Source of the DNA: a virus
Virus record (IMG/VR): IMGVR_UViG_3300024999_000073
Coordinates: 1-64,000 of that record
DNA: 64,000 nucleotides
Direction: 5' to 3' (one strand)
Positions within the stretch are counted from its first letter, which is position 1. Every line of letters starts with the position of its first letter. The translations under genes were made by a program, and so were the position numbers. Positions 1 to 64,000 of the stretch are shown one piece after another. The notes under the pieces were generated by a model. It worked only from the letters and a program-made list of their open reading frames with translations. It made no database searches and had not been told where the DNA came from.

Positions 1-957
1 GGAGTACAAGATGCCACAAATTCTGTGTTCAGCGGAGGCGTGATCTCCGGGTGCACCTACGGCGTCAACTCCGGCAGCGGGCATACGTTCAGCGGGGGTG
101 CGATCTCCGGGTGCACCTACGGCGTCAACTCCGGCAGCGGGCATACGTTCAGCGGGGGTGCGATCTCCGGGTGCGCCCTAGGCGTCTACTCCGGCAGCGG
201 GCATACGTTCAGCGGGGGCGTTATCTCCGGGTGCTCCCAAGGCGTCAACTCCGGCAGCGGGCATACGTTCAGCGGGGGCGTTATCTCCGGGTGCTCCCAA
301 GGCGTCAACTCCGGCAGCGGGCATTTTCAATGGCCGGGTATAGTGATGTCTGGTAATACTAGAGATATGTATGGATTGTGCGTGTTCGATGGTTATGCAG
401 CGTCTCTCAACAGTACAACGCAAGTGGCTGCCTTCAATAACAACGTCGAGGGCCTCAATCCTCCGAATGGCCGGGCACAGATCGTCATCCGGGACATCGG
501 CGGCGCCCCTGGCGCGCTGAAAGCCTGGATGTACGCAGGCAGAATCACCGACCGCAGCGGCATAGAACCAAATTTCGCTATTGGCGCAACCAGGAAGTAT
601 ATCTTCGAGAACAATGCTACACCGGTATTCTTAGATAGAGTAATCTATGCCGAAGCAGGCAAACCCATTTGGGCGAATGTCTCTATGCAAAAAGATGTTA
701 ATGGGATGACCGAAACTCCAAGAGTGCAGATATTTGACGAGGCGTATGATCCATTCGACGGGTATGCGGTCGGAGCAGAGCAGGTCATGGCTGATGATCT
801 TGTTCAGCACGACTATGTGTTAACCTATACGGCGCTGAGGACAGGAAATCACGTTGTACGAATACGAGGAAAGAATGCAGCTGGTAATTTATATGCGGGA
901 ATGAGAATTTTAATTGGGAGTCTTTACCCGATATTTGGTGAGTTGATTGTGAGGTAG
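1..957 (+). CDS. Tail-fibre/adhesin-like protein with 20-aa repeats, 5' end outside window
   Basis: The reading frame is open to base 1, so the true start lies upstream. The first ~105 codons hold five nearly identical 20-residue repeats (pattern FSGG-ISGC-GVNSGSGHT), each encoded by a 60-bp unit. The remaining ~200 residues are non-repetitive, rich in beta-type residues and lack a recognisable catalytic motif. It ends 2 nt before the next gene, at the head of a run of virion-surface genes. A host-contact or fibre role is inferred from repeat architecture and neighbours. I do not recognise a named family. Confidence 0.6.
   Translation, partial: GVQDATNSVFSGGVISGCTYGVNSGSGHTFSGGAISGCTYGVNSGSGHTFSGGAISGCALGVYSGSGHTFSGGVISGCSQGVNSGSGHTFSGGVISGCSQGVNSGSGHFQWPGIVMSGNTRDMYGLCVFDGYAASLNSTTQVAAFNNNVEGLNPPNGRAQIVIRDIGGAPGALKAWMYAGRITDRSGIEPNFAIGATRKYIFENNATPVFLDRVIYAEAGKPIWANVSMQKDVNGMTETPRVQIFDEAYDPFDGYAVGAEQVMADDLVQHDYVLTYTALRTGNHVVRIRGKNAAGNLYAGMRILIGSLYPIFGELIVR
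28..324 (+). repeat. Five tandem 60-bp coding repeats
   Basis: Units begin near 28, 88, 148, 208 and 268 and differ by only a few bases, so they read in-frame as a 20-residue repeat. The near identity at DNA level suggests recent expansion and easy copy-number change. The array may continue left of the window. Confidence 0.9.
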
Positions 958-959
958 GT

Positions 960-1529
960 ATGTATCTAGGCGCATGGTGGATTGACGATTTACTTACATT
1001 TACTTGTAACACTCATAATCCGTTTTCTGGGACTGCCCAAGATGCCGATTTCGATCTTACTTATAGGATTTATGAGGATGATACTGTTGTTCCCATACTT
1101 ACGGGAACTATGATTCTTTTCGATCCTGTCAACACAGATGGATTTTATGAGAAGAAAATAACGTTATCGGCTGTCAATGGTTTTGAGGCCGGTAAGTCCT
1201 ATTGTATTCGCATCCACGCGACTGTAGGCGGGATAGTGGCTGTTCTCCCTCTCCATTTTCAGATAGCAAATTTCTTTCCTGCGGGTGCTATAGAGTATAC
1301 TTATGTAGTAACAGATACCGCGACTGGTCTGCCGATAGAAGGTGTAGAGGTCTGGATCGCTACCGATGCTCTAATGGCAAATATTGTTTGGAAAGGCGAG
1401 ACGGATGTGTTTGGAGTTGCACGCGACTTAAACAATAACAAACCCTGGCTTGATGCAGGCACATATTTTTTCTGGCTTAAAAAAGGCGATTTTAGTTTCA
1501 CAAATCCAGACACGGAAATTGTAAGCTAA
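960..1529 (+). CDS. Ig-like/CarboxypepD-regulatory-like virion protein
   Basis: A 189-aa protein of two apparent beta-sandwich modules. The first ~100 residues (GTAQDADFDLTYRIYEDDT, then TGTM and FEAGKSY) resemble Ig-like modules I know from phage adsorption proteins. The second (TATGLPIEGVEVWIATD, KGETDVFGVARD, then LDAGTYFFW) has the layout of a carboxypeptidase-regulatory-like fold. It probably serves as a structural or decoration module in the fibre/tail region. It begins 2 nt after the upstream fibre gene, so the two are likely co-translated. No enzyme residues are visible. Confidence 0.6.
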   Translation: MYLGAWWIDDLLTFTCNTHNPFSGTAQDADFDLTYRIYEDDTVVPILTGTMILFDPVNTDGFYEKKITLSAVNGFEAGKSYCIRIHATVGGIVAVLPLHFQIANFFPAGAIEYTYVVTDTATGLPIEGVEVWIATDALMANIVWKGETDVFGVARDLNNNKPWLDAGTYFFWLKKGDFSFTNPDTEIVS

Positions 1530-1539
1530 GGAGTGTTTT

Positions 1540-2907
1540 ATGCCTAGCTCTGGTACAGGATTTGGAACTCCAATAACAGATGGGACTCCTTCGTTCCCTT
1601 CGGAGACCCTAGTACAGCCATTCCCATACACGCTTCTATCTGTAGATAGATTCGCAAAGATCATGGGCATAACCCCCGCTCATTTCTGGGGAGCTATGGC
1701 ACCAAGTGTAAATCCCAAAGTATTTCCTGAAAGCATCTGCGCTTCAGTTTGGAAGAAATATGCCTGGCAGTCAAATGATAAAGTAAGCCGTTATGATCTG
1801 GCTATAGAGATCGCCCGCGCCGAACAAGATGTTGCGAATGTTCTCGGATATTGGCCTGCACCGCATTGGGTCGACAATGAGAAGCTCATGTATCCCCGTT
1901 ATTATAGGCGTGACCTTTTCACTGGCGGCGGCGACATTCGCGGCCTGGCAAAGTCTGTCACTTCAAAATGGGGAAAAGTTGTAAAGACCGGACAGCGGGC
2001 AGTATCATTGGTCGGAGTCGCATCAGTTGCCGGTGGTACTTTGCAATATCTGGATGAGGATGGGGATGGAGTCGCAGAGACCGCTGTAATAGGATTGGCG
2101 ACTACGCTCACGGATCCAACTGAGATAAAGATATACAGGCATGACCAAGCCGGGTATCCTGAATTCGAGATACGCGAGGCCAGGAGGAAATATATTACAG
2201 GCGGTTTCTTCTACGCGGTCTTCGACTCCTGGCTATTGATCGATGAGGGATTATGGGAAGCCTATCCTGTAGAGGGTGGCAATTTTGCGGTTGACATTTC
2301 CACTACGGCAAATTTTGTGACCTCAGTAGACGTTTATCGAGAGTATGTGGATACCACTGCCAATTCTTGTTATCTCAACTGGGAGAATGCCTATACAAAT
2401 TGTGCGGTATGTAATGGCGCTGGCTGTACGGTTTGTGCAACAATAGAACAGGGCGGTTGTTTGCGTATACGAGATGCTAATCAGGGAGAGTTAGCGCCTA
2501 TCCCGGCTGAGTATGATTCCGATACGGGCGAGTGGAATTATTCAGATTGGAGCACAAAAGGGCGCGAGCCTGATTATGTACGTGTCTATTATAGGGCCGG
2601 TATACAGTCGCGTGAATTCCTGGCTGGTAGAACGCATCTGGAAATGCCTTACGATCTGGCGCGTGTGATCGCTCATCTGGTGACTGCACGTATCGAAAGG
2701 CCATTTTGTGGATGTTCGAATATACAATCGCTTGCTGAATATCTACGTCAGGACGCGGCAAGATCAACCCCTGCTGGTGGTATGTTCTTCACTACCACCG
2801 ACCTGGTTAACAACTCATTCGGATCGAAGAATGGGGAAGTAGAGGCATGGCGTGCTTTAGTCTTAATGGGTGCAGATGACAAACGCGGGAATGTGGCGGT
2901 TATCTAA
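1540..2907 (+). CDS. Conserved virion protein, possible head-tail connector
   Basis: 455 aa with a strong RBS (AAGGAG) 7 nt before ATG. Residues ~85-110 (RYDLAIEIARAEQDVANVLG) form a helix of the kind seen in small head-tail adaptor proteins. A cysteine cluster CAVCNGAGCTVC around residue 290 could bind zinc. The C-terminal half (YDLARVIAHLVTARIERPFCGC) is again helical. It lies between fibre genes and a small duplicated gene. A connector or neck role is only inferred; I do not recognise the family. Confidence 0.5.
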   Translation: MPSSGTGFGTPITDGTPSFPSETLVQPFPYTLLSVDRFAKIMGITPAHFWGAMAPSVNPKVFPESICASVWKKYAWQSNDKVSRYDLAIEIARAEQDVANVLGYWPAPHWVDNEKLMYPRYYRRDLFTGGGDIRGLAKSVTSKWGKVVKTGQRAVSLVGVASVAGGTLQYLDEDGDGVAETAVIGLATTLTDPTEIKIYRHDQAGYPEFEIREARRKYITGGFFYAVFDSWLLIDEGLWEAYPVEGGNFAVDISTTANFVTSVDVYREYVDTTANSCYLNWENAYTNCAVCNGAGCTVCATIEQGGCLRIRDANQGELAPIPAEYDSDTGEWNYSDWSTKGREPDYVRVYYRAGIQSREFLAGRTHLEMPYDLARVIAHLVTARIERPFCGCSNIQSLAEYLRQDAARSTPAGGMFFTTTDLVNNSFGSKNGEVEAWRALVLMGADDKRGNVAVI

Positions 2908-2920
2908 GAGAGAGAGGTTT

Positions 2921-3253
2921 ATGATGGCTCCTCAAATAAACGAGAACAAACAATATCTGGTAGGAACGAAGGCTGTGGCAGGCTATAATACGCTCATTGC
3001 TGCGCCTGGAGTTAGCAGGCATATTGTCGTGCATCGCTTTATCATCCAGAACGAAGGCGCGACCGCCGTGACTGCGCAGCTATGCGATTATCTTTCCCCT
3101 CACTGGCGTGCGCTTTTGCAAAATCAAGGCGATGCCTTAGTGATGGATTTCCCCGTTGACGATCTGTGGTGGCTTGGGTTGAATTCGCCGCTGCAACTGC
3201 ACCTGAGTGCGGCTATTTCAGTGGGATATAGCATCGAATTCGAGTACGCATAA
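2921..3253 (+). CDS. Small virion protein, copy 1 of a duplicated gene
   Basis: 110 aa starting MMAPQINENKQ, chosen because this start follows GAGAGAGG and matches the start of its second copy at 4794-5126. A longer in-frame start upstream would overlap the previous gene. Middle residues (PGVSRHIVVHRFIIQNE) are identical in the two copies and long DNA stretches are unchanged, so the duplication is recent. It is beta-rich and may be a small trimerising or decoration protein beside the fibre genes. Function unknown. Confidence 0.7.
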   Translation: MMAPQINENKQYLVGTKAVAGYNTLIAAPGVSRHIVVHRFIIQNEGATAVTAQLCDYLSPHWRALLQNQGDALVMDFPVDDLWWLGLNSPLQLHLSAAISVGYSIEFEYA

Positions 3254-3270
3254 TCGAAAAAGAGGCTGGA

Positions 3271-4758
3271 ATGAAACTCTTTAGGCCTCCACCCATATTA
3301 AAAGGAAATGTTGGATTTTTATTGATTTACACCGACGCCGACAATACCACGACTTTTGATCCGTCCTGGACGTTTAGCGATGCATCTGTGATGACCGTAG
3401 ATTGGGGTGATGGTTCTGCACCACAGAGTCATGCTACTGGACTAAGCCATACCTATGCAGATGGAAGTCGGAAACTTGTCAGGTTCAGTTGCCCGAATTG
3501 GTTGAAGCTGACCAGCTTCAATGTCAACGCTGACGTATGCCGACTATCTCCGCCGAGTTTTGCGATGGCGAAGGCATTGGGTTGGCTTTATTTACACACC
3601 AATCAATTCAGCGGCGCGCTGCCGAGCTTCGCTGCCCATACAGTGTTGCGAGTATTATATATACACAACAACCAATTCAGCGGAACGTTGCCTGGTTTTG
3701 CGACGTGCACATTGTTGACCCAATTTCGCGCAGAGTCTAATCAATTCAGCGGCGCGCTGCCGAGCTTCGCGGCTTGCGTACTGTTGACCGACTGGCGTGC
3801 AAATGTCAATCAGTTCAGCGGAACACTCCCCTCTTTCGCGGCGTGCATAAAGCTGACCAGATGGGAAGCGAATTATAACCAATTTACCGGCACGTTGCCC
3901 TCCTTCGCAGCCTGCACCCTGCTGGTTTATTGGAACGGAAAGGCCAACCAATTCAGCGGAACGTTGCCTAGTTTCGCGACCTGCACGCTATTGGAGAATT
4001 GGCAAGGGATGGAAAACCAATTCAGCGGTACTCTGCCATCGTTCGCAGCATGTATAAAACTGAAGATCTGGTATGGCGATACTTGCCAGTACACCGGAGC
4101 GCTGCCATCCTTCACGACCTGCGTCGATCTAATAGAGTTCGACGCAAGCAGCAATGAGTTCAGCGAAGAACTGCCCTCCTTCGCGGGTTGTGTGTTGCTG
4201 GATTATTTCGATATACATAACAACCAATTCAGTGGAACGCTGCCCTCATTCGCGGCTTGTACGCTGCTCGAGGACTGGCGCTGTGACGATAACCAGTTCA
4301 CGGGAACCCTGCCTAGCTTCGCGGCCTGTACTTTGTTGGAGCAACGCTGGTATTGCTATAACAATCAGTTCAGCGGCACTCTACCGTCCTTTACAACCTG
4401 CACGCTATTGAAGGTATGGAATGGGAGCATAAACCAATTCAGTGGCACCATTCCATCCTTTGCGGGCTGCGTTGCGCTGGAAGAATGGTACGGCTTTGCC
4501 AACCAATTCAGTGGCTATGAAGCCGGGGGGTTCGCCACTCAGCCAAACCTGACCCAATTGAGTTTCTATATTAATAGTTTGACGCAAGCAGCAGTCGATG
4601 CTATTCTTGCCGACCTGGTAACCAGTCTGGGCGTTCCAGGACGCGTTACGTGCACGGTATCGCTAGGAGGAACGGGCAACTCCCCTCCAAGCGCGGCTGG
4701 TTTGGCCTTAAGAGCTACGCTTGTCGCGGCTGGATGGACAGTAAATGTAAATCCTTGA
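3271..4758 (+). CDS. Leucine-rich-repeat-like surface protein with PKD-like N-terminus
   Basis: 495 aa. The N-terminal ~80 residues carry a PKD-like signature (VDWGDGS, then LSHTYADG). Then follow about 14 repeats of ~23 residues with consensus NQFSGTLPSFAACTLL, resembling the N-x-FSG-x-LP unit of plant-type LRRs, ending in a non-repeat cap (TQAAVDAILADL, AAGWTVNV). Some repeats diverge (NEFSEELP, CQYTGALP). LRR solenoids normally bind protein or glycan ligands, so a receptor-binding tail role is inferred. The gene is flanked on both sides by copies of the same 110-aa gene. Confidence 0.75.
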   Translation: MKLFRPPPILKGNVGFLLIYTDADNTTTFDPSWTFSDASVMTVDWGDGSAPQSHATGLSHTYADGSRKLVRFSCPNWLKLTSFNVNADVCRLSPPSFAMAKALGWLYLHTNQFSGALPSFAAHTVLRVLYIHNNQFSGTLPGFATCTLLTQFRAESNQFSGALPSFAACVLLTDWRANVNQFSGTLPSFAACIKLTRWEANYNQFTGTLPSFAACTLLVYWNGKANQFSGTLPSFATCTLLENWQGMENQFSGTLPSFAACIKLKIWYGDTCQYTGALPSFTTCVDLIEFDASSNEFSEELPSFAGCVLLDYFDIHNNQFSGTLPSFAACTLLEDWRCDDNQFTGTLPSFAACTLLEQRWYCYNNQFSGTLPSFTTCTLLKVWNGSINQFSGTIPSFAGCVALEEWYGFANQFSGYEAGGFATQPNLTQLSFYINSLTQAAVDAILADLVTSLGVPGRVTCTVSLGGTGNSPPSAAGLALRATLVAAGWTVNVNP

Positions 4759-4793
4759 TCCAATAATGTCGCGCTTACTAAGACAGAGAGGTT

Positions 4794-5126
4794 ATGATGG
4801 CTCCTCAAATAAACGAAAATAAACAACATCTTGTGGGTACAGCAGCAGTTGCAGGCTATAACACAATCATCGCTGCGCCTGGAGTTAGCAGGCATATTGT
4901 CGTGCATCGTTTTATCATCCAGAACGAGAATCCATCGGCTGTGACTGCGCAGCTATGCGATTATCTTTCCCCTCACTGGCGTGCGCTTTTGCAAAATCAA
5001 GGCGATGCCTTAGTGATGGATTTCCCCGTTGACGATCTGTGGTGGCTTGGCCTGAATGCGCCCTTGCAACTCCATTTGAGCGGTGCGCTTACAGTCGGAT
5101 ACAGCATCGAATTCGAGTACGCTTAA
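4794..5126 (+). CDS. Small virion protein, copy 2 of a duplicated gene
   Basis: 110 aa, same length and start (MMAPQINENKQ) as the copy at 2921-3253. Differences cluster at residues ~12-20, ~45-50 and near the C-terminus, with near-identical DNA between. RBS AGAGAGG lies just before the ATG. The two copies bracket the LRR-like gene and would allow homologous deletion or exchange of it. Function unknown. Confidence 0.7.
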   Translation: MMAPQINENKQHLVGTAAVAGYNTIIAAPGVSRHIVVHRFIIQNENPSAVTAQLCDYLSPHWRALLQNQGDALVMDFPVDDLWWLGLNAPLQLHLSGALTVGYSIEFEYA

Positions 5127-5139
5127 AAGGTTTTGTCTC

Positions 5140-7194
5140 ATGACAGTTAAACCGCCTCCACAATTGGGAAAAAGAATTCCAACGACGGTATATTTTACAG
5201 ACGGTTTCAATCGCTATGATGGCGATCTAGACAACGGCTGGCAATATACCGATGGCCTGTGGATGATTGTGTCTAGTAGAGCAGTTGGAAATCCTGGGAT
5301 GGGACCTAATCTGCTTGTCGATGGCGGAATGGAGAATTGGAATAGCCCAACCGATTTGACCAATTGGACAGAGGTTGTGGCAGGAGCGAGTACAGTCAAT
5401 CAGGAGGGCGTAGACATTCATGGGGGTACATATTGCACCAGGATGGATGGAGACGCCAATAATAACAGCGCGGAAATCAGGCAATCCGCTTTAGCAGCGA
5501 TTGGAGATTGGCTGTACTTCTCGCATTGGGGCAAGGGGTCGGGATCCCCGGCTGCGATATGGCAAGTTTTGACCGATTCAGTGACACTCCAACAACTTCA
5601 AGGCTCTACTTGGGCCAATTATTTCGCCACACGCAGAATACTTAGCAACGCCTATTTTTATCTCAAAAGAGCTTCATTCGCAAACAAATCAATTTACCTC
5701 GACGACGCTGCGGTATATAAACTGACTTTTGTTGACATGCTTTGCACCAGAAACGCTAACACACAGAATCCCGATCATAGCGTCAAGTTGACCATAGCCG
5801 CAGATATGCAGGCAGGTTTGATTACTTGTCTAGACGACAGGAATAATCCCCAGAATTATATTCTAGTTTATATTGATAGGAACACGGCTGCTGGAACAAA
5901 AATCTCAATGGAAAAAGTTGTTTCAGGTGTACGCACAAGCCTTATAGCGCCAACGGCGATAACTTATGGGGTAGACAAACCACTCAGAATAGTCAAAGAT
6001 GGCACAAACGTAAGTATGTACTACGATGGCGTTCAGGTTGGAGCAACGCAGACCATAAGTAATATCGAGATCATTAATAACACATATCATGGCTTTCTCA
6101 CGAGTTCTCCGAATAACTCTTTTGAGGATTATTCGATAACAGGCGCTTATGTATCCACACAAGATTGGCCTGGCGTCGGCGATACTGTATATGTCACGAA
6201 CTTAGGAGATAGCGGCCCCGGCAGTCTGCGCGCTGCGCTGGCCCTGACGTCCCCGAAGACGATCAAATTCAATATATGTGGCAATATCGACTTGCTTTCA
6301 ACTCTTACATTATCACAACCAGGCCACATTATTGATGGGAGCAGCGCCCCTTATGGAGGCGTATGTCTCAGAAAATATGGCATCTACGTTGATACCGAGA
6401 ATATCACTATTCGGCATATTCGCATCCGTCCAGGCAGCGATAATGGCAATGACATTGATGCAATTGGCACGAGTGTAAATTGCGACAATTTGTTAGTCGA
6501 ATACTGTAGCCTGTCCTGGTCTACTGATGAGCTTTTCGGGAGCTATGGAACAAATATCATTATTCGCTATTGCTTGCTGTACGAACCCTTGAACAATGCT
6601 GGGCATCCTTACGGCCCGATCTGGTCTGGTCTGGTTTCGCACAACGTTGACTTCCATCACAACTTGGTTGGATTGTCAACTTATCGTTGCCCGAAAGTAG
6701 ACAACGGCGCGGATCATTATTCGAGAGTTGCGAACAATGTAATCTACACCAGCCGATGGGTTACAATCGACACCCCCATCATTGGAGAGACAGTTTATGA
6801 GCAATATATAGACATCATGAGCAATTATTTCATAGCCGATCCAACTTGGGTCGCAACGTATGAGATCGAGACCTTTGACGCGCAGGTTCAAGCACACGTA
6901 TATTTGAACGGCAATATTGGCCCCCATCGTCCAACTCTCCTTATAGATGAATTGGAACTTATCTATCCTGGGGATGAGGCTTTTTTCGATTTGGTTGGCA
7001 GCCCCATTCAACCTGCACCGGATTGGCTGACAGATTATCTGACAGCTTATGCCGATGTTCTGGCGAACGCAGGCGCGACACTGCCTAAGAGAGACGTTTC
7101 AGACACACGCATCATAAACCATGTGATTGCCCTAACCGGTGCATTGATAACCGACCCAAGTGAAGTCGGAGGCTGGCCTGATCTGACAGTATAG
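5140..7194 (+). CDS. Tailspike-like protein with pectate-lyase-type beta-helix
   Basis: 684 aa from ATG 5140 (AAAGG 9 nt upstream); the longer in-frame start at 5083 would overlap the previous gene. Residues ~1-330 look like carbohydrate-binding/LamG-type jelly rolls. Residues ~345-600 match a pectate-lyase-like right-handed beta-helix: YVTNLGDSGPGSLRAAL entry, HIIDGSSAPYGG, ITIRHIRIRPGSD and NLLVEYCSLSWSTDE. Such phage proteins bind and usually cleave host polysaccharide at the tail tip. Catalytic residues cannot be assigned by eye. Confidence 0.8.
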   Translation: MTVKPPPQLGKRIPTTVYFTDGFNRYDGDLDNGWQYTDGLWMIVSSRAVGNPGMGPNLLVDGGMENWNSPTDLTNWTEVVAGASTVNQEGVDIHGGTYCTRMDGDANNNSAEIRQSALAAIGDWLYFSHWGKGSGSPAAIWQVLTDSVTLQQLQGSTWANYFATRRILSNAYFYLKRASFANKSIYLDDAAVYKLTFVDMLCTRNANTQNPDHSVKLTIAADMQAGLITCLDDRNNPQNYILVYIDRNTAAGTKISMEKVVSGVRTSLIAPTAITYGVDKPLRIVKDGTNVSMYYDGVQVGATQTISNIEIINNTYHGFLTSSPNNSFEDYSITGAYVSTQDWPGVGDTVYVTNLGDSGPGSLRAALALTSPKTIKFNICGNIDLLSTLTLSQPGHIIDGSSAPYGGVCLRKYGIYVDTENITIRHIRIRPGSDNGNDIDAIGTSVNCDNLLVEYCSLSWSTDELFGSYGTNIIIRYCLLYEPLNNAGHPYGPIWSGLVSHNVDFHHNLVGLSTYRCPKVDNGADHYSRVANNVIYTSRWVTIDTPIIGETVYEQYIDIMSNYFIADPTWVATYEIETFDAQVQAHVYLNGNIGPHRPTLLIDELELIYPGDEAFFDLVGSPIQPAPDWLTDYLTAYADVLANAGATLPKRDVSDTRIINHVIALTGALITDPSEVGGWPDLTV

Positions 7195-7201
7195 AGACAC
7201 C

Positions 7202-9478
7202 ATGAGCATACTTACTCCTGCACAAGCCTCTCAATCCCGTATATTTCTGATCGAAGGTCGGGCATCCCCCGATCATGCTCCCGCCTACATGTCACACCTG
7301 CGCGTGACGGGTATTAGCGAGGGCTTTGGGTCTATCGACCCCATCTTGATCCCAAACCCCGCGGGTCCCGGAGAATACATTCATGCGGGCGATGCAATAG
7401 GGGCGCTTGAGCTTCCCAAGACAGCTTTGCAGGGCCGTTTCGCAGTCGATCTGAGAAGCGCGCTATGGCGTTTAGCAAAGCGTCATTGTGCAGTCGACCT
7501 CCAAATTCACATAGGTACGTGCGAAGACCCACGTGACTTTAACAGCTTCAAGAAGGCTATCATCTTTGAAGAAGCGCGCCTGACGAGCTATAACACAGAT
7601 GACATTGGTATCCTGGCGGCCAGGGACAACGCCGAAGTTAATGAAACCACCGAAGTCGAAGGCGTAGAGATGTTCGAGATATTGCCTGTTCAATACAAAC
7701 CTCACGCGGGCACGATTATCACCAACGAGGCCGTCGATGCTGTTATCTGTGACAATTTTGGCTGTGGAGATTGTGAGAGCGGACTCGATGTGTGCTCTAA
7801 GATTTTCATCATTACTAAATCCGCTGGTGGATCGCCCTCCACTCCCGCCGATGTGGTCTATTCGCCAGATGGGGGCACAGCCTGGTACGCTCACGACATC
7901 GAAAGTCTGGGCGTCGCCGAAGACCCGTCTGCCATAGATTGCCTGTGGAAATATCTTGTGGTGGTATCGAACGCGTCTGGAAGTTTGCACTATGCTTTGA
8001 AGTCAGAATTCGATGGGCATACGGATCCAGTCTGGACAGAAGTAAGCACAGGCTTCGCAGTCGGCGGCGCTCCTAATGGCATATTCTCAATCGACGGAGT
8101 GGCTTTCATCGTCGGCGATGGCGGCTATATCTATCTTTGTGAAAATCCAACTCAAGGTGTAATGATCCAAAATTCAGGTACACTCACTACAGCTAAACTC
8201 GTGAAGGTTCACGCCATTAGCTCTACATTTGCCGTGGCCGTTGGTAATAATGGCGCTATTCTTTATACCAACGATGGCAGTACGTGGTTGCTTTCCCCCA
8301 CTTCTCCGGTAGGTTTTGCCGTGAATATTACCGCGCTATGGGTAAAATCAGAGACGGAATGGCTGGTGGGCACTTCCACTGGCAATCTCTATTATACCAA
8401 AAATGGCGGCCAAACCTGGATTCTCAAACCATTCCCCGGATATGGTACGGGTTCGGTAGAAGATATTTTCTTCTCCACCGATAGCGTCGGCTGGCTATCT
8501 CATTCCACGGCTACGCCGTTGGGACGCATCTTGCGCTCCTTTGATGGCGGGTATTCCTGGACAGTTACGCCAGAGGCCAGTAGTAGTATTTCTGCGAATG
8601 ATCGCATCAATGCCCTGGCTGGTTGTTATGCCGATCCTAATCTCATTATTGGCGTTGGACTTGGAGATGATAGCTCAGATGGTTTTATCACCATTGGGAG
8701 AGAGAAAAAGATATTCAGTGAAGGATTTGCCAGTGTAGGAGCAGGAATCTATGTACCGCCGCCGCCACCACCACCTGCGGAATATTATCAAAAAGTTTTG
8801 GCGCTCACGCCAGTGGCTTACTGGCCTTTATGGGAAGCTATTGGCCCGACTGCGGCTGATATTTCGGGCAATTCCTGTAATGGTGCTTATATTGGTACTC
8901 CTATTCTTGGGCAACCTGGCATTGGAGATGGACGCACCTGCCCCTACTTCGACGGTATAAATGATGTGGTCAATTGTTTCAGCGCCAACCTGCAAACTCT
9001 GTTCCCATATTCCGAAGGGTCTATCGCTATGTGGGCAAAAGTGTGGGACATTGCCTTCTGGACAGAAGTTGTTCGACGCCATTTCTTCATGTTTTACTGT
9101 GGAGGAGCAGGAAGTAACAATTACATCATGAATGCCCACTATTCGACTCAAAACAACTGTTATAACATCAAACACGACGTCTCTCCAAACTGGAATGACT
9201 ACCAATACTATCCCGCTGGCCCGCCAACCGGCTGGATGCACATTGCTATGACCTGGTCTGTCGCGGCCAACCACGTCTATATGTATTATAACGGCGGTGC
9301 CCAGTACACCCCTGGCGTCCTCGTTGCCATGTTAGCCAATTCACTCCATACCAATGACTGCTGCATAGGCGCTTACAACAATACCGCCCTCTATCCATTC
9401 AAGGGCTGGATTGCTCATTCAGTCTTGTTCGGGTATCCCTTAACTCCCGCACAAGTTCTATCTTTAGCGACAGTATAG
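7202..9478 (+). CDS. Tail-tube-like protein with BNR/Ycf48-like propeller and C-terminal LamG domain
   Basis: 758 aa. Residues ~1-190 (SQSRIFLIEGRA to ITNEAVDAVICD) are shared with 9852-11351. Residues ~200-500 hold propeller-type repeats (VGDGGYIY, VGNNGAILYTNDGSTW, VGTSTGNLYYT, RILRSFDGGYSW) as in Ycf48/BNR proteins. A proline run (PPPPPPP) then links to a LamG/concanavalin-like domain (ALTPVAYWPLWE, WMHIAMTWS, AQVLSLATV). Position just before tail chaperones and tape measure suggests the major tail protein or a variant of it; the added domains would decorate the tube. The tube role is inference. Confidence 0.6.
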   Translation: MSILTPAQASQSRIFLIEGRASPDHAPAYMSHLRVTGISEGFGSIDPILIPNPAGPGEYIHAGDAIGALELPKTALQGRFAVDLRSALWRLAKRHCAVDLQIHIGTCEDPRDFNSFKKAIIFEEARLTSYNTDDIGILAARDNAEVNETTEVEGVEMFEILPVQYKPHAGTIITNEAVDAVICDNFGCGDCESGLDVCSKIFIITKSAGGSPSTPADVVYSPDGGTAWYAHDIESLGVAEDPSAIDCLWKYLVVVSNASGSLHYALKSEFDGHTDPVWTEVSTGFAVGGAPNGIFSIDGVAFIVGDGGYIYLCENPTQGVMIQNSGTLTTAKLVKVHAISSTFAVAVGNNGAILYTNDGSTWLLSPTSPVGFAVNITALWVKSETEWLVGTSTGNLYYTKNGGQTWILKPFPGYGTGSVEDIFFSTDSVGWLSHSTATPLGRILRSFDGGYSWTVTPEASSSISANDRINALAGCYADPNLIIGVGLGDDSSDGFITIGREKKIFSEGFASVGAGIYVPPPPPPPAEYYQKVLALTPVAYWPLWEAIGPTAADISGNSCNGAYIGTPILGQPGIGDGRTCPYFDGINDVVNCFSANLQTLFPYSEGSIAMWAKVWDIAFWTEVVRRHFFMFYCGGAGSNNYIMNAHYSTQNNCYNIKHDVSPNWNDYQYYPAGPPTGWMHIAMTWSVAANHVYMYYNGGAQYTPGVLVAMLANSLHTNDCCIGAYNNTALYPFKGWIAHSVLFGYPLTPAQVLSLATV

Positions 9479-9486
9479 AGAAACGT

Positions 9487-9494
9487 GCTATAAT
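9487..9494 (+). promoter_or_regulatory. Possible extended -10 promoter
   Basis: TGC-TATAAT (TATAAT 9489-9494) lies 17 nt before the start of the 9511 gene, with no good -35. It could be an internal promoter within the late operon. Confidence 0.35.
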
Positions 9495-9510
9495 AAGACA
9501 GGTAAAAGCG

Positions 9511-9843
9511 ATGAGACACGTTATTTTTACTGATGACAGAGGCTATAAGCACCGGATGCTCGTCCGAGACGCAGACCCCGATGAGGCCGCGTCTAGTGGA
9601 GTACCGGCAGGCCCTCCAGACCTAAACGAGATCGACTGGGACTATGCAAAACGGGAAATCAATAATGCCCTTGTCGATAACGGATTATTCACCTGGAAGG
9701 ACGTGCAGGCATCCCCGATAGGACTGATGGTAATAGCCACTGTAATAAAACGGCATTTCTCTGCAATATTCCACGAGGCGGAAAAGCGGGAGCGTAGCCG
9801 TAAAATCCAAGAACAATCACAGAATAAAGTCAAGAGGAAATAG
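9511..9843 (+). CDS. Unknown small protein between the two tail-tube-like genes
   Basis: 110 aa, charged, with a lysine/arginine-rich C-terminus (EAEKRERSRKIQEQSQ). It begins RHVIFTDDRGYKHRMLVRD, a beta-hairpin-like opening, followed by helices (WDYAKREINNALVDNGL). RBS ACAGG. It sits between the paralogous tail genes. It may be a small tail-assembly factor, but no family is recognised. Confidence 0.55.
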   Translation: MRHVIFTDDRGYKHRMLVRDADPDEAASSGVPAGPPDLNEIDWDYAKREINNALVDNGLFTWKDVQASPIGLMVIATVIKRHFSAIFHEAEKRERSRKIQEQSQNKVKRK

Positions 9844-9851
9844 GAGGAACT

Positions 9852-11351
9852 ATGTCTACTCCTGCTCAAGCCTCACAATCCCGCATCTTTTTGATCGAGG
9901 GCCGTGCCGGTCCCACTCACGCGCCAAGTTATCACTCACAACTGCGTGCAACTGGCATTTCGGCTGGCTTTGGTGATATAGAGCCAATCCAGGAACCAGA
10001 TCCCGCTCGCTATGGCGACTTCATCGACGTCGGGCAAGTGGTTGGCGCTGAAGAACGTCCTACGTTCACCCTTGAAGGCCGTTTTGCCCTCGATCTCAAG
10101 AGCGACTTGTTGAGGCTCGCTCAACAGAAATGCGACTTGGACGTTCAAATTCATCTCGGCGCTTGCCAGGATCCGCGCGACTTCAACTCGTTCTCGAAAG
10201 CGATCATCCTGGAACGCGCCAGGGAGTCCACCTATAATACTGACGATCTTGGTGTACTGCAATCTGGCGATAACGCCGCTGTGAACGAAACCGCTGACAT
10301 TTCCGCGGGCAAGTTCTACGAAGTCGTTCCCATCAGCTACAGCGTCAAAGCCGGTACGATCATCACCAATGAGGCCCTGGACGTAGTAGTCTGCGACACC
10401 CGCTCCTGTGGTGAGTGCGAAGCACAAAGCGATGGTTGTCAGAAGATTTTCGTCATCACTAAATCCGCTGGCGGATCGCCTTCCACTCCCGCGGACGTGC
10501 TTTACTCCATCGATAAGGGAGTCAACTGGTACGCTCACGACATCGAAAGTCTGGGCGTCGCCGAAGACCCGTCTGCTATTGACTGCATCGCGCAGTATAT
10601 CGTAGTGGTGTCTGAGACATCGGTGAGTTTACATTACGCGCTCAAGAGCGAGTTCGATGGGCATTCAGACCCAACATGGACGGAAGTAACAACCGGCTTC
10701 GTGGCTGCGCATGGGCCAAATGGCATCTACGTGGTAGATGGCATCGCGTTCATCGTCGGCGATGGAGGCTATATCTACAAGAGCCTCGATCCGACTGCTG
10801 GCGTTACCGTCATGGAACCCGGCTCACTTACCACAGCCACACTCAGGAAAGTTCATGGGATTAGCTCCGCTTTCCTGGTTGCGGTGGGCGATAATGGCGC
10901 GATTCTGTACACCGCTGATGGTATTTCCTGGAACCTTTCGCCGACATCACCTGTTGGTTTCGCTGTGAATCTCACCGCGGTATGGATAAAGTCAGAGCGT
11001 GAATGGTTCGTGGGAACTTCTACGGGTCTGCTGTATTACACTGCAGACGCAGGCATTACCTGGACTCAGAAGTCGTTCTATGGCAGCGGCGCTGGCGCGG
11101 TTAGAGATATTTTCTTCTCCACCGATAGCGTCGGCTGGCTATCTCATTCCACGGCTACGCCGTTGGGACGCATCTTGCGCTCCTTTGATGGCGGGTATTC
11201 GTGGAAAATCACACCCGAGGTATCTGGCCTGATCTCTGCTAACGACCGCGTGAACGCGATTGGTGGTTGTGAAAACGACCCCAACTTCGTAGTTGGCGTG
11301 GGCCTGGCAGACGACGCCGCAGACGGGTTCATCGTAGTCGGTACCGGATAA
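9852..11351 (+). CDS. Tail-tube-like protein with BNR/Ycf48-like propeller, paralog without LamG
   Basis: 499 aa from ATG 9852 with a strong RBS (AGGAGG) 4 nt upstream. It aligns along its whole length with residues 1-~510 of the 7202-9478 product, including the cysteine-rich junction (CDTRSCGECEAQSDGC) and propeller motifs (VGDGGYIYKS, VGDNGAILYTADG, RILRSFDGGYSW). It lacks the proline linker and LamG domain. Some DNA stretches near 11110-11200 are identical to the paralog, so the copies have recombined or duplicated recently. Likely a second form of the tail protein; placing it directly before the chaperone genes fits the major tube subunit. Confidence 0.6.
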   Translation: MSTPAQASQSRIFLIEGRAGPTHAPSYHSQLRATGISAGFGDIEPIQEPDPARYGDFIDVGQVVGAEERPTFTLEGRFALDLKSDLLRLAQQKCDLDVQIHLGACQDPRDFNSFSKAIILERARESTYNTDDLGVLQSGDNAAVNETADISAGKFYEVVPISYSVKAGTIITNEALDVVVCDTRSCGECEAQSDGCQKIFVITKSAGGSPSTPADVLYSIDKGVNWYAHDIESLGVAEDPSAIDCIAQYIVVVSETSVSLHYALKSEFDGHSDPTWTEVTTGFVAAHGPNGIYVVDGIAFIVGDGGYIYKSLDPTAGVTVMEPGSLTTATLRKVHGISSAFLVAVGDNGAILYTADGISWNLSPTSPVGFAVNLTAVWIKSEREWFVGTSTGLLYYTADAGITWTQKSFYGSGAGAVRDIFFSTDSVGWLSHSTATPLGRILRSFDGGYSWKITPEVSGLISANDRVNAIGGCENDPNFVVGVGLADDAADGFIVVGTG

Positions 11352-11369
11352 CAATCATAGGAGGCACGA

Positions 11370-11903
11370 ATGGCGAAAGATTCCGCCAATCCTGTATTGG
11401 ATGTGGCAAAAGGCAGAAAACAACCCAGTGTTACCGAGGTTGTGCTGGCCGACGGTACTGTCGGAAGGATAGTACCAGTATCAGCGGGCTTGATCGACGA
11501 CGTGACCGCTCGCATTCCCGACCCCTTACCGCCGATGATCTACATCGAAGAAAAAGGGCGTGAGGAAAGCAACCCGTCTGACCCCCGTTACCTGCAAGAC
11601 CTATCGAACACTGCACGCAGGCGTGGGTCTGCGGCTCTGGATGCTATGGTAATGTTCGGTCTAGAACTTCCGAATGGCGTACCAGAGAGCAATGGTTGGC
11701 TAGGTAAGCTCAAACTCATGCAGAAGTTGGATAAGATCGATCTGTCAAAATTTGACCTGGACGATCCCATAGAGCGTGAGTTCTTGTACAAGCGATACAT
11801 CGCCGCCAGCGCCGAAGTCATCGAACTGATCTCTAAGAGTACAGGAGTAACTGCGGAGGGAATTGTGCAAGCGGAGCAATCCTTTCGCAGTGACGCGGAA
11901 TAA
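11370..11903 (+). CDS. Putative tail assembly chaperone (gpG-like)
   Basis: 177 aa with RBS ATAGGAGGCACGA. It has no recognisable enzyme motif. Its place between the tail-tube-like gene and the tape measure, its acidic helical C-terminal half (LSKFDLDDPIEREFLYK) and its overlap with a second small frame match the lambda G/GT arrangement, in which the protein and its frameshifted extension coat the tape measure during tail assembly. The stop TAA is at 11901-11903, inside the overlapping frame. Confidence 0.6.
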   Translation: MAKDSANPVLDVAKGRKQPSVTEVVLADGTVGRIVPVSAGLIDDVTARIPDPLPPMIYIEEKGREESNPSDPRYLQDLSNTARRRGSAALDAMVMFGLELPNGVPESNGWLGKLKLMQKLDKIDLSKFDLDDPIEREFLYKRYIAASAEVIELISKSTGVTAEGIVQAEQSFRSDAE

Positions 11904-12159
11904 TGAGCCGATACAATCTGTGGGAGTGCGCGGGGCCGTTGACCCGCGCATCTCCTACAGCATGTCCTTCAAAGAATGGCAGGCTTGTGTAGGATGCAGA
12001 TTAGACCTATGGAAATGGGAGAGAGGTGTATATTCCAATAGGTTTAAGGAACGAGTGATCGCATTCTATGGGCTGAGTCGTCAGATCGAAACCCATATCG
12101 AGGATGCCAAAGCCAGAGCCGCCGACAGGCAGCGCAAACGAGGAAAAGGTAGAGGCTAA
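11851..12159 (+). CDS. Putative T-part of a tail chaperone, probably made by +1 (or -2) frameshift
   Basis: A frame open from 11851 to the stop at 12157-12159, shifted +1 relative to 11370-11903. The only starts are TTG 11863 and ATG 11962, neither with a clear RBS, so fusion by frameshifting within 11851-11903 is more likely. One possible slip site is TTT-C at 11883-11886, where tRNA-Phe can re-pair on TTC before CGC. The product (MSFKEWQACVGCRLDLWKW, then AFYGLSRQIETHIEDAK) resembles the T domains of lambda-type chaperones. Its stop overlaps the tape-measure ATG by one base. Confidence 0.5.
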   Translation: MRRELCKRSNPFAVTRNNEPIQSVGVRGAVDPRISYSMSFKEWQACVGCRLDLWKWERGVYSNRFKERVIAFYGLSRQIETHIEDAKARAADRQRKRGKGRG

Positions 12160-15100
12160 TGGCTACCAGAACCAGCGGTATTGATCTATTACTGCGAGGC
12201 TTTTCCTCGTTCATTTCTGGTCTCGGTCAAGCGCAGAAAGCATACGAGAAAACGGGGGATGCAGCCGAGAAGTTTCGTCGTCGGATTGAAGCGGCGGCAA
12301 ATACAGCACAGAACGCAAATCAACGTGCATCTAATGCTTATATTGCTTTGATGAACGCGCAGTTAAGACAGGCACAGGCATTAGACCAGCTTGTAAAAGC
12401 GAATAATCGTCTTGATGCAGCGATGCGCGGAACAGATTTAGATGAGCAGGAACAAGCCGCTGAGGATTATATAAGAGCTTTGTCTAATTGGGAGCAGACG
12501 GTTAGTAAGACCGCTATGGCACAACAAGGTTTGACTATTGCTCTCAATAATGCTACACAAGCTCAAAACAAACTAGGCTATGCACAAGCCGACGCAGCCA
12601 AAGCAGGCGGCAGTTTCCTATCACAAATCCTGTCTATGATCCCTGGCTTGAGTGGACTGGCTACGGCAGGCACAGGCGTCGGTATTGCGCTTGTTGGAAT
12701 TCAACTTGGATTTAGCGCGCTTGGCTTTGCCGCTAAAGCAGTAAGTGGCGTGCTTAGCGGTATCTGGAATGCAATGATGTTTGGGGTGAATGTAGTAAAG
12801 AATCTGGCTACAGGATTATTACACCTGGCGCAGAATGTGATAGGCATCGTCGTAAGGGCGTTAGGCCAGTTACTATCACCCCTAAAGCAATTTCTTGGTC
12901 ATGTATTAGAGATTGCCACAGGAGTCGCGTTATTCCACTGGTTACAGAACGCGGGGCAAATGTTCAAGAACCTGGCATCCGAAGTCATTGCGGCTGTTGC
13001 GAGTTTCCAAACCCTCGACATACGCTTGAAATCATTGGTGGCACGTGATTACGCCCGCAACATCGGCGTGTCGATGACAGAGGCATTCAAGGCTACTACT
13101 GGTGCCGCTGCCGGTCTATTCGACTGGCTTCGGAAACTTGCAATCACCACACCATTCACCATAGCAGATATTTCAGATGTTTACACTATGGCACAAGCCA
13201 TGAGTCTAACAACAGATATGTCTAAAGAACTCGTGGCTGCTCTGATTAACTTTACATCTGGAATGGGGTTATCCGCCGAAGTCATGTGGCGTTTGGTTTA
13301 TAACTTCGGCCAGATGATACAACGCGGTAAATTGTCCGGTGAGGAGTTCCGAGATTTATCGCGTAACTTTGCCCCTATTGATGACATCATGAAACAAATG
13401 GCCGAGGAAGCAGGTATGACGAAGAATGCTTTCAGAGACCTTGCTCTCGAAGGCGGTGTTCCTGTATTAGACTTTCTGAAGAAATTCATCGAGATGGCTA
13501 ACACAGACTTTCCAGAGGCTGCTAAAGAAATGGCGCGTACTCTGATGGGCATTCAAAATAACCTGAAAGATTTCATACAAGGCTTTATCGGAGTAGACAT
13601 CGTAAAGCCAACGTTAGATAAAATCACTAGCATTGCCGCGGATATGTTCGATAGACTTATGAAAGACCCAGTTCTGGCGGCCAGCACAAAGATGCTCGGT
13701 GAAGTTCTATTACGCGCTTTCGAGATGCTAATTGGTCCCGTGGACGCTTTGATGGATGCCATAGGCGCGCTTGCGGAGTCATTCGGAATACTTGGTGGAA
13801 AAATTGCTTTTACAACAGGAGAGTGGAATAAGTCTGCGAGTGATATGGCAAGGGGCGCAGATACGGTTTATAGACTGATTTATTCTATTTCTATCGGTAT
13901 CGCCACCTTTTTTACGATTATCTCTACAGCTATAGAATGGGCGGCGGGGAAGATTAAAGAATTTGCAGCCACACATAAGACAACCTTTGGCGAGATGATC
14001 TCCAGAGCATTCAATTGGGGAGTAAAGTTTCTAACTGCGTTTGCTAATGGCCTGGCTAGAGGCATAGAAGTCGTTGCCGGTGTTCTCAACACGATTGCGA
14101 ACCTTTTACATGATTGGTTTGGCTGGTCTGCAACGCCTATCCTGGCTCAGAATATGGCGATGTGGGGAGCTAAGACGTTCGAGGAGTGGATCAGAGGTTT
14201 CTCACTGGCCGACTTCAGCATGTTCGACGACATCGCTTCGTTGGTCGAGTCCTACATGCGCAGCATCGCAGATAAGATCGGCGGCGAAGAAGGCGTCGAT
14301 CTCATACCCAAGATATTGGGGGAACGGTCGGCAATAGCCGCGGCCATAGCTCAAGTGCGCGCGGGTCTGATGAGCGTGACTCAAGCTGTAAGAACGATGG
14401 TAAGCGGGATCGGCGGCGCTAATACAGAGTTTAGTTCTTACATCACAAAATTATTCGAGATCGCGGGTGCGGAGCGCGCGGTTGAACTCGCGTCTCAGAA
14501 GGTAAAGGAAGCACAAGATGCCGTCAACGCCGTTACTAAGAAGTATGAGGGTATCCTTGCTTCCTTACATGCCCAACTCACGGAGGTTACTACAGGCTAT
14601 GACGAGCAAGTCCGGTTACGCGAAATCGCTGGCGCGATGGCTACTCAACTGCTTACGGCTGAGGAGCGCGAACGACTGGAGATGGAGAAGCGTGGCATCG
14701 AAATTCAGCAACAAATTAGAGCGACGGAAGCTCAGCGCGACTCTGAACTTAGCGCAGCCGAAGAAGCATTGGCAGCGGCTAAGCTCGAAGAAGAAACCGC
14801 AAAGGCGCATTTAGACTTGCTGAAAGCACAGGCCGATGCCCTGAAAGAGCAAATCCAGGCCATCACAGAGCAGAATAACCTCTTGAAAGACCAGGCCGAA
14901 TTGCTCAAGAGGATCGCAGAAGCCAATAAAGAATTGCAGGACACTATACAGCCATACACGAAGCCAGACATCGGGGCCGGACTCAAAGACGCTTTCGCGG
15001 GTCTTGATAAAATATTTGCCGAAGCCCAAAAGAATGCAGATGCCTTTTTTGCAGCCTTGGACAGAATTGGGCAAGCTGTGAAGGGTGGTGATCTGTTTGG

Positions 15101-16493
15101 CGCGTTCGATAATCTCAAAACCTCTCTTGGAAACCTCGGTACTGTGATCGGTGGTTTCCTCAGCAATGATTGGGCCGGTAAACTGATCGGAGCATGGCAG
15201 AAAATCCGGGCTTGGCTTGGTGTTCCTGAGGGCATGTCATTCATTGAATGGCTTGGAATTGAGCTAGAGAAATTCCAGAAGAAAGTAGAGACGGTATGGG
15301 GGGCTATACAATATGTCCTAGAGCCTCTCACCAATGCAATTAGTAATTTCGCTAAAGCAGTTGGAGTTAGTGCATCTTTGTCTTTGGAAGGCATTGGCAC
15401 ATTGATTGCTGTAGTCATGCAACTTCTCGGAATTCCAACAGATGCCGAACAGCGTGCAACAACGTTGAATGTGGCAATGGTTATACTTTTGAATACCATC
15501 CGTGCAATTTCTGAGATACCAGCATTCATATTAAATACTATTAGTAATGTGATTGTCAGCCTTGCAGTTGCTTTCAAGACTATGGCTGATTTCTTGAAAT
15601 TAGTCATTGACATTGGTGCAACTGTAAAAGATATTGGCAATATAGGTAAAGAGATGCTTGCGGGAGCGATCATTGCTTTCTTCAATGTTCTTACGGCGAA
15701 AGATATAGAGGGTCGTAGGCAAGCCTTAGAGGACTTCAACAAAGAATTGCAGAAGACGTTCTTGCCTGCTTATGAACAGGCATTCACTGATATGGATACC
15801 GCGTGGACGGACTTCACAAACAGTTTATCCGAGAACATTAAAACTGCGAGAGGCTATTTCTTCGGTGATAGCGATAAGAGTATTAACAAATTGATGGATG
15901 ACACCAAGCAAAAAATTGTCAACACTGCTGACGAATCCGAGGCAAGATGGTCAGAACAATGGGCATCCATGAGAGATAATGTTACTGTAGACACTGTGCC
16001 CGAAATCATCAAATCATTGGGGTTGTTAGATGCGCCAATAAATGATTTGAAAGACATCACTTTCAGGAAATTAGGAGAGGCTACAGATACGCTGAAAGGC
16101 CAATTCGATAATCTCAAGACCGCCATAGACGGAGTCGCGTCTGCTATTTCTGCTTTGGATGGATTGCAGATTACTATTGCTGTGGCCGACGTCAACGGTA
16201 TGCAATTAGGAGGCCCCGTTACCGCAGGCAGGCCGGTAGTTGTGGGTGAGCACAGACCAGAACTGTTCTTACCCCAAGTCAATGGTGTGGTTCTGCCAAA
16301 CGTGCCGCGCTTCTGGGAGCAAATGCTAAGCAGACAAAACCAGGGCGTGAGTTATGCCGCGCCCGCAGTGGCCGCTCCACAGAATATAGACAACAGCATC
16401 CATATCAATGTGGACGCCAATTACAAGAACATGCAATCATCGGCTTCGGTAAGGTATGACATAGAGGCAGCATTGGCGGCGGCGTGGAGGTAG
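12159..16493 (+). CDS. Tape measure protein
   Basis: 1444 aa, the longest gene, as usual for the protein that sets tail length. N-terminal ~150 residues are alanine/glutamine-rich helix, followed by glycine/hydrophobic membrane-like segments (~residues 155-275). Residues ~300-480 match the phage tape-measure domain (TTPFTIADISDVYTMAQAM, GKLSGEEFRDLSRNF, GGVPVLDFLKKF). A long coiled coil spans ~780-930. The C-terminus has the GGPVTAGRPVVVGEHRPELF segment common to this family. It starts in a TAATG overlap with the chaperone frame. Confidence 0.95.
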   Translation: MATRTSGIDLLLRGFSSFISGLGQAQKAYEKTGDAAEKFRRRIEAAANTAQNANQRASNAYIALMNAQLRQAQALDQLVKANNRLDAAMRGTDLDEQEQAAEDYIRALSNWEQTVSKTAMAQQGLTIALNNATQAQNKLGYAQADAAKAGGSFLSQILSMIPGLSGLATAGTGVGIALVGIQLGFSALGFAAKAVSGVLSGIWNAMMFGVNVVKNLATGLLHLAQNVIGIVVRALGQLLSPLKQFLGHVLEIATGVALFHWLQNAGQMFKNLASEVIAAVASFQTLDIRLKSLVARDYARNIGVSMTEAFKATTGAAAGLFDWLRKLAITTPFTIADISDVYTMAQAMSLTTDMSKELVAALINFTSGMGLSAEVMWRLVYNFGQMIQRGKLSGEEFRDLSRNFAPIDDIMKQMAEEAGMTKNAFRDLALEGGVPVLDFLKKFIEMANTDFPEAAKEMARTLMGIQNNLKDFIQGFIGVDIVKPTLDKITSIAADMFDRLMKDPVLAASTKMLGEVLLRAFEMLIGPVDALMDAIGALAESFGILGGKIAFTTGEWNKSASDMARGADTVYRLIYSISIGIATFFTIISTAIEWAAGKIKEFAATHKTTFGEMISRAFNWGVKFLTAFANGLARGIEVVAGVLNTIANLLHDWFGWSATPILAQNMAMWGAKTFEEWIRGFSLADFSMFDDIASLVESYMRSIADKIGGEEGVDLIPKILGERSAIAAAIAQVRAGLMSVTQAVRTMVSGIGGANTEFSSYITKLFEIAGAERAVELASQKVKEAQDAVNAVTKKYEGILASLHAQLTEVTTGYDEQVRLREIAGAMATQLLTAEERERLEMEKRGIEIQQQIRATEAQRDSELSAAEEALAAAKLEEETAKAHLDLLKAQADALKEQIQAITEQNNLLKDQAELLKRIAEANKELQDTIQPYTKPDIGAGLKDAFAGLDKIFAEAQKNADAFFAALDRIGQAVKGGDLFGAFDNLKTSLGNLGTVIGGFLSNDWAGKLIGAWQKIRAWLGVPEGMSFIEWLGIELEKFQKKVETVWGAIQYVLEPLTNAISNFAKAVGVSASLSLEGIGTLIAVVMQLLGIPTDAEQRATTLNVAMVILLNTIRAISEIPAFILNTISNVIVSLAVAFKTMADFLKLVIDIGATVKDIGNIGKEMLAGAIIAFFNVLTAKDIEGRRQALEDFNKELQKTFLPAYEQAFTDMDTAWTDFTNSLSENIKTARGYFFGDSDKSINKLMDDTKQKIVNTADESEARWSEQWASMRDNVTVDTVPEIIKSLGLLDAPINDLKDITFRKLGEATDTLKGQFDNLKTAIDGVASAISALDGLQITIAVADVNGMQLGGPVTAGRPVVVGEHRPELFLPQVNGVVLPNVPRFWEQMLSRQNQGVSYAAPAVAAPQNIDNSIHINVDANYKNMQSSASVRYDIEAALAAAWR

Positions 16494-16496
16494 TGA

Positions 16497-17435
16497 ATGA
16501 GACCGAAGCTGATCGAGTTCACCCAATACATAGCGCCAGATGGTAAGGTGTATAAGTTCGACGACCATTATCGATTCTTGATTTCAGAGAGTGGTTTTAG
16601 TTTGCCTGGGATAGACTTCATCGATCAGCAAGGGCCTCTACAGCACGGCAAAACCATTTATGACTACAGATTGCAACCGCGCATAGTACAGTTAATGATT
16701 CGAACCAATGGCTGTGATCGTGAGGATTATTGGAATAAACGTGCGAACCTTCTCAATTATATACGTCCTAATCGCCAGTCATTAAATACATTCGCTTTGG
16801 GTAGACTTCAAAAAATATTGCCCAATGGGGATAAGCGTATTTTGAATGTTATTGTCGAACAAGGGCCAGAGTTTACTGCCAGAGAACAAAATCGATGGGA
16901 TGAATTTGGCTTTACCACTGCCTTGAGATTCGTAGCACCGGACCCCACGTTTTACGATCCGACATTAATGAATCATAGTATTGCTATGGGTAGCGGTGAT
17001 ATTGACTTGATATTTCCAATCACATTTGGAAACAATAATATCATCTTTGGCGCGTTGTCTGGCTCTTATGGAGTAACCATTAATTATACAGGTACATGGT
17101 TAGCATATCCACAAATTATATTGAATGGCCCAATGCAAGATGTCATAGTGACCAATATTACCACAGGAGAACAAATTGACATATCATCATACTCGATTGT
17201 TGCAGGAGAAGTTGTTACGATCAACCTTGAGTTCGGCAATAAGACTATTACCAGCAGCATAAATGGAAATATCATCGCTTATGTGGAATCCACCAGCAAT
17301 ATGGCAACTTTCCATATCGAACCCGAACCCGGTGCAGTTGGCGGCGTAAACGTCATTTCTGTCAGTTGTGCTAATCTGACTCCTGGGCTATCAAGTTTTT
17401 CGGTTTCATACTATACACGCTACATAGGAATTTAA
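16497..17435 (+). CDS. Distal tail protein (Sipho_tail family-like)
   Basis: 312 aa directly after the tape measure, RBS GGAGG 6 nt before ATG. Start (KLIEFTQYIAPDGKVYKFDD), the segment ending in QPRIVQLMIRT and the RFVAPDPTFYDP motif are typical of siphovirus distal-tail/Dit proteins. These form the hub ring joining tube and baseplate. The C-terminal ~120 residues are beta-sandwich-like (ITINLEF... style strands), as in Dit galectin domains. Position and motif agree. Confidence 0.75.
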   Translation: MRPKLIEFTQYIAPDGKVYKFDDHYRFLISESGFSLPGIDFIDQQGPLQHGKTIYDYRLQPRIVQLMIRTNGCDREDYWNKRANLLNYIRPNRQSLNTFALGRLQKILPNGDKRILNVIVEQGPEFTAREQNRWDEFGFTTALRFVAPDPTFYDPTLMNHSIAMGSGDIDLIFPITFGNNNIIFGALSGSYGVTINYTGTWLAYPQIILNGPMQDVIVTNITTGEQIDISSYSIVAGEVVTINLEFGNKTITSSINGNIIAYVESTSNMATFHIEPEPGAVGGVNVISVSCANLTPGLSSFSVSYYTRYIGI

Positions 17436-17436
17436 T

Positions 17437-18273
17437 ATGTCAGAGAGCAGCTATTTTTGGGATGGAATCGCAGTCGGCCACGCAATATTGGCTCCATACA
17501 AGGGGGCCACATTTGGGCAGGTATTGTTACGTCCATACAAAATCGAAGGCAGACTGAGAAGTTATCTCCAGGAATTAGAAGGTTTCATCTCCGGGAATAC
17601 TATTACAGTCCATCCCGGTGCAGCTTTTATTGATAATTCCGTTTATATTTCTGATGCTGACGTGCAACATGTTGTTGTAATACCGCCAGCGGACATTTAC
17701 TATTATACATTGGTGCTTAGAAAAATATACGCAACACAAGAAATCCGCCAGGTCATGCTAGGGCCGATTGCCTATCCGGGAACATATCCGACTCCCACCA
17801 TCAATAGTAGTATGTACGAGGCTGTTTTAGGTTATTACCAAACCTCGACATTTCCAGTACCACATGTTTCTGGCAGCGTTTCTATGGATATAATTTATCC
17901 AACAGGCATTGGGCGGGTGCCGTTGATATCCAGACAGGGCGGAAGCGCGACAGACTGGTCTTCGCCAGGAATAACAACACGCGTCGTAGCCGCCCTCGAA
18001 CCGACTATGCAAGCTGGAGTTGCAAAATGGACGGGAGCGTTAGCATCCAGTGGCAACATAGCCATAACGTTTCCTCAAGCGTTCGATTATCCACCGATAG
18101 TATTAGTCATGGTACATTATGGCTTTACAGTAACCGATAGAATCCCGGTTGTTGGCGTGGCTAATATTACCGCTGCTGGCGCTACAATCTATTGGAAAGA
18201 GTTTGGGCCTTATTCTTACACTGAACTAGACATAGGCTGGATTGCGCTGGGGCCATTAGGAGCGACACGATGA
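17437..18273 (+). CDS. Baseplate/receptor-binding protein with H-type-lectin-like C-terminus, paralog 1
   Basis: 278 aa. N-terminal ~130 residues (SSYFWDGIAVGHAILAPY, VHPGAAFIDNSVYISD, YTLVLRKIYATQEI) are shared with the next two genes. Residues ~190-275 (GVAKWTGALASSGNIAITF, FDYPPIVLVMVHY, ELDIGWIALGP) match the layout of H-type lectin domains, which bind sugars in hexamers. It follows the distal-tail gene by one base, so a baseplate-attached sugar-binding role is inferred. Overlaps the next gene by 4 nt (ATGA). Confidence 0.65.
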   Translation: MSESSYFWDGIAVGHAILAPYKGATFGQVLLRPYKIEGRLRSYLQELEGFISGNTITVHPGAAFIDNSVYISDADVQHVVVIPPADIYYYTLVLRKIYATQEIRQVMLGPIAYPGTYPTPTINSSMYEAVLGYYQTSTFPVPHVSGSVSMDIIYPTGIGRVPLISRQGGSATDWSSPGITTRVVAALEPTMQAGVAKWTGALASSGNIAITFPQAFDYPPIVLVMVHYGFTVTDRIPVVGVANITAAGATIYWKEFGPYSYTELDIGWIALGPLGATR

Positions 18274-19049
18274 CCGAGAGAAGCTGGTATTGGCGCGGAT
18301 TAATCACGGGGGATGCCTCTCTTGCTCCATATAACAACGACGAGTGGTCTGACAATATTCGCATTCTCCTGGAGGCGGATCGAACGGTAGCGTCTATCAT
18401 TGGGGGTTATCTAAATAATCTTCAAGTTTATTATGCCTCAGGAACGACCGTCTATCTCTTTTCAGGTGCAGCAATAGTCGATGGGAAACTATATGTAAAT
18501 ACCGACAACATTTCATTTGCTATAACCGTTCCAGGTGCAGGGGTAAATACATATAGGATCGTTCTCAGAAAATCTTGGGCAGCGCAGACGATTGTGGCTG
18601 CTAGGCTTGAACTATTAGGCGGCCCCGGATATCCTGTGTTAACTCAAAATGATGGCGTGATATGGGAAGTTCCGCTGGCGAATATTACAGTCGCCCCTGG
18701 ACCTGTTGTCACATTAGTGGATGCCAGAAGATATTTGAACACCAGTCAGTATCGCGATCTCAGTTCGATGAATCTTACCAAAGATAACCGGCAAAAAATG
18801 CAGTGTGGGGTAGTGCGTTGGACTGGCGGTGCATCATCCAATGGCAATGTGACAGTCACATTCCCACAACCGTATGATATTGCCGATTCAATAGTAGTGG
18901 TCAGTCATCTCGGTAATTTCAACGTCAACCTAGTAACCAATAGTCCAAATACTACACAATTTACGATATATTGGGAGGATCGAGATGGAGCAACACACAC
19001 TCAGGTAGATATAGCCTGGATAGTTATGGGGATGAAGGAGCAGCTATGA
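18270..19049 (+). CDS. Baseplate/receptor-binding protein with H-type-lectin-like C-terminus, paralog 2
   Basis: 259 aa. Same N-terminal module as its neighbours (SWYWRGLITGDASLAPYNNDE, YRIVLRKSWAAQTIVAA). The C-terminal ~80 residues (GVVRWTGGASSNGNVTVTF, TQVDIAWIVMG) again look like an H-type lectin. It overlaps both adjoining genes by 4 nt (ATGA), giving tight translational coupling of three paralogs. Divergence between copies is high in the lectin part, suggesting different ligands or subunit specialisation. Confidence 0.65.
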   Translation: MTERSWYWRGLITGDASLAPYNNDEWSDNIRILLEADRTVASIIGGYLNNLQVYYASGTTVYLFSGAAIVDGKLYVNTDNISFAITVPGAGVNTYRIVLRKSWAAQTIVAARLELLGGPGYPVLTQNDGVIWEVPLANITVAPGPVVTLVDARRYLNTSQYRDLSSMNLTKDNRQKMQCGVVRWTGGASSNGNVTVTFPQPYDIADSIVVVSHLGNFNVNLVTNSPNTTQFTIYWEDRDGATHTQVDIAWIVMGMKEQL

Positions 19050-19873
19050 CTCAGCTAAGCTATTTTTGGGATGGCAGTACGATTGGCGACGCCGCTCTGG
19101 CCCCATACAATATAGAAGACATCCATGCCCTGTTAGATATATTGTTTATGTCAGATAATACGCGCGAGGGAGTAATCGGCGGGTATCTCAATATGTTGGC
19201 CGTCACCAACACAGGCGGCCTGAATATGCAAGTAGACACCGGTGCAGCTTTAATCAAAGGATATTTCTATACCAATGACGCTGCTAAAGCATCAGCAGTA
19301 GTCATGCCAGGTGCGGGCTATAATTATTATACTTATGTATTGCGTTTGGACGTTGCCGCCCAAACTATTAGAGCAGTGGCGCTGGGGCCGAGTGCAAGTG
19401 GGTATCCTACAGTGACACAAACCGCGGCTACATGGGAGATAGAACTTGCCAGGGTGCGAGTAGACAATATTGGAACTGTATCAGTCACAGACCGACGTAT
19501 CCTACAACGCTGCAATGGGTATCAAACGATAAAACTGAGAGCGCGACAAGGTGGTAGCTCTGAAACAGCATATCTGGGAGGGTCGAACAATTATGAGCCA
19601 AGCAAAGGTTGGCTGCTGATGGGTCTCAGCTATTTCTACTTTGGAGGGCCTGGCGCGCAATCTGGTGGAACACCACTGTCACAATATTACACCGGAGAGC
19701 TTCCGAGTGGAAGCCTCATCACTATTATCGGCCAGGCGCGTACTACAGATGACAATATCTGCACTTATATTGAACCTTTCTGGCAATGGTTGATATGGGT
19801 TGACGCAACAGGCGCTCTGCATAATGGTTTCTATATGCACTGGATTTGTGTTGGCATTTCTTGGGGGTATTGA
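19046..19873 (+). CDS. Baseplate/receptor-binding protein, paralog 3 with different C-terminus
   Basis: 275 aa starting MTQLSYFWDG at the ATGA overlap with paralog 2; an upstream in-frame start would overlap that gene by 79 nt. The first ~150 residues match paralogs 1 and 2 (SYFWDGSTIGDAALAPYN, YVLRLDVAAQTIRAVALG). The C-terminal ~110 residues differ and lack the GVAKWTG lectin opening but stay beta- and tryptophan-rich. A domain swap on a common anchor is likely. Its stop overlaps the next ATG by one base. Confidence 0.65.
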   Translation: MTQLSYFWDGSTIGDAALAPYNIEDIHALLDILFMSDNTREGVIGGYLNMLAVTNTGGLNMQVDTGAALIKGYFYTNDAAKASAVVMPGAGYNYYTYVLRLDVAAQTIRAVALGPSASGYPTVTQTAATWEIELARVRVDNIGTVSVTDRRILQRCNGYQTIKLRARQGGSSETAYLGGSNNYEPSKGWLLMGLSYFYFGGPGAQSGGTPLSQYYTGELPSGSLITIIGQARTTDDNICTYIEPFWQWLIWVDATGALHNGFYMHWICVGISWGY

Positions 19874-21021
19874 TGACTGCTTCAATAGCCGCCAGATATA
19901 ACTTTGTTCTCAAAGACCAGGCGGGCGCATCGCTTGCTTTGTTCGATAACTTTAGCAGCCTCAATTTCGTGCGCGCAGTCGATGACATCGGGCAATTCCA
20001 GATCGCATTTGCAGACAATAGCGACAGCAGATTTGACCTTTTTGCCAAAGATTGCCTGAGCGAGATATGGAGAACAGTCCCAGGAGTAGGTCTTGATTGG
20101 TATTGTGAGTTTCGGGGATTTGTAAGACGTATTCGCAGGGAAACCGAAGAAACAGGGCACAAAATATTCCAGGTATCTGGATATGATTACAATCATCTTC
20201 TCCAAAGGAGACAAATAGCCTATCGCCAGGGAACGACAAGAGCAGAGAAGGACAACTATATCGAAGACATCATGAAACAATACGTCGACGAGAATTGTGG
20301 CCCTGGTGCTAACCACGCATCAAGGATCCGCAATGGCGTCTTTACCAATTTCTCAATAGAAGCAATCAGCGCCTTACATACACAGACTGCCAACTGGAAG
20401 GGCGACAGATCATTTCAACAGGTATTGTCAATTCTACAAGAGCTATCAAAGTTCAGCTTAACAACTGTACCAGCTTCCAGGTCTATGGATTTTGGAGTCG
20501 AAGATAACGGCGCAGGCGCTTTCATCTTCAGGACATATATAGACCAGATGGGCGACGATAGGACAGCAGACTCGCTCACTGCAACTCCAGCAATCTTCTC
20601 CGTAGAACTCGGCAACCTTGCCAATATCGAACATGACCAGGATGGCTCCAAAGAGGCCAATGCAATGATCGTATTAGGCAAAGGGGAAAGGTCAACACGT
20701 AAGGTAATCTGCCGGGAAGACGCAACCGCGGGTGCATTATCGCCGTGGAACGATATAGAGACCATTGTCTCGGCCTCGTTGAACGAGTTTGAATATCAGT
20801 TGAATAACGCAGGAGATGCCGCCCTGCAGGAGCATGGCGCAATTGACTTATTTGCCGGAAAACCATTGCAGACTCCATCGACTCTATATGGATTACATTA
20901 CTTCCTCGGAGACATCATCACTATCCAACACGCAGGGATAGTTAGAGACAAGAAAATCAACAAGGTTTCTATATCGCTGGATGAAAAGGGTGATAAGATA
21001 GACATAGATTTCGAGGATTAG
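19873..21021 (+). CDS. Siphovirus ReqiPepy6 Gp37-like tail protein
   Basis: 382 aa from ATG 19873 in a TGATG junction. Motifs resemble the Gp37-like family of tail proteins: NFVLKDQAGASLALFDNF, IGQFQIAF, DWYCEFRGFVRRIRRETEE, FQVSGYDYNHLLQRR and a C-terminal LHYFLGDIITIQ. This family, related to the tail-associated hub/Tal N-terminal domain, sits at the tail tip. Position after distal-tail and baseplate genes agrees. No peptidase motif visible. Confidence 0.7.
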   Translation: MTASIAARYNFVLKDQAGASLALFDNFSSLNFVRAVDDIGQFQIAFADNSDSRFDLFAKDCLSEIWRTVPGVGLDWYCEFRGFVRRIRRETEETGHKIFQVSGYDYNHLLQRRQIAYRQGTTRAEKDNYIEDIMKQYVDENCGPGANHASRIRNGVFTNFSIEAISALHTQTANWKGDRSFQQVLSILQELSKFSLTTVPASRSMDFGVEDNGAGAFIFRTYIDQMGDDRTADSLTATPAIFSVELGNLANIEHDQDGSKEANAMIVLGKGERSTRKVICREDATAGALSPWNDIETIVSASLNEFEYQLNNAGDAALQEHGAIDLFAGKPLQTPSTLYGLHYFLGDIITIQHAGIVRDKKINKVSISLDEKGDKIDIDFED

Positions 21022-21031
21022 CAGGCAGATT

Positions 21032-22750
21032 ATGACACCAATTAGCAGCGATATTATCGAAGAAGTTGCGCGAGCAATATCTCATCTTTCTGATCGGATC
21101 CGCAATCTGGAATCTCAACAGACGCTCACCCCGGTAAGATATACCGTTTGGGGAGAAGGCTGGCTCACGACTAACACAGCCATTGGTGTAACAACTGTAA
21201 CACTTTCAACACTTCCTCAAGGAATGGAGGCGCGCACCTTTTATATTATGATCGATGTCGGAACAAACGATTGTGAAGTCAGGAAAGTAGAAACCATATC
21301 TGATACTACAGTAACATTCGAGGCTACATTACAATATACTCACCTGGAAGGGGACCCTGTTAAATTCATCGATGCCGCCTGGCTAAATGTAAAAGATTTC
21401 GGCGCGGTCGGGAACTCCGCCGTAAATGATGCTACGCCATTCCAGCGCGCTCTAAATCAAGTCCAGTACATCGCCACCACGTCGAACAATAACACCGCCG
21501 TAGTCTACATACCATCCGGCTTCTACAAAATAACAACAGAACTGGCTGTCTACAACAATACCTCCATTATAGGCGACGGTTATGGAGTGCCAATCATCAA
21601 GAACCAGGCCGCCAGTGGGTCATACTTATTCAACTTCGGGACGGCAGCAGGCACTAGAATTAATATTACCATCAGAAATTGCGCTCTACAGGGAAATGGC
21701 AATGGCAGTGGAACATACGGCATAAAAATGCGGAATAGCAGCGCCATCAATATTCGGGACTGCGTCTTCTCGGCATTCGACGGATATGCAATTAATGCAA
21801 GTTTCGCAGGAAATTCAAAAGCGCTGGTGCGTTGTTGCGAGTTCACAGGTATCTTTGGGGCATACGTTATCTACACTTTTATTGACAGGTTCACCTTTAT
21901 TGATAATCATATTATCTCCAACAGCAGTACCAGTAGTGCAATGCGCGTCTTAGGAGGCTACCACGTCACTATAGCCAATAATCACTTCGACACCAATAGC
22001 AATGCAAATTACGATTTGTATATCGTTGACGCCTATTATGTATCGATAACAGGCAATGTGTTTGACTCTGCCATAAGCTACGCAGTTCATATTGACGGAT
22101 GCGTTGGAGTTTCACTCGCTGGAAACACGTCAGTTAACCATACCGATTATGCCTATAGGATAATAACGACAACGGATGTAGTAATGGGAGGCAATTCTAT
22201 CGCGGAGCCGCAGAAAATTATTAGAACTGCGACTCCGAATAACGGTTTTATCAATTCTAATCGATGGGACAAATTCTTTAGTCCAGATGAATTTGGCAAC
22301 GTAAGTGGCATCCCGATGCTTGTACAATGGCTAGATGGAGGCTATGCGTGGTTGATGCCTCCCCTCGTAGATAGCTGGGTAGAGTTGTCTTATGCAATTC
22401 CATTTCGATTCGGGGATTATATACCCTGGAATTGGTGGATTTATTTTGCAATGGGTACTGGCGTGGGCGGGAACGTCAGACTAGTGCTCACGTCCAAGTT
22501 TTATCAAGATGGAGACAACATAGCATTTGGCGGCGATGTAATTCGTTATGATACCGTCCCTATATGGCCGGCTACACAGCTAAAAACTTTTCGTATGCAA
22601 ATGACACAATACAGCAATACAACCAATGGAGGGGCGGCGCAAGAATTGCATAGACTCAGGTTTGGGCGTCTTGGGAGTGATCCTTTAGACACATGCAATG
22701 CCAATGATTTATATTTCCTGGGTATAAATATGACCAACCCTAACTCGTAA
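21032..22750 (+). CDS. Pectate-lyase-3-type beta-helix tailspike
   Basis: 572 aa, RBS GCAGG. A short N-terminal coiled coil (ISHLSDRIRNLESQQ) is followed at ~residue 118 by the hallmark entry of this fold, LNVKDFGAVGNSAVNDATPF, then VVYIPSGFYKITTEL and about ten beta-helix coils (ISNSSTSSAMRVLGGYHVT, IVDAYYVSITGNVFD). The C-terminal ~130 residues are a separate beta domain. Such proteins bind or cut polysaccharides on the host surface. It is the second beta-helix spike in the window and the last large structural gene before the holin-like pair. Confidence 0.8.
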   Translation: MTPISSDIIEEVARAISHLSDRIRNLESQQTLTPVRYTVWGEGWLTTNTAIGVTTVTLSTLPQGMEARTFYIMIDVGTNDCEVRKVETISDTTVTFEATLQYTHLEGDPVKFIDAAWLNVKDFGAVGNSAVNDATPFQRALNQVQYIATTSNNNTAVVYIPSGFYKITTELAVYNNTSIIGDGYGVPIIKNQAASGSYLFNFGTAAGTRINITIRNCALQGNGNGSGTYGIKMRNSSAINIRDCVFSAFDGYAINASFAGNSKALVRCCEFTGIFGAYVIYTFIDRFTFIDNHIISNSSTSSAMRVLGGYHVTIANNHFDTNSNANYDLYIVDAYYVSITGNVFDSAISYAVHIDGCVGVSLAGNTSVNHTDYAYRIITTTDVVMGGNSIAEPQKIIRTATPNNGFINSNRWDKFFSPDEFGNVSGIPMLVQWLDGGYAWLMPPLVDSWVELSYAIPFRFGDYIPWNWWIYFAMGTGVGGNVRLVLTSKFYQDGDNIAFGGDVIRYDTVPIWPATQLKTFRMQMTQYSNTTNGGAAQELHRLRFGRLGSDPLDTCNANDLYFLGINMTNPNS

Positions 22751-22768
22751 ATATTCACGGAATTGGAG

Positions 22769-22774
22769 TATAAT
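22769..22774 (+). promoter_or_regulatory. Possible -10 box before the holin-like genes
   Basis: TATAAT at 22769-22774, 28 nt before the ATG at 22803 and upstream of the AAGGAG ribosome site. The -35 is poor, so this could be a weak promoter or a late-factor-dependent one. Confidence 0.35.
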
Positions 22775-22802
22775 AACCTTACAAGAGTGAAAGGAGATCA
22801 AA

Positions 22803-23117
22803 ATGAACGAAATTGTGACTACAATAACTGCGATTACGGGGGCTGTATTGACAGTGTTGGCGTTCTTCGTACCAAAGTACGTCGACGCAGAGCCACGCGT
22901 CAAGGCGCTGGTTATGATCGGCGCCAATCTTCTGGTGTCCGCGGTGATCTTTGTCGCCGGTTGTTATGGGTTCTCCAAAGCTCTGGAATTGCCGGAAGTG
23001 GTCTGTTCTACCGAGGGCGCGCTGACACTGGTACGCATTTTCCTGACCATGATCGCTGCAAACCAGGTCACGTACGTGGCGACTCGAAAAGTCCTCGAAA
23101 AAAACAAAGTAACCTGA
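22803..23117 (+). CDS. Holin-like membrane protein
   Basis: 104 aa with RBS AAAGGAG. Two hydrophobic segments at ~residues 7-25 (TAITGAVLTVLAFFVP) and ~38-58 (ALVMIGANLLVSAVIFVAG), a possible third near 80-95, and a basic tail (TRKVLEKNK) fit a small phage holin. Position after the tail genes and before an XhlA-like gene supports lysis. No endolysin is visible in the window, so the partner enzyme may lie elsewhere. Confidence 0.6.
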   Translation: MNEIVTTITAITGAVLTVLAFFVPKYVDAEPRVKALVMIGANLLVSAVIFVAGCYGFSKALELPEVVCSTEGALTLVRIFLTMIAANQVTYVATRKVLEKNKVT

Positions 23118-23145
23118 TCTCATAACTAAATAGCTGGAGGGATGC

Positions 23146-23475
23146 ATGACGCCTACACAACCACCCTCAGATGGCAACGCCGTCGACAATCCTGGTGATG
23201 GCAATGTAACCATTGCTGTGGTAAAGAATGATCTATCACATCTGATAAGGATAGTCGAAGGATTCATTGCTGAACAGAAGTCCATCAATAAGAACCTAAA
23301 TGACTCCGCTCTAGATCATACAATAAAGATCGAAAGAATCAAGACCAGAGTTTCATTGGTGATCGGCGTAAGCGGATTCTTGTTTGCAGGCATCACCACG
23401 ATTTTGTTAGGTTTCTTCTGGCAACTCCTCACAAATCAAATTGCAATAGGAGCATCTCCGTCTCTAATTCCGTGA
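23146..23475 (+). CDS. XhlA-like membrane protein (holin accessory)
   Basis: 109 aa, RBS GGAGGG. A coiled-coil-like segment (LIRIVEGFIAEQKSINKNL) precedes a single C-terminal membrane helix (RVSLVIGVSGFLFAGITTI), the layout of XhlA/haemolysin-type phage proteins that assist holins. The stop TGA at 23473-23475 lies inside a copy of the dispersed GTGAACATTCGCA element, and the operon terminator follows at 23510. Confidence 0.6.
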   Translation: MTPTQPPSDGNAVDNPGDGNVTIAVVKNDLSHLIRIVEGFIAEQKSINKNLNDSALDHTIKIERIKTRVSLVIGVSGFLFAGITTILLGFFWQLLTNQIAIGASPSLIP

Positions 23476-23484
23476 ACATTCGCA
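23472..23484 (+). repeat. Dispersed 13-bp element, copy 1 (GTGAACATTCGCA)
   Basis: Exact consensus copy in the direction of transcription; its TGA is the stop codon of the XhlA-like gene. It lies 26 bp before the late-operon terminator. Confidence 0.85.
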
Positions 23485-23509
23485 GCATTCATACACTTCT
23501 CCTCGAAAA

Positions 23510-23545
23510 GAACCGCGGCCCCCACCCCTGGCCGCGGTTCTGATT
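23510..23545. terminator. Bidirectional terminator closing the tail/lysis operon
   Basis: Perfect 11-bp stem GAACCGCGGCC/GGCCGCGGTTC (23510-23520 with 23530-23540) and a 9-nt loop. It lies between converging genes. The T-tract is weak on both strands. Confidence 0.75.
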
Positions 23546-23562
23546 CCTGCTGAAATATATCT

Positions 23563-23820
23563 TTATGGGGACGGGGCAGGGTAAGGAGTAGGATTGTGAT
23601 TATATTCGGGCACGCTGATGAGCGGATCGCTTTCGGTTGGATACAAGAACGAGCATATAGCGGCGTTCTGTTCGGTCTTATGAGCGCAGAACAAAACGCC
23701 GAACTGATTCGCTCTTGAAGTTGTGGGGACTGTAGAGGCTGTATTCATAGCGTTGCTACAGGCAAGCCCAGCAATCAAGAGGATGAACAAAGCGCGGACA
23801 AAGTAGTGATCGAATTTCAT
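23563..23820 (-). CDS. Small secreted or lipoprotein-like protein
   Basis: 85 aa. N-terminal basic residue and hydrophobic stretch (VRALFILLIAGLACSNAM) form a signal peptide; GLAC is a non-ideal lipobox, so cleavage by either signal peptidase is possible. The mature part is short and proline-rich at the end (NPTPYPAPSP). RBS AAAGGA on the minus strand. It faces the holin-like genes across the terminator; a spanin-like role is possible but unproven. Confidence 0.55.
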   Translation of the reverse strand: MKFDHYFVRALFILLIAGLACSNAMNTASTVPTTSRANQFGVLFCAHKTEQNAAICSFLYPTESDPLISVPEYNHNPTPYPAPSP

Positions 23821-23864
23821 TGTGTATATTCCTTTCTAAGGACAGATTATCTACTTCCTCTCGA

Positions 23865-24497
23865 CTACTTCTGGCGGAACACACGTTTGACGTTCTTATA
23901 AGGCTTTCCACTCGCGCCAACTTCTTCTTTCCACTCGACCATGATGCCAGCCACGGAAGGCCCTTCGATAAGCAGTGGGGATTTCAGCATAGCCTCAGTC
24001 ACACCGAGGTCTGCATCAAAGAGCTTGACCACTATATCAGCCCCACGATGGTCTTTCAAAGGCCATTTGAAAGGGCCAATATAGAACTCAACGATGCCAT
24101 CGGGCTGAACTATCAGCTTCTTGAGAGGCATCGTACCGGCATCGCTGGCGTGAGAAGTCGCCTGCGGCTCATGGGGAGCTTCGCCTTCCGGGGCCGGGGG
24201 TTGAGTCGCAGCGAACGCGCTCGGTTCTCTCGGTGCGGCCGGGGGAGGCGTCTGCAATGCTGTGGTTGAGGGCTTGCCTTCGGACTTGACTGCAGTCATC
24301 TTGTATCGCTCGAAGGCGTACATGATCGTGCTTACCAGGGTATCAATGGCAGACTTAGGATTACTGCCCTGGATGCTGAATTTCACCCAAGCGCCGTTAG
24401 GTGAGAATAGGACGGTACTAAGCCAGGTAATCTCAGGCGTAGCGGGCGCTGTCTGCGACTCTTCTTCGCTGGGATTATCAGGGGGAATTCCAAACAT
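23865..24497 (-). CDS. Unknown protein with proline/alanine-rich linker
   Basis: 210 aa. Residues ~22-75 (ITWLSTVLFSPNGAWVKFSIQG, AIDTLVSTIMYAFERYKM) and ~125-210 (LKKLIVQPDGIVEFYIGPFKW to VEWKEEVGASGKPYKNVKRV) are two folded-looking parts joined by a linker rich in P, A and E (TPPPAAPREPSAFAATQPPA). No family recognised. It follows the RHH regulator by 3 nt and is probably co-transcribed with it. Confidence 0.65.
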   Translation of the reverse strand: MFGIPPDNPSEEESQTAPATPEITWLSTVLFSPNGAWVKFSIQGSNPKSAIDTLVSTIMYAFERYKMTAVKSEGKPSTTALQTPPPAAPREPSAFAATQPPAPEGEAPHEPQATSHASDAGTMPLKKLIVQPDGIVEFYIGPFKWPLKDHRGADIVVKLFDADLGVTEAMLKSPLLIEGPSVAGIMVEWKEEVGASGKPYKNVKRVFRQK

Positions 24498-24500
24498 GTT

Positions 24501-24677
24501 TTATTCTCCTTTCGAGGGATCAATGAGGCGCTTTTCGAGCGACTCCATATAAGAATACAGAGCCAGGCGGATCATGGCAGAAACGTTTAGGTTCAATTTC
24601 TGTGAAAGTTCACGCAATTTTAACACCTGCTCTTTGGTGATCGTGATCGAGATACGTTCATATACATTTTTATCCAT
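24501..24677 (-). CDS. Ribbon-helix-helix (CopG-like) regulator
   Basis: 58 aa from ATG at 24677 with RBS AGGAGA 7 nt upstream. The sequence has the RHH layout: strand RISITITKEQ, helix VLKLRELSQKLN and second helix VSAMIRLALYSYME. RHH dimers bind short palindromes through the strand. The gene leads a minus operon divergent from the RNA ligase, and the shared control region contains one copy of the dispersed 13-bp element, so autoregulation through that element is a reasonable but untested idea. Confidence 0.8.
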   Translation of the reverse strand: MDKNVYERISITITKEQVLKLRELSQKLNLNVSAMIRLALYSYMESLEKRLIDPSKGE

Positions 24678-24695
24678 AGATTTTCTCCTGGCCCG

Positions 24696-24701
24696 ATTAT
24701 A
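24696..24701 (-). promoter_or_regulatory. -10 box for the RHH operon
   Basis: Minus-strand TATAAT lies just upstream of the RHH ribosome site; the -35 is poor. Start of transcription would give a very short leader. Confidence 0.4.
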
Positions 24702-24730
24702 TCATTTAGTATGAGTGGATAAGAAGCAAT

Positions 24731-24808
24731 TTTAGGGGCTAGTTGTTATCTTGTGAACATTCGCATAATTGGAAACTGGCCCTTGCCCGGTTAAAAACTG
24801 CCCCTAAA
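24731..24808. promoter_or_regulatory. Divergent control region with inverted repeat
   Basis: TTTAGGGGC (24731-24739) and its complement GCCCCTAAA (24800-24808) flank the 13-bp element at 24753. The region separates the RHH gene from the RNA ligase and probably controls both. Confidence 0.5.
24753..24765 (+). repeat. Dispersed 13-bp element, copy 2 (GTGAACATTCGCA)
   Basis: Exact consensus copy in the divergent RHH/RNA-ligase intergenic region, 87 nt before the ligase start. Confidence 0.85.
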
Positions 24809-24851
24809 TCTGTGTTAGAATTGAACATGAGTTCAGAGAGAGAAAATCCCT

Positions 24852-25766
24852 ATGCTTCATAGTTATCCTTCAGTATATGCAATCGGCCATAAAGCAATCG
24901 AGGAAATATTTCTCGGTCCCGTATTAATCGAGGAGAAGATCGACGGGAGTCAATTTTCCTGGGGAATTATTGATGATGAATTGCAATGCCGTAGTAAGGG
25001 CAAGCAGTTTATTCTTGACGCGCCAGAGAAGATGTTCCAGCGTGCGGTTGACTTTGTACAGGAAATCGCACCAATGTTAAAACCTGATTGGGTTTACCGT
25101 GCCGAGTATCTACAGAAACCCCACCATAATACACTTGTCTATGATCGGGTCCCTGCACATAACCTGATTATCTATGACATCAACACTGGCCTGGAAGATT
25201 ACATGCCCTGGGAGAAGAAACGCGATGAAGCTGCGCGGCTGGGTCTAGAATGTGTGCCGTTTTTCTATCATGGCATAGTTCAGAACTTCGATATGTTCAA
25301 AGATTTTCTTGACCATGTTTCTTGCTTGGGTGGTACAAAGGTGGAAGGCATTGTAGTAAAAAATTATGCGCTTTTCACCGCCGAGAAGAAAGTCGCGATG
25401 GGGAAATACGTCTCCGAGTCTTTCAAAGAAATCCATACCGGGGAATGGCGCAAGGCCAACCCAACAAGCGGCGACATTGTAGATACGCTGATCGTAGCCT
25501 ATCGGACGCCTGCTCGTTGGCAAAAGGCCGTTCAACACTTGCGCGACGCTGGAAATCTGGAATGGTCTACACGCGATATTGGCAATCTTATCAAAGCCGT
25601 ACCAGAGGATGTTCTCAAAGAATGTGAGGATGAAATCAAACAGAGACTTTTTTCTCATTTCTGGCCTAAAATTAGACGCGGCATCACCGCAGGCCTGGCA
25701 AACTGGTATAAAGACGAATTGGCAAAATCTGCATTTGAATCTCACGATGAAAGTCCGAAACCGTGA
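24852..25766 (+). CDS. ATP-dependent RNA ligase, Rnl2-like
   Basis: 304 aa. Nucleotidyltransferase motifs are visible in order: motif I EEKIDGSQFSW with the adenylated lysine (~residue 28), motif III-like VYRAEYL (~87), motif IV VEGIVVKNY (~166) and motif V-like KVAMGKYV (~180). Residues ~200-300 form a helical C-terminal domain. Phage enzymes of this family reseal nicked RNA, classically to reverse host tRNA cleavage defences. It stands alone downstream of the divergent region and upstream of replication genes. Confidence 0.85.
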   Translation: MLHSYPSVYAIGHKAIEEIFLGPVLIEEKIDGSQFSWGIIDDELQCRSKGKQFILDAPEKMFQRAVDFVQEIAPMLKPDWVYRAEYLQKPHHNTLVYDRVPAHNLIIYDINTGLEDYMPWEKKRDEAARLGLECVPFFYHGIVQNFDMFKDFLDHVSCLGGTKVEGIVVKNYALFTAEKKVAMGKYVSESFKEIHTGEWRKANPTSGDIVDTLIVAYRTPARWQKAVQHLRDAGNLEWSTRDIGNLIKAVPEDVLKECEDEIKQRLFSHFWPKIRRGITAGLANWYKDELAKSAFESHDESPKP

Positions 25767-25919
25767 TATACTACCTCTGGTTGCCGCCCACAAAGAAAAC
25801 AATACCATTACTGTAGGAATCAGCCTCGTCGGATGGTGTTGTTTTTCCTGGGTGGCAATCTAGGAACATTAACTTCTACCGATGAGGCTTTTCCATTTCT
25901 GGAAGAAAGGTATATCACC

Positions 25920-27053
25920 ATGAAAGGCTACCCTATGAATAGCAACGCGGTCGTAGAAGCGTTCGGAAGAAGGTCAATCACAGGCAATGTGATTCCTATA
26001 GAGTGGTTCAAACATCTAAAGATGGATAGTGGTAAGCCGGATGTCAACGGCATGATGATCTTAGCGGACTTGGTTTACTGGTATAGACCCATCGAAGTCA
26101 GGGATGAAATCACGGGGGAAATATCCTGGCGCAAGAAATTTGCAGGGAAGATTCTACAACGAAATTATCCACAACTTCAAAAGTTTTTCGGGTTTACTCG
26201 CGATCAAATTTACTTTGCCTTACAGCGCCTCAGTAAATTGGGAGTGATAATGGTTTCTCTTGAGAACATTAAAGTCGACGGAAGATTTCTTGGAAACGTT
26301 ATGTATATCGAATTGAACCCCGAAAAGTTTGATGAAATCACTTATCCCCCCCCCTCTTCTAATGCACTAGAAGAGGGGTATGCTAGTGCATTAGAAGACC
26401 CTCTTCTACTCCAGTCGCATACATATACAGAGACTACTGTACAGAGACTCCAGGATACAGAGAATTCTATTAAAGAGCGCCCGCTTTTTCCAGAAAAAAC
26501 AGAACCAACAGCGGAAGAAATTCTAGGCGTAGAGGCTAAGCCGGTCCCGCCTCAACGACCTCCGCGTACAGCCGATGAAATCAAAGCTGAGGTTCGCGCA
26601 TCCGTTGAGAAATTTCAAGAGCGCAGTAACGGCAAGAGCGCATTAGAATGCCAGGTTCACGATTACAGCCAAACAATACCTGAGAACCTTCGCAACTTAT
26701 TCACCGCCTTCTGCCTGAAATTTGGGCGCTTGCCTCTCAAGAACGAAAAGATTTATTGGATCAATGAGCTGGGAAAGCAGAAGGCAATTGGGATCACACC
26801 ACAGTTGATCGAGGCTGCTTTCGAGCATTGTGATAAAGAGGGCATTTGCATAAAATCGCCAGCCAGTATCACCGCATTTGCAGAGAACATAAAACGTGTA
26901 AATGTTCACGCTGATACTCCTTACGCTGGTAAAACCGCCGATCAAGTCAAACGAGAGGCTATCATACATTATGGCGGGACATGGTCTGCGAGCCAACACA
27001 GGCTTATTCCTATTGCAGAATTAAAGGCCATGGGTAAGTGGAAAGATGACTGA
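25920..27053 (+). CDS. Replication initiator with winged-helix N-terminus
   Basis: 377 aa from ATG 25920 (AAAGG upstream). Residues ~15-130 (SITGNVIPIEWFKHLKM, ILADLVYWYRP, FFGFTRDQIYFALQRLSKLG) have the winged-helix pattern of phage replisome organisers. Residues ~145-250 are an acidic/proline linker, then a helical C-terminus. The gene overlaps a DnaC-like loader by 8 nt, the classic O/P-type pairing. The linker-coding DNA contains inverted and direct repeats resembling an origin, as in lambda O. Confidence 0.75.
   Translation: MKGYPMNSNAVVEAFGRRSITGNVIPIEWFKHLKMDSGKPDVNGMMILADLVYWYRPIEVRDEITGEISWRKKFAGKILQRNYPQLQKFFGFTRDQIYFALQRLSKLGVIMVSLENIKVDGRFLGNVMYIELNPEKFDEITYPPPSSNALEEGYASALEDPLLLQSHTYTETTVQRLQDTENSIKERPLFPEKTEPTAEEILGVEAKPVPPQRPPRTADEIKAEVRASVEKFQERSNGKSALECQVHDYSQTIPENLRNLFTAFCLKFGRLPLKNEKIYWINELGKQKAIGITPQLIEAAFEHCDKEGICIKSPASITAFAENIKRVNVHADTPYAGKTADQVKREAIIHYGGTWSASQHRLIPIAELKAMGKWKDD
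26351..26463. other. Candidate replication origin: inverted iterons and direct repeats
   Basis: Inside the initiator gene: a 16-bp perfect inverted pair TCTTCTAATGCACTAG (26355-26370) and CTAGTGCATTAGAAGA (26383-26398), nested CCCCTCTTCTA/TAGAAGAGGGG (26351-26361/26368-26378), and a fourth CTCTTCTA at 26401. Three direct TACAGAGA repeats follow at 26426, 26440 and 26456. Position in the initiator gene parallels lambda ori in O. Confidence 0.55.
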
Positions 27054-27876
27054 AGAATTTATCTCTGAATTCATAGATTTCGACGAGCATGGCAGAGTAA
27101 GGGAGAAACCTGCACTCCGTCATAAGTTAGAGGGATTGTTGCCCGAAGAACTAGATGCTATAAAACGGCGGCGCATGGAAGTGAAATCGGGCCAATGCAA
27201 ACCCGAATGTAGTATTTGTAACGGTAGCGGCTATTACAGGTGTGACGTGCCCATTGAACATCCCGATTTCGGTAAACTGTTTATTTGCCCAAACGTAGAC
27301 AGGTGGAAACTACCGGGCGCGGTGCGTTATGGCATCACCGAAGAAGAAACCAGAAATCTAAGATGGGATGACCTGGATACATCTATAGTCGGAGTCGAGC
27401 AGGCAATCCATGACATACGAGCGGTAATGGATCGAGGCTTTGGATGGGTAATGCTAAGCGGAAGCTATGGATTAGGCAAGACCATGATGCTCAAGATAGC
27501 CATTGGTGCATCTATTAATGCTGGTAAAGACGCCGCTTACGTGCGCATGGCCGAAATCCTGGATAATTTGCGCGAAGGTTTTGATGAGCGCACGGGAGTA
27601 TCGGAAACAGCCCGACTTGACTGGTGGACTGACCTCAAAATCCTGGCGATAGACGAAATAGATCGCATTCGGGAAACCGAATATGGAACAGAAAGGCGGT
27701 TTGTGTTATTGGATCGCAGATACGAGCAGGCGTGTAGACAACAAAGCATCACCCTACTTGCCAGCAATATCGAGCCGGAAAAACTACCAGGATATTTATC
27801 GGATCGCATACTCGATGGTCGTTTTGCAGTTGTCAGATTTGCAGGAAAAAGCAAACGTTCGTCTATGGAGTGGTAG
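27046..27876 (+). CDS. DnaC/IstB-like AAA+ helicase loader
   Basis: 276 aa. An N-terminal zinc-binding-like segment (CKPECSICNGSGYYRC, ~residues 47-65) is followed by an AAA+ core: Walker A GSYGLGKTMM (~145-154), Walker B LKILAIDEIDRI (~200-212), sensor-1-like ITLLASNIEPEKL and arginine-finger region LSDRILDGR. Such proteins load the replicative helicase. No replicative helicase is visible here, so the phage may recruit that of the host. Start overlaps the initiator stop (ATGACTGA). Confidence 0.85.
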   Translation: MTEEFISEFIDFDEHGRVREKPALRHKLEGLLPEELDAIKRRRMEVKSGQCKPECSICNGSGYYRCDVPIEHPDFGKLFICPNVDRWKLPGAVRYGITEEETRNLRWDDLDTSIVGVEQAIHDIRAVMDRGFGWVMLSGSYGLGKTMMLKIAIGASINAGKDAAYVRMAEILDNLREGFDERTGVSETARLDWWTDLKILAIDEIDRIRETEYGTERRFVLLDRRYEQACRQQSITLLASNIEPEKLPGYLSDRILDGRFAVVRFAGKSKRSSMEW

Positions 27877-27878
27877 GT

Positions 27879-28091
27879 GTGCATTGCAGAAAAGCGCGCC
27901 GCTTATTTTTGTTATGGCACCTTGATAAAGGCCATAGAGCAGGCTATCTGGCGCACGTCAAAGCCTGTCCAGATTGCCAGGCAGAATTAAATCGCTTGAT
28001 GGAACAGGAACGAGCAAGATTGCCGCTAAATCCATATACATTGGAGCAAGAAGCGACGCTAGACGAAGAATTGAAAGGAAATGAGGTATGA
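27879..28091 (+). CDS. Small zinc-finger protein (zf-HC2-like)
   Basis: 70 aa from GTG 27879 with GGAG/TAGG just upstream; GTG 27870 in the same frame is the alternative. HLDKGHRAGYLAHVKACPDCQAEL carries an H-x3-C-x2-C pattern like the zinc-binding anti-sigma domains. It lies between helicase loader and LexA-type HTH genes with overlaps, so it is part of the early operon. A role in regulating host sigma factor is possible but only a guess. Confidence 0.6.
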   Translation: MHCRKARRLFLLWHLDKGHRAGYLAHVKACPDCQAELNRLMEQERARLPLNPYTLEQEATLDEELKGNEV

Positions 28092-28342
28092 GTCCAAGAA
28101 AAGAATATGAAACTGGTATTGAAGCACGCAAGAATATAGTTGCATACATTCGCAGATTTACAGCCGTAAATGGCTACTCTCCGAATTTGCGTGAAATCAT
28201 GGATGCATGTGATTTATGCAGCACATCTCTAGTCAGCCATCATCTTATAAGATTACGAGAAGCAGGCGTGATTTCGTATAAAGACAAATTAACAAGAACA
28301 CTACGCGTAATCGAACGAGAGGCAGAAATTGGACAAACCTGA
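28088..28342 (+). CDS. LexA-type winged HTH protein without peptidase domain
   Basis: 84 aa. It matches the LexA N-terminal DNA-binding domain: IVAYIRRFTAVNGYSPNLREI, then the recognition region CSTSLVSHHLIRLREAGVI and a wing (SYKDKLTRTLRV). LexA proteins are ~200 aa with a C-terminal serine protease; that part is absent here. It overlaps its neighbours by a few bases. It could bind host SOS operators, or the dispersed palindrome of this phage; both are inference. Confidence 0.75.
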   Translation: MSPRKEYETGIEARKNIVAYIRRFTAVNGYSPNLREIMDACDLCSTSLVSHHLIRLREAGVISYKDKLTRTLRVIEREAEIGQT

Positions 28343-28556
28343 GACGAAAAACGTTGGTGCAGATGGTAGCATGAGAGGGCTATTGATGTTCATGCTATCG
28401 AGCTATTTAGAGTGGGCAACCGTGCTTATGCTTGCGGGAATATTTAAGTGGATCCAGGCTGAACCGCTGGCGATATTGTGCATAACCCTACTTGGTGGCA
28501 CAGTTCAGGTGATCGTGACATTCTACGTGATGATGAAAATGTTCGAGGTGAAATAG
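28329..28556 (+). CDS. Small two-helix membrane protein
   Basis: 75 aa, TTG start overlapping the LexA-type gene by 14 nt. Two hydrophobic helices at ~residues 18-40 and ~46-66 (AILCITLLGGTVQVIVTFYV). Function unknown; early-operon placement rather than lysis placement argues against a holin. Confidence 0.55.
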   Translation: MDKPETKNVGADGSMRGLLMFMLSSYLEWATVLMLAGIFKWIQAEPLAILCITLLGGTVQVIVTFYVMMKMFEVK

Positions 28557-28557
28557 C

Positions 28558-28887
28558 ATGAAGGCTGCTGCAGAAGTTCGAGAGCATATTTGGAATAAAT
28601 CGAGAGCCATCGAAACCGGTGTCGTTGAGCGCAGAATAACCTCACGTGGAGAGAAAGGCGCGATCATAGGCTGGCTGAACAAGACCTGTGGCGGCAGCGA
28701 TAACAGGCATTTGCTTCTAGGATTCCTGTTCTACGGTGACAACAACATGAGCACCTATGAGTTGACAGATGCGGAGTGGCAAGTCCTTTATGAGTGGTGT
28801 GGCTTCTTTGAAGAAGACAACACCTGGCATGTGGCGCAAACGTTTCTCGATAATGTCAAAACCGTGATGGAGGCTATGAGAACATAA
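28558..28887 (+). CDS. Unknown early protein
   Basis: 109 aa. No family recognised. C-terminal residues ~65-109 (STYELTDAEWQVLYEWCGFF, TFLDNVKTVMEAM) are helical; the N-terminus is basic. Starts one base after the preceding stop. Confidence 0.5.
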   Translation: MKAAAEVREHIWNKSRAIETGVVERRITSRGEKGAIIGWLNKTCGGSDNRHLLLGFLFYGDNNMSTYELTDAEWQVLYEWCGFFEEDNTWHVAQTFLDNVKTVMEAMRT

Positions 28888-28904
28888 GAGGCAAGTAGGA
28901 TGTC

Positions 28905-29204
28905 TTGAATCGATATGCAGCTAAAGTTGACGCCAACCAGGCCGAGATCGTTGAAGCTGTCCGAAAGATTGGAGTCAGCGTTCTACTCTTGCATACTGTT
29001 GGTAAAGGATGTCCCGATAATCTCTGGGGCATAGACATAGACAGTGAATTTAGTGTGAATATTCTGGTGGAAATCAAAACCGAGAAAGGCAAGTTGACTC
29101 CTGACGAGGAGATATTCTTTGATACCTGGCGTGGGCAGGTATGCATTATCAGGAGCGTAGAAGAGGCAGTAGAATTAGTCAATCAGATCAGAAATAAGAG
29201 GTAA
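28905..29204 (+). CDS. VRR-NUC-like nuclease
   Basis: 99 aa from TTG 28905. It carries the compact PD-(D/E)XK pattern of phage VRR-NUC-like proteins: AKVDANQAEIVEAVRK, HTVGKGCPDNLWGI with the catalytic D, and LVEIKTEKGKLTPDEEIFF with the ExK catalytic pair. These stand-alone nucleases cut branched DNA in replication or recombination. Its place in the replication operon fits. Confidence 0.75.
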   Translation: MNRYAAKVDANQAEIVEAVRKIGVSVLLLHTVGKGCPDNLWGIDIDSEFSVNILVEIKTEKGKLTPDEEIFFDTWRGQVCIIRSVEEAVELVNQIRNKR

Positions 29205-29208
29205 AGAG

Positions 29209-29448
29209 ATGGACAACAATAGTGAAAATAAAGTGGAAGTGAAAAACGAAATGTCAATAATAGTATCCAGAGGTTCTCCTTGTATGGAGATTTCCCTATC
29301 AAACCAAGGTAGCATGAAAAGCATTTGGATGCTCACAATGCGGAAATCAAGCTCATGGATTGTGTTAAATTGGGATCATTGGCCTATTCTAGTAGGTATG
29401 GTTGAGCAGGCCATTCAAGCACGTGACGATATATTAGCGGAAAAGTGA
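29209..29448 (+). CDS. Unknown small early protein
   Basis: 79 aa, RBS AAGAGG. Beta-rich (SIIVSRGSPCMEISLSNQG, SIWMLTMRKSSSWIVLNW) with no recognised family. Its stop overlaps the next ATG (TGATG). Confidence 0.5.
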   Translation: MDNNSENKVEVKNEMSIIVSRGSPCMEISLSNQGSMKSIWMLTMRKSSSWIVLNWDHWPILVGMVEQAIQARDDILAEK

Positions 29449-29567
29449 TGAAGAAGTATATCGAGAAGGTCAATAAATATATAAACGAGAACATCTATAC
29501 GCTCTCATTTTATGCGTTGTTAGTCGTGATTGTGCTATGTACCCCTACAGGAGTTCGTGGTGGCTAA
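29448..29567 (+). CDS. 39-aa single-pass membrane protein
   Basis: Short ORF coupled by a TGATG overlap to the gene before it. Basic N-terminus (MKKYIEKVNKYINEN) and one hydrophobic helix (IYTLSFYALLVVIVLCTP). It overlaps the next start. Function unknown; one of several tiny membrane proteins of this phage. Confidence 0.5.
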   Translation: MKKYIEKVNKYINENIYTLSFYALLVVIVLCTPTGVRGG

Positions 29568-29883
29568 GTTCAAAATCCTACGGATTGATGAGACTTTCGA
29601 GGTCCCATCAGAGGTGGCGAAGTGCCCGATATGCGGGTCTAAGTTATTCGCGTCCTTTGAGGAATGGAATCATGGCGGCGACGGATTACTTATCGGAGTC
29701 GATGTCCATCTGGATTGCGAAGCCGAACCTGATGACATAAACTCACAAGAGTGGAAAAGCTGGTTTGCTGGTCACTATCAGACACCGTATGTATATTGGT
29801 TGCCAGTATGTATTGCAGTTGAAAAATGGACAACTGCAAACTTTCGTTTCTGCAACGAGAAAACAGATGCAGAAAACTGGTAG
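29560..29883 (+). CDS. Unknown protein with CxxC zinc-ribbon start
   Basis: 107 aa from GTG 29560, chosen for AGGAG 6-7 nt upstream; a longer frame start at 29530 lacks an RBS. KCPICGSKLFASF is a zinc-ribbon half, with later cysteines (HLDCEAEPDD, PVCIAVEKW) as possible partners. No family recognised. Confidence 0.5.
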   Translation: MAKFKILRIDETFEVPSEVAKCPICGSKLFASFEEWNHGGDGLLIGVDVHLDCEAEPDDINSQEWKSWFAGHYQTPYVYWLPVCIAVEKWTTANFRFCNEKTDAENW

Positions 29884-29922
29884 CCTGGAAAGCATCGGTA
29901 GCGATAATGGCAGATGAAATCT

Positions 29923-29935
29923 GCGAACATTCGCA
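29923..29935 (+). repeat. Dispersed 13-bp element, copy 3 (GCGAACATTCGCA)
   Basis: Part of the 16-bp CTGCGAACATTCGCAG, 15 nt before the ATG at 29951, directly ahead of the ribosome site. Confidence 0.85.
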
Positions 29936-29950
29936 GGAATAGAGGCTGAA

Positions 29951-30235
29951 ATGGCGGAGAAATATAAGTATCATTGTACTCCAGTACCAGGAACGTTGTG
30001 CAAAGAAGAAGCACAATGGCTGGTTTGGTTCGAGAAATGTGGTAATTTATACACATACATGTGTACTCATCATGCAACGGAAGCGATGAAAAACGGTGTG
30101 GATGGCTACGCTGTGATTTGTGTTCGCTCTTTTGAAGATGCTGTGTGCCTGTGTATGCCTGACATTGAGAAGGCCATAGAAATATTCCTGAATTCAGTTG
30201 AGAGCGCCGTAGGATTTCAAAAGCATGGACGATAA
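29951..30235 (+). CDS. Unknown cysteine-containing early protein
   Basis: 94 aa, RBS AGAGG. Contains spaced cysteines and histidines (YHCTPVPGTLCKEEA, YMCTHHATEAM, CLCMPDIEKAIE) but no standard zinc motif I can name. The 13-bp element lies in its leader. It overlaps the methyltransferase-like gene by 11 nt. Confidence 0.5.
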   Translation: MAEKYKYHCTPVPGTLCKEEAQWLVWFEKCGNLYTYMCTHHATEAMKNGVDGYAVICVRSFEDAVCLCMPDIEKAIEIFLNSVESAVGFQKHGR

Positions 30236-32846
30236 AATCTTGCAAGACTTTTTAGAGCAATTCAAAGCCGAGGATTGGTATGGCCTATATCATGGAGGCT
30301 GGAAGAACGAAGTAATACCGGCGTCTCAAAGCCATCCCGCGAAATTCAGCCGTCGCTTGATTCGTCGTATCTACGAACATGCCTTTGCGGAAGGCTGGTT
30401 GAAAAAAGGATTGCGAGTGCTGGATATTTTCGGAGGCGTCGCACTTGGAAGTTTGGACGCCATGCAGATGGGATTGAATTGGGTGGGCGTAGAGATAGAG
30501 CCGCGCTGGGTTGCATGTGGGATGGGCGGCCATTGCGACGGCCAACCCATCGTAGTTGAGGCCAAACCTGGGATTCGAGGTTGGTATGTGGTGTACAGAG
30601 ATGGCGAGAACGGAAACTTCAGCGAGTTCTACATCGGAGTAAACGGAGAACCCAGTCAAGACGAGCCGGATGGCGAGGGTTTCAAGTCACGCAAAATCGC
30701 GCTTGCATTTGCGCATGAACTTGACATGGACGGCCTGGAGCTACGCAAGGTCAGGGAGGGTCAGACTTTCGCCAAAGCCTCTTTATGTGGGAACAAAGAA
30801 AAGCACGAAGCGCACGAGATCAAAGGCAATATCCAGCTTTGGAACGATAAATATGCGGGAATGCCACATTGGGGAACTGCGGTCTTATTGAAAGGCGACT
30901 CTCGCAAGCTCAGGAAAGTATTGGCCGAGAATGGGCATCTAGGGAGCCAGGACATGAGCGCGAGTAGCCCTCCATTCCAGGAGACTAATGCCGATGGAGG
31001 CTGGCAAATGTTGGGAAAGTACGCCCGCCAGGGCCGCTTGACGGTAGACCAGGTGAAAGGTAAATCGGACAAATCCTACCCTTCTTGGGAAGAAAGCAGA
31101 GATACAGGCCCCGGAGACGCAGCCGAGAACCTGTCAAATTTTGACAACGGCGATTACCAGGCGATAGTTAGCTCACCCCCTTATGCTGAGACCGGATTGC
31201 GCAACATTGACGACAAGGCGGAGATAATCAATCAAGGACGTAGAGAGCGCGGGGAAGTGCAAGGTGGGACGGGCAGAAGCGGGGTGTTAGGGCAATCGCT
31301 GATACAGGGAGACGGGTATGGATTGGCGCCCGAAAATCTAGGCAATCTACAGCCCGATGGCTTCGATGCCTGTCTTGCGTCACCTCCATACGCCCAGGCC
31401 AGGATAGAAGGGCAAGGCGACGAGGGAGCGTCGGGGTTACGCAACGAAGACGGAAGTTTTGTACGTGGGTCTGAGGGCTGGCAGAAGCGAGTAGAACTTG
31501 GCGACCGCTACGGCGAAACCCCCGGCCAACTTGGAAGTCTAGAAGCTGAGCATTTTGATTTTGAGGTAGGGAGTCCGCCATTCATAGCGCAGGGTGGGGG
31601 TGGGAATGTTACATCCACAGGAGGCCCATTAGCAGATGCAAGTATGATAAAGCGACATGGGGCAGGAAATTCTGCATCGATGGCTTATGGGGAGGACTCA
31701 GCTAACCTGGCGGCGATGGATGGCGAGGGCTTTGATGATGCTGTGGAGAAATCTTGCGAACATTCGCAGGATAATGGGCAGCCGGATTTAGCCCTTAGCT
31801 CTCCACCCTATGTTTCCGGTGGGCATCACCCAGATCAAACCGGGGCTTGGGGAGGGCGACTCAACGTTATTGATGAGAGCGAGGCTAGTTACGGCAAACA
31901 GATCGGGCAAATGGGGCAAATGGATGTTAAGGACTTTGATTTAGCCGCAGCCAGTCCGCCATTTAGTGAGAGTTTGAGCGGGGATAGGGTGATACCTGAA
32001 ATAAGAGTAGCCAGAGCACGAGCAATGGGTCTTATAAGCGCGGCGGATGTATCCCCCATTGATTCAGAGAAATTTGGGGAACGTTCGCAAGAAATAGGCG
32101 GGGAGGCAGCCCAGCTTTCTCATATGGCAAATACCGAAGCAGATTTCGACCTCTCCGCGACTTCTCCTCCATACGCGGACTCGGTGAACTCTGAGAAATC
32201 GGGGATAGATTTCAGCAAAGGCCAGTTGGATTATCCGGGCCGGAAACTACACGAATCACGTATTACCATGCAAAAGCGGCACCACAACGACCGCAATTAT
32301 GGACAAGAGCCGGGCCAGCTTGGAGCTATGGAAGACAAAGCATTCGAGGGTTCGGTGTCAAGTCCTCCATTCGAGGCCAGCACCGGCGACCGTCCTAGTG
32401 CGAGCATACGCGCTACTTTCGATAGAGGCGAAACCGTGTTCGGGCCAGCGATGTTGAACGACAGCGGGTATGGTGCAGATAGTGGCAACATCGGTAATGA
32501 CAGCGGCATGGACTTCTGGTCGGCGTCCAAGCAGATACTCCAGGAGCTTTTTTCCGTACTTCGTCCTGGGGCAAAAGCCATCTTCGTTTTAAAGCGATAT
32601 ATCAAGGATTCCAAGATTGTTCAGTTCCCGGCGCAATGGGCCTATCTAGCTGCTACAGTTGGGTTTATACCCCTGCATTGGCACAAGTGCTGGATGATCG
32701 AAGACAGAGGCACACAATATGACCTATTCGGCGGCAAAATAGAGAAGATCACAGCCAGGTACTCATTCTTCCGCAGACTGCACGCCAAGAAATACCCGCA
32801 CCTGGAAATTCAATACGAAGATGTGATTTGTTTTCTTAGACCGTAG
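30225..32846 (+). CDS. DNA methyltransferase-like protein with eight SPPY/SPPF motifs
   Basis: 873 aa. Residues ~62-95 (LRVLDIFGGVALGSLDAMQ, VGVEIEPRWVACG) are an AdoMet-binding motif I. From ~residue 245 to ~720 the catalytic motif IV of amino-methyltransferases (SPPY/SPPF) occurs eight times, about every 65-70 residues, often preceded by YG..PGQLG.L....FD. The C-terminal part (LRPGAKAIFVLKRYI, then WHKCWMIEDRGTQYDLFGG) looks like the end of one methyltransferase fold. Normal enzymes have one motif IV. Two dispersed 13-bp elements lie inside it in-frame. Related multi-SPPY proteins occur in metagenomes as far as I recall; target and activity are unknown. Confidence 0.7.
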   Translation: MDDKILQDFLEQFKAEDWYGLYHGGWKNEVIPASQSHPAKFSRRLIRRIYEHAFAEGWLKKGLRVLDIFGGVALGSLDAMQMGLNWVGVEIEPRWVACGMGGHCDGQPIVVEAKPGIRGWYVVYRDGENGNFSEFYIGVNGEPSQDEPDGEGFKSRKIALAFAHELDMDGLELRKVREGQTFAKASLCGNKEKHEAHEIKGNIQLWNDKYAGMPHWGTAVLLKGDSRKLRKVLAENGHLGSQDMSASSPPFQETNADGGWQMLGKYARQGRLTVDQVKGKSDKSYPSWEESRDTGPGDAAENLSNFDNGDYQAIVSSPPYAETGLRNIDDKAEIINQGRRERGEVQGGTGRSGVLGQSLIQGDGYGLAPENLGNLQPDGFDACLASPPYAQARIEGQGDEGASGLRNEDGSFVRGSEGWQKRVELGDRYGETPGQLGSLEAEHFDFEVGSPPFIAQGGGGNVTSTGGPLADASMIKRHGAGNSASMAYGEDSANLAAMDGEGFDDAVEKSCEHSQDNGQPDLALSSPPYVSGGHHPDQTGAWGGRLNVIDESEASYGKQIGQMGQMDVKDFDLAAASPPFSESLSGDRVIPEIRVARARAMGLISAADVSPIDSEKFGERSQEIGGEAAQLSHMANTEADFDLSATSPPYADSVNSEKSGIDFSKGQLDYPGRKLHESRITMQKRHHNDRNYGQEPGQLGAMEDKAFEGSVSSPPFEASTGDRPSASIRATFDRGETVFGPAMLNDSGYGADSGNIGNDSGMDFWSASKQILQELFSVLRPGAKAIFVLKRYIKDSKIVQFPAQWAYLAATVGFIPLHWHKCWMIEDRGTQYDLFGGKIEKITARYSFFRRLHAKKYPHLEIQYEDVICFLRP
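31756..31768 (+). repeat. Dispersed 13-bp element, copy 4 (GCGAACATTCGCA)
   Basis: Within the methyltransferase-like gene, read as C-E-H-S-Q-D. Confidence 0.8.
32077..32089 (+). repeat. Dispersed 13-bp element, copy 5 (GGGAACGTTCGCA)
   Basis: Within the methyltransferase-like gene, read as G-E-R-S-Q-E in the same phase as copy 4. Confidence 0.75.
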
Positions 32847-32855
32847 GAGACAAAA

Positions 32856-32933
32856 ATGGCGCATAAAATGAATATGCCTATTATCGAAATTGTATTAAGG
32901 GAGCGAAACCATAATGAGATACAAACTGACTGA
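32856..32933 (+). CDS. Possible 25-aa leader-type peptide
   Basis: ATG preceded by TAGGAGACAAAA, stop at 32931-32933 overlapping the next gene out of frame. Too short to recognise; good ribosome site and overlap suggest translational coupling. Confidence 0.3.
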   Translation: MAHKMNMPIIEIVLRERNHNEIQTD

Positions 32934-33159
32934 TGAAATCCGACAGAGTATTGAACCAATTATGTGGGGGAAACGTGCGCTAAAGAACCTTGACGGAGAA
33001 TACATAGACCTATGTGTAGATTGTTACTTCGATGCTGGCTTTGACGATGAACACGGCGATCATCCCGATCTCATCACAGGCGAGGCTATCTACAATCCGC
33101 GCAATGACCATTGTGCGGTATGTGGGAAGCCGCTTTTTGAGATAGACAATAGTGACTAG
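32914..33159 (+). CDS. Small zinc-binding-like protein A
   Basis: 81 aa, RBS AAGGGAG. Two CxxC pairs (LCVDCYFDAG and CAVCGKPLFE) suggest a zinc ribbon. It ends IDNSD, matching the FDNSD end of the following gene, so the two small genes may share a duplicated 3' end. No known family. Confidence 0.55.
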   Translation: MRYKLTDEIRQSIEPIMWGKRALKNLDGEYIDLCVDCYFDAGFDDEHGDHPDLITGEAIYNPRNDHCAVCGKPLFEIDNSD

Positions 33160-33187
33160 TCATAAAGGATATTGAAAGGGTATTGAA

Positions 33188-33454
33188 ATGACTGACAATA
33201 TAATGTTGATTGATATAATGGACGCTCATTACTATAGGAATACCGACCGATTCTGCCCAAGCTGTGGAGACAAGACAGTTATAGTCCTCCCAGAGATTCA
33301 GGAAGAAAATGCGGGCGATCAATATTTGTGCTATTCTTGTAGGTTTGGTGCTTTTGGTATTGGTTCTGATTATTCTGATTTAAATGATGGCGAAAAGGAA
33401 TCTATCATTGTTCAAGTGACAAAACGGCTTATAGAATTCGACAATAGCGACTAG
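33188..33454 (+). CDS. Small zinc-binding-like protein B
   Basis: 88 aa with CPSCGDKTVIVLPE and LCYSCRFGAFGIG, the four cysteines of a zinc ribbon. C-terminus FDNSD parallels the preceding gene. Function unknown. Confidence 0.55.
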   Translation: MTDNIMLIDIMDAHYYRNTDRFCPSCGDKTVIVLPEIQEENAGDQYLCYSCRFGAFGIGSDYSDLNDGEKESIIVQVTKRLIEFDNSD

Positions 33455-33463
33455 GTGACAACA

Positions 33464-33676
33464 ATGAAATGTATAATCGAACGTTATGGATATAAAACAA
33501 TGTGGGAATTTGGTGACAGGGAGAAGTTTGAAGAATATGAATTAGAACTTCCAACATCAGTTTTATTGATTGGAAACAAACTTAGACTTCCAGATAACCG
33601 AATAGTAGAGATTTTTGATACTCTATATGATGTCAATATAGCTACTCAAATCGTGCGTGTTTTTGCTACATTTTAA
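33464..33676 (+). CDS. Unknown small protein
   Basis: 70 aa from ATG 33464 (GTG 33455 possible). Beta-rich (ELPTSVLLIGNKLRLPDNR, IVEIFDTLYDV) and without recognised family. Last gene before the CCGCGGGAAAA element and the promoter at 33709. Confidence 0.5.
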   Translation: MKCIIERYGYKTMWEFGDREKFEEYELELPTSVLLIGNKLRLPDNRIVEIFDTLYDVNIATQIVRVFATF

Positions 33677-33689
33677 TATGGCAGGCACC

Positions 33690-33737
33690 GCGGGAAAACG
33701 AAGCGCGTTTGAAAAAACGGGTTTTAAGGGGTAAAAT
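33690..33737 (+). repeat. CCGCGGGAAAA...GGGTTTTAAGGGG element, copy 1
   Basis: CCGCGGGAAAA is followed ~20 nt later by AAAAAACGGGTTTTAAGGGG. Two other copies occur at 43527 and 45251. In this copy it coincides with a good promoter. Confidence 0.65.
33709..33737 (+). promoter_or_regulatory. Sigma-70-type promoter
   Basis: -35 TTGAAA (33709-33714), 17-bp spacer, -10 TAAAAT (33732-33737), ~50 nt before the 33789 start. Confidence 0.65.
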
Positions 33738-33788
33738 TGAGGCCTCGACAGAGAGGCAGAATTGCGGATTTAGAACCGGAGGCGAAGA

Positions 33789-34319
33789 ATGAAAATCTCA
33801 CAGCAAAAGATAAACGTGTTCTCGCAGGGGGATAACGGCCTGGAAGAACTGACATCTATTTCAATGCCGTTGGAGAAAGCATCGTCAACGTTCTTAGAGC
33901 GAGTCCTGATAGAACATTTGCATAAAGGGGATCATGATTTTATAAGCGAAACATTCTCATCGAAAAGTCTTTCACTTAGCGAAGCTGAAATAATACGCCA
34001 TATCCTCAGAAATATTCCCCCAGTATCTTCTTATCAAACCCTGAACGAGCTTATGGGCGGTGATATTACCAATGAGGATGAACTCAGGATAGCAGCGATT
34101 GGGAAGATCAGCCAGGAATATCCTGGGGTAATTATCCGCGTAATTGACGTAAGCGAATTGGCTGGCGAGATGCGGGTGCGCTTTTTCAAGGATGGTTTTT
34201 ACCAGGAGGAAAAAATCTTCCTGGACTTTAACACTAGATTTGACCCCAAAAAGATCGAAAAACCAACGAAAATCAATAAATTTGATGGCCTTAAAGATGC
34301 CATTACTTCAAATAAGTAA
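33789..34319 (+). CDS. Unknown protein under its own promoter
   Basis: 176 aa, RBS GGAGG. Helical N-terminal half (STFLERVLIEHLHKGDHDF, LSEAEIIRHILRNIPP) and beta-type C-terminal half (VIIRVIDVSELAGEMRVRF). I do not recognise a family. The strong promoter upstream suggests expression independent of the early operon. Confidence 0.55.
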   Translation: MKISQQKINVFSQGDNGLEELTSISMPLEKASSTFLERVLIEHLHKGDHDFISETFSSKSLSLSEAEIIRHILRNIPPVSSYQTLNELMGGDITNEDELRIAAIGKISQEYPGVIIRVIDVSELAGEMRVRFFKDGFYQEEKIFLDFNTRFDPKKIEKPTKINKFDGLKDAITSNK

Positions 34320-34395
34320 TGAAAGCGCGAATTGAAGATCAGGTTATAAACGATGTGATTTGAGGCTCAGAAAAATGATGTGAGCTAGAAAATTT

Positions 34396-34428
34396 CCAAA
34401 AATGTCATGTGGTTTCAATGTGATTTAG
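34396..34428 (+). repeat. TCATGTGGTTTCAATGTGA element, copy 1
   Basis: AAAAATGTCATGTGGTTTCA and following TGTGATTT; related copies at 44198-44256 and 45959-45985. Lies just upstream of the 34446 gene. Confidence 0.5.
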
Positions 34429-34445
34429 AAAGCGGAGGCAAAGCG

Positions 34446-35219
34446 ATGGAAGTCCAGGTAGGAAGTCCTAATATAGGCATAGCGTGGCCGAAACAAGACT
34501 ACGCCGTCTACCGGCTTAGCGACGCCGATATTGTCGCCGACGAAGACCAGGCGGTCTTGATAGCGTTGCGAGACTCGATGACCGCGTGTGCGTTTGGGAT
34601 AGGGGACATCGTCACCAAAACCGTGATTGCCAACGCTAGCAAGGGCTACCAGGTGACGTCAGACCGCATATTTAGAGCGATAGCCAGGTTTTGTGGGCGG
34701 TCGGCCAGGACAGTTCGCTACTATTTCGAGACCGCCAGTTTCTTTGGGCCGGAGACGCGGGAGGAATTCGGGATACTTAGTTTCTCTCATTTCGTCTTTG
34801 CCAGGTCTTGCGGCGACAAATGGCGCGAAGTATTGGAGTACGCGGCCATAAATCCAGGCGCGACCGTAGGCGAGCTTATAGTCTTGTTCCAAGACGAAGC
34901 CCCAGTAGATACAGAGGCAAATAACGAAATGCGTGAACGTTCGCAGATTTACACAGGGGAGGCGGAGGATCTGGGAGAAGCCGACGCCGAAGAAATGTGT
35001 GAACGTTCGCAGGATTACATAAGGCAGCATGAGGCATACGGGATGATCGTCGAGCTTGGGGAAGTGAAGGAGAGTTTGACGGCATTAGCCAGGATAGTAG
35101 GTGGAGTCGCAGACCGGGAATTGCAACACCGGGCAGAGCGAGCGATAAAAGAACTGGACAGAGTATTGGGGGAATTGGTCAGAATAGCTGAGCGGAAGAT
35201 GACCGTAGAAACAGGATAG
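34446..35219 (+). CDS. DNA-binding HTH protein, ParB/replication-like
   Basis: 257 aa from ATG 34446 (GGAGG 9 nt upstream). Residues ~65-115 contain an HTH followed by a characteristic stretch (FCGRSARTVRYYFETASFF, then LSFSHFVFARSCG). A C-terminal coiled coil follows (LQHRAERAIKELDRVLGEL). Between them lie two copies of the dispersed element, read as ERSQ, with ~22 bp of surrounding direct repeat. It ends the + operon before a terminator. It is a plausible regulator or partition-type protein; no family is certain. Confidence 0.55.
   Translation: MEVQVGSPNIGIAWPKQDYAVYRLSDADIVADEDQAVLIALRDSMTACAFGIGDIVTKTVIANASKGYQVTSDRIFRAIARFCGRSARTVRYYFETASFFGPETREEFGILSFSHFVFARSCGDKWREVLEYAAINPGATVGELIVLFQDEAPVDTEANNEMRERSQIYTGEAEDLGEADAEEMCERSQDYIRQHEAYGMIVELGEVKESLTALARIVGGVADRELQHRAERAIKELDRVLGELVRIAERKMTVETG
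34933..34945 (+). repeat. Dispersed 13-bp element, copy 6 (GTGAACGTTCGCA)
   Basis: In the HTH gene, read R-E-R-S-Q; perfect GAACGTTC centre. Confidence 0.85.
34999..35011 (+). repeat. Dispersed 13-bp element, copy 7 (GTGAACGTTCGCA)
   Basis: 66 bp after copy 6, same phase (C-E-R-S-Q), within a longer direct repeat GAAATG(C/T)GTGAACGTTCGCAG. Confidence 0.85.
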
Positions 35220-35264
35220 AACGTGGTATAATTTTCGAGCCTCTTATGATCCCCTCACGGGGAA

Positions 35265-35298
35265 ATAGTCGGACGTTCCGCACGTCCGACTATCGTTT
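35265..35298 (+). terminator. Terminator after the HTH gene
   Basis: 12-bp perfect stem ATAGTCGGACGT/ACGTCCGACTAT (35265-35276/35282-35293) with loop TCCGC, followed by CGTTTTA. Confidence 0.7.
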
Positions 35299-35441
35299 TA
35301 GGGGTATTTGAAGCCACTGGGAGAGATTGAGGCAACGATACAAAGGATACCGTGGTACATACATGTTAAATGAAGGAACCAAGCATCAAAACCCGCCTGG
35401 CTTAGCACATTTGTTCTAAGAATGGCCTTCATAGAGACTAA

Positions 35442-35470
35442 AAAAGCCCGCGTGGTTAGCGCGGGCTTTT
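35442..35470. terminator. Bidirectional terminator
   Basis: 11-bp stem AAAAGCCCGCG/CGCGGGCTTTT with 7-nt loop, T-runs on both strands, between converging operons. Confidence 0.85.
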
Positions 35471-35487
35471 GGTCTTATTCAATTATT

Positions 35488-35907
35488 CTACCCCCAGCTT
35501 GCGTCTTCCCAATCTGGAAGAGCGTGTACTATCTTTGCACTCAAGTCGTTACAGAACTTGCCAAGTTCTTTGAACAACTTCGTCTTTGGAACGATGCCTT
35601 CTGCACACTGATACTGCAGGCATTCCGCAGACTTGAGGACTTTGATCAAAGAGTCGCATGGTGTGATGAGATATACGTAGTCTAGAGGGCGGAATTTCGG
35701 AGCTTCGCCGACTCCATAGCGCTGCTCGATGGCGGCGACGTTCATTGCAAACAGAGCCTTACCAAGCGCCTCGGCTTCTTTCTGGGTTTCGACGCCGAAA
35801 TGACCAGGGGAATGGCTATAGTAGGGCGTCATGTGCTGGCCCTTGCTAGACAGCAAGAATGCCAGGATACGATTGATAGTTACATCTTCGACTATAGAAG
35901 CACTCAT
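35488..35907 (-). CDS. Unknown early protein
   Basis: 139 aa from ATG 35907 with GGAG 9 nt upstream; overlaps the preceding tiny gene by 4 nt (ATGA). N-terminal helix (VEDVTINRILAFLLSSKG), central FRPLDYVYLITPCDSLIKVL and three to four cysteines. Last gene of the minus operon before the terminator. No family recognised. Confidence 0.55.
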   Translation of the reverse strand: MSASIVEDVTINRILAFLLSSKGQHMTPYYSHSPGHFGVETQKEAEALGKALFAMNVAAIEQRYGVGEAPKFRPLDYVYLITPCDSLIKVLKSAECLQYQCAEGIVPKTKLFKELGKFCNDLSAKIVHALPDWEDASWG

Positions 35908-36020
35908 TTTCGTTTTCTCCATTTCTCGATAACGGTTGCAACAGTCATCATGCCAATGATGATGAGCAGGGCCACGCCCTGCATTGTATTATTGAACATA
36001 GCTACGTTAACGTTATTCAT
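35904..36020 (-). CDS. 38-aa single-pass membrane protein
   Basis: Starts MNNVNVAMFNNTMQGVALLI with RBS GGAGAATATTGAC; the longer in-frame ORF upstream overlaps the next gene. One helix (GVALLIIIGMMTVATVI) and a basic tail (EKWRKRK). Overlaps its downstream gene by ATGA. Function unknown. Confidence 0.55.
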   Translation of the reverse strand: MNNVNVAMFNNTMQGVALLIIIGMMTVATVIEKWRKRK

Positions 36021-36021
36021 G

Positions 36022-36303
36022 TCAATATTCTCCAGGTAAAAGCAGAGTTGTTGCACTATGGTCGGCCTCGGTGATGATCCACAACTTGCCATTGTGGGTG
36101 TCATAGGCGCTGAGAATGCGCAGAAAGCCGCACTCATAGGCGAGGTCATTCTCCATCTTGTCCATCGGAGTCATATCCCCCCAATCACAGGAGGCGTGAC
36201 GCTGGAGATAGTCCCCCAGCTCAACTCCCAGCGCGAAAGCGCCGGGAGTCGCAACGATCTGGCCTAGCTCGAAATTAGTGACGATAGTAGGTATAGTGTT
36301 CAT
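36022..36303 (-). CDS. Conserved plasmid/phage accessory protein
   Basis: 93 aa. The pattern LGQIVATPGAFALGVELGDYL, CDWGDMTPMDKMENDLAYECGF, RILSAYDTHNGKLWIITEAD, ATTLLLPGEY matches a small protein family I know from many plasmids and integrative elements. Its role there is undetermined. Position 4 nt after the next upstream gene suggests one transcript. Confidence 0.65.
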   Translation of the reverse strand: MNTIPTIVTNFELGQIVATPGAFALGVELGDYLQRHASCDWGDMTPMDKMENDLAYECGFLRILSAYDTHNGKLWIITEADHSATTLLLPGEY

Positions 36304-36307
36304 GGCA

Positions 36308-36904
36308 TTACTCCATCAACCGGGCCACAGCCACTTCTGCGTAGTCTTTCTTGAGATGCCAGGCCAGGTTTTCCTGTGCATCATCCATGAGACCGCTTTT
36401 CTGGTTATCGCTCCCGTAGTAACCCCAGCAGGAGTCCACAGACTCGCCGTTCTTATCCAGCAAGTCGTAACCGAACACATATCCGTTGACGTAATTCCCA
36501 TAGACCGCGACATCAGCCTCCAGGCAGCCGATGGCACGTCTGCGTGTTTTTGCGCTGATGATCTTGCAACTGTACTCCTTCAAGACTTCTTCGCGTTCCA
36601 CGAAAATCACACCGACTTGCCCGCTGTCCCACGGATCCCTAAAGCCTGTTGTATTCAGAGCAATGCCAGAATGCTCGTACATATACACAGGCAGCCATAT
36701 AGCGCCAGTGTCTTTGATATGCTCCATCACTTTATCTGCATTGCGAAAGTGGTGCTTATCCCCCAAGTCATAGCGGCTATGGAAACAGACCAGAGTACCC
36801 AGGTTATCCCACTCCTCGCGTGGGTTGACCGGATTATCGTCCGTGTACACCTTGAGAATGTAACCGGACCCCATTTCAATCGTTTCGACCAAATTCTCGT
36901 CCAT
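36308..36904 (-). CDS. Conserved phage protein of unknown function
   Basis: 198 aa, leader AAGGAGTCTGAA before ATG and the dispersed element 19 nt upstream. Signature NPREEWDNLGTLVCFHSRYD, LGDKHHF, VYMYEHSGIALNTTGF, PWDSGQVGVIFV, VDSCWGYYG occurs in a widespread set of phage and archaeal-virus proteins as far as I recall, without known function. Confidence 0.65.
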   Translation of the reverse strand: MDENLVETIEMGSGYILKVYTDDNPVNPREEWDNLGTLVCFHSRYDLGDKHHFRNADKVMEHIKDTGAIWLPVYMYEHSGIALNTTGFRDPWDSGQVGVIFVEREEVLKEYSCKIISAKTRRRAIGCLEADVAVYGNYVNGYVFGYDLLDKNGESVDSCWGYYGSDNQKSGLMDDAQENLAWHLKKDYAEVAVARLME

Positions 36905-36923
36905 TTCAGACTCCTTATTATCT

Positions 36924-36936
36924 TGCGAATATTCAC
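36924..36936 (-). repeat. Dispersed 13-bp element, copy 8 (GTGAATATTCGCA)
   Basis: Minus orientation, 19 nt before the 36904 start, directly ahead of AAGGAG; CC precedes and AGATAA follows. Confidence 0.8.
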
Positions 36937-36940
36937 GGAT

Positions 36941-37144
36941 TTAGTGCTGGCAGGGCACTATGGGAAGCAGTCGACCAGGAAAATACTTGGAGACTGCATC
37001 TTGGACTTCAGATGTACGCTGGCTTGCTTTGACGCTCATCCACTTTAGGCCCTGCTCAGACCAGTCTTGAAGTTCGTAAAGAGGCATTTCTCCATGCTCT
37101 TTGTGTACGACGATGCGTGCTTTCCGTTCTGGTTTTGGGTTCAT
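36941..37144 (-). CDS. Unknown small basic protein
   Basis: 67 aa, leader AAAGGAGTCTCT. Basic N-terminus (NPKPERKARIVVHKEHGE); the middle (YELQDWSEQGLKWMSVKAS) looks like a small beta fold. Its start overlaps the stop of the upstream gene by 4 nt. Confidence 0.5.
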   Translation of the reverse strand: MNPKPERKARIVVHKEHGEMPLYELQDWSEQGLKWMSVKASQRTSEVQDAVSKYFPGRLLPIVPCQH

Positions 37145-37413
37145 AGAGACTCCTTTCTTTCAAACTCGTATTCAATGACCAAAATCGTATCTTTGCGTGG
37201 GTACATCATGGTGCTGCCGCCAAAGCTACACTCGTATGAGACGTAGAAATAACGGAATCGTGGAGTCGTATCATTACTTTCGTAAATGATACTTCCGACG
37301 ACATCCACGTTTCTGTCTGAGAATAGTTTCAGAAGCTCGTCATTTGTAGCCACATGGTCAAACTCATAAAGAGTCCAACCTGATGGGTTTCCCAACAACA
37401 CTCTGCTAAACAT
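37141..37413 (-). CDS. Unknown small protein
   Basis: 90 aa from ATG 37413 preceded by AAAGGAGTCTT; a longer in-frame start would overlap the VWA gene's end. Beta-rich (VDVVGSIIYESNDTTPRFRY, DTILVIEYEFE). No family recognised. Confidence 0.5.
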   Translation of the reverse strand: MFSRVLLGNPSGWTLYEFDHVATNDELLKLFSDRNVDVVGSIIYESNDTTPRFRYFYVSYECSFGGSTMMYPRKDTILVIEYEFERKESL

Positions 37414-37424
37414 AAGACTCCTTT

Positions 37425-38948
37425 CTACTTCCAACCTGAGAATGCGTGTTCGGCTATCATTCGAGAGAGTTGAGCGGTCAGCTCAGCCGGGTTAGTGATA
37501 CCGGAGTCGAAGGCGATAAAGGCATCAGCGAGAGACTGCATACGCTCATTGTTATAGCGCCCCAATTGCACGTACATAAGGCGCGCGCCTGACTCCTTCT
37601 TGGTTTTCTCGAAGGCATCCATAACCTGAGGCGACGGGTTACAGATACCATCACTAATCATCATAATGTCGATAGCCTTATCTCCATGTGACCATTCTTT
37701 GATCCTGGCAATGGCATGAGTGAGGACAGCGTCAAAGTTAGTGCCGCCGCCCCTGGAGTAACTCGCCCACTTGCAATGGGCTTTCCAGTCATCCTTGTCC
37801 GTAACGTGGTGATCGTCATCGACATCGGACTCAAAGGTATAGAGTTCATAACTCCTATCCTTCAAGTCTTCCATCGTAGCCTTAGCGACGCCCATGGCCA
37901 CGCCCTTAGCCGCAACCGCATTACTGCCCTGGCCCCATCCCATGCTACCGGAGTCGTCGACGTAAGCAGCGAAGTTACCGCCTATCACGCTTGACTCCAG
38001 GGGTTGCCAGCCTGGTAGACCGTCGCTCGCGAACCTCTGGATTCTCTTGGCGCGTACAGCCACGTGAACAGATGGGTGCATGAGCGCGATTTCGTGAGGA
38101 AAGATATGAGACACATCCTTTGTATTCTCCACCTTGGCGGCGGGTCCGAACTTACTGCGCTTGCAGTCCCGTATCGTCTGTTTTGCAATCCCCTTAGCGC
38201 GCCCTAACTGTAGAGCCAGCATAGAGAAATCGCTATCATTTGCCATCTCCAGAATTTCGGAGATGTCGTCAAGCTCTGTGGTAAGGCCGGGGTCGATCCC
38301 CCAGCCGCGCATAAACGCATTGACCTTATTTGCAGCTTGCCCTGCTTCATAAACAGCAGAGGCAACTACCTGGCCTTTGACCGGATCCTGCCTAATCTTC
38401 TCAATACCTTCGACAGCTTCCCTGGCGACTTCAGTGGCCATTTGACGGATTTGTTCGGCGTTCTCGAACTTCTGAGTAGCGGCATTACTCACCATTTCCT
38501 GACCGAGTTGATCCTCAGGCGCACTCTGTAGAGTCTCAGCGGCCTCCTGTTCCTCTTTCTTAGCGCGCTTTTCCAAGTCATCAGCCTGTCGCTGGCGATT
38601 TAGCGCATTCTGGATAGAGTCGTCGGTTCTCAGCGACTCCCAGAGCAGAGACGAAGCGGCTAAACTGGCCGGGATATTCCCTGCTGTGGACTGGACTGAC
38701 TCCTTGAAGTCCTTATCGCAAAGAGTCCAATCCATAATAGCCTGGTTGACCTTGCGTTCAGGAGGCGCGTCGTCGATAACCTGAGCGCCGGACTTATAGA
38801 GGCCCAGGAAAGAGTCGCTGAGAAGATCATGTTCGCCGTCGTTGGACGGTGCAGAGTCTACCGTAGTCTGGAGAACACGGGTGATAGCTTTCTCACCCGT
38901 GCTCACCCTGACCGTATTGATCTTAGCTTTGAGAGGTATTTTTTGCAT
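37425..38948 (-). CDS. VWA-domain protein (CobT-like) paired with MoxR ATPase
   Basis: 507 aa, RBS TAGGAGG. N-terminal ~290 residues are helical and charged (coiled-coil-like around KRAKKEEQEAAETLQ). The C-terminal VWA domain has a complete metal site: DDSGSMGWGQ (DxSxS, ~residue 330), GGGTNFDAVL (T) and MISDGICNPS (D). With the next gene upstream it forms a MoxR/VWA pair similar in plan to CobS/CobT, in which the AAA+ ring remodels a target presented through the VWA. The phage role is unknown. Confidence 0.8.
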   Translation of the reverse strand: MQKIPLKAKINTVRVSTGEKAITRVLQTTVDSAPSNDGEHDLLSDSFLGLYKSGAQVIDDAPPERKVNQAIMDWTLCDKDFKESVQSTAGNIPASLAASSLLWESLRTDDSIQNALNRQRQADDLEKRAKKEEQEAAETLQSAPEDQLGQEMVSNAATQKFENAEQIRQMATEVAREAVEGIEKIRQDPVKGQVVASAVYEAGQAANKVNAFMRGWGIDPGLTTELDDISEILEMANDSDFSMLALQLGRAKGIAKQTIRDCKRSKFGPAAKVENTKDVSHIFPHEIALMHPSVHVAVRAKRIQRFASDGLPGWQPLESSVIGGNFAAYVDDSGSMGWGQGSNAVAAKGVAMGVAKATMEDLKDRSYELYTFESDVDDDHHVTDKDDWKAHCKWASYSRGGGTNFDAVLTHAIARIKEWSHGDKAIDIMMISDGICNPSPQVMDAFEKTKKESGARLMYVQLGRYNNERMQSLADAFIAFDSGITNPAELTAQLSRMIAEHAFSGWK

Positions 38949-38957
38949 GGCAACCTC

Positions 38958-40130
38958 CTAGAACGGCGGCGGCTCGTCATCGTGTTGAGGCTGAGGGCCG
39001 CGCACGAACTCAGACAGAGACCGCAAAAGCGCGTTATGAGCTTCGAGATAACGCTCATCTTTATCATCGCCGCCGACCAAAGCCAGGATATTAGGAACTT
39101 CTTGGTTCAAGACCTTACCAAGCTCAATCGAAGCCAGGCGGCGGTCAGTTATAGAGGCGGCCAGTTGTTTCATCTTAGCGTAAGCATACTTCATTGCAGT
39201 CTCGATAGCAGCGGTAACGGGGTCGAGCAGAGAAGCGCCGACCAACTCCGCCCAATCGCGAGCTTCTTCCGGAGTCTTTGTGGCCCAGGCGTATTTAATC
39301 ATATCCATGGCTTCAGGACTGACCCGATTGAAGTCCTCGGCGTCCTGATAGAACGCAGACAGTCTATAGAGCATCCAGTTCCAGATCGTCATACGGCGAG
39401 GGTTAGGATGTCCAAAAGCGCGGACAATCTTACCGTCAGAACCCTTGAGTCCCTCGCAGGCGGTGTTAGCTATGTCTCTACCAGCCTCCGAGACGCATTT
39501 TACGGCATTAGGTCCCGGATTGAAGTGGCGCACCCTATAAATCACGGCGGCGTCTGGAACTCCATCGACGACCATTTCAGAGTTCATGGCAGCGAGGGCG
39601 TTTACGCCTACTGCGATAGGATCGAGTTTGACGTCAGGAACGTGGTAGTAGAGACCGATACGATCCAGCAGCGCCTCAGTTCTTGCGCTATCGGGTAAAG
39701 AGTTGGCTGTGCATATAGTCGAGGGAACATCTTGAAGTGGTATATCGAGTCTATCCATAACATCCATGAGAATGTCATAGACAGCATCAGAAGGGCGACC
39801 GAATTCATCTGCGATATAAGCGCCAATGCTCTTTTGATATGGAGTACCGGCGACGATCATATTCCACTCACTCTTAGTCGTGAAAGCTGGCACATCCAGA
39901 TAGCCCGTCATTTTTTCTGTGGGCGTAGTTGGGTTGAACCTGGTCATGACATAATTGTCGCCGAAGGCAGCTTTAGTGACTGCTCTTGCCATGCGAGTTT
40001 TACCCAGGCCAGGTCCACCAACCATGACGACATGCACGCCAGCCAAGAAACCGGCGATGCAGACCTGTTTCATTTCCTCGGCATATGCGCCGACGAAATG
40101 ACCGAAACCGTTATTACTTGGTGTGTTCAT
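38958..40130 (-). CDS. MoxR/CobS-like AAA+ ATPase
   Basis: 390 aa, leader AAAGGAGTCTATCA. Walker A GGPGLGKTRMARAV (~residue 38-51), MoxR signature FNPTTPTEKMTGYLDVP, Walker B AYIADEFGRPSD (~105), sensor 1 STICTANSLPD and arginine-finger region SARTEALLDRIGLYY. C-terminal lid helices (PNPRRMTIWNWMLYRL). MoxR ATPases act as chaperones with VWA partners; the next gene downstream, 9 nt away, is one. Confidence 0.85.
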   Translation of the reverse strand: MNTPSNNGFGHFVGAYAEEMKQVCIAGFLAGVHVVMVGGPGLGKTRMARAVTKAAFGDNYVMTRFNPTTPTEKMTGYLDVPAFTTKSEWNMIVAGTPYQKSIGAYIADEFGRPSDAVYDILMDVMDRLDIPLQDVPSTICTANSLPDSARTEALLDRIGLYYHVPDVKLDPIAVGVNALAAMNSEMVVDGVPDAAVIYRVRHFNPGPNAVKCVSEAGRDIANTACEGLKGSDGKIVRAFGHPNPRRMTIWNWMLYRLSAFYQDAEDFNRVSPEAMDMIKYAWATKTPEEARDWAELVGASLLDPVTAAIETAMKYAYAKMKQLAASITDRRLASIELGKVLNQEVPNILALVGGDDKDERYLEAHNALLRSLSEFVRGPQPQHDDEPPPF

Positions 40131-40142
40131 TGATAGACTCCT

Positions 40143-40667
40143 TTAGTTGAGCTTGTCTTTATCTTCTTCGCGCCGAACGACGTCATTGGCGTGTTTGAGA
40201 GTATTGGCGAGGTTGAGAATCTTGTCCTTGTTCTCGACGAAAAACTGCATTCCACCAACCATTTCCTCGACAAGGAGGCGTCGGGCTTCGTCTTCGTCTT
40301 TGATGCCTTCTTCCCGCATAAAGCGGGCGACATCTTCGTCTGCTCTACGTTGTTCGGCCTCTACGATTCTTTTTCCCTCTTTGCCGAAAACATTCGCGAA
40401 CATCTGGTCGCGTTTCTTGATGGGGATGCCATTGAGATTATCATCGTACCAGACAATGGAAAACGCAGATTCTATCAAATCAGCCTGCACAGCCGCAGCC
40501 GCGGGTCTGTGCGCGTACTCAGGCGAGGCGTCGAACCATGCTTTCAGTTCGACGAGCATTTTGCGGTGGGCATTTTCAATGCCGACCTCGGCGATAGCCT
40601 CGCGATAATTATCTTTGGAGGCGACTGCCGATGGATAGCCATTGACGATCTTCACGATCTTGTTCAT
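40143..40667 (-). CDS. Unknown helical protein upstream of the MoxR gene
   Basis: 174 aa from ATG 40667; its leader AAAGGAGTCTATCAATGAAC is the same as that of the MoxR gene. Highly charged and helical (KRDQMFANVFGKEGKRIVEA, EEGIKDEDEARRLLVEEM). No family recognised; operon position suggests it works with the ATPase/VWA pair. Confidence 0.55.
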   Translation of the reverse strand: MNKIVKIVNGYPSAVASKDNYREAIAEVGIENAHRKMLVELKAWFDASPEYAHRPAAAAVQADLIESAFSIVWYDDNLNGIPIKKRDQMFANVFGKEGKRIVEAEQRRADEDVARFMREEGIKDEDEARRLLVEEMVGGMQFFVENKDKILNLANTLKHANDVVRREEDKDKLN

Positions 40668-40683
40668 TGATAGACTCCTTTCT

Positions 40684-40890
40684 TTATCCAATATCAGCCA
40701 ATTGTTGCAGGCGTTCTTCTATCCAACGTCTGCGCAGTGGCAGAACATTATCTCGCGTCAAAGCCGCGAGTTCATTAGTCAGGAAGAACTTTTCCGAGAC
40801 CAGGGACATGTGCAGTAATTCCATGTATGCGGACTGGTATTTTTCTGCAAAGTCCGACCATTGTTGTGGGGTGACATAGTGAACTTGCAT
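40684..40890 (-). CDS. Unknown small helical protein
   Basis: 68 aa, leader AAAGGAGTCTGAT. Helical throughout (PQQWSDFAEKYQSAYMELL, LPLRRRWIEERLQQLADI). Unknown. Confidence 0.5.
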   Translation of the reverse strand: MQVHYVTPQQWSDFAEKYQSAYMELLHMSLVSEKFFLTNELAALTRDNVLPLRRRWIEERLQQLADIG

Positions 40891-40891
40891 A

Positions 40892-41833
40892 TCAGACTCC
40901 TTTACTTCTGCAATATTGCAGCCACATAGCCGCCACCTTTGGCGTCTCTATCGAGGCTGCATCTAAGAGGTCAACGCGATCGCGTTTCTCCATAAAGCTG
41001 ATTTCAGTCGGCTCCACGTTATTAGCGTAGAGATCGACGCATACGCGCATTCTTGCCTCCCTCAGGGCGTCGGCTGATAGATACGTTCTACTTGCAAAGA
41101 CCGCATCGAGAATAGCGCAGGCAGTCTTACGGCGCATATTCTTGAGGACAGCGAGGAAGTCGGGGCTATTCTCGATAGTCCTGACAGTTTCGGCTTCTTT
41201 CATATCGGCGAGCAAAGCCGTAGCAGGTGGTGAGTTCTCGCCGTCGACAGGCACCTCGAACAGACCTGAGGCAAAGCGATTGCGTTTCCAGGCTTCGACG
41301 ACGTCGCCATCTGGCAGAGCCAGGGGCGAAAGTTCACCGGGTCTAGAGCGGATTTTAGGGCAGCCGCAGGACGGGCAAGAGACAACGTGATAAGCCTCTT
41401 CCACTTGAGAGCTAATTGCCTCCTCCAAACAAGTGCAGACCCAGGTTTCCTTAGGGCCAGCGGGTCTACCGCGTCGCCCCAATTTATCCTCAATAGCATC
41501 GTGGATATGTTGATCTTCAGCAGACAGCTTGAACTCTTTAGGTTCGGCGTGATACAATTCTACAGTCTGCGCGCCTTCGCCAAGAGCTATCTGATAGACC
41601 TCATGAGCGAGTTGTTCGGACTTGCACAAAAACACACCTTCCTGAAAGACGACGCGGTCGGTTGAGACCGTATTACGTCCGGCGAGATTGACACGGCGTT
41701 GGAGAGGACTGTCCTCGAAGCTGGTTGAATCCTTACGCCGTTTACCGACGTGAAAGCCAGCGATGCGCTTCACGCGGTTATAGAAAGTCGTGGGCGGCTT
41801 CCTGCCGTCCCATTCTATTAGGACTTGCCACAT
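40892..41833 (-). CDS. Unknown protein with central zinc-ribbon
   Basis: 313 aa, leader GAAGGAGTCTAACT. The middle carries cysteine pairs CTC and CPSCGCPKIRSR (~residues 132-160) that could form a zinc ribbon. The N-terminus is beta-type, the C-terminal ~100 residues helical (RKTACAILDAVFASRTYLSA). Not recognised. Confidence 0.55.
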   Translation of the reverse strand: MWQVLIEWDGRKPPTTFYNRVKRIAGFHVGKRRKDSTSFEDSPLQRRVNLAGRNTVSTDRVVFQEGVFLCKSEQLAHEVYQIALGEGAQTVELYHAEPKEFKLSAEDQHIHDAIEDKLGRRGRPAGPKETWVCTCLEEAISSQVEEAYHVVSCPSCGCPKIRSRPGELSPLALPDGDVVEAWKRNRFASGLFEVPVDGENSPPATALLADMKEAETVRTIENSPDFLAVLKNMRRKTACAILDAVFASRTYLSADALREARMRVCVDLYANNVEPTEISFMEKRDRVDLLDAASIETPKVAAMWLQYCRSKGV

Positions 41834-41835
41834 AG

Positions 41836-42195
41836 TTAGACTCCTTCATCGTTTTTGATACGTTCCAATTCATATTGAGCCGTAGTCTTGAGCGGGATGC
41901 CGCGCGCCTGCAAGCCCAGTTGCCAGGCGTCGACAAAGTCTTGTAGGCTTTTTCCAGACTGTTTAGGCATAGCGGGGGCGAACTTATGAGCGTCGGTACG
42001 TTTAGGTCGGATAGCCACGTAGGTAGCGTCATCGATCAAAACCGTAACCAAAGTATAGAGATAGTCATCGATAACCAGCACGCCGGGGCTGAAATCATGG
42101 GCGTCGACGAATTCGCGCACACGTTCAACGGCGTCGATAGAGGCTATCAAAAAAAGATTGCCATGTTTCTTGAGACCATCCAAGATTTCGCTCAT
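41836..42195 (-). CDS. Unknown small protein
   Basis: 119 aa, overlapping the upstream gene by 4 nt (ATGA). N-terminal alpha/beta pattern (FLIASIDAVERVREFVDAHD, GVLVIDDYLYTLVTVLIDD) followed by a basic helix (QSGKSLQDFVDAWQLGLQ). Unknown. Confidence 0.5.
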   Translation of the reverse strand: MSEILDGLKKHGNLFLIASIDAVERVREFVDAHDFSPGVLVIDDYLYTLVTVLIDDATYVAIRPKRTDAHKFAPAMPKQSGKSLQDFVDAWQLGLQARGIPLKTTAQYELERIKNDEGV

Positions 42196-42425
42196 GGCAT
42201 CTCCGGCATAGAAATCCAGGGGTGTTGATCGTCGTATGTATACGACACAACTTCGAGAGAGATTTTACGACAATTCGGTAGCCACAAACCCGCTATTCTG
42301 TCGAACTGATTGCAGATAGCGATACTTCTATTCGTAAAATCAACAGTTGTTATTGTGATTTCCACAATTTTGACGACACTGCCATCTTTCAGGAAGCAAA
42401 CGGGGTGTTGACTGTAGTCGATCAT
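42192..42425 (-). CDS. Unknown small protein
   Basis: 77 aa, leader AAAGGAGTCTGCT. Beta-rich (VKIVEITITTVDFTNRSIAI) and without family assignment; translationally coupled to its downstream neighbour. Confidence 0.5.
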   Translation of the reverse strand: MIDYSQHPVCFLKDGSVVKIVEITITTVDFTNRSIAICNQFDRIAGLWLPNCRKISLEVVSYTYDDQHPWISMPEMP

Positions 42426-42582
42426 AGCAGACTCCTTTCGTTGAACGTTGATTGAATTGACACCTTGAGTCTATGGCAGATATACGATCTGTCGTAGACG
42501 CCAGGGGGCGAGTCGCGTGTAAAGCGGCTCGCCCATTGCAGTTTACGTCGATTCGCGATTGATCGATTCGTCGTCCTGCGGT

Positions 42583-42639
42583 TCATCCACGTTTCTTCAA
42601 AGCTGACAGCAAGAACAAAATGAACAGCAGGAGTTCCAC
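42583..42639 (-). CDS. 18-aa hydrophobic peptide
   Basis: GTG start with a near-perfect RBS AAAGGAGG 5 nt upstream encodes MELLLFILFLLSALKKRG. A single short membrane helix with a basic end resembles small phage membrane peptides. Too short for family assignment; the ribosome site is the main evidence. Confidence 0.4.
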   Translation of the reverse strand: MELLLFILFLLSALKKRG

Positions 42640-42653
42640 AGTCTACCTCCTTT

Positions 42654-42905
42654 CTATCTTTTCATTAACTCTTCTACATCCTTCGCCAGGGCGACGTAAG
42701 TGCGGCCAAGGCGTTTATGGCCTACTTTTGTAAAGAAGGCTTTATGGAAGGTCAGGATGAGGGTAAAATTTGCGTCTGGATTAGCTTGGATAGCATCTCG
42801 CAGAGCTTGTTCGGCCTTATCGCCATTGCTGTCGAAATCAGCGCTTTCGACCGGGCGGGGCAAAGTAGCGGCCAAAGCTACAAATGTCACTTCGGTATCA
42901 TTCAT
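42654..42905 (-). CDS. Unknown small protein
   Basis: 83 aa, overlapping the upstream gene (ATGA). Alternating strands and helices (EVTFVALAATLPRPV, AEQALRDAIQANPDANFTLI). Unknown. Confidence 0.5.
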   Translation of the reverse strand: MNDTEVTFVALAATLPRPVESADFDSNGDKAEQALRDAIQANPDANFTLILTFHKAFFTKVGHKRLGRTYVALAKDVEELMKR

Positions 42906-43501
42906 TTAGAACCTCCGTAGAATAGTTTCATAATTTCACCGAATCTATGTTCGTCTTCTTCGGTGATGGGAGTACAAGGTACTTCAGGTGTGGCGTCCGT
43001 GTTGTTCTGTTGTTCTGTCGCTGATCGAGCGAAAGTATTGGCGATCCCACGCAAAGCGCGCTGTTCTAGAGCTTGCATGACGACGCTGATAGACTCGACG
43101 GCAGATGCGGATTGATTATCCGGGCACAACAGAGCCGTTAGAAGTGCAGCCACTGCCCTGACAGCATCTCCTGCACGTGTTTCGTCTTTGGCGACGCCGA
43201 TAGTGACGATAGCCATCGTGCCATGCTCATTGGATGGCACCGTAGCCGCGAAAGAAAGCTCGACTTGTTCCGAGGTAAAGGTTTCAAGGCGAGTGACATT
43301 CTTGTTGTGGATATGGGCGGCGCACAGGAGCTTAATCAGAATGGCTTCCTTGCGTCCATCGGAGTTGCCGGTAAGCACAGCGAAAAGAGCGTCGATAGTT
43401 TCAGCAAAGACACGTGTTTGCTCCTTTTCTTTACTGTTACTACAGTCGCTCACGATTTTGAGGACGCTATCTGAGGTGTCGTACGAGAGATTGATCTTCA
43501 T
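42902..43501 (-). CDS. Unknown protein, 199 aa
   Basis: ATG 43501 preceded by AAAGGAGTCTGCT; the frame stays open farther upstream but without an RBS. Helical centre (ETIDALFAVLTGNSDGRKEA, AVRAVAALLTALLCPDNQSA). No family. The CCGCGGGAAAA element copy 2 lies immediately upstream. Confidence 0.55.
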   Translation of the reverse strand: MKINLSYDTSDSVLKIVSDCSNSKEKEQTRVFAETIDALFAVLTGNSDGRKEAILIKLLCAAHIHNKNVTRLETFTSEQVELSFAATVPSNEHGTMAIVTIGVAKDETRAGDAVRAVAALLTALLCPDNQSASAVESISVVMQALEQRALRGIANTFARSATEQQNNTDATPEVPCTPITEEDEHRFGEIMKLFYGGSK

Positions 43502-43526
43502 AGCAGACTCCTTTCTATGGTAGGTA

Positions 43527-43570
43527 CCGCGGGAAAATGCGGGCGTTATTAAAAAAGGGGTTTTAAGGGG
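43527..43570 (+). repeat. CCGCGGGAAAA...GGGGTTTTAAGGGG element, copy 2
   Basis: CCGCGGGAAAATGCGGGCG followed by AAAAAAGGGGTTTTAAGGGG. It lies in the leader region of the 43501 minus gene, opposite strand to transcription. No good promoter in this copy. Confidence 0.6.
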
Positions 43571-43610
43571 GCATTTTGTCAATTTTTGACTCATGCTCCC
43601 TCACATATTA

Positions 43611-43919
43611 TTAGGCGTCGACTACTTTTACGCCAGGGAAGGCTTCGGCGTACGAGACCTCGTGTTCGGACAGACAGGTCTCGAACAAGTCAATAGCCTC
43701 ATCCTGAGAGACAGGGATGAGCGTGTCCTGTTCGCCCTGCCAGCAGGTGAGATTGACTATGAAGTAATTGCCGTTTGGGGTGCGGTACAGGAATTCATTG
43801 CGCCCGTGACGCTCGAAGTTATGACCGTCCCAGTATGCGTCATGGGCGATCAAAGTCGCCGTTTGGACGCTATAGCGTTTGCGGTCGATTATTCTTACAA
43901 AAGACTTAGGTGCGTGCAT
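43611..43919 (-). CDS. Conserved mobile-element protein of unknown function
   Basis: 102 aa, RBS AAAGGA. The pattern KRYSVQTATLIAHDAYWDGH, NEFLYRTPNGNYFIVNLT, WQGEQDTLIPVSQDEAIDLF, VSYAEAFPGV matches small proteins I have seen on plasmids and phages of Gram-positive and Chloroflexota-type hosts. Biochemical role unknown. Confidence 0.6.
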   Translation of the reverse strand: MHAPKSFVRIIDRKRYSVQTATLIAHDAYWDGHNFERHGRNEFLYRTPNGNYFIVNLTCWQGEQDTLIPVSQDEAIDLFETCLSEHEVSYAEAFPGVKVVDA

Positions 43920-44155
43920 TACAACATCCTTTCGTTAGTTTGGTCTATGCCTGAATTGGACTGTGCCACTGGATTGAGTATATATCGCTACCGCCAGTTC
44001 GATAGCAGCGACAAGAAGTCGAAAGCATATTTTTGTATTAATCCATAAGCGCCTCCATATTCCAGTATCCGCATGGTGTTATTGTATCACATTTACGAGA
44101 GGTTGTCAATTTATTGCCAGGTCTGGTTTTGCGGCATAAGCCAGGGGCAGAGGCA

Positions 44156-44186
44156 AACCACGGATCACGCAGATTACACAGATTTT
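44156..44186 (+). repeat. CACGGATT/ACACAGATTT interspersed repeat, copy 1
   Basis: AACCACGGATCACGCAGATT followed by ACACAGATTT; same family as 52280-52373 and the fragment near 53800. Confidence 0.6.
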
Positions 44187-44197
44187 TCTATTGATGT

Positions 44198-44256
44198 AGG
44201 TTCAATGTGATGTGGTCTCGAAAGCATGTGCGCCAAAAAATTTCATGTGGTTGATG
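44198..44256 (+). repeat. TTTCATGTGGTT element, copy 2
   Basis: Contains GGTTCAATGTGATGTGG and AAAAAATTTCATGTGGTT, parts shared with 34396-34428 and 45959-45985. Confidence 0.5.
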
Positions 44257-44271
44257 CTTCTATTAAAGCGA

Positions 44272-44301
44272 AAAGCCGCCAGGGGTAAAACTGGCGGCTT
44301 T
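44272..44301. terminator. Terminator hairpin
   Basis: 11-bp stem AAAGCCGCCAG/CTGGCGGCTTT with an 8-nt loop; symmetric, could act both ways. Confidence 0.75.
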
Positions 44302-44347
44302 ACGTTCCATACGCGAGGCATTTCCCCTGATTTTTGAGACAAAAAAA

Positions 44348-44390
44348 CCGCCGAACCCGTGACCGTGTGGTCTTGGGATCGGCGGCTTTT
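44348..44390. terminator. Second terminator-like hairpin
   Basis: CCGCCGA (44348-44354) pairs with TCGGCGG (44379-44385), flanked by A7 on the left and CTTTT on the right; loop contains a further small stem. Confidence 0.6.
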
Positions 44391-44472
44391 CGCAAAAGCA
44401 CGCAAAAGCGTCTTACAGCCCCAGTTGGGGCCAAGAGTCGGGCAGGTCCCGACTAGATTACCAGTTAGTCTC

Positions 44473-44832
44473 CTACAGTCCGGCTCCGCGAAGCCTGTCA
44501 ACAATCTCGGCTAACTGCCAGAGGTAATTGTCGGCTTTGAGTGTGGCGCTCATACGTTTGATGGTCTGGAAAGGGACCTGCTTTTTGAGGAATTTATCAA
44601 GCAGGTATGTGACCATAGCTCGAATAGCCACAGAGTCTGTGGCTAGAGTAGCTTTGCGGTTGACCAGCCATTCCTCGCCCCTGGCGAGGATTACGGTATA
44701 GTTCTCGTCCGCCTTCTCATCGAAGGCAACGAAAACGTCGCCGCTTGGGACTTCGCCAACCTGGAAGAAGTCATTCTCGTCAAGGTGCAGCATGGCGAGG
44801 ATGTTGGAGAAGTAGACCGGAGTGGCGTTCAT
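44473..44832 (-). CDS. Unknown protein
   Basis: 119 aa from ATG 44832 with GGAGAGGAGACG upstream. N-terminal half beta-type (VPSGDVFVAFDEKADENYTV), C-terminal half helical (AIRAMVTYLLDKFLKKQVPF). Overlaps the upstream gene by 4 nt. Terminator hairpins follow its 3' end. Confidence 0.55.
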   Translation of the reverse strand: MNATPVYFSNILAMLHLDENDFFQVGEVPSGDVFVAFDEKADENYTVILARGEEWLVNRKATLATDSVAIRAMVTYLLDKFLKKQVPFQTIKRMSATLKADNYLWQLAEIVDRLRGAGL

Positions 44833-45086
44833 CGTCTCCTCTCCACTGCCAGGGTTCCACCGCCCCTGGCGGCTCGATTCCAAGTTTCAGCGCGCATCAT
44901 AGTCAGCGCCCATTGTCGCTCGGACGCAGGTCTGATGACCAAGTTCCAGTGCCCCTCGCAAGAGGGAAGCACAGAACCGTCACCATCTACACACCATTCC
45001 ACAGATCCTTCGATCCGCGAAATGGCGACGCCGAGGTACCCCGCCCATCGGCGTTTTCCGAAACCGGTTAGGTTCTCAGTTATCAT
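44829..45086 (-). CDS. Unknown small basic protein
   Basis: 85 aa, leader AAAAGGAGTCTA, coupled to the next gene by ATGA. Residues ~10-50 (GKRRWAGYLGVAISRIEGSV, CEGHWNLVIRP) suggest a small beta fold; C-terminus basic. Unknown. Confidence 0.5.
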   Translation of the reverse strand: MITENLTGFGKRRWAGYLGVAISRIEGSVEWCVDGDGSVLPSCEGHWNLVIRPASERQWALTMMRAETWNRAARGGGTLAVERRR

Positions 45087-45250
45087 TAGACTCCTTTTGC
45101 CCGTATAGGGCGAATGGGTGCGGCTGGAGTCGGCCAGCCCCGATGAGTAGATTGTCTACCCATGTGCGCCCTGGAGTTTACTGCGGTCACTCCAGCTACT
45201 CCACGTTTGATGACGCAGTGGGATAGCGCATGTCGGTATACAATCGAGAT

Positions 45251-45295
45251 CCGCGGGAAAATGAATCACGACACGAAAAAGGGGTTTTAAGGGGC
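45251..45295 (+). repeat. CCGCGGGAAAA...GGGGTTTTAAGGGG element, copy 3
   Basis: CCGCGGGAAAATGAATCACG followed by AAAAAGGGGTTTTAAGGGG, in the gene-free region. Confidence 0.6.
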
Positions 45296-45582
45296 CTTTT
45301 GAAGGATGAGGGATGAAGGATGAAGGACGACAGGGGAGTCTTAGCGTAGTGCCATTCTTAGAACGATTGTGCTAAGAACGGAGGGATGGAAAGGACAAAC
45401 ATATTATATGAAGGACAATACGCTTGGAGGCGTACAGAATCGGGTATCCTGGGGTAACTGGGGGATTCTGGCGGATACCTGGCGTGATACCGGTATTCTG
45501 GCGGATAATGCCAAATGAGGGAAAAAAGCGCGTCTGTAGAAACTGAGACGACAAAAAGCCTATGATTGGGCTGTTTTATTTG

Positions 45583-45591
45583 TGCTATAAC
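45583..45591 (+). promoter_or_regulatory. Possible extended -10 promoter ahead of structured region
   Basis: TGTGC-TATAAC with TATAAC at 45586-45591; a TTGGGC at 45566 is spaced only 14 bp. Would transcribe rightward into the hairpin-rich tract. Confidence 0.35.
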
Positions 45592-45958
45592 TCCCGACCC
45601 CTCGCAACGAAGCGCCGGTGTTGCAGGTTCACCATACGTCTATAGAGGATACGACTCGGCTGATATAGCGCAGTGGGCAAGTGCGTGGGCTTGTCTTGCA
45701 CGCTACGCGTGCAGTTTCAAGCCATTAGCCTTGTGCATAAGCAAATATCAGTCATGGTTGTTGAGACAAAGCGGCAATCTGTGGCCGGTGTGCGCCACGC
45801 TGCTATGCGTGTATGATGGTATGTCTCAACAGAGTCGCAGGCAAAGCTAAGACTGTTTTCCTGGGTTCAAGTTCACCAAGCAGGAGTTGGTCGAGGTTGG
45901 GAGCGCCGATGTTAAAGATCGTCTCACGGATGTGAGATCGAGCGATTTCGTCATCTCG

Positions 45959-45985
45959 GAAAAATTTCATGTGGTTTCAAGTGTG
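45959..45985 (+). repeat. TTTCATGTGGTTTCAA element, copy 3
   Basis: GAAAAATTTCATGTGGTTTCAA and AGTGTGA, closest to copy 1 at 34396. Confidence 0.5.
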
Positions 45986-46148
45986 AGTCGCCACACGTGA
46001 GGGCCGGTGAGACCAGGTGGTCTCATAAGCCCTCACGCGAGGCGTCTTGCTTTTCTTAGAACGCCCGTTCTAGTCTGCCCTGGCGGGCTGTAGGCTATCC
46101 TTGGCGGGCTATTGAGTCAGTGGTAAGGTACAAAAATGAGCTTTAAAC

Positions 46149-46185
46149 CGTTACCCCCTGCGGGTTGGGACCGCAGGGGGTAACG
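46149..46185. terminator. 15-bp perfect hairpin, probable terminator for the minus-strand gene
   Basis: CGTTACCCCCTGCGG/CCGCAGGGGGTAACG with loop GTTGGGA. On the minus strand it is followed by a T-rich stretch (CATTTTT about 15 nt on), consistent with ending the 46212-46874 transcript. Confidence 0.55.
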
Positions 46186-46211
46186 TTGCTATGCAGTTGT
46201 AGAGTCTGGTA

Positions 46212-46874
46212 TTAGCTGGTTGCGGGTGCCAGGCTTGCGCGGATATCCTCAGGCAACGCCAGGACAAACGCCGCGCGCATGGCCTCAGGCAATGCAGCGA
46301 TGGCGGTCTGCATGGCGGAGAGCGTTTCTTCTGCCTTGCTCAGTTTTTCGCTGAGCATGGCTTTCGTCTCGCCCTGCGGAGCATGCTCCGCAGGATACCA
46401 GTCGCGTACCACATGGCTAATCGCCTGGCTAAAAGCCAGGCCAACATTGTGTACCTTGCCTACTTTGGTGACTTGCAGCCCTCCAATGCCCCAGGGTACG
46501 GCGGGCACGTCATTGCCGTTTGCCTTGCTGAGAATCTGCAAAGTTGACTCCTCGATGCCGGGTTCGGTTTTTTTCCAACCCTCATCGGGGGTGATAAGGG
46601 TGAGGCTTGCGTTATGCGCGCCTGAGTCAATGTTGATCTTGCTGATTGACTCAAACCCGTGTGCTGCTTGGCGGAGGCATTCACGCTTGTATGCCTCCAC
46701 GCGTGGAAGGGAAAAGTTGATTGTGGGTGAAACAGTCACTTTCGCCCATGTGCACTTGCCGGTGAGGGTAATCAGGATTGACTCCGCTACGATCGCGGAG
46801 GGTTGTACCTCGGTGGAGGGTCGCGCCTCAATGGGCGCGGGTACGGTTGTCGGGGTAGTGCTTTTTGTGGACAT
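46212..46874 (-). CDS. Unknown protein, 220 aa
   Basis: Starts MSTKSTTPTTVPAPIEARPS at ATG 46874 with leader AAAGGAGTCTAACA. A ~45-residue P/T-rich tail leads into a beta-type domain (ESILITLTGKCTWAKVTVSP, HNASLTLITPDEG) and a C-terminal coiled-coil-like helix (LSEKLSKAEETLSAMQTAIA). Not recognised. Confidence 0.55.
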   Translation of the reverse strand: MSTKSTTPTTVPAPIEARPSTEVQPSAIVAESILITLTGKCTWAKVTVSPTINFSLPRVEAYKRECLRQAAHGFESISKINIDSGAHNASLTLITPDEGWKKTEPGIEESTLQILSKANGNDVPAVPWGIGGLQVTKVGKVHNVGLAFSQAISHVVRDWYPAEHAPQGETKAMLSEKLSKAEETLSAMQTAIAALPEAMRAAFVLALPEDIRASLAPATS

Positions 46875-46935
46875 TGTTAGACTCCTTTGGGTTATTGGGT
46901 ATGGGTTGCGATAGGGTGAGAGGCTTGACTCAGTG

Positions 46936-47001
46936 CTACTTTGCGAGTAGCACGGACAGGCCAAACAAGATAAAAAATCCGATCAAAATTAGGTAAATCA
47001 T
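46936..47001 (-). CDS. 21-aa membrane peptide
   Basis: ATG 47001 follows AAAAGGAGTCGAAA, a variant of the shared leader, and encodes MIYLILIGFFILFGLSVLLAK, a single hydrophobic helix. The leader family strongly suggests real translation. Confidence 0.5.
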   Translation of the reverse strand: MIYLILIGFFILFGLSVLLAK

Positions 47002-47244
47002 TTTCGACTCCTTTTGAAATGGGAATGGGTAAGCGCACGCGTAGAGTCTCAATCCACGCGTACATGCTTGCCAATAGGGTGAAAAAATACAACATGGTAC
47101 AATTTTACCCTGTTTGAATTTGTGCCCTTTAAGCGTGAATGATACCCCAACCTGTAGCCAAAATCTGCTTTAATTTGCTATTACCCCCCATCTATGGGGT
47201 ACTGTGCCTTGCCCTATGTTAATGTATTCATGTATTTTATAGAT

Positions 47245-47271
47245 CACTATATGAGTTTTACTCATATAGTG
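47245..47271. promoter_or_regulatory. 11-bp inverted repeat, possible operator
   Basis: CACTATATGAG-TTTTA-CTCATATAGTG followed by two TGGTGATACT/AGGTGATACT direct repeats; AT-rich palindrome in the divergent region. Confidence 0.45.
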
Positions 47272-47493
47272 CTACCAGGTGATACTTGGTGATACTGTTT
47301 TTCTCCAATACTCTAATCTTTCGTTCTATGGATTATACGTAGTTTGGCATATCACACCCGTTTTCTTTAACAATCACGCTTTTCTCGATCTTGTGGCTGT
47401 TTGACTCTCGTGTGTGCCTGTGTGCCTGGTACGTCGGCCCTGTGTGCTCCCCTCTTCTGTGTATGCTTGTGACCCTGTGACTCACCGAAACCC

Positions 47494-47506
47494 GTGAACG
47501 TTCGCA
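47494..47506 (+). repeat. Dispersed 13-bp element, copy 9 (GTGAACGTTCGCA)
   Basis: In the divergent region, oriented toward the terminase operon, ~340 nt upstream of its first gene; preceded by CCC. Confidence 0.85.
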
Positions 47507-47595
47507 CATATCGAACGAGTCATGCCACTATGGTGGCATTGACGCCGCACGCACAGCGCCCGCGCCCGTGCAGACAAGGGAGTCGGAGGCTAGGC

Positions 47596-47805
47596 CGCCC
47601 ATGCGCATAGCACGAGTTAAAAACCAGGTCGAGAAAGCAAGCAAAGACCCTATAGAACGCCCTTGCGCATAGCGTGAGTCAATTTGGGGGTCAAAAAGCC
47701 AGAAGCGGGTATCACAGATCGCCCTTGTGCGTAGCGTGGATCGATTCTAGCATCAGAAAGGGGAAAGCACAACCTACAGTCGCCCAGAGAAGCAATCGCG
47801 GTAGA
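47596..47805 (+). repeat. Degenerate ~62-bp tandem repeats upstream of terminase
   Basis: CGCCC(A/T)TG(C/T)GC(A/G)TAGC... units begin at 47596, 47658 and 47720, with a weaker CGCCC at 47781. Conserved part is ~25 bp with ~75-80 percent identity by eye; intervening sequence differs. Position beside the small terminase gene suits a packaging (pac) or regulatory site. Confidence 0.5.
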
Positions 47806-47830
47806 AAAGTGAGAGCAAGTCGGGTATAAT
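47802..47830 (+). promoter_or_regulatory. Promoter of the terminase/head operon
   Basis: -35 TAGAAA (47802-47807), 17-bp spacer, -10 TATAAT (47825-47830). The upstream ATG at 47829 lies inside the -10, which favours translation from ATG 47850. Confidence 0.6.
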
Positions 47831-47849
47831 GAGAGTAGAGGAAGAGAGA

Positions 47850-48581
47850 ATGGCGCAAAGAATAGGTCACGAGGTAAAGGAAGACGGGACACCCGTGTAC
47901 TTAGCGAGCAACGGGAGACCCATCTTACAACCGCAGAAATATAAAGTAGGGAGAGGGGAGTTCAAACGGTCAAAAGCAGATCAAGAGAGAGATCGGGGGA
48001 GGATAGAGGAGCTATATTTAGAGGGAAAGTCACACCAGGAGATAGCGGATATACTTAGTTCAGAGAGAGAATATCCTGTTAGTCGAGCAATCATATCGAA
48101 CGAGACACAGGCGTTACTAAAATATTGGAGAGAGAGAGCAGTCACAGCGACAGAGCAGAAAGTAGCGTTAGAGCTTGCGAAGCTAGACAACCTAGAGAAA
48201 GTGTATTGGGAGGCGTGGGAGAGGTCATTACAGGTACAGAGCATCATAGAGAAGACAGAGCATGATGACAGCGAGGACAGGAGTTTAGGAGAGGAGGAAA
48301 AGGAGGATGGGAGATACAGGAAGGGGAAGAAAAAGCGAGAGAAGCGAGGCGTCAAGACAACCCTACTTACAACCGTAGGAGAGCCAAAGTTCCTGGCTGG
48401 AGTAGAGCGGTGCATACTTTTGCGATTGAAGATATTTGGAGTAGGAGAGACCAAGACCATTACAATCAACTGGAAGAAACAAGCTGAGGATGTGGGCTTG
48501 GATCCAGGAGAGTTGAAACAAGTTTTGATCGGGCATTTCGTAGAAAGTGGAAGGAAAGAATTAGAATCAGGAGAGGAATAA
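47850..48581 (+). CDS. Putative small terminase subunit
   Basis: 243 aa from ATG 47850 (AGAGGAAGAGAGA upstream). Residues ~45-80 hold an HTH (RIEELYLEGKSHQEIADILS, VSRAIISNETQ) as in small terminases that recognise packaging sites. Then a coiled coil (LELAKLDNLEKVYWEAWERS), a charged spacer and a C-terminal beta region. It is first in the operon and followed by the large terminase, the usual order. Codon use is unusually rich in AGA/AGG/GAG. Confidence 0.65.
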   Translation: MAQRIGHEVKEDGTPVYLASNGRPILQPQKYKVGRGEFKRSKADQERDRGRIEELYLEGKSHQEIADILSSEREYPVSRAIISNETQALLKYWRERAVTATEQKVALELAKLDNLEKVYWEAWERSLQVQSIIEKTEHDDSEDRSLGEEEKEDGRYRKGKKKREKRGVKTTLLTTVGEPKFLAGVERCILLRLKIFGVGETKTITINWKKQAEDVGLDPGELKQVLIGHFVESGRKELESGEE

Positions 48582-48582
48582 C

Positions 48583-48723
48583 ATGGGAATACCGATGTAT
48601 CCTGACGGAGAAGGCTACGAGCTATACCAGTTGAGAAAGTACAGGAAGCGTTGGTGGATCATACTCCTGATTGGTATCGTCCTTAGTATACCAATCGGCT
48701 TATTCATATTTACATTATTTTAG
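48583..48723 (+). CDS. 46-aa membrane protein between terminase genes
   Basis: ATG 48583 with RBS AGGAGAGG encodes MGIPMYPDGEGYELYQLRKY, a basic patch (RKRWW) and one helix (IILLIGIVLSIPIGLFIFTL). Stop TAG 48721-48723. Function unknown; its position between small and large terminase is unusual. Confidence 0.6.
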   Translation: MGIPMYPDGEGYELYQLRKYRKRWWIILLIGIVLSIPIGLFIFTLF

Positions 48724-48734
48724 AGGTCACGTCA

Positions 48735-50450
48735 ATGAGCAACATCGCAGTACCTGCCGATGAGCAGACCCTGACCATAGTAAGGGAGAAATTAGGATTA
48801 AGTTCTAATGATTTAGAGCAGATCATGGAACAACCCTGGTTTGGGGCTGCGGTAAAGGAAGCCTGGCGTGAGAGTCAAAAAATTGCAAAGGTGGAGAGGA
48901 TTAGTTCCAATCTCAGTAAATATATTCATAATCCTATCGGATTCTGCACAGATTATCTAGGAGTAACCTTTACCGATGACATCTTGAAACTTATCGAAGC
49001 CGTACAGAAGTCTCCAGTTGTAATCGCGAAATCCGGGAACGCCGTTGGCAAGAGCCACTCGGCAGCCAGAATAGCGGTCTGGTATTATCTTGTGCATAAG
49101 GATGCCAAAGTGTTCATGACCGCAGCGCCGCCACTAGAGAACCTGATGAAAATCTTATGGGCGCAGGTTATGGGCATCTCCCGCAGACATCCAGAGTTAT
49201 TCATAGGTCATCGTATCAGGGCTATGGACATTCGTAGACACGACGAGAGCTTTATGACCGCAGTCGCAATACCAATCACAGGCGATAGCCACGAAAGAGA
49301 AAGTAAATTTAGTGGCAAGCACTCCGGACATCTGATGTTTGTGGTAGACGAAGGCGATGCCGTCCCAGATGAGGTCTACAAAGGCATCGAAAGTTGTATG
49401 TCTGGAGGCGACACAAAACTATTGATTATGTTCAATCCCAGGGCTAAGTCTGGTGCAGTCTATATCAAAGAAACCAGTGGAGAAGCTCATATCGTCGAGA
49501 TTTCTGCCATAAATCATCCTAATGTGATTACAGGTGCAGATGTCATCCCTGGCGCTGTTAGCCGGGAAACCGTGATAAGAAGGATCAACCAGTGGTCTAG
49601 ACCACTGCACAGGGACGAAAAACCAGATGAGAACTGCTTTGAAATGCCTGAATTCCTGGTCGGGATATCGGCTGTGGGTCAGGATGGTAGAGAGTACCCG
49701 CCATTGCAAGCGGGATGGAGAAAGGTTACTCAAGCCGAGCTTTGGTATATGGTCTTTGGCAGGTATCCCGCTCAGTCCGAACAACACCTGATCTCAGAAG
49801 CCTGGATTACGTTGGCGAGAGCGAGATGGGATCAATACGTCGCCGATCACGGAGAATTGCCTCCACCTGGTAAACGTCCAATCGCTGGTTTGGATTTAGC
49901 TGAGTTCGGCGGCGATTATAACTTTCTTGCGCTGAGATATGGGGGCTGGGTGCCTAATATGGAATTCTGGGCTGGTATGGACACTGACGCCAGCGCAGAT
50001 AAAGCATTAGAGATGTGCCTGAAAAAGAACGTAGACATTTGTAACGTCGACGGCAATGGCATCGGTAGCGGAGTCGCTCCCGCTATGGCAAGAAGGAAAG
50101 GCATCGACGACGATCTTATCACAGTCGCAGTCAAAACCAGCGAGAAACCTTCGCCTATTTATAGAGTAGACGAAGGTGAGTTCGGGATTTTGAGGGATCA
50201 ACTGGCATGGAGACTCAGAGACTGGTTAAAGGATGATCCTCAGGCTATGCTGCCTCCAGATCAGATGCTATTGGAGGAGCTTAGGATAGCGAAGTACCAC
50301 CCCCAAACTAAGACCAGGAAAATCACACTCATGGATAAGGATATGATGCGTAAACTCCTAAAAAGAAGCCCGGATAGATTCGACGCACTTTGCCTTACCT
50401 TTAATTTCTATACTCGCCCTACCTGGAGCTTCGTCGACGAAACTAAGTGA
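48735..50450 (+). CDS. Large terminase subunit
   Basis: 571 aa. ATPase: Walker A-like AKSGNAVGKSHSAARI (~residue 97-112), Walker B MFVVDEGDAVPDE (~202), coupling motif LLIMFNPRAKSG (~228). RNase-H-like nuclease: GLDLAEFGGDYNFLALRYGG with the first acidic residue (~386), CNVDGNGIGSGV (~440) and a late acidic region near DRFDALCLTF. Packs DNA through the portal and cuts the concatemer. Confidence 0.9.
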   Translation: MSNIAVPADEQTLTIVREKLGLSSNDLEQIMEQPWFGAAVKEAWRESQKIAKVERISSNLSKYIHNPIGFCTDYLGVTFTDDILKLIEAVQKSPVVIAKSGNAVGKSHSAARIAVWYYLVHKDAKVFMTAAPPLENLMKILWAQVMGISRRHPELFIGHRIRAMDIRRHDESFMTAVAIPITGDSHERESKFSGKHSGHLMFVVDEGDAVPDEVYKGIESCMSGGDTKLLIMFNPRAKSGAVYIKETSGEAHIVEISAINHPNVITGADVIPGAVSRETVIRRINQWSRPLHRDEKPDENCFEMPEFLVGISAVGQDGREYPPLQAGWRKVTQAELWYMVFGRYPAQSEQHLISEAWITLARARWDQYVADHGELPPPGKRPIAGLDLAEFGGDYNFLALRYGGWVPNMEFWAGMDTDASADKALEMCLKKNVDICNVDGNGIGSGVAPAMARRKGIDDDLITVAVKTSEKPSPIYRVDEGEFGILRDQLAWRLRDWLKDDPQAMLPPDQMLLEELRIAKYHPQTKTRKITLMDKDMMRKLLKRSPDRFDALCLTFNFYTRPTWSFVDETK

Positions 50451-50506
50451 GATTATTATGGATGAGCGCAGCGGAATCCCAATGTCCGAGCGTAGTGAGG
50501 TGAAAT

Positions 50507-52264
50507 ATGGATGAGCGAACTGTTGCTACTATCGCCCGCAGCCGCGTTCTCAGCGTGGAAGTCACCGATAAACCTGTTGAAGGCGCCGGCAATGTCTTTC
50601 TCGTGTCATGGCTGGCTAAGGGCGAAACTACTATTCCAATGTGGTGGAGTCCGAGCCGGGATATTAGACTCAGGTGGTTCTGGAAGGAAAGCAACCACCT
50701 TTCCGGCGCCATCTATACTATGCAGTCGAAACTCACCGCTATCCCGGTTAGAGTCGAAGCCAGAAACATGGGCAGTAAACAGTCCGTCGCCGACGCCTAT
50801 TGGTACACGGATTTAATTAACAGACTCGCTGGCTATGGCCGCGGCTGGGCATCTGAATATGGTAAGTTCGTAGAAGACCTCTTGTGCACCGATAATGGCG
50901 GATTCTTGCAGGTGATCGGAGAAGGCGACGTCACCGGCCCTATCAAGGGCATGGCGATTTCATTCTCGCACCTGGATTCGTGCCGATGTCAACGTACAGG
51001 TAATGCTATCTATCCCGTGATCTATACCGACGAGCATGGAAAACGTTGGAAGTTGCACTTTACCCGTATCATGGAGTCGTCGCAGATGCCTTCAACAGCG
51101 GCAGAAATGAACGGCGTTGGTTTCTGTAGTATTTCGCGCTGCGCTCAAGTAGCACAAACTCTGATCGATATTCTCACTTATAAACAGGAGAAACTAGGGT
51201 CTAGACCCCATCGTGAGCTTATCATTACCAGGGGAGGTTTGGATCCGAAAGATATAGCAGCCGCTTTTGGCCTGGCCGAACAAAAACAGGATCAGGTAGG
51301 CTTGACCAGGTACTCGAAAATAGTAGTCGGCGGTAGCGCGGCTCTACCTGAAGCCGATATAAGAGAGGTCAAACTCTCGGAACTCCCCGATGGATTTGAT
51401 GAAGAAAGTAGCACGACTCTGGGCATGGCTGTCATCGCTATGGCCCTCGGTACCGATCCACGCGAGCTTTTCCCGGCTCTAACATCAGGAGCTACTCGCG
51501 CCGATGCTCTATTACAACATTTGAAGCAAAGAGGTAAGGGACCTGGACAGATTTTACAGGCTACTGAGGTCATGTTCAATTTCAAGTTTTTGCCCGCTCA
51601 TCTTAGATTCGCCTCTGACTTCCAGGACGATGCCCAGGATCGTCAGTCCGCGGAAATAAAGATGGTCAGGGTTAATAAGAGAGTCCAGGATTTAGCCAGC
51701 GGCGTCATGGATGATCGCGTTCAGCACGAGCAAATGCTCAACGACGGCGACATCGATCAAGCTCAATTCGATAGACTTGAGTTGTCGGATGGGCGACTCC
51801 CGGAAGGCATTCCTGTGATCGCTCTTTTCTTCTCGAAGGAGAAGAATGTCAGACAATACCTGGATATGGGTGTAGAGAACCCATTGGACGTCAATAAGAA
51901 TAATCCTGAGCTAATGCTGGCTAAGATTACAGATAAAAGACAGAGTGTGTACACCGCGCTCGCCAATACCAATAATCCAGATGAACGTTGGTTGGCTTAT
52001 AAGGCCGATTCCGCTCTCAATCAGTTGGAAGTCTTGTATCTGCCTACTCAAGTCCAGGTTGAGGAAGGAATGCCCAAGACCAGCGTGCCCGGCAAGAATG
52101 GCAATGGAACCAAACCCGCACCCCCTAATAAAGGCGATCTCAGAAGCGTAGCCGGGAGTGATTATATCGATCCCAGAAATAGGAGAGTTGATCTTACGCA
52201 ACCTTCTCATGCCGAAACTAGCTATGGTGAGGCTATGGATGCAGCCTCAGGAGGCGAGTCTTGA
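50507..52264 (+). CDS. Portal protein
   Basis: 585 aa directly after terminase, length normal for a portal. Features include an N-terminal domain (RWFWKESNHLSGAIYTMQSK), a clip-like region (CQRTGNAIYPVIYTDEHGKRW) and the helical wing/crown (SSTTLGMAVIAMALGTDPREL, ADALLQHLKQRGKG). C-terminal ~70 residues are low-complexity. Upstream 56 nt contain no separate gene. The start at 50507 is ATG with AGGTG upstream. Confidence 0.75.
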   Translation: MDERTVATIARSRVLSVEVTDKPVEGAGNVFLVSWLAKGETTIPMWWSPSRDIRLRWFWKESNHLSGAIYTMQSKLTAIPVRVEARNMGSKQSVADAYWYTDLINRLAGYGRGWASEYGKFVEDLLCTDNGGFLQVIGEGDVTGPIKGMAISFSHLDSCRCQRTGNAIYPVIYTDEHGKRWKLHFTRIMESSQMPSTAAEMNGVGFCSISRCAQVAQTLIDILTYKQEKLGSRPHRELIITRGGLDPKDIAAAFGLAEQKQDQVGLTRYSKIVVGGSAALPEADIREVKLSELPDGFDEESSTTLGMAVIAMALGTDPRELFPALTSGATRADALLQHLKQRGKGPGQILQATEVMFNFKFLPAHLRFASDFQDDAQDRQSAEIKMVRVNKRVQDLASGVMDDRVQHEQMLNDGDIDQAQFDRLELSDGRLPEGIPVIALFFSKEKNVRQYLDMGVENPLDVNKNNPELMLAKITDKRQSVYTALANTNNPDERWLAYKADSALNQLEVLYLPTQVQVEEGMPKTSVPGKNGNGTKPAPPNKGDLRSVAGSDYIDPRNRRVDLTQPSHAETSYGEAMDAASGGES

Positions 52265-52279
52265 AGGTAACACAAATGC

Positions 52280-52373
52280 AACCACGGATTTCACGAATTA
52301 CACAGATTTCTTTATTATAAAAACAAATCCGTGAAATCTGTGAAAGTCGAGCAAAGCTCGACAATCCGTGGTT
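52280..52373. repeat. CACGGATTTCACG/ACACAGATTT repeat folded as a long hairpin
   Basis: AACCACGGATT (52280-52290) pairs with AATCCGTGGTT (52363-52373); internal halves AGATTT/AAATC and a 7-bp hairpin GTCGAGC/GCTCGAC at 52346-52362. This family is common in environmental bacterial chromosomes and appears three times here. Confidence 0.7.
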
Positions 52374-52391
52374 GTTCTTTAGGAGATTGCT

Positions 52392-52712
52392 ATGATTAAG
52401 GAAATGGGCTTGCCCAGAGGCACGAAGGGCGAAAAGCGCCCACGAATAAAAGAAAAGAAAGATAAATCAGGCGTCATCGCAAAGATCATAAAAGCGATCA
52501 CTCCTAGAACTGAGTATGATTACGCATACGCTTATTGCGAAGCCTGGAAGTGGCACATATTCTGGTGCAATGCTTATCTGTCTTATCTTATACAACGTAG
52601 TAAAATCACCGCAGAAGAAGCCGAAGATATTGCCCAAAAAGTCGGTATAATCAGGAGCAAAGACAGTTACGATGTGGTCTACAGGAAAGCAAGCGATGCT
52701 GTCAAAAATTGA
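52392..52712 (+). CDS. Unknown head-operon protein
   Basis: 106 aa, RBS TAGGAG. Basic N-terminus (RGTKGEKRPRIKEKKDKS), then a helix bundle (YDYAYAYCEAWKWHIFWCNA). It lies between portal and the MuF-like gene and overlaps the latter. No family recognised. Confidence 0.55.
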   Translation: MIKEMGLPRGTKGEKRPRIKEKKDKSGVIAKIIKAITPRTEYDYAYAYCEAWKWHIFWCNAYLSYLIQRSKITAEEAEDIAQKVGIIRSKDSYDVVYRKASDAVKN

Positions 52713-53313
52713 CATGGATTTCAAACAGGGATATGAGGCTGATTTCGGCGTCAATGTCCGCAACTGCGTGCGCAGCCTTTGGGCTGAGCTTTCGGATTCG
52801 TTCACGTTTGTAAATGATATGGCCGGTATCATTCGCAGAGGCTATGTCAATGCCTGGCGTGAAGGCGCGACCGCCTGCGGCATCCAACAATCCGAGTTTA
52901 CCGACGAAGAACGCTTTGCCATCGAAGATGCTATCAATAGCGAACTCGTGTATCTGCCCGGTTTCGCCAGCGACGTTGCCAAAGGCACGAAATCAAGTGG
53001 CGCTAAACTAGGTCACTGGCTTAGACGCGCTGAGATGTGGACTAATAGATACTCTGCGATCAAAAGCCAGGCTATGACAATGGCCTGTAAGGATCGCAAG
53101 CTGATGTGGTCTATAGACTCCGTAGGCTGTATCGAGCATTGTCGAGATTGCCTGCGACTCAATAACAGAGTCTATCGAGCTAGTACATGGAGGCGTTATA
53201 ATATTTTCCCGAGAATGTGGGCGCTTGCCTGCAAAGGCCGAAATTGCTGCTGCAGTTTTTCGCCTACCACCGCACCCGCGACCAAAGGCCGCCCTCCGAG
53301 TATAGGCAGGTGA
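52696..53313 (+). CDS. MuF/SPP1 gp7-like head morphogenesis protein
   Basis: 205 aa from ATG 52696 (AGGAAA upstream), overlapping the preceding gene by 17 nt. The C-terminal part has the cysteine pattern of MuF-type proteins (SVGCIEHCRDCLRLNNRVY, ALACKGRNCCCSF), like the C..C..C plus CRC ending of SPP1 gp7. The N-terminal half is helical. MuF proteins enter the procapsid with the portal. Position after the portal agrees. Confidence 0.65.
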   Translation: MLSKIDMDFKQGYEADFGVNVRNCVRSLWAELSDSFTFVNDMAGIIRRGYVNAWREGATACGIQQSEFTDEERFAIEDAINSELVYLPGFASDVAKGTKSSGAKLGHWLRRAEMWTNRYSAIKSQAMTMACKDRKLMWSIDSVGCIEHCRDCLRLNNRVYRASTWRRYNIFPRMWALACKGRNCCCSFSPTTAPATKGRPPSIGR

Positions 53314-53316
53314 AAC

Positions 53317-53799
53317 GTGGCAAGACATATCACCGCCGCCGAAGCTGACCGCATCCTTAGAAAAGTTCTCAAGGATGTGGCGAAGTTGGCTAAGAAAAGA
53401 ATGCTACAACCAACATCCACCTGGAAACATAGCGTTGATTTCAATGTCTCAGAGCCAGCGGTTGTCGCCGGTGATTTGAAAACCGAGGTTATTACTCATG
53501 ATCCCCCTTATTATTTTCTAGACGAAGGCACAAAGACTCCTCGTCATGCTGCAATGACAGAAGACTTCTCACCTAAAACTAGCGTAAGATCGTTCAAGGC
53601 AAGTGCGGGATCGGGAGGTCTTTTATTCGTTCATAGGAAAATTCAAAAACCTGGCATCGAAGCTCGTAAATGGACGGAGATGACTGCTCTTGAGTATGGC
53701 CCGATCCTGCAATCGGCTATAGATCAGGCTATCGCCGGTATCGCCCATAAAGGGCTGTTTGGCCTCGCCAGGCAACGCCGTGGTGTTATTGGTGAATAA
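53317..53799 (+). CDS. HK97 gp10-like minor head/tail protein
   Basis: 160 aa, GTG start preceded by AGGCAGGTG. Helical N-terminus (AEADRILRKVLKDVAKLAKK) and beta core (ITHDPPYYFLDEGTKTPRHA, SGGLLFVHRKIQKPG) resemble gp10-type tail-completion/minor capsid proteins; the motif YxxxxDxGT is typical. C-terminus is a helix ending basic. Confidence 0.6.
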   Translation: MARHITAAEADRILRKVLKDVAKLAKKRMLQPTSTWKHSVDFNVSEPAVVAGDLKTEVITHDPPYYFLDEGTKTPRHAAMTEDFSPKTSVRSFKASAGSGGLLFVHRKIQKPGIEARKWTEMTALEYGPILQSAIDQAIAGIAHKGLFGLARQRRGVIGE

Positions 53800-53825
53800 A
53801 AATCTGTGAAATCGTGGTTAAAACC

Positions 53826-53838
53826 CGTGAATGTTCGC
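53826..53838 (+). repeat. Dispersed 13-bp element, copy 10 (GTGAATGTTCGCA)
   Basis: Between the gp10-like and protease genes, 87 bp before ATG 53926, preceded by CCC and followed by GATTTC; beside a fragment of the ATCTGTGAAATC-type repeat (53802-53818). Confidence 0.8.
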
Positions 53839-53925
53839 AGATTTCACTCTTGTCGCTTGCGCTTTTAGACTATTCTTGTTACAATCATACACAGACGTGG
53901 CGCGCCCACGGAAAGGTTGACTCCT

Positions 53926-55608
53926 ATGCCTTATAGAATGCGTAAGCAAGGCGATAAGAAATACTGCATCTTCAACTCAGAGACAGGGGAAAATAAGGGT
54001 TGTAGCGACACCGAGAAGATGGCCGCCGCTCACATGCGTGCTCTTTACTCTCATAGTGACGATAAGAAAGAGCTTGCGGAGATCGAAACTGAGTTCCTTT
54101 CTGCTATCGCAGACTATGAAAAGGAGTCTGAAACTCCTTTCGATCCTGTAGTTCTCAAAGAAATCATCGACGCCAGTCCCGAAGACCTGGAGAAGATGTC
54201 TCTTTTAGCTGACGCTTATATACCCTGGGCCCCGGCTAAGTCCTACTCTGAACTTGAGGAACAGGAGTCAGCTAGAGAACGTCTCTCTAAAGCCCTTAAA
54301 CTCATTGCCCAGTTTCCTGATATGGCCCGCGAGCTTATTTTTGATCCCGAAACCCCGCAGAAGGCCGCCGCTATCGAAGACCTGGCCTCCCAACTCGCAG
54401 ACCGTCTGGATAAACTCGAAACTCAACCAGCCGCTATAGAAGAGGATGGTTATGGGGAAAACAAGGAAACTCCGAGAAAGAAACACAAATCCATCCAAGA
54501 GAATCTCGAAGAAGCTGTTATTGCTGTTTTGAAATCCGTGGGGTTGTACAAAGAAGCCCCTGCAGATGGCCTGATGGTCTGGAAAGATACAGACTCCGGC
54601 CAATATCGTTGGTTCGCCCGCTATTCAACTAATTTTCGCGACAACGATAACCCTCCTGAGATTATTTCCGAACAGAGTCATCGCCTGTTCGTAGATAAAG
54701 TTGAAAAGGGACTCGCTCCCTTCCCCGAACTGTGGATTTGGCATGGTAAGTCACTTCGCATTGGCCGCTCTGCCTGGGTCGGTTATGACGACGCTGGTTT
54801 TGCTATGTCCGCAGGAGCTTTCCTTCCGGGTTGCGAGGATGCCGCCGATTTCCTGGCGCATCAAAAGGATGTCGCTCTCAGTCATGGGATGCCCGTATCT
54901 ACGATTAGGAGAGACCCATCCGATCCTACCATCATCATCGAGCACGAGACCAGGGAAATAAGCGTACTTCCGCGTTACGCTGCGGCCAATAAGCTCACAA
55001 GTTTTCACGCCTTGAAAGAGGAGGCAAACATGGCAATTCCTACTGAGCAAAGAAAAAAGCTAATCAACTGGGGTCTTCCTGAGGATGTGATCGCGAAGGT
55101 CGAAGGTGTTAATCTCACCATCGCCGACAAGGCTGTCGAAGCTGGCGTCGAGCATAAAGAGAATAAGGACGCTGTTCCTCCAGACGCTGTCGCTGCACCC
55201 GTGGTTACAGAGACTATCGAAACTACGGGGTCTATAGACCACATCATTCCTGAGGCTGAGACTGTCCCCGATGAACTTCCGCCTTCTCGCAGGGAAGTCG
55301 CTGAAACTCTGGCGACTATCCTGACCGAGCAGACGAAAGTAATCGAGGCTCTGGCTATTCAAACCAAAGAGATGAATGCGCGTGTTGAGGCCCTGGAGAT
55401 CTCCAATAAGGAGGCTGCGAGCAATCGCTTTACTCCATTGGCGTCTATTATGACCTCGCTCGGCCTGGATAAGCAATCTCCAATCGGCGCGGCTGGTGCA
55501 GAAGTAAAACCTGACGACCCACTCGCAAATCAGAAACCGAAGGAAGCCGCAGATGGGAACGCCGGTAAAATCGGCATCCCATTCATTGACCAAATGTTGG
55601 TGGGGTAG
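53926..55608 (+). CDS. Prohead maturation protease with scaffold-like C-terminus
   Basis: 560 aa from ATG 53926 (GGAAAGG 9 nt upstream). N-terminal KQGDKKYCIFNSETGENKGC and a helical region precede a protease-like domain at ~residues 210-365: SHRLFVDKVEKGLAPFPELW, WHGKSLRIGRSAWVGYDDAG, SAGAFLPGCED, VALSHGMPVSTI, IEHETREISVLP. Phage serine prohead proteases share this H...S plan, with H in the SHG/WHG segment and S in the SAG/EIS segment as candidates. The last ~150 residues (ETLATILTEQTKVIEALAIQ) form a scaffold-like coiled coil. It precedes the major capsid gene. Confidence 0.7.
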   Translation: MPYRMRKQGDKKYCIFNSETGENKGCSDTEKMAAAHMRALYSHSDDKKELAEIETEFLSAIADYEKESETPFDPVVLKEIIDASPEDLEKMSLLADAYIPWAPAKSYSELEEQESARERLSKALKLIAQFPDMARELIFDPETPQKAAAIEDLASQLADRLDKLETQPAAIEEDGYGENKETPRKKHKSIQENLEEAVIAVLKSVGLYKEAPADGLMVWKDTDSGQYRWFARYSTNFRDNDNPPEIISEQSHRLFVDKVEKGLAPFPELWIWHGKSLRIGRSAWVGYDDAGFAMSAGAFLPGCEDAADFLAHQKDVALSHGMPVSTIRRDPSDPTIIIEHETREISVLPRYAAANKLTSFHALKEEANMAIPTEQRKKLINWGLPEDVIAKVEGVNLTIADKAVEAGVEHKENKDAVPPDAVAAPVVTETIETTGSIDHIIPEAETVPDELPPSRREVAETLATILTEQTKVIEALAIQTKEMNARVEALEISNKEAASNRFTPLASIMTSLGLDKQSPIGAAGAEVKPDDPLANQKPKEAADGNAGKIGIPFIDQMLVG

Positions 55609-55642
55609 TAATACGCTCGTACCAACAGAAGGAAGGTTTTAC

Positions 55643-57091
55643 ATGGACGAACAATTGCTTCAAGTTCTGCAAAATCAACAGGCTTTGCTTGAGGCCCTGG
55701 CGGAGAAGTCGGCTGGCGTCCAGTTGAATGCCGGTTATCACCAGAAAGTCCCGGCTCAATTCCGCACGGCCAACCCTCTCCACGGTAGCAGCGGTCTGTT
55801 CAGCACTCCTGGCCTGGAGCGCGATATCATCACCGCCCATATCCGCCCCTACGGTATTGGCGCCAGTCTGCCTTTGATCCCCAGTGTCTACCAAGACCCT
55901 CGCTTTGGCAGTATCACTGGCTTTACCGCACCCGTTGGCAATCAACCTGTTCATGCCTGCGACGACGCCCCCTATGCTTACATGAAAGGGTGTAATCTCA
56001 CCGCGCGCTTTGGCCGCATCCGCTATGACACTAACACTATCGACATCAACGAAGTCATGCTGAAATTGCACCGCGGCGATTTCACCGATCTGCGCTTGCG
56101 CGGGCAACTCCTGGGTATGACTGACATCGGCCCCAAAAATATCGATCAGGGCCAGGTTCTCAATGTGATGACCGCCGCAGAAATGGTGACGGTTGGCGTA
56201 TTGTTCGAACGCGAACTCAGCCGCCAAATCTGGCAGGGGTCTTTCTTGATCGCCAATGAGTTCCCCGGCCTCGACGTTCAAATCGCAACCGGCCAGCGCG
56301 ATGCCGACACTAACGCGCTTTGCACCGCTCTCGATTCTGACGTCAAGAACTTCAACTACCGCATGATCGAGACTAACTGCAATCTCATGGTCACGTATCT
56401 GAGTATGCTCGAAGCCTATCTGCATACCAACGCCGAACGCATGGGTCTCATGCCCGTGCAGTGGATCATAGCCATACGCCCCGAACTCTGGGAGCAACTC
56501 ACGGCTTGCTGGCCGTGCGCTTATAACACCAATAAGTGCGCGAGTCAGTCTGAAACTGGCGCTACGACTGTGATCGATGGCCGTGAGATGGTAACTTTAC
56601 GCGATGCTATGCGTAATGGCCTGTTCATCGACATCAATGGCCGCCGCTATCCTGTGATAAAGGATGTGGGCATCTTCGAGCACAATAACGTCAATAACGA
56701 ACACTTGCTCCCCGGCCAGTACGCATCCTCGATCTATATGGTCCCGCTCACTATCATCGGCGGAATGCAGGTGGCGTACCGCGAGCACGTGGACTACCGC
56801 GAAGCTCAGCCCGATATCGCATTCATGCGCGGTATGGAAGGTTTCTGGACTGACGGCGGCGCCTATAACTGGGCGCTTGAGCAGATCAAGTGGTGCTATA
56901 AGTTCGCCGCTAAGACTGAACAACGTGTGGTCTTGCGCACCCCGCAACTCGCGGGCCGCATCGACGCCGTTGGCTATCAGCCGCTGCAGCACTTCCGCGA
57001 CAGCGATCCCACCTCAGCTTACCACTTCGATGGAGGCGTAAGTGTACGACCTGGTATGAGTACACCATACGCTATCTGGTCTGGGAGGTAA
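55643..57091 (+). CDS. Major capsid protein
   Basis: 482 aa from ATG 55643 (GGAAGG 7 nt upstream); an in-frame start at 55553 lies inside the protease gene. Short N-terminal helix (EQLLQVLQNQQALLEALAEK) then a long alpha/beta body (FGSITGFTAPVGNQPVHACD, GRIRYDTNTIDINEVMLKLH, MLEAYLHTNAERMGLMPVQW). Size, codon use and position after the protease and before terminators mark the capsid subunit, of probable HK97 fold. The fold is inferred from context. Confidence 0.75.
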   Translation: MDEQLLQVLQNQQALLEALAEKSAGVQLNAGYHQKVPAQFRTANPLHGSSGLFSTPGLERDIITAHIRPYGIGASLPLIPSVYQDPRFGSITGFTAPVGNQPVHACDDAPYAYMKGCNLTARFGRIRYDTNTIDINEVMLKLHRGDFTDLRLRGQLLGMTDIGPKNIDQGQVLNVMTAAEMVTVGVLFERELSRQIWQGSFLIANEFPGLDVQIATGQRDADTNALCTALDSDVKNFNYRMIETNCNLMVTYLSMLEAYLHTNAERMGLMPVQWIIAIRPELWEQLTACWPCAYNTNKCASQSETGATTVIDGREMVTLRDAMRNGLFIDINGRRYPVIKDVGIFEHNNVNNEHLLPGQYASSIYMVPLTIIGGMQVAYREHVDYREAQPDIAFMRGMEGFWTDGGAYNWALEQIKWCYKFAAKTEQRVVLRTPQLAGRIDAVGYQPLQHFRDSDPTSAYHFDGGVSVRPGMSTPYAIWSGR

Positions 57092-57140
57092 TTTACTCAA
57101 ATAGTCCGATTTACACTGTAATAGTAATGACGACTGCAAT

Positions 57141-57170
57141 AAAGAGGGCCTGGAAAACCAGGCCCTCTTT
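57141..57170. terminator. Strong terminator after the capsid gene
   Basis: 13-bp stem AAAGAGGGCCTGG/CCAGGCCCTCTTT, loop AAAA, followed by TTTCTG. Closes the head operon. Confidence 0.9.
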
Positions 57171-57204
57171 TTCTGTTATTCTATTTCTATCACAGATCAG
57201 TTCT

Positions 57205-57235
57205 AAAAGAGCCTGGATTTCTCCAGGCTCTTTTT
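57205..57235. terminator. Second terminator, facing the minus operon
   Basis: AAAAGAGCCTGGA/TCCAGGCTCTTTTT with loop TTTC; symmetric, sits just past the stop of the minus gene at 57234. Confidence 0.85.
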
Positions 57236-57446
57236 ATTCTGCGAATGTTCCCGCTATACTTGCAAAGAACAAAAAAATCGCTACGCCGCCTAAACCGAAA
57301 CACACGCTTGCGCCCACGATCAGCAATATCCCAGGTATCTTGTCTCGAAAACGGCATAAGTGTTCGAGTTCGTGTCTCCCAAAAAGCCATAGAGAAAATC
57401 CATTGACTAGTAACGCTAACCCAGAAAACAAGAATGCTATTATCAT
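57234..57446 (-). CDS. Two-helix membrane protein
   Basis: 70 aa, RBS GGAGG. Helices at ~residues 2-20 (IIAFLFSGLALLVNGFSLWL) and ~39-64 (ILLIVGASVCFGLGGVAIFL) joined by a basic loop (GRHELEHLCRFRDK). A dispersed element overlaps its last codons. Function unknown; a superinfection or lysis role is conceivable. Confidence 0.6.
   Translation of the reverse strand: MIIAFLFSGLALLVNGFSLWLFGRHELEHLCRFRDKIPGILLIVGASVCFGLGGVAIFLFFASIAGTFAE
57240..57252 (-). repeat. Dispersed 13-bp element, copy 11 (GGGAACATTCGCA)
   Basis: Minus orientation at the very 3' end of the 57446 gene, read A-G-T-F-A-E, the only coding copy in this phase. Confidence 0.8.
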
Positions 57447-57733
57447 TGCGCCTCCATATTCGGGTACGCTCTCACCAGCTTGCGTGCCTTTTTCATAACC
57501 TCCGCGCCGAATGGCCCGTTCTCGTCGTCGCTAGCTTTGGTGGTGAACGCAAAGAAGATCAGACATGATAGGCAACTACAACTATATAAGTGATCGGCGG
57601 CGGTGAATGTTGCGTCTCTGAGAAGTTGACTGGAAGATATACCGTTTTTACGACAAGTCTTTAGTAAGCCTTCCAGTTCCTCGATGTATTCACGTGTCCA
57701 ACCAGAGTTAGACGGAGGGGTTATTGAGAACAT
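57443..57733 (-). CDS. Unknown cysteine-containing protein
   Basis: 96 aa from ATG 57733 (GAGG upstream); the ORF extends farther but would overlap the clamp-like gene more. CRKNGISSSQLLRDATFTAAD and YSCSCLSCLIF carry clustered cysteines. Overlaps both neighbours, so tightly coupled. Not recognised. Confidence 0.5.
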   Translation of the reverse strand: MFSITPPSNSGWTREYIEELEGLLKTCRKNGISSSQLLRDATFTAADHLYSCSCLSCLIFFAFTTKASDDENGPFGAEVMKKARKLVRAYPNMEAQ

Positions 57734-58301
57734 TTTTGACCTCCTCTGACTTCGGTTCGAACTCCGTGGCCTTCTTGTAGGGCAGGAACGGGTCCTTGTC
57801 CTCATAGTTCATCGGCATGATGAGCGCAAAGCAGCGCGCTCCCGGAATTCCACCACCAGCATCGATGCGCCCAACGATCTCTATAGGGGATTCTTTTGTG
57901 AAAACCCTCAGCAACACTGGGCCTGTCATGCCAGATATGGTCTCCCTGAGAAACTTGACGTCCACGGCGACGACGATCGGTTCTTCTTTCCGCTGCGCTA
58001 TCCTGGCAATGTTCGGGTATTCCATACTATACATGCTGTAATCATAGGTCTCCAAGTACCTGCCTATGCAAAGAACCCTTTGTGTACCGTTCTGGAGAAG
58101 CGATGGGGGTAGTAATGCCTTCGTCTCGACAGCGTGGACGAAAAATCCATTCGTTGACTCTGCGATACCTTTCTCGCAATTTATGTTCACGCATTCCAAA
58201 CGTGGACGGTAATGATCTTTTGATGTTGCTTTCAATAGCCAGCGCATAATACGCGCCGCTACCGGACTTAGCTTTACAATACTCTTGAGTTCGTGTTCCA
58301 T
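57708..58301 (-). CDS. Sliding-clamp-like (DnaN-type) protein
   Basis: 197 aa from ATG 58301 with AAGAGG upstream. The segments VAVDVKFLRETISGMTGPVL, FTKESPIEIVG and ARCFALIMPMN match the last domain of bacterial beta clamps (KFL..AL, P....I, LIMPM). Full-length clamps are ~370 aa, so this is shorter: perhaps a two-domain clamp relative or a clamp-mimic. The dispersed element lies 20 nt upstream in its leader. Confidence 0.55.
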   Translation of the reverse strand: MEHELKSIVKLSPVAARIMRWLLKATSKDHYRPRLECVNINCEKGIAESTNGFFVHAVETKALLPPSLLQNGTQRVLCIGRYLETYDYSMYSMEYPNIARIAQRKEEPIVVAVDVKFLRETISGMTGPVLLRVFTKESPIEIVGRIDAGGGIPGARCFALIMPMNYEDKDPFLPYKKATEFEPKSEEVKNVLNNPSV

Positions 58302-58320
58302 TTTTGTTTGCCTCTTATCT

Positions 58321-58333
58321 TGCGAATGTTCCC
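58321..58333 (-). repeat. Dispersed 13-bp element, copy 12 (GGGAACATTCGCA)
   Basis: Leader of the clamp-like gene, followed on its strand by AGATAAGAGG and the start codon. If the longer in-frame start is used it is read R-E-H-S-Q-D. Confidence 0.85.
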
Positions 58334-58337
58334 GCAT

Positions 58338-58778
58338 TTAGTGGATTGGTTCGTACCTGCACCAGATTACATCTGGGCATAATTTCTCTATGATCGGGTG
58401 CAGCACTTCCCAATTGCCGCCGCCTAATCCACAACCGATTTTCCACGGCGCGTAGACCTCAAGCTCGCTTATCATGGCATATTCCGCAACTTTCGGCCAC
58501 ACCATCTTGTGAGCCTGGTAGTTTGTGTATCTGCGTTGCCATCCAACGTCGCGCTGGCAAAACAGATTTGCTACTACAATCGATGGAAATATCTGAACAA
58601 ATTGCACATCTCCGAGATGAAACGTCCCAAAATACTCCTGATATGCCCAGTACACAGAAGGCCATTTATTCTTGATTTGCAAGGCTAGACCAGCACCCAT
58701 TACCCCATCCATGTTTACCTGGTGCGCGATCAAGCCAATTTCTATGGTGAGAATGTCTTTCTTGATTACTTGTGCCAT
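58338..58778 (-). CDS. Macro-domain protein (ADP-ribose binding/hydrolase-like)
   Basis: 146 aa, full domain length. Signature residues: AHQVNMDGVMGAGLALQIKN (NxxxxxGxGxAxxIK substrate loop) and KIGCGLGGGNWEVLHPIIEK (CGLGGGxW second loop). Macro domains bind ADP-ribose or hydrolyse ADP-ribosylation products; several phages carry them to remove Appr-1''-p or counter ADP-ribosylation. Co-oriented with an RNA ligase-containing phage, tRNA repair chemistry is a possible link but only a guess. Confidence 0.85.
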   Translation of the reverse strand: MAQVIKKDILTIEIGLIAHQVNMDGVMGAGLALQIKNKWPSVYWAYQEYFGTFHLGDVQFVQIFPSIVVANLFCQRDVGWQRRYTNYQAHKMVWPKVAEYAMISELEVYAPWKIGCGLGGGNWEVLHPIIEKLCPDVIWCRYEPIH

Positions 58779-58779
58779 A

Positions 58780-59100
58780 TCAATCTGTTACACGACGTGG
58801 TGCAGCTGGGGTATATTCGCGTTGGCGCACAACCCAATACTCGCCAGGCACAATTTCAACAGCATTATGCTCCTGATGATCGACTGTGGTTGGTTCTGCA
58901 ACCACTAACAGCATACGCTCATCAACTTGAAAAAGCTGAGCGCAAGCAGCGTCGATGCTGTGGTGGTGTCCTGTGGCCTCGCCACGCGCCAGGATTAGCC
59001 GGGCGTTTTCTGGTGCAATGACTTTCATGTTTCCACGTTGTTCTTTCCTCGTCCTCACGGAGATAAGTAGAACATCGCCTTGCCTTAGTTGTTTCTTCAT
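58780..59100 (-). CDS. Conserved small protein of phages and plasmids
   Basis: 106 aa, RBS AAAGGAG. The pattern RQGDVLLISV, LILARGEATGHHHS, VPGEYWVVRQREYTP resembles a small family I recall from actinobacterial and environmental mobile elements, often beside DUF6745-type genes as here. Beta-barrel-like; function unknown. Confidence 0.6.
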   Translation of the reverse strand: MKKQLRQGDVLLISVRTRKEQRGNMKVIAPENARLILARGEATGHHHSIDAACAQLFQVDERMLLVVAEPTTVDHQEHNAVEIVPGEYWVVRQREYTPAAPRRVTD

Positions 59101-59114
59101 TTCGATCTCCTTTT

Positions 59115-60602
59115 CTATGACTGAACTTCTGGCTTATACTCATGTTCTTGTAAGCCGAACGTCCAGGCAATCGCTTGCCTGGGAGTCGCCATATCAGGTG
59201 GGACACGTAAATAATAATTCTTGTACGTTCCATCTTGTTCGGGCGTTGAATTCTTAACCTCAACAATGACGATTAGCTCATCATTAGCTACTTCGCGCCG
59301 AAAGAGTGTACCAAAATCATCTTCGATGTATATTTTTGATCCAGAAGCGAAAAGATAATTCTCTGCACCAATCTGATCTATCATCACACGCCTGATCTCA
59401 ACATTAGTCTCGGCGTCAATCTTTGACACAGTGATCTCTTGTGGTCTCTCAATCACGTATTCTGGCACCATAACGCCATGCACGGCATAGATTTTCCACC
59501 CATCTGAGAATGTGACTGCGGGTCCAGAATCGTTGTGCATTCGCCAACGATCATCCATACCAATGAATATTGGTCTATCGCAAACAAAGCATACATTCTC
59601 GAATGGATACCACCAAAATGAATTCTCTGCCAGATTTTTCCAATGATTCAAAATTATCATCTGGTCATCGGTGTGCATTGGGCGTAATTTTTCATGGGGA
59701 TAAAGGTAAAATGAAATCCAATTTGAATCTAAACTTCCCCATAAACTTGTTGGGATAAATTCTATTTTGCTGTTATCCCGCAGGTTATCCCCCAGGTTAG
59801 CCCACAGGTTATTCTCCAGGTTCTCCCCCAGGTTAGCCCCCAGGTTATCCCACAGGTTATCCCGCAGGTTATCCCCCAGGTTAGCCCGCAGGTTATCCCC
59901 CAGGTTAGCCCGCAGGTTATCCCCCAGGTTAGCCCCCAGGTTAGCCCACAGGTTATTCTCCAGGTTCTCCCCCAGGTTATCCCCCAGGTTATCCCCCAGG
60001 TTCTCCCCCAGGTTATCCCGCAGGTTATCCCACAGGTTAGCCCGCAGGTTATCCCGCAGGTTAGCCCCCAGGTTAGCCCACAGGTTAGCCCGCAGGTTAT
60101 CCCCCAGGTTCTCCCACAGGTTAGCCCGCAGGTTATCCCGCAGGTTAGCCCGCAGGTTATCCCGCAGGTTAGCCCCCAGGTTAGCCCACAGGTTAGCCCG
60201 CAGGTTATCCCCCAGGTTATCCCACAGGTTAGCCCCCAGGTTAGCCCGCAGGTTCTCCCCCAGGTTATCCCACAGGTTAGCCCGCAGGTTATCCTCCAGG
60301 TTATCCCCCAGGTTATCCCACAGGTTATTCTCCAGGTTCTCCCCCAGGTTATCCCCCAGGTTAGCCCACAGGTTATCCCACAGGTTAGCCCACAGATTGA
60401 TGACTACAACAGCAGTCAATGGACTTTTACAATGCCATATAATCGGCGGCTTTTTATTTATCGTCATGTAGAATTTGTCTATCGTTGGCCTGATCGCTCT
60501 CAGATTGGCTGGACCCGTAGATAAGCCGATCTTTCGCCATTTCTCTCGGAAGGCGATCATTTCAAGTTCTTGTTCAGGCGTTAATGATTGTATTTTGCTC
60601 AT
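59115..60602 (-). CDS. DUF6745-like protein with ~52 tetrapeptide repeats
   Basis: 495 aa. Residues ~1-65 are a globular cap (IRPTIDKFYMTINKKPPIIW). Residues ~68-277 are an uninterrupted array of about 52 tetrapeptides [W/G/R/E][A/D/E/N]NL. Residues ~290-430 fit a DUF6745-type domain (HNDSGPAVTFSDGWKIYAVH, GVMVPEYVIERPQEIT, RRVMIDQIGAENYL). Period four distinguishes it from pentapeptide repeats. The remainder (FRREVANDELIVIVEVKN, YYLRVPPDM) is conserved-looking. Function unknown. Confidence 0.7.
   Translation of the reverse strand: MSKIQSLTPEQELEMIAFREKWRKIGLSTGPANLRAIRPTIDKFYMTINKKPPIIWHCKSPLTAVVVINLWANLWDNLWANLGDNLGENLENNLWDNLGDNLEDNLRANLWDNLGENLRANLGANLWDNLGDNLRANLWANLGANLRDNLRANLRDNLRANLWENLGDNLRANLWANLGANLRDNLRANLWDNLRDNLGENLGDNLGDNLGENLENNLWANLGANLGDNLRANLGDNLRANLGDNLRDNLWDNLGANLGENLENNLWANLGDNLRDNSKIEFIPTSLWGSLDSNWISFYLYPHEKLRPMHTDDQMIILNHWKNLAENSFWWYPFENVCFVCDRPIFIGMDDRWRMHNDSGPAVTFSDGWKIYAVHGVMVPEYVIERPQEITVSKIDAETNVEIRRVMIDQIGAENYLFASGSKIYIEDDFGTLFRREVANDELIVIVEVKNSTPEQDGTYKNYYLRVPPDMATPRQAIAWTFGLQEHEYKPEVQS
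59772..60397 (-). repeat. 12-bp coding satellite, ~52 units
   Basis: Plus strand reads CAGGTTATCCCC-type units repeated without a break. CAGGTT (AAC-CTG in the gene) is almost invariant. The other six bases come from a few choices: codon 1 TGG, GGG, CGG or GAG; codon 2 GCT, GAT, GAG or AAT. Confidence 0.95.
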
Positions 60603-60603
60603 C

Positions 60604-60858
60604 TTAGGTCTCTTCTTTATAGTGGTAGAAAGTCTCCGCTACTAGGTGGAAATAGGCCAGTACCTTGACGGGAATTGTGGGGATGCGCCCTCTGACATAA
60701 TCGTTGAGGAACTGGACGCTCATCCCGCAGGCTTTGGCAAACTTGCGCTGAGACCCCATCTTTTCGATCTCAAGCCAAACCATAGCAGCGACATCGACAG
60801 TGGACAGAATAACGTCAACAAGTACCTTTTCTTCAGCTTCGGTATGTGTATGCGCCAT
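60604..60858 (-). CDS. XRE-type HTH regulator
   Basis: 84 aa, RBS GAGGTAAT. Residues ~30-70 (MGSQRKFAKACGMSVQFLND, YVRGRIPTIPVKVLAYFHL) form an XRE/Cro-type HTH. It immediately precedes the DUF6745-like gene (1-nt gap), so it may regulate that operon. Confidence 0.7.
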   Translation of the reverse strand: MAHTHTEAEEKVLVDVILSTVDVAAMVWLEIEKMGSQRKFAKACGMSVQFLNDYVRGRIPTIPVKVLAYFHLVAETFYHYKEET

Positions 60859-60864
60859 ATTACC

Positions 60865-61329
60865 TCACTCGTCATCGTTGGCTATGATCTGGCAGGCGAA
60901 GTTCAAAGCCCGCCCAAGAGCAATTTCACGGCCAATCTTGCAATTGTAACTATCCTTAACAGAGCAGACCGCGGTTCCGCCATACACATATTGGCCTTGA
61001 TTTCCAACAATGATCGAGACTTCAGTCAAGCCGCCTCTGGTTTGCAAAGTGCCACTATTGTCGTGTTTTGTCTTTTTGCAGCGCATCTGGCGCTGAAGCA
61101 TAAAGACTGGACGCCCTTTGGTATCCACTCCAATGCCATATCGCCGGTAATGTTCGACAGTAATATTCCAGATCACGCAGTCCGATGGAATTCGTCTCAA
61201 CAGGCGTGTCTCTTGGGTATACAGCGGAATGACTCTACGCAGCATTTGGTGTCCATCGAATGTTACGATTTCATTCTTGTCTTTCTTTACTAGCTCAGGT
61301 TGCTCGTCCACTTCTTTCTCCTTTATCAA
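60865..61329 (-). CDS. Unknown protein
   Basis: 154 aa from TTG 61329 overlapping the upstream stop. Beta-rich middle (CVIWNITVEHYRRYGIGVDT, LTEVSIIVGNQGQYVYGGTA) and a helical end (GREIALGRALNFACQIIAND). Some phage proteins end this way, but I cannot name it. Confidence 0.5.
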   Translation of the reverse strand: MIKEKEVDEQPELVKKDKNEIVTFDGHQMLRRVIPLYTQETRLLRRIPSDCVIWNITVEHYRRYGIGVDTKGRPVFMLQRQMRCKKTKHDNSGTLQTRGGLTEVSIIVGNQGQYVYGGTAVCSVKDSYNCKIGREIALGRALNFACQIIANDDE

Positions 61330-61619
61330 CTGTCTCCATACTCTTGAGGATGTCCTGGATGCCCTTCGATTCTTTCACTCAAATCTTCACTCTGATTGTC
61401 TTGCGAAGCCTTGATGAGTGTTCGAGTCCATTCGATCTTTCGAGACGCCTCGAAGTTTCCACATTTGTCGCAGAACATCATGAACGTCTTTGGCGGCACA
61501 AAGCCATATACGCTGACATGTTCTCTCGAATGCCCATACGGGCATCCTGGAAGATAATAGAGATAATGATCTCCCAAGTATTGCTTTATCAGGGTGTCCA
61601 ATTCACTAAAATAGCCCAT
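61326..61619 (-). CDS. Unknown protein with zinc-finger-like cysteines
   Basis: 97 aa. GCPYGHSREHVSVYGF and FCDKCGNFEASRKIEW supply four Cys/His ligands. The dispersed element is 20 nt upstream of its ATG. Not recognised. Confidence 0.55.
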   Translation of the reverse strand: MGYFSELDTLIKQYLGDHYLYYLPGCPYGHSREHVSVYGFVPPKTFMMFCDKCGNFEASRKIEWTRTLIKASQDNQSEDLSERIEGHPGHPQEYGDS

Positions 61620-61638
61620 AGCTCACCTAATTTAATTA

Positions 61639-61651
61639 TGCGAATGTTCGC
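61639..61651 (-). repeat. Dispersed 13-bp element, copy 13 (GCGAACATTCGCA)
   Basis: Part of TATGCGAA-CA-TTCGCATA, the most symmetric copy, 20 nt before the 61619 start. Confidence 0.85.
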
Positions 61652-61670
61652 ATATTATCATTCGAGATGC

Positions 61671-61925
61671 TCACTCCAGCGTCGCTTCTTCGTCGGCGTT
61701 TTTGAGTTGCTCTCCGCTCAACTCTCGCTCGCGCCAGACTTTCAGGGTTTGGATATCAATCATGGCGGCCTGGATGTCCAGGTTCCGTGCGTTGATGAGC
61801 GCGGTTTTATGCTCGATCATGCGAGTAATAGCAGACTCTAGAGACTCGAAATACTCGAACTCATCTTTCTTGAGGATAGACCGGTATGTTAGGCCATCTC
61901 CAAAGAGACACTTCTCGTGTTTCAT
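61671..61925 (-). CDS. Unknown helical protein
   Basis: 84 aa. Mostly helix (YFESLESAITRMIEHKTALI, DIQTLKVWRERELSGEQLKN). Start overlaps the upstream stop (ATGA). Unknown. Confidence 0.5.
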   Translation of the reverse strand: MKHEKCLFGDGLTYRSILKKDEFEYFESLESAITRMIEHKTALINARNLDIQAAMIDIQTLKVWRERELSGEQLKNADEEATLE

Positions 61926-62173
61926 GATTGTTCATCCGGCTTTGTCAGGTACGCACTCAGGTCTGATGCGATCTGCGCGCGCATCTCTGTTTTCTTGACC
62001 ACGAATGGCAACTCCAAGACTTTTGCAGCCTTCCCAAAAGCAGACTTGTTGAGGGTCAATGCCGATGGGCAGTTCTGAGATGCCCACCATTCTGCCCTAA
62101 GCGCCCCGTCCCCGAATGGCATTAATGCCACGAAGGGTCGGCCATGTTGGATAGAGGGTCGCACTATCCCCAA
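61922..62173 (-). CDS. Unknown small protein, start uncertain
   Basis: 83 aa from TTG 62173, which has no clear RBS; an internal ATG (MPFGDGALRAEWW) is another possible start. Basic centre (NKSAFGKAAKVLELPFVVKK). Coupled to the next gene by ATGA. Confidence 0.4.
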   Translation of the reverse strand: MGIVRPSIQHGRPFVALMPFGDGALRAEWWASQNCPSALTLNKSAFGKAAKVLELPFVVKKTEMRAQIASDLSAYLTKPDEQS

Positions 62174-62400
62174 TGAACGTTTGACATGGCGAATTTCAGT
62201 TCATTGGTAGAGCATCGACCTTGTCCAGCGGGCGCATTGGGCAAAGCAGAATCCCCACGCCAGTCTGCCATACGGAGGACAATCAATGTCCGACCCGTGC
62301 CAGTTATACCCATTTTAGCCTGGGTTATAGGCCCGTCACCCATAGGTCGCACGGCGCATGTTGGCAGGTGATTCTGCGAACGTCTTAGGTTATAAAGGTG

Positions 62401-62643
62401 CTATCCGTCTCTAGATTCTCGTACATAAGCTGGTTGTCGTGTAACTTCCATAGCGAGTTTCACACGCGGGCACGTCATCCGGTCTTGCTTGAAGCCTAAC
62501 TTCTTGTAGATCGCACTCATGTGGTTCTTGACTGTGCCAGGCTGGATATTCAATATCTCAGCGATTGCATTGTTGGAATATCCATAAGCTACCAGGCCCG
62601 CAATCTGGTGCTCGCGCTTAGATAAATCGGTGAAGTCGCTCAT
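62401..62643 (-). CDS. LuxR-type HTH protein
   Basis: 80 aa from ATG 62643. DLSKREHQIAGLVAYGYSNN, AIAEILNIQPGTVKNHMSAI, YKKLG is a complete GerE/LuxR HTH; nothing else is present, so it is a stand-alone DNA-binding domain. TATAAT precedes its start closely and may be the -10 of a leaderless transcript. A longer in-frame start exists upstream. Confidence 0.75.
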   Translation of the reverse strand: MSDFTDLSKREHQIAGLVAYGYSNNAIAEILNIQPGTVKNHMSAIYKKLGFKQDRMTCPRVKLAMEVTRQPAYVRESRDG

Positions 62644-62762
62644 TATAGCTTGGCGACGATATACTTCAGGGTGTCGATCAACTCGCGGAGATCGTTGACC
62701 TGGCTCCGCTGTTGAGTTCGACTGCAACAGAAAGTATTGGTTTCAGTTTTAGTTCTGCCATC

Positions 62763-62972
62763 TTATGATCTTTTAGACTTAATTCCAGGGCGATAAAAGA
62801 ATATTGACGATAAAAGCAATAGCCCGAAAGCCTGCCAGAAATCGATTAATGGCAGACCAAAGATATCAGGGCATAACGCATTCCAAAGTAACATGGTTAT
62901 CCATGATGTCAGTGCAGCTAGACCTATTGCCGCGGCTATTATTACTACAAAATCAAAGAGTACGATTTTCAT
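62763..62972 (-). CDS. Small two-helix membrane protein
   Basis: 69 aa, RBS AGGAG. Helices at ~residues 4-30 (LFDFVVIIAAAIGLAALTSW) and ~42-60 (FWQAFGLLLLSSIFFY), basic tail (KSKRS). Function unknown. Confidence 0.6.
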   Translation of the reverse strand: MKIVLFDFVVIIAAAIGLAALTSWITMLLWNALCPDIFGLPLIDFWQAFGLLLLSSIFFYRPGIKSKRS

Positions 62973-63023
62973 CTTATAATCTCCTGTGTATGCTATCTAT
63001 CATATCACAATAACAGGCGGGTT

Positions 63024-63221
63024 TCAGGCCAGTTTCTGATCTCCCGCACAATCTTGCGAATGTTCACCGATTACATCTCCGGCTGTAAGTTGTGGCAAGT
63101 CCGCATCCCGCCAGGTGCCATCGATGATATTCATGGCTTCATCCATCGCAGCCAGAACCGCTTTCATTGTTGCTGTTTTTCCACATGCGCGTTCATAAAC
63201 TACGTGAATGCGAATGTTCAC
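63024..63221 (-). CDS. Unknown protein starting inside a dispersed element
   Basis: 65 aa if translated from GTG 63221, supported by GGAG 9-10 nt upstream; that GTG is the first codon of a 13-bp element (VNIRIH...). The C-terminal part IIDGTWRDADLPQLTAGDV resembles the C-terminus of the gene just upstream (IIEGTCRDADVPQLSAGE), and both end in an EHS-encoding element. Function unknown. Confidence 0.45.
   Translation of the reverse strand: MNIRIHVVYERACGKTATMKAVLAAMDEAMNIIDGTWRDADLPQLTAGDVIGEHSQDCAGDQKLA
63055..63067 (-). repeat. Dispersed 13-bp element, copy 14 (GTGAACATTCGCA)
   Basis: Minus orientation, near the 3' end of the 63024 gene, read G-E-H-S-Q-D. Confidence 0.85.
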
Positions 63222-63492
63222 GGGTTTGTTCTCCGGCTGATAGCTGGGGCACATCCGCATCTCTACATGTGCCTTCAATGATAACAAATGTGTCTTCAAT
63301 GATAACAAAACCTTCCCGTATTGCAGCTCCTACCGGCGATACTCCCCATCGAATATGAAGATCGGGTTGCTGATCCCATCGATATATAGTCGGATCATCT
63401 GTATCTGGTACAGCCCAAAATTTTTCAAAGAAATATGAGGGAATGCCGAAAGAACGGGCAATGAGTTCTCTGCAAATTTCATCAAAATCCAT
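63193..63492 (-). CDS. Unknown protein overlapping the DUF5131-like gene
   Basis: 99 aa from ATG 63492 (CAGGAG upstream). N-terminal helix (FDEICRELIARSFGIPSYFF) and middle strands (DLHIRWGVSPVGAAIREG); includes a small internal repeat (FVIIEDT/FVIIEGT). Its C-terminus is homologous to that of the following gene. Confidence 0.5.
   Translation of the reverse strand: MDFDEICRELIARSFGIPSYFFEKFWAVPDTDDPTIYRWDQQPDLHIRWGVSPVGAAIREGFVIIEDTFVIIEGTCRDADVPQLSAGEQTREHSHSRSL
63209..63221 (-). repeat. Dispersed 13-bp element, copy 15 (GTGAACATTCGCA)
   Basis: Minus orientation, preceded by CCC. It is read R-E-H-S-H-S at the end of one gene and supplies the GTG start of the next. Confidence 0.85.
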
Positions 63493-64000
63493 TGGGGAAC
63501 TCCTGTACGCGCAAATCCTCAGGCCATTCAGCGGGATCGGTGCGCTGATCCGGCCAGCCCCCAAGCTGTTTAACGTATGCTTTGACTTGCGCCTCCCTAC
63601 ATTGGTTAAGGATACTCCGCGCCCAATCCAAGTTCATCGGACGCGCGCCAGGGCCACTCTCTCCGCCAATAAGAATCCAGTCTATCGAGGCATCGGGATC
63701 AGAGACGAAACTTTGAAATGTCATCGTCATTGGCCCGTTGTTCTCAAAACCGTCTGGCTGGATGTATGACCAGTTCTCTGGAAGTTTTACCAGCCCCAAC
63801 ATCGGCTCGACGCTCACGAACCTAACCAATGCTGGGGTTTGTAGCAACAATGGTATGCGCTCATCTGCCCGTTTTTGATTCTCTGCGGTAACTCCTAACC
63901 AAACATTAGGCTGACCATTACTCCAATCAGGAGGCAAACAAGTATCCATACGCTCTGGCCTCTTGGTGAGAATGAGGAACAAATGTTGTGAACATTCACG
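63482..64000 (-). CDS. DUF5131-like (phage Gp37/Gp68) protein, 5' truncated by window
   Basis: 172 codons in the window; the frame is open to base 64000. HLFLILTKRPERM, VWLGVTAENQKRADERIPLL, RFVSVEPMLGLVKLPE, WILIGGESGPGARPM and AYVKQLGGWP match the widespread phage Gp37/Gp68 (DUF5131) family. That family resembles radical-SAM-type barrels, but its cysteine cluster would lie upstream of the window. Function unknown. Confidence 0.8.
   Translation of the reverse strand, partial: RECSQHLFLILTKRPERMDTCLPPDWSNGQPNVWLGVTAENQKRADERIPLLLQTPALVRFVSVEPMLGLVKLPENWSYIQPDGFENNGPMTMTFQSFVSDPDASIDWILIGGESGPGARPMNLDWARSILNQCREAQVKAYVKQLGGWPDQRTDPAEWPEDLRVQEFPNGF
63988..64000. repeat. Dispersed 13-bp element, copy 16 (GTGAACATTCACG)
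   Basis: At the window edge, symmetric ends, inside the DUF5131-like gene and read R-E-C-S-Q-H. Confidence 0.65.

Follow-up and report, generated by a model that had tools for sequence, protein, structure and literature searches.

The window analysed here is a 64,000-nt stretch of an IMG/VR virus record of 82,286 bp, which carries phage genes for a terminase large subunit, a tape measure protein, a tail spike, a DnaC-like loader and a replication initiation protein. At positions 30225-32846 of the plus strand lies a methyltransferase-like gene, an 873-aa ORF that opens with ATG. Its product has a sole AdoMet motif I, VLDIFGGVALGS, at aa about 65-76, whereas SPP[YF] is present eight times, at aa 248, 317, 386, 450, 526, 577, 647 and 713 (nt 30966, 31173, 31380, 31572, 31800, 31953, 32163 and 32361). 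This confirms the original prediction of one motif I and eight SPPY/SPPF segments in one ORF. From composition alone 0.012 of these motifs would be expected, and the most that arose in any of 20,000 shuffles was two. The predicted unit of ~65-70 residues is roughly right, but the real spacing is 51-76 aa (69, 69, 64, 76, 51, 70 and 66). A linker of the YG..GQLG type, which had been described as frequent in the form YG..PGQLG, is indeed clear in units 2, 3, 5, 7 and 8, weaker in unit 4 and degenerate in units 1 and 6. At the DNA level no two units are near-identical, and repeats within the gene are limited to matches of 14-18 nt.

The array lies between the two halves of a methyltransferase core. 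The N-terminal half (30225..30554, +) contains a W.G.Y..W / HPAKF region resembling motif X, the AdoMet motif I (VLDIFGGVALGSLDA) and GVEIEPRW. Residues P38, A39, K40, D67, F69, G71, E90 and E92 are invariant here in alignments A2/A3, and Pfam N6_N4_Mtase matches aa 35-94 at E 3e-4, below its curated cut-off. A variable insert (aa 111-200; 30555..30824, +), with low pLDDT at aa 128-185, separates motif I from a GN(I/L)xLW helix; the insert is large in other members too, and by eye is similar in L041 and absent from L011. The GNIQLW helix, a motif III-like ...LLKGDSR and the first β-4 strand follow (30825..30965, +; pLDDT 86-96 over aa 201-240), with G224, D225, S226 and R227 invariant in alignment A2. 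The C-terminal half (32514..32843, +) reads FW.A...IL..L..VLRPG..AIFVLK followed by a RYSFFRRL signature, and F14, W15, P31, K40 and FFRRL are invariant in alignment A1 of the window protein and its relatives. Across the family the order is HPAKF, motif I, GDSR, the repeated units, FW...LKPGG...K and ...SFFRRL. Each repeated unit consists of β-strand 4, motif IV (SPPY), a variable loop (median 33 aa) and the YG..GQLG linker. In single-SPPY relatives, namely the phage enzyme L134 and the Streptomyces plasmid enzyme L137, this segment is present once in the same place, which argues that the unit is a defined segment of a normal methyltransferase and not an added domain.

The eight units, hereafter cassettes, all lie on the plus strand and carry distinct loops, most of which recur in other phages. 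In what follows n/m denotes cassette n among m in a protein, and loop matches are scored by pairwise loop comparison. Cassette 1 (SPPF, 30966..31172) has a ADGGWQMLGKYA.QGRLTVDQVKG loop and a degenerate linker; its loop is 69-75% identical to those of L035 3/3 and L056 4/5, where the C-terminal backbone is 39-42% identical, and its type is also cassette 1 of L136. Cassette 2 (SPPY, 31173..31379; linker YGLAPENLG) has a weak match only (L114 2/3, score 41). Cassette 3 (SPPY, 31380..31571) combines a DEGASGLR..G.FVRG loop with the linker YGETPGQLG and matches L107 4/5 at score 121 against a backbone identity of 36%. Cassette 4 (SPPF, 31572..31799), with a ..RHGAGN loop and the linker YGEDSANLA, has relatives in L056 5/5, L103 2/4, L104 7/7, L042 3/7, L034 2/4 and L136. 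Cassette 5 (SPPY, 31800..31952; loop VSGGHHPDQTGAWGG, linker YGKQIGQMG) is related to L046 5/7, L007 1/3 and L052 2/2, and a scan with its signature found it in a different phage methyltransferase with one SPPY (L134/L135), whose only motif IV it supplies. Cassette 6 (SPPF, 31953..32162; alignment A4) bears an ARAMG.....SPID.EKFG loop and a degenerate linker, and matches L034 4/4, L021 3/3, L046 2/7, L085 2/5, L032 3/5 and L136 3/3. Cassette 7 (SPPY, 32163..32360; alignment A5) has a ADSVNSEKSGIDFSKG..DYPGR loop and the linker YGQEPGQLG, with relatives L030 1/3, L055 4/6, L119 2/2 and L012 1/2. Cassette 8 occupies the last slot (SPPFE, 32361..32513; linker YGADSGNIGN) and found no loop relative among the 280 units compared; nor did cassette 2 find a clear one in that set.

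What kind of enzyme does this architecture describe? The window protein has motif I and a motif IV of the (D/N/S)PP(Y/F/W) type, as in class I AdoMet-dependent DNA amino-methyltransferases. N6_N4_Mtase scores above its cut-off in four relatives (L036, L061, L011 and L042), and all DNA-methyltransferase family matches with a named class are to amino-methyltransferase models, none to a C5 model. The motifs run in the gamma-group order (HPAKF - motif I - GDSR - SPPY - LRPG..VLK). Gamma-group amino-methyltransferases follow the order X-I-III-IV-VIII-TRD, with NPPY as motif IV and one C-terminal TRD (PMC2890505). In the window protein, however, motif IV is SPPY or SPPF and is repeated, with a loop after each copy, in place of NPPY and one C-terminal TRD. 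The best explanation of these features is an orphan DNA amino-methyltransferase, predicted to act on N6-adenine or N4-cytosine. Neither the window protein nor the L134-type single-SPPY enzyme closely matches a methyltransferase of known target, and plasmid relatives carry different loops; an attempt on this basis to assign a target to a cassette gave none.

Structure prediction, which had been suggested as a check, supports folding around AdoMet for the core but leaves the array unplaced. In the AlphaFold model of the window protein pLDDT is mostly 82-97 over aa 1-100 and about 80-97 from aa 761, and both halves of the core fold confidently, whereas aa 241-749 are mostly of low confidence and the array falls below 50. 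The best structural match of this model is TTHA0409 (PDB 2ZIE) at a weak E of 0.006, and all its methyltransferase-fold matches lie at E >= 0.006. A Rossmann-like methyltransferase fold is clearer in the two-unit relative L011, whose model has 239 PDB matches at E<=0.001 with methyltransferases on top. There the strand of the first SPPY sits in the core sheet and the second unit is mostly below pLDDT 50. The models thus agree with one core plus a loose array. Alternative docking is not seen in either model, nor does that of the window protein indicate which SPPY reaches the cofactor; because AlphaFold left the array unplaced, we infer docking rather than observe it.

A tblastn search of phages and plasmids with the window protein and a scan of viral contigs for close relatives returned nothing. 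Relatives were instead recruited from viral and bacterial genome contigs with a degenerate DNA pattern in which the linker is followed by SPPY 12 aa on. This yielded 58 stretches in viral contigs and three in bacterial genome contigs, nearly all with frames holding at least two SPPY-type motifs, and the C-terminal domains of these proteins align with that of the window protein (alignment A1). A search with the C-terminal domain, which is independent of the tandem motifs, matched 67 viral loci. At least two SPPY units (range 2-7) were present in 45 of the 47 complete distinct proteins that it recovered: 13 with two, 12 with three, ten with four and ten with five to seven, the other two having one unit and a GFPPF variant. 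The array is thus the rule in this family, and the outcome set against the original prediction, one conserved SPPY with the rest sporadic, did not occur. One member, L105:2906-4378, has one GFPPF, a long loop and what by eye is a helix-turn-helix-like stretch (FTKAEIDQKVGTNTAYAFWEGRN).

In total the family set comprises 80 distinct proteins with long open frames. Comparison of repeat number and order in related phages, as had been proposed, gave a copy number of 1 to 8 without a fixed set or order, and the eight units of the window protein are the highest count seen. Outside viruses the family is scarce: among 294 genomes sampled from the phylum of G001 (labelled a Phycisphaeraceae MAG), the single match was the already-known locus L061 of G001. 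The best full-architecture PHROG match of the members is PHROG 12517 (L011, E 6e-17; window protein, E 5e-5), whose profile of 316 positions is too short for the array and has no annotated function. The window protein is a diverged member of a mostly viral and apparently undescribed family.

Units cut from the family (280 in all) were compared pairwise by their loops, with a score of at least 45 taken as a match. Between proteins, 407 of 38,601 loop pairs matched (related lineages being counted more than once), against 1e-4 for a shuffled null; within proteins the figure was one of 459. None of the 198 units with a partner had its best partner in its own protein, although by label permutation this within-protein non-redundancy is modest (P about 0.04-0.10). 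The within-protein excess of loop similarity that recent tandem duplication would give is excluded. For the window gene, recent tandem duplication was likewise rejected: long DNA repeats are missing, and no loop has its closest partner in its own protein.

Six window cassettes (1, 3, 4, 5, 6 and 7) have clear loop relatives in other phages, with best scores of 65-175, in proteins whose C-terminal identity to the window protein is only 31-48%. The positions of these loops elsewhere vary (e.g., 3/3, 4/5, 5/5, 7/7, 1/3 and 4/6), and the three-cassette protein L136 carries window types 1, 4 and 6 in that order. Family-wide, 92 matched pairs come from proteins with backbones below 65% identity. In 78 of these the loops show higher identity than the backbones, a comparison biased upward because the pairs were picked for loop similarity. 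The change of position is unaffected by this bias: only 18 of the 92 pairs share the same index, and matches run freely between first, middle and last places. The loops therefore look like cassettes shuffled among distant phages and drawn from a common library, and the comparison supports gains, losses and reorderings of cassettes by recombination over evolutionary time. Among the possibilities first raised, there is strong support for a series of alternative target-recognition/catalytic loops, in that the loops are conserved, distinct within a protein and shared between distant phages at differing positions. That of recombination-driven diversity is supported as cassette shuffling over evolutionary time; there is no sign of active in-gene switching, which a search for direct repeats inside the window gene leaves unsupported because long ones are absent.

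Matched loops keep their protein identity while third positions approach saturation. Among pairs with estimable dS, dN/dS is mostly about 0.05-0.3, in inner and last cassettes alike; for L042 5/7 and L030 2/3, for example, dN is 0.08 and dS 0.99. Matched loops, those of inner cassettes included, thus show purifying selection. The catalytic motif is likewise largely kept: of 202 linkers, 130 are followed by SPP[YFWH] and 49 by the C-terminal half, which leaves 23 with neither. About 12 of these 23 are real variants by eye, mostly SPSF/SSPF within one related group. In L005, L008, L048 and L059, SPSF, SSPF or SGPF replaces SPPF and is kept across related loci; such cassettes possibly have an inactive or altered motif IV.

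The last slot differs from the others. A Glu directly after SPP[YFW] occurs in 51 of 78 last cassettes and in six of 202 others, where Ala or Ser mainly takes its place, and SPPW is also enriched in the last cassette (11/78 vs 3/202). In 23 matched pairs, spanning about nine types, the Glu is present when the cassette is last and missing when it is inner, and the reverse was never seen, in a tally that ignores relatedness. Window cassette 8 (Glu region 32361-32375) and the single unit of L100 carry this Glu. A search for partner residues found only that it goes with an intact last linker. The slots are therefore not fully equivalent. In six proteins (L014, L016, L045, L113, L096 and L032), one to three extra cassettes lie beyond the C-terminal domain, and these proteins end on or just past a YG..G(Q/N)LG-type linker. 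The trailing cassettes could either dock out of order or be spares.

How might a chain work that combines a single AdoMet site with many intact motif IV cassettes? We consider it probable that the window gene encodes a multispecific orphan amino-methyltransferase, with one AdoMet core and eight interchangeable cassettes, each docking in turn. Each cassette would supply β-strand 4, the catalytic SPP[YF] and a target-recognition loop, and the YG..GQLG linker would lead on to the following cassette. Only a single cassette at any moment would lie docked next to motif I as strand 4, so that alternate docking could let a single chain methylate several DNA sequences, one specificity per cassette. Several methylated targets may in turn shield the phage genome from several restriction systems; by analogy with the multi-TRD C5 enzymes of Bacillus phages, an orphan phage enzyme most likely serves to counter restriction. 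Phages would gain, lose and reorder library cassettes through recombination over evolutionary time. The bolder form of this proposal, to which we give an even chance, is a strand-exchanging enzyme in which a single AdoMet pocket is contested by eight alternative β-4/motif IV/recognition cassettes, spares beyond the C-terminal domain could dock out of order and the last-slot Glu marks the default or resting occupant.

The asymmetry of the last slot also lends itself to another reading, in which one cassette, probably the last, beside β-5, is active and the rest form a silent library that renews the active slot by recombination, as in silent-copy antigenic variation. The skew in Glu and the roughly nine types that carry it when last and not inside fit this scheme, as do the six proteins whose extra cassettes follow the C-terminal domain, away from where motif IV normally sits. 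However, inner cassettes keep SPP[YF] and are under purifying selection, the window gene has almost no internal DNA identity to drive recombination, and the L011 model places the first SPPY, not the last, in the core. On balance a silent library is unlikely. Inner cassettes might alternatively be non-catalytic DNA readers that tune or lengthen one recognition site around one catalytic SPPY, given the single motif I, loops that vary like DNA-reading elements and the lack of the last-slot Glu in inner cassettes. This is poorly compatible with a catalytic tetrapeptide kept in nearly all inner cassettes, with the changing number, set and order of copies, and with cassette 5 as the sole motif IV of L134, and we regard it as very unlikely.

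The use of cassette 5 in L134, a predicted enzyme, is the strongest sign of a cassette serving alone. Together with purifying selection on inner cassettes it makes a decoy, or any reading with one true SPPY, unlikely, and the decoy suggested by the original prediction is accordingly disfavoured. Degenerate linkers in window units 1 and 6 and the SPSF/SSPF variants of four loci could be taken as traces of a decoy or of functionless, decaying tandem duplications, but simple tandem duplication would not leave every loop without a best match in its own protein, and neither low dN/dS in matched loops nor long open frames in 80 proteins suit decay. We give this explanation almost no weight.

Multispecificity is textbook knowledge for C5-methyltransferases from a handful of Bacillus phages, in which the TRD alone is multiplied and the catalytic Pro-Cys motif stays single. 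The exchange of TRDs as modules is also familiar from Type I HsdS and phase-variable methyltransferases, where catalysis lies with a separate subunit that does not vary. In the window family, unlike in HsdS shuffling, the catalytic motif travels with the recognition loop. The enzymes of Bacillus phages SPR, SP-beta, phi3T, rho11 and H2 are described as multispecific C5-methyltransferases whose target-recognition units stand in tandem and whose presumed role is protection from many restriction systems (PMC8936443 and PMC12707154, citing Wilke 1988 and Trautner 1996). The window enzyme resembles these in being phage-borne, in forming one chain and in its predicted tandem target-recognition units. 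It differs in belonging to the amino-methylation class and in repeating motif IV with each loop, in up to eight units, and on its motifs it falls outside the Bacillus phage C5 family. L134 and L137 share its core motifs and its order of motif IV, loop, linker and β-5, and L134 also has window cassette 5, but both have one motif IV only. TTHA0409, a weak sequence match, likewise has one motif IV, and its catalytic region precedes motif I. No description of a family with repeated motif IV was found in the open-access literature, a scope outside which most subscription journals and preprints lie. As far as found, then, multispecific phage methyltransferases are known and a catalytic motif that is repeated and traded is new.

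If the proposal is correct, uncultured phages hold a widespread amino-methyltransferase counterpart of the multispecific C5 enzymes, and one small gene could guard viral DNA against many different bacterial restriction enzymes. It would also be a case of an active site built from alternative strands. The arrays suggest that phage protection against restriction may build up stepwise in one gene, and the family would provide a naturally occurring stock of short motif-IV/recognition modules, in which new methylation specificities could be sought and tested.

Among the ORFs scanned near the methyltransferase gene, many of them small and without a match, none was recognised as a restriction endonuclease. 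Elsewhere in the window, positions 37425-40130 (-) encode an AAA_5/MoxR-like ATPase and, adjoining it, a protein that weakly matches VWA; together the two resemble a pair of the CobS/CobT type. A DUF6745 protein (E 4e-53) is encoded at 59115-60602 (-), and its aa 130-196 match a PADLOC Type I specificity-subunit model. The pectate-lyase-like protein at 5083-7194 (PHROG 27797, E 1.5e-25) is probably a tail depolymerase. Outside the window, at about 66-79 kb of the record (G000; L002 4052-16739), a candidate glycan cluster was recognised by eye in the phage record, with ORFs for a glycosyltransferase, an FkbM-like methyltransferase, a sulfotransferase-like protein and a DegT-like aminotransferase.
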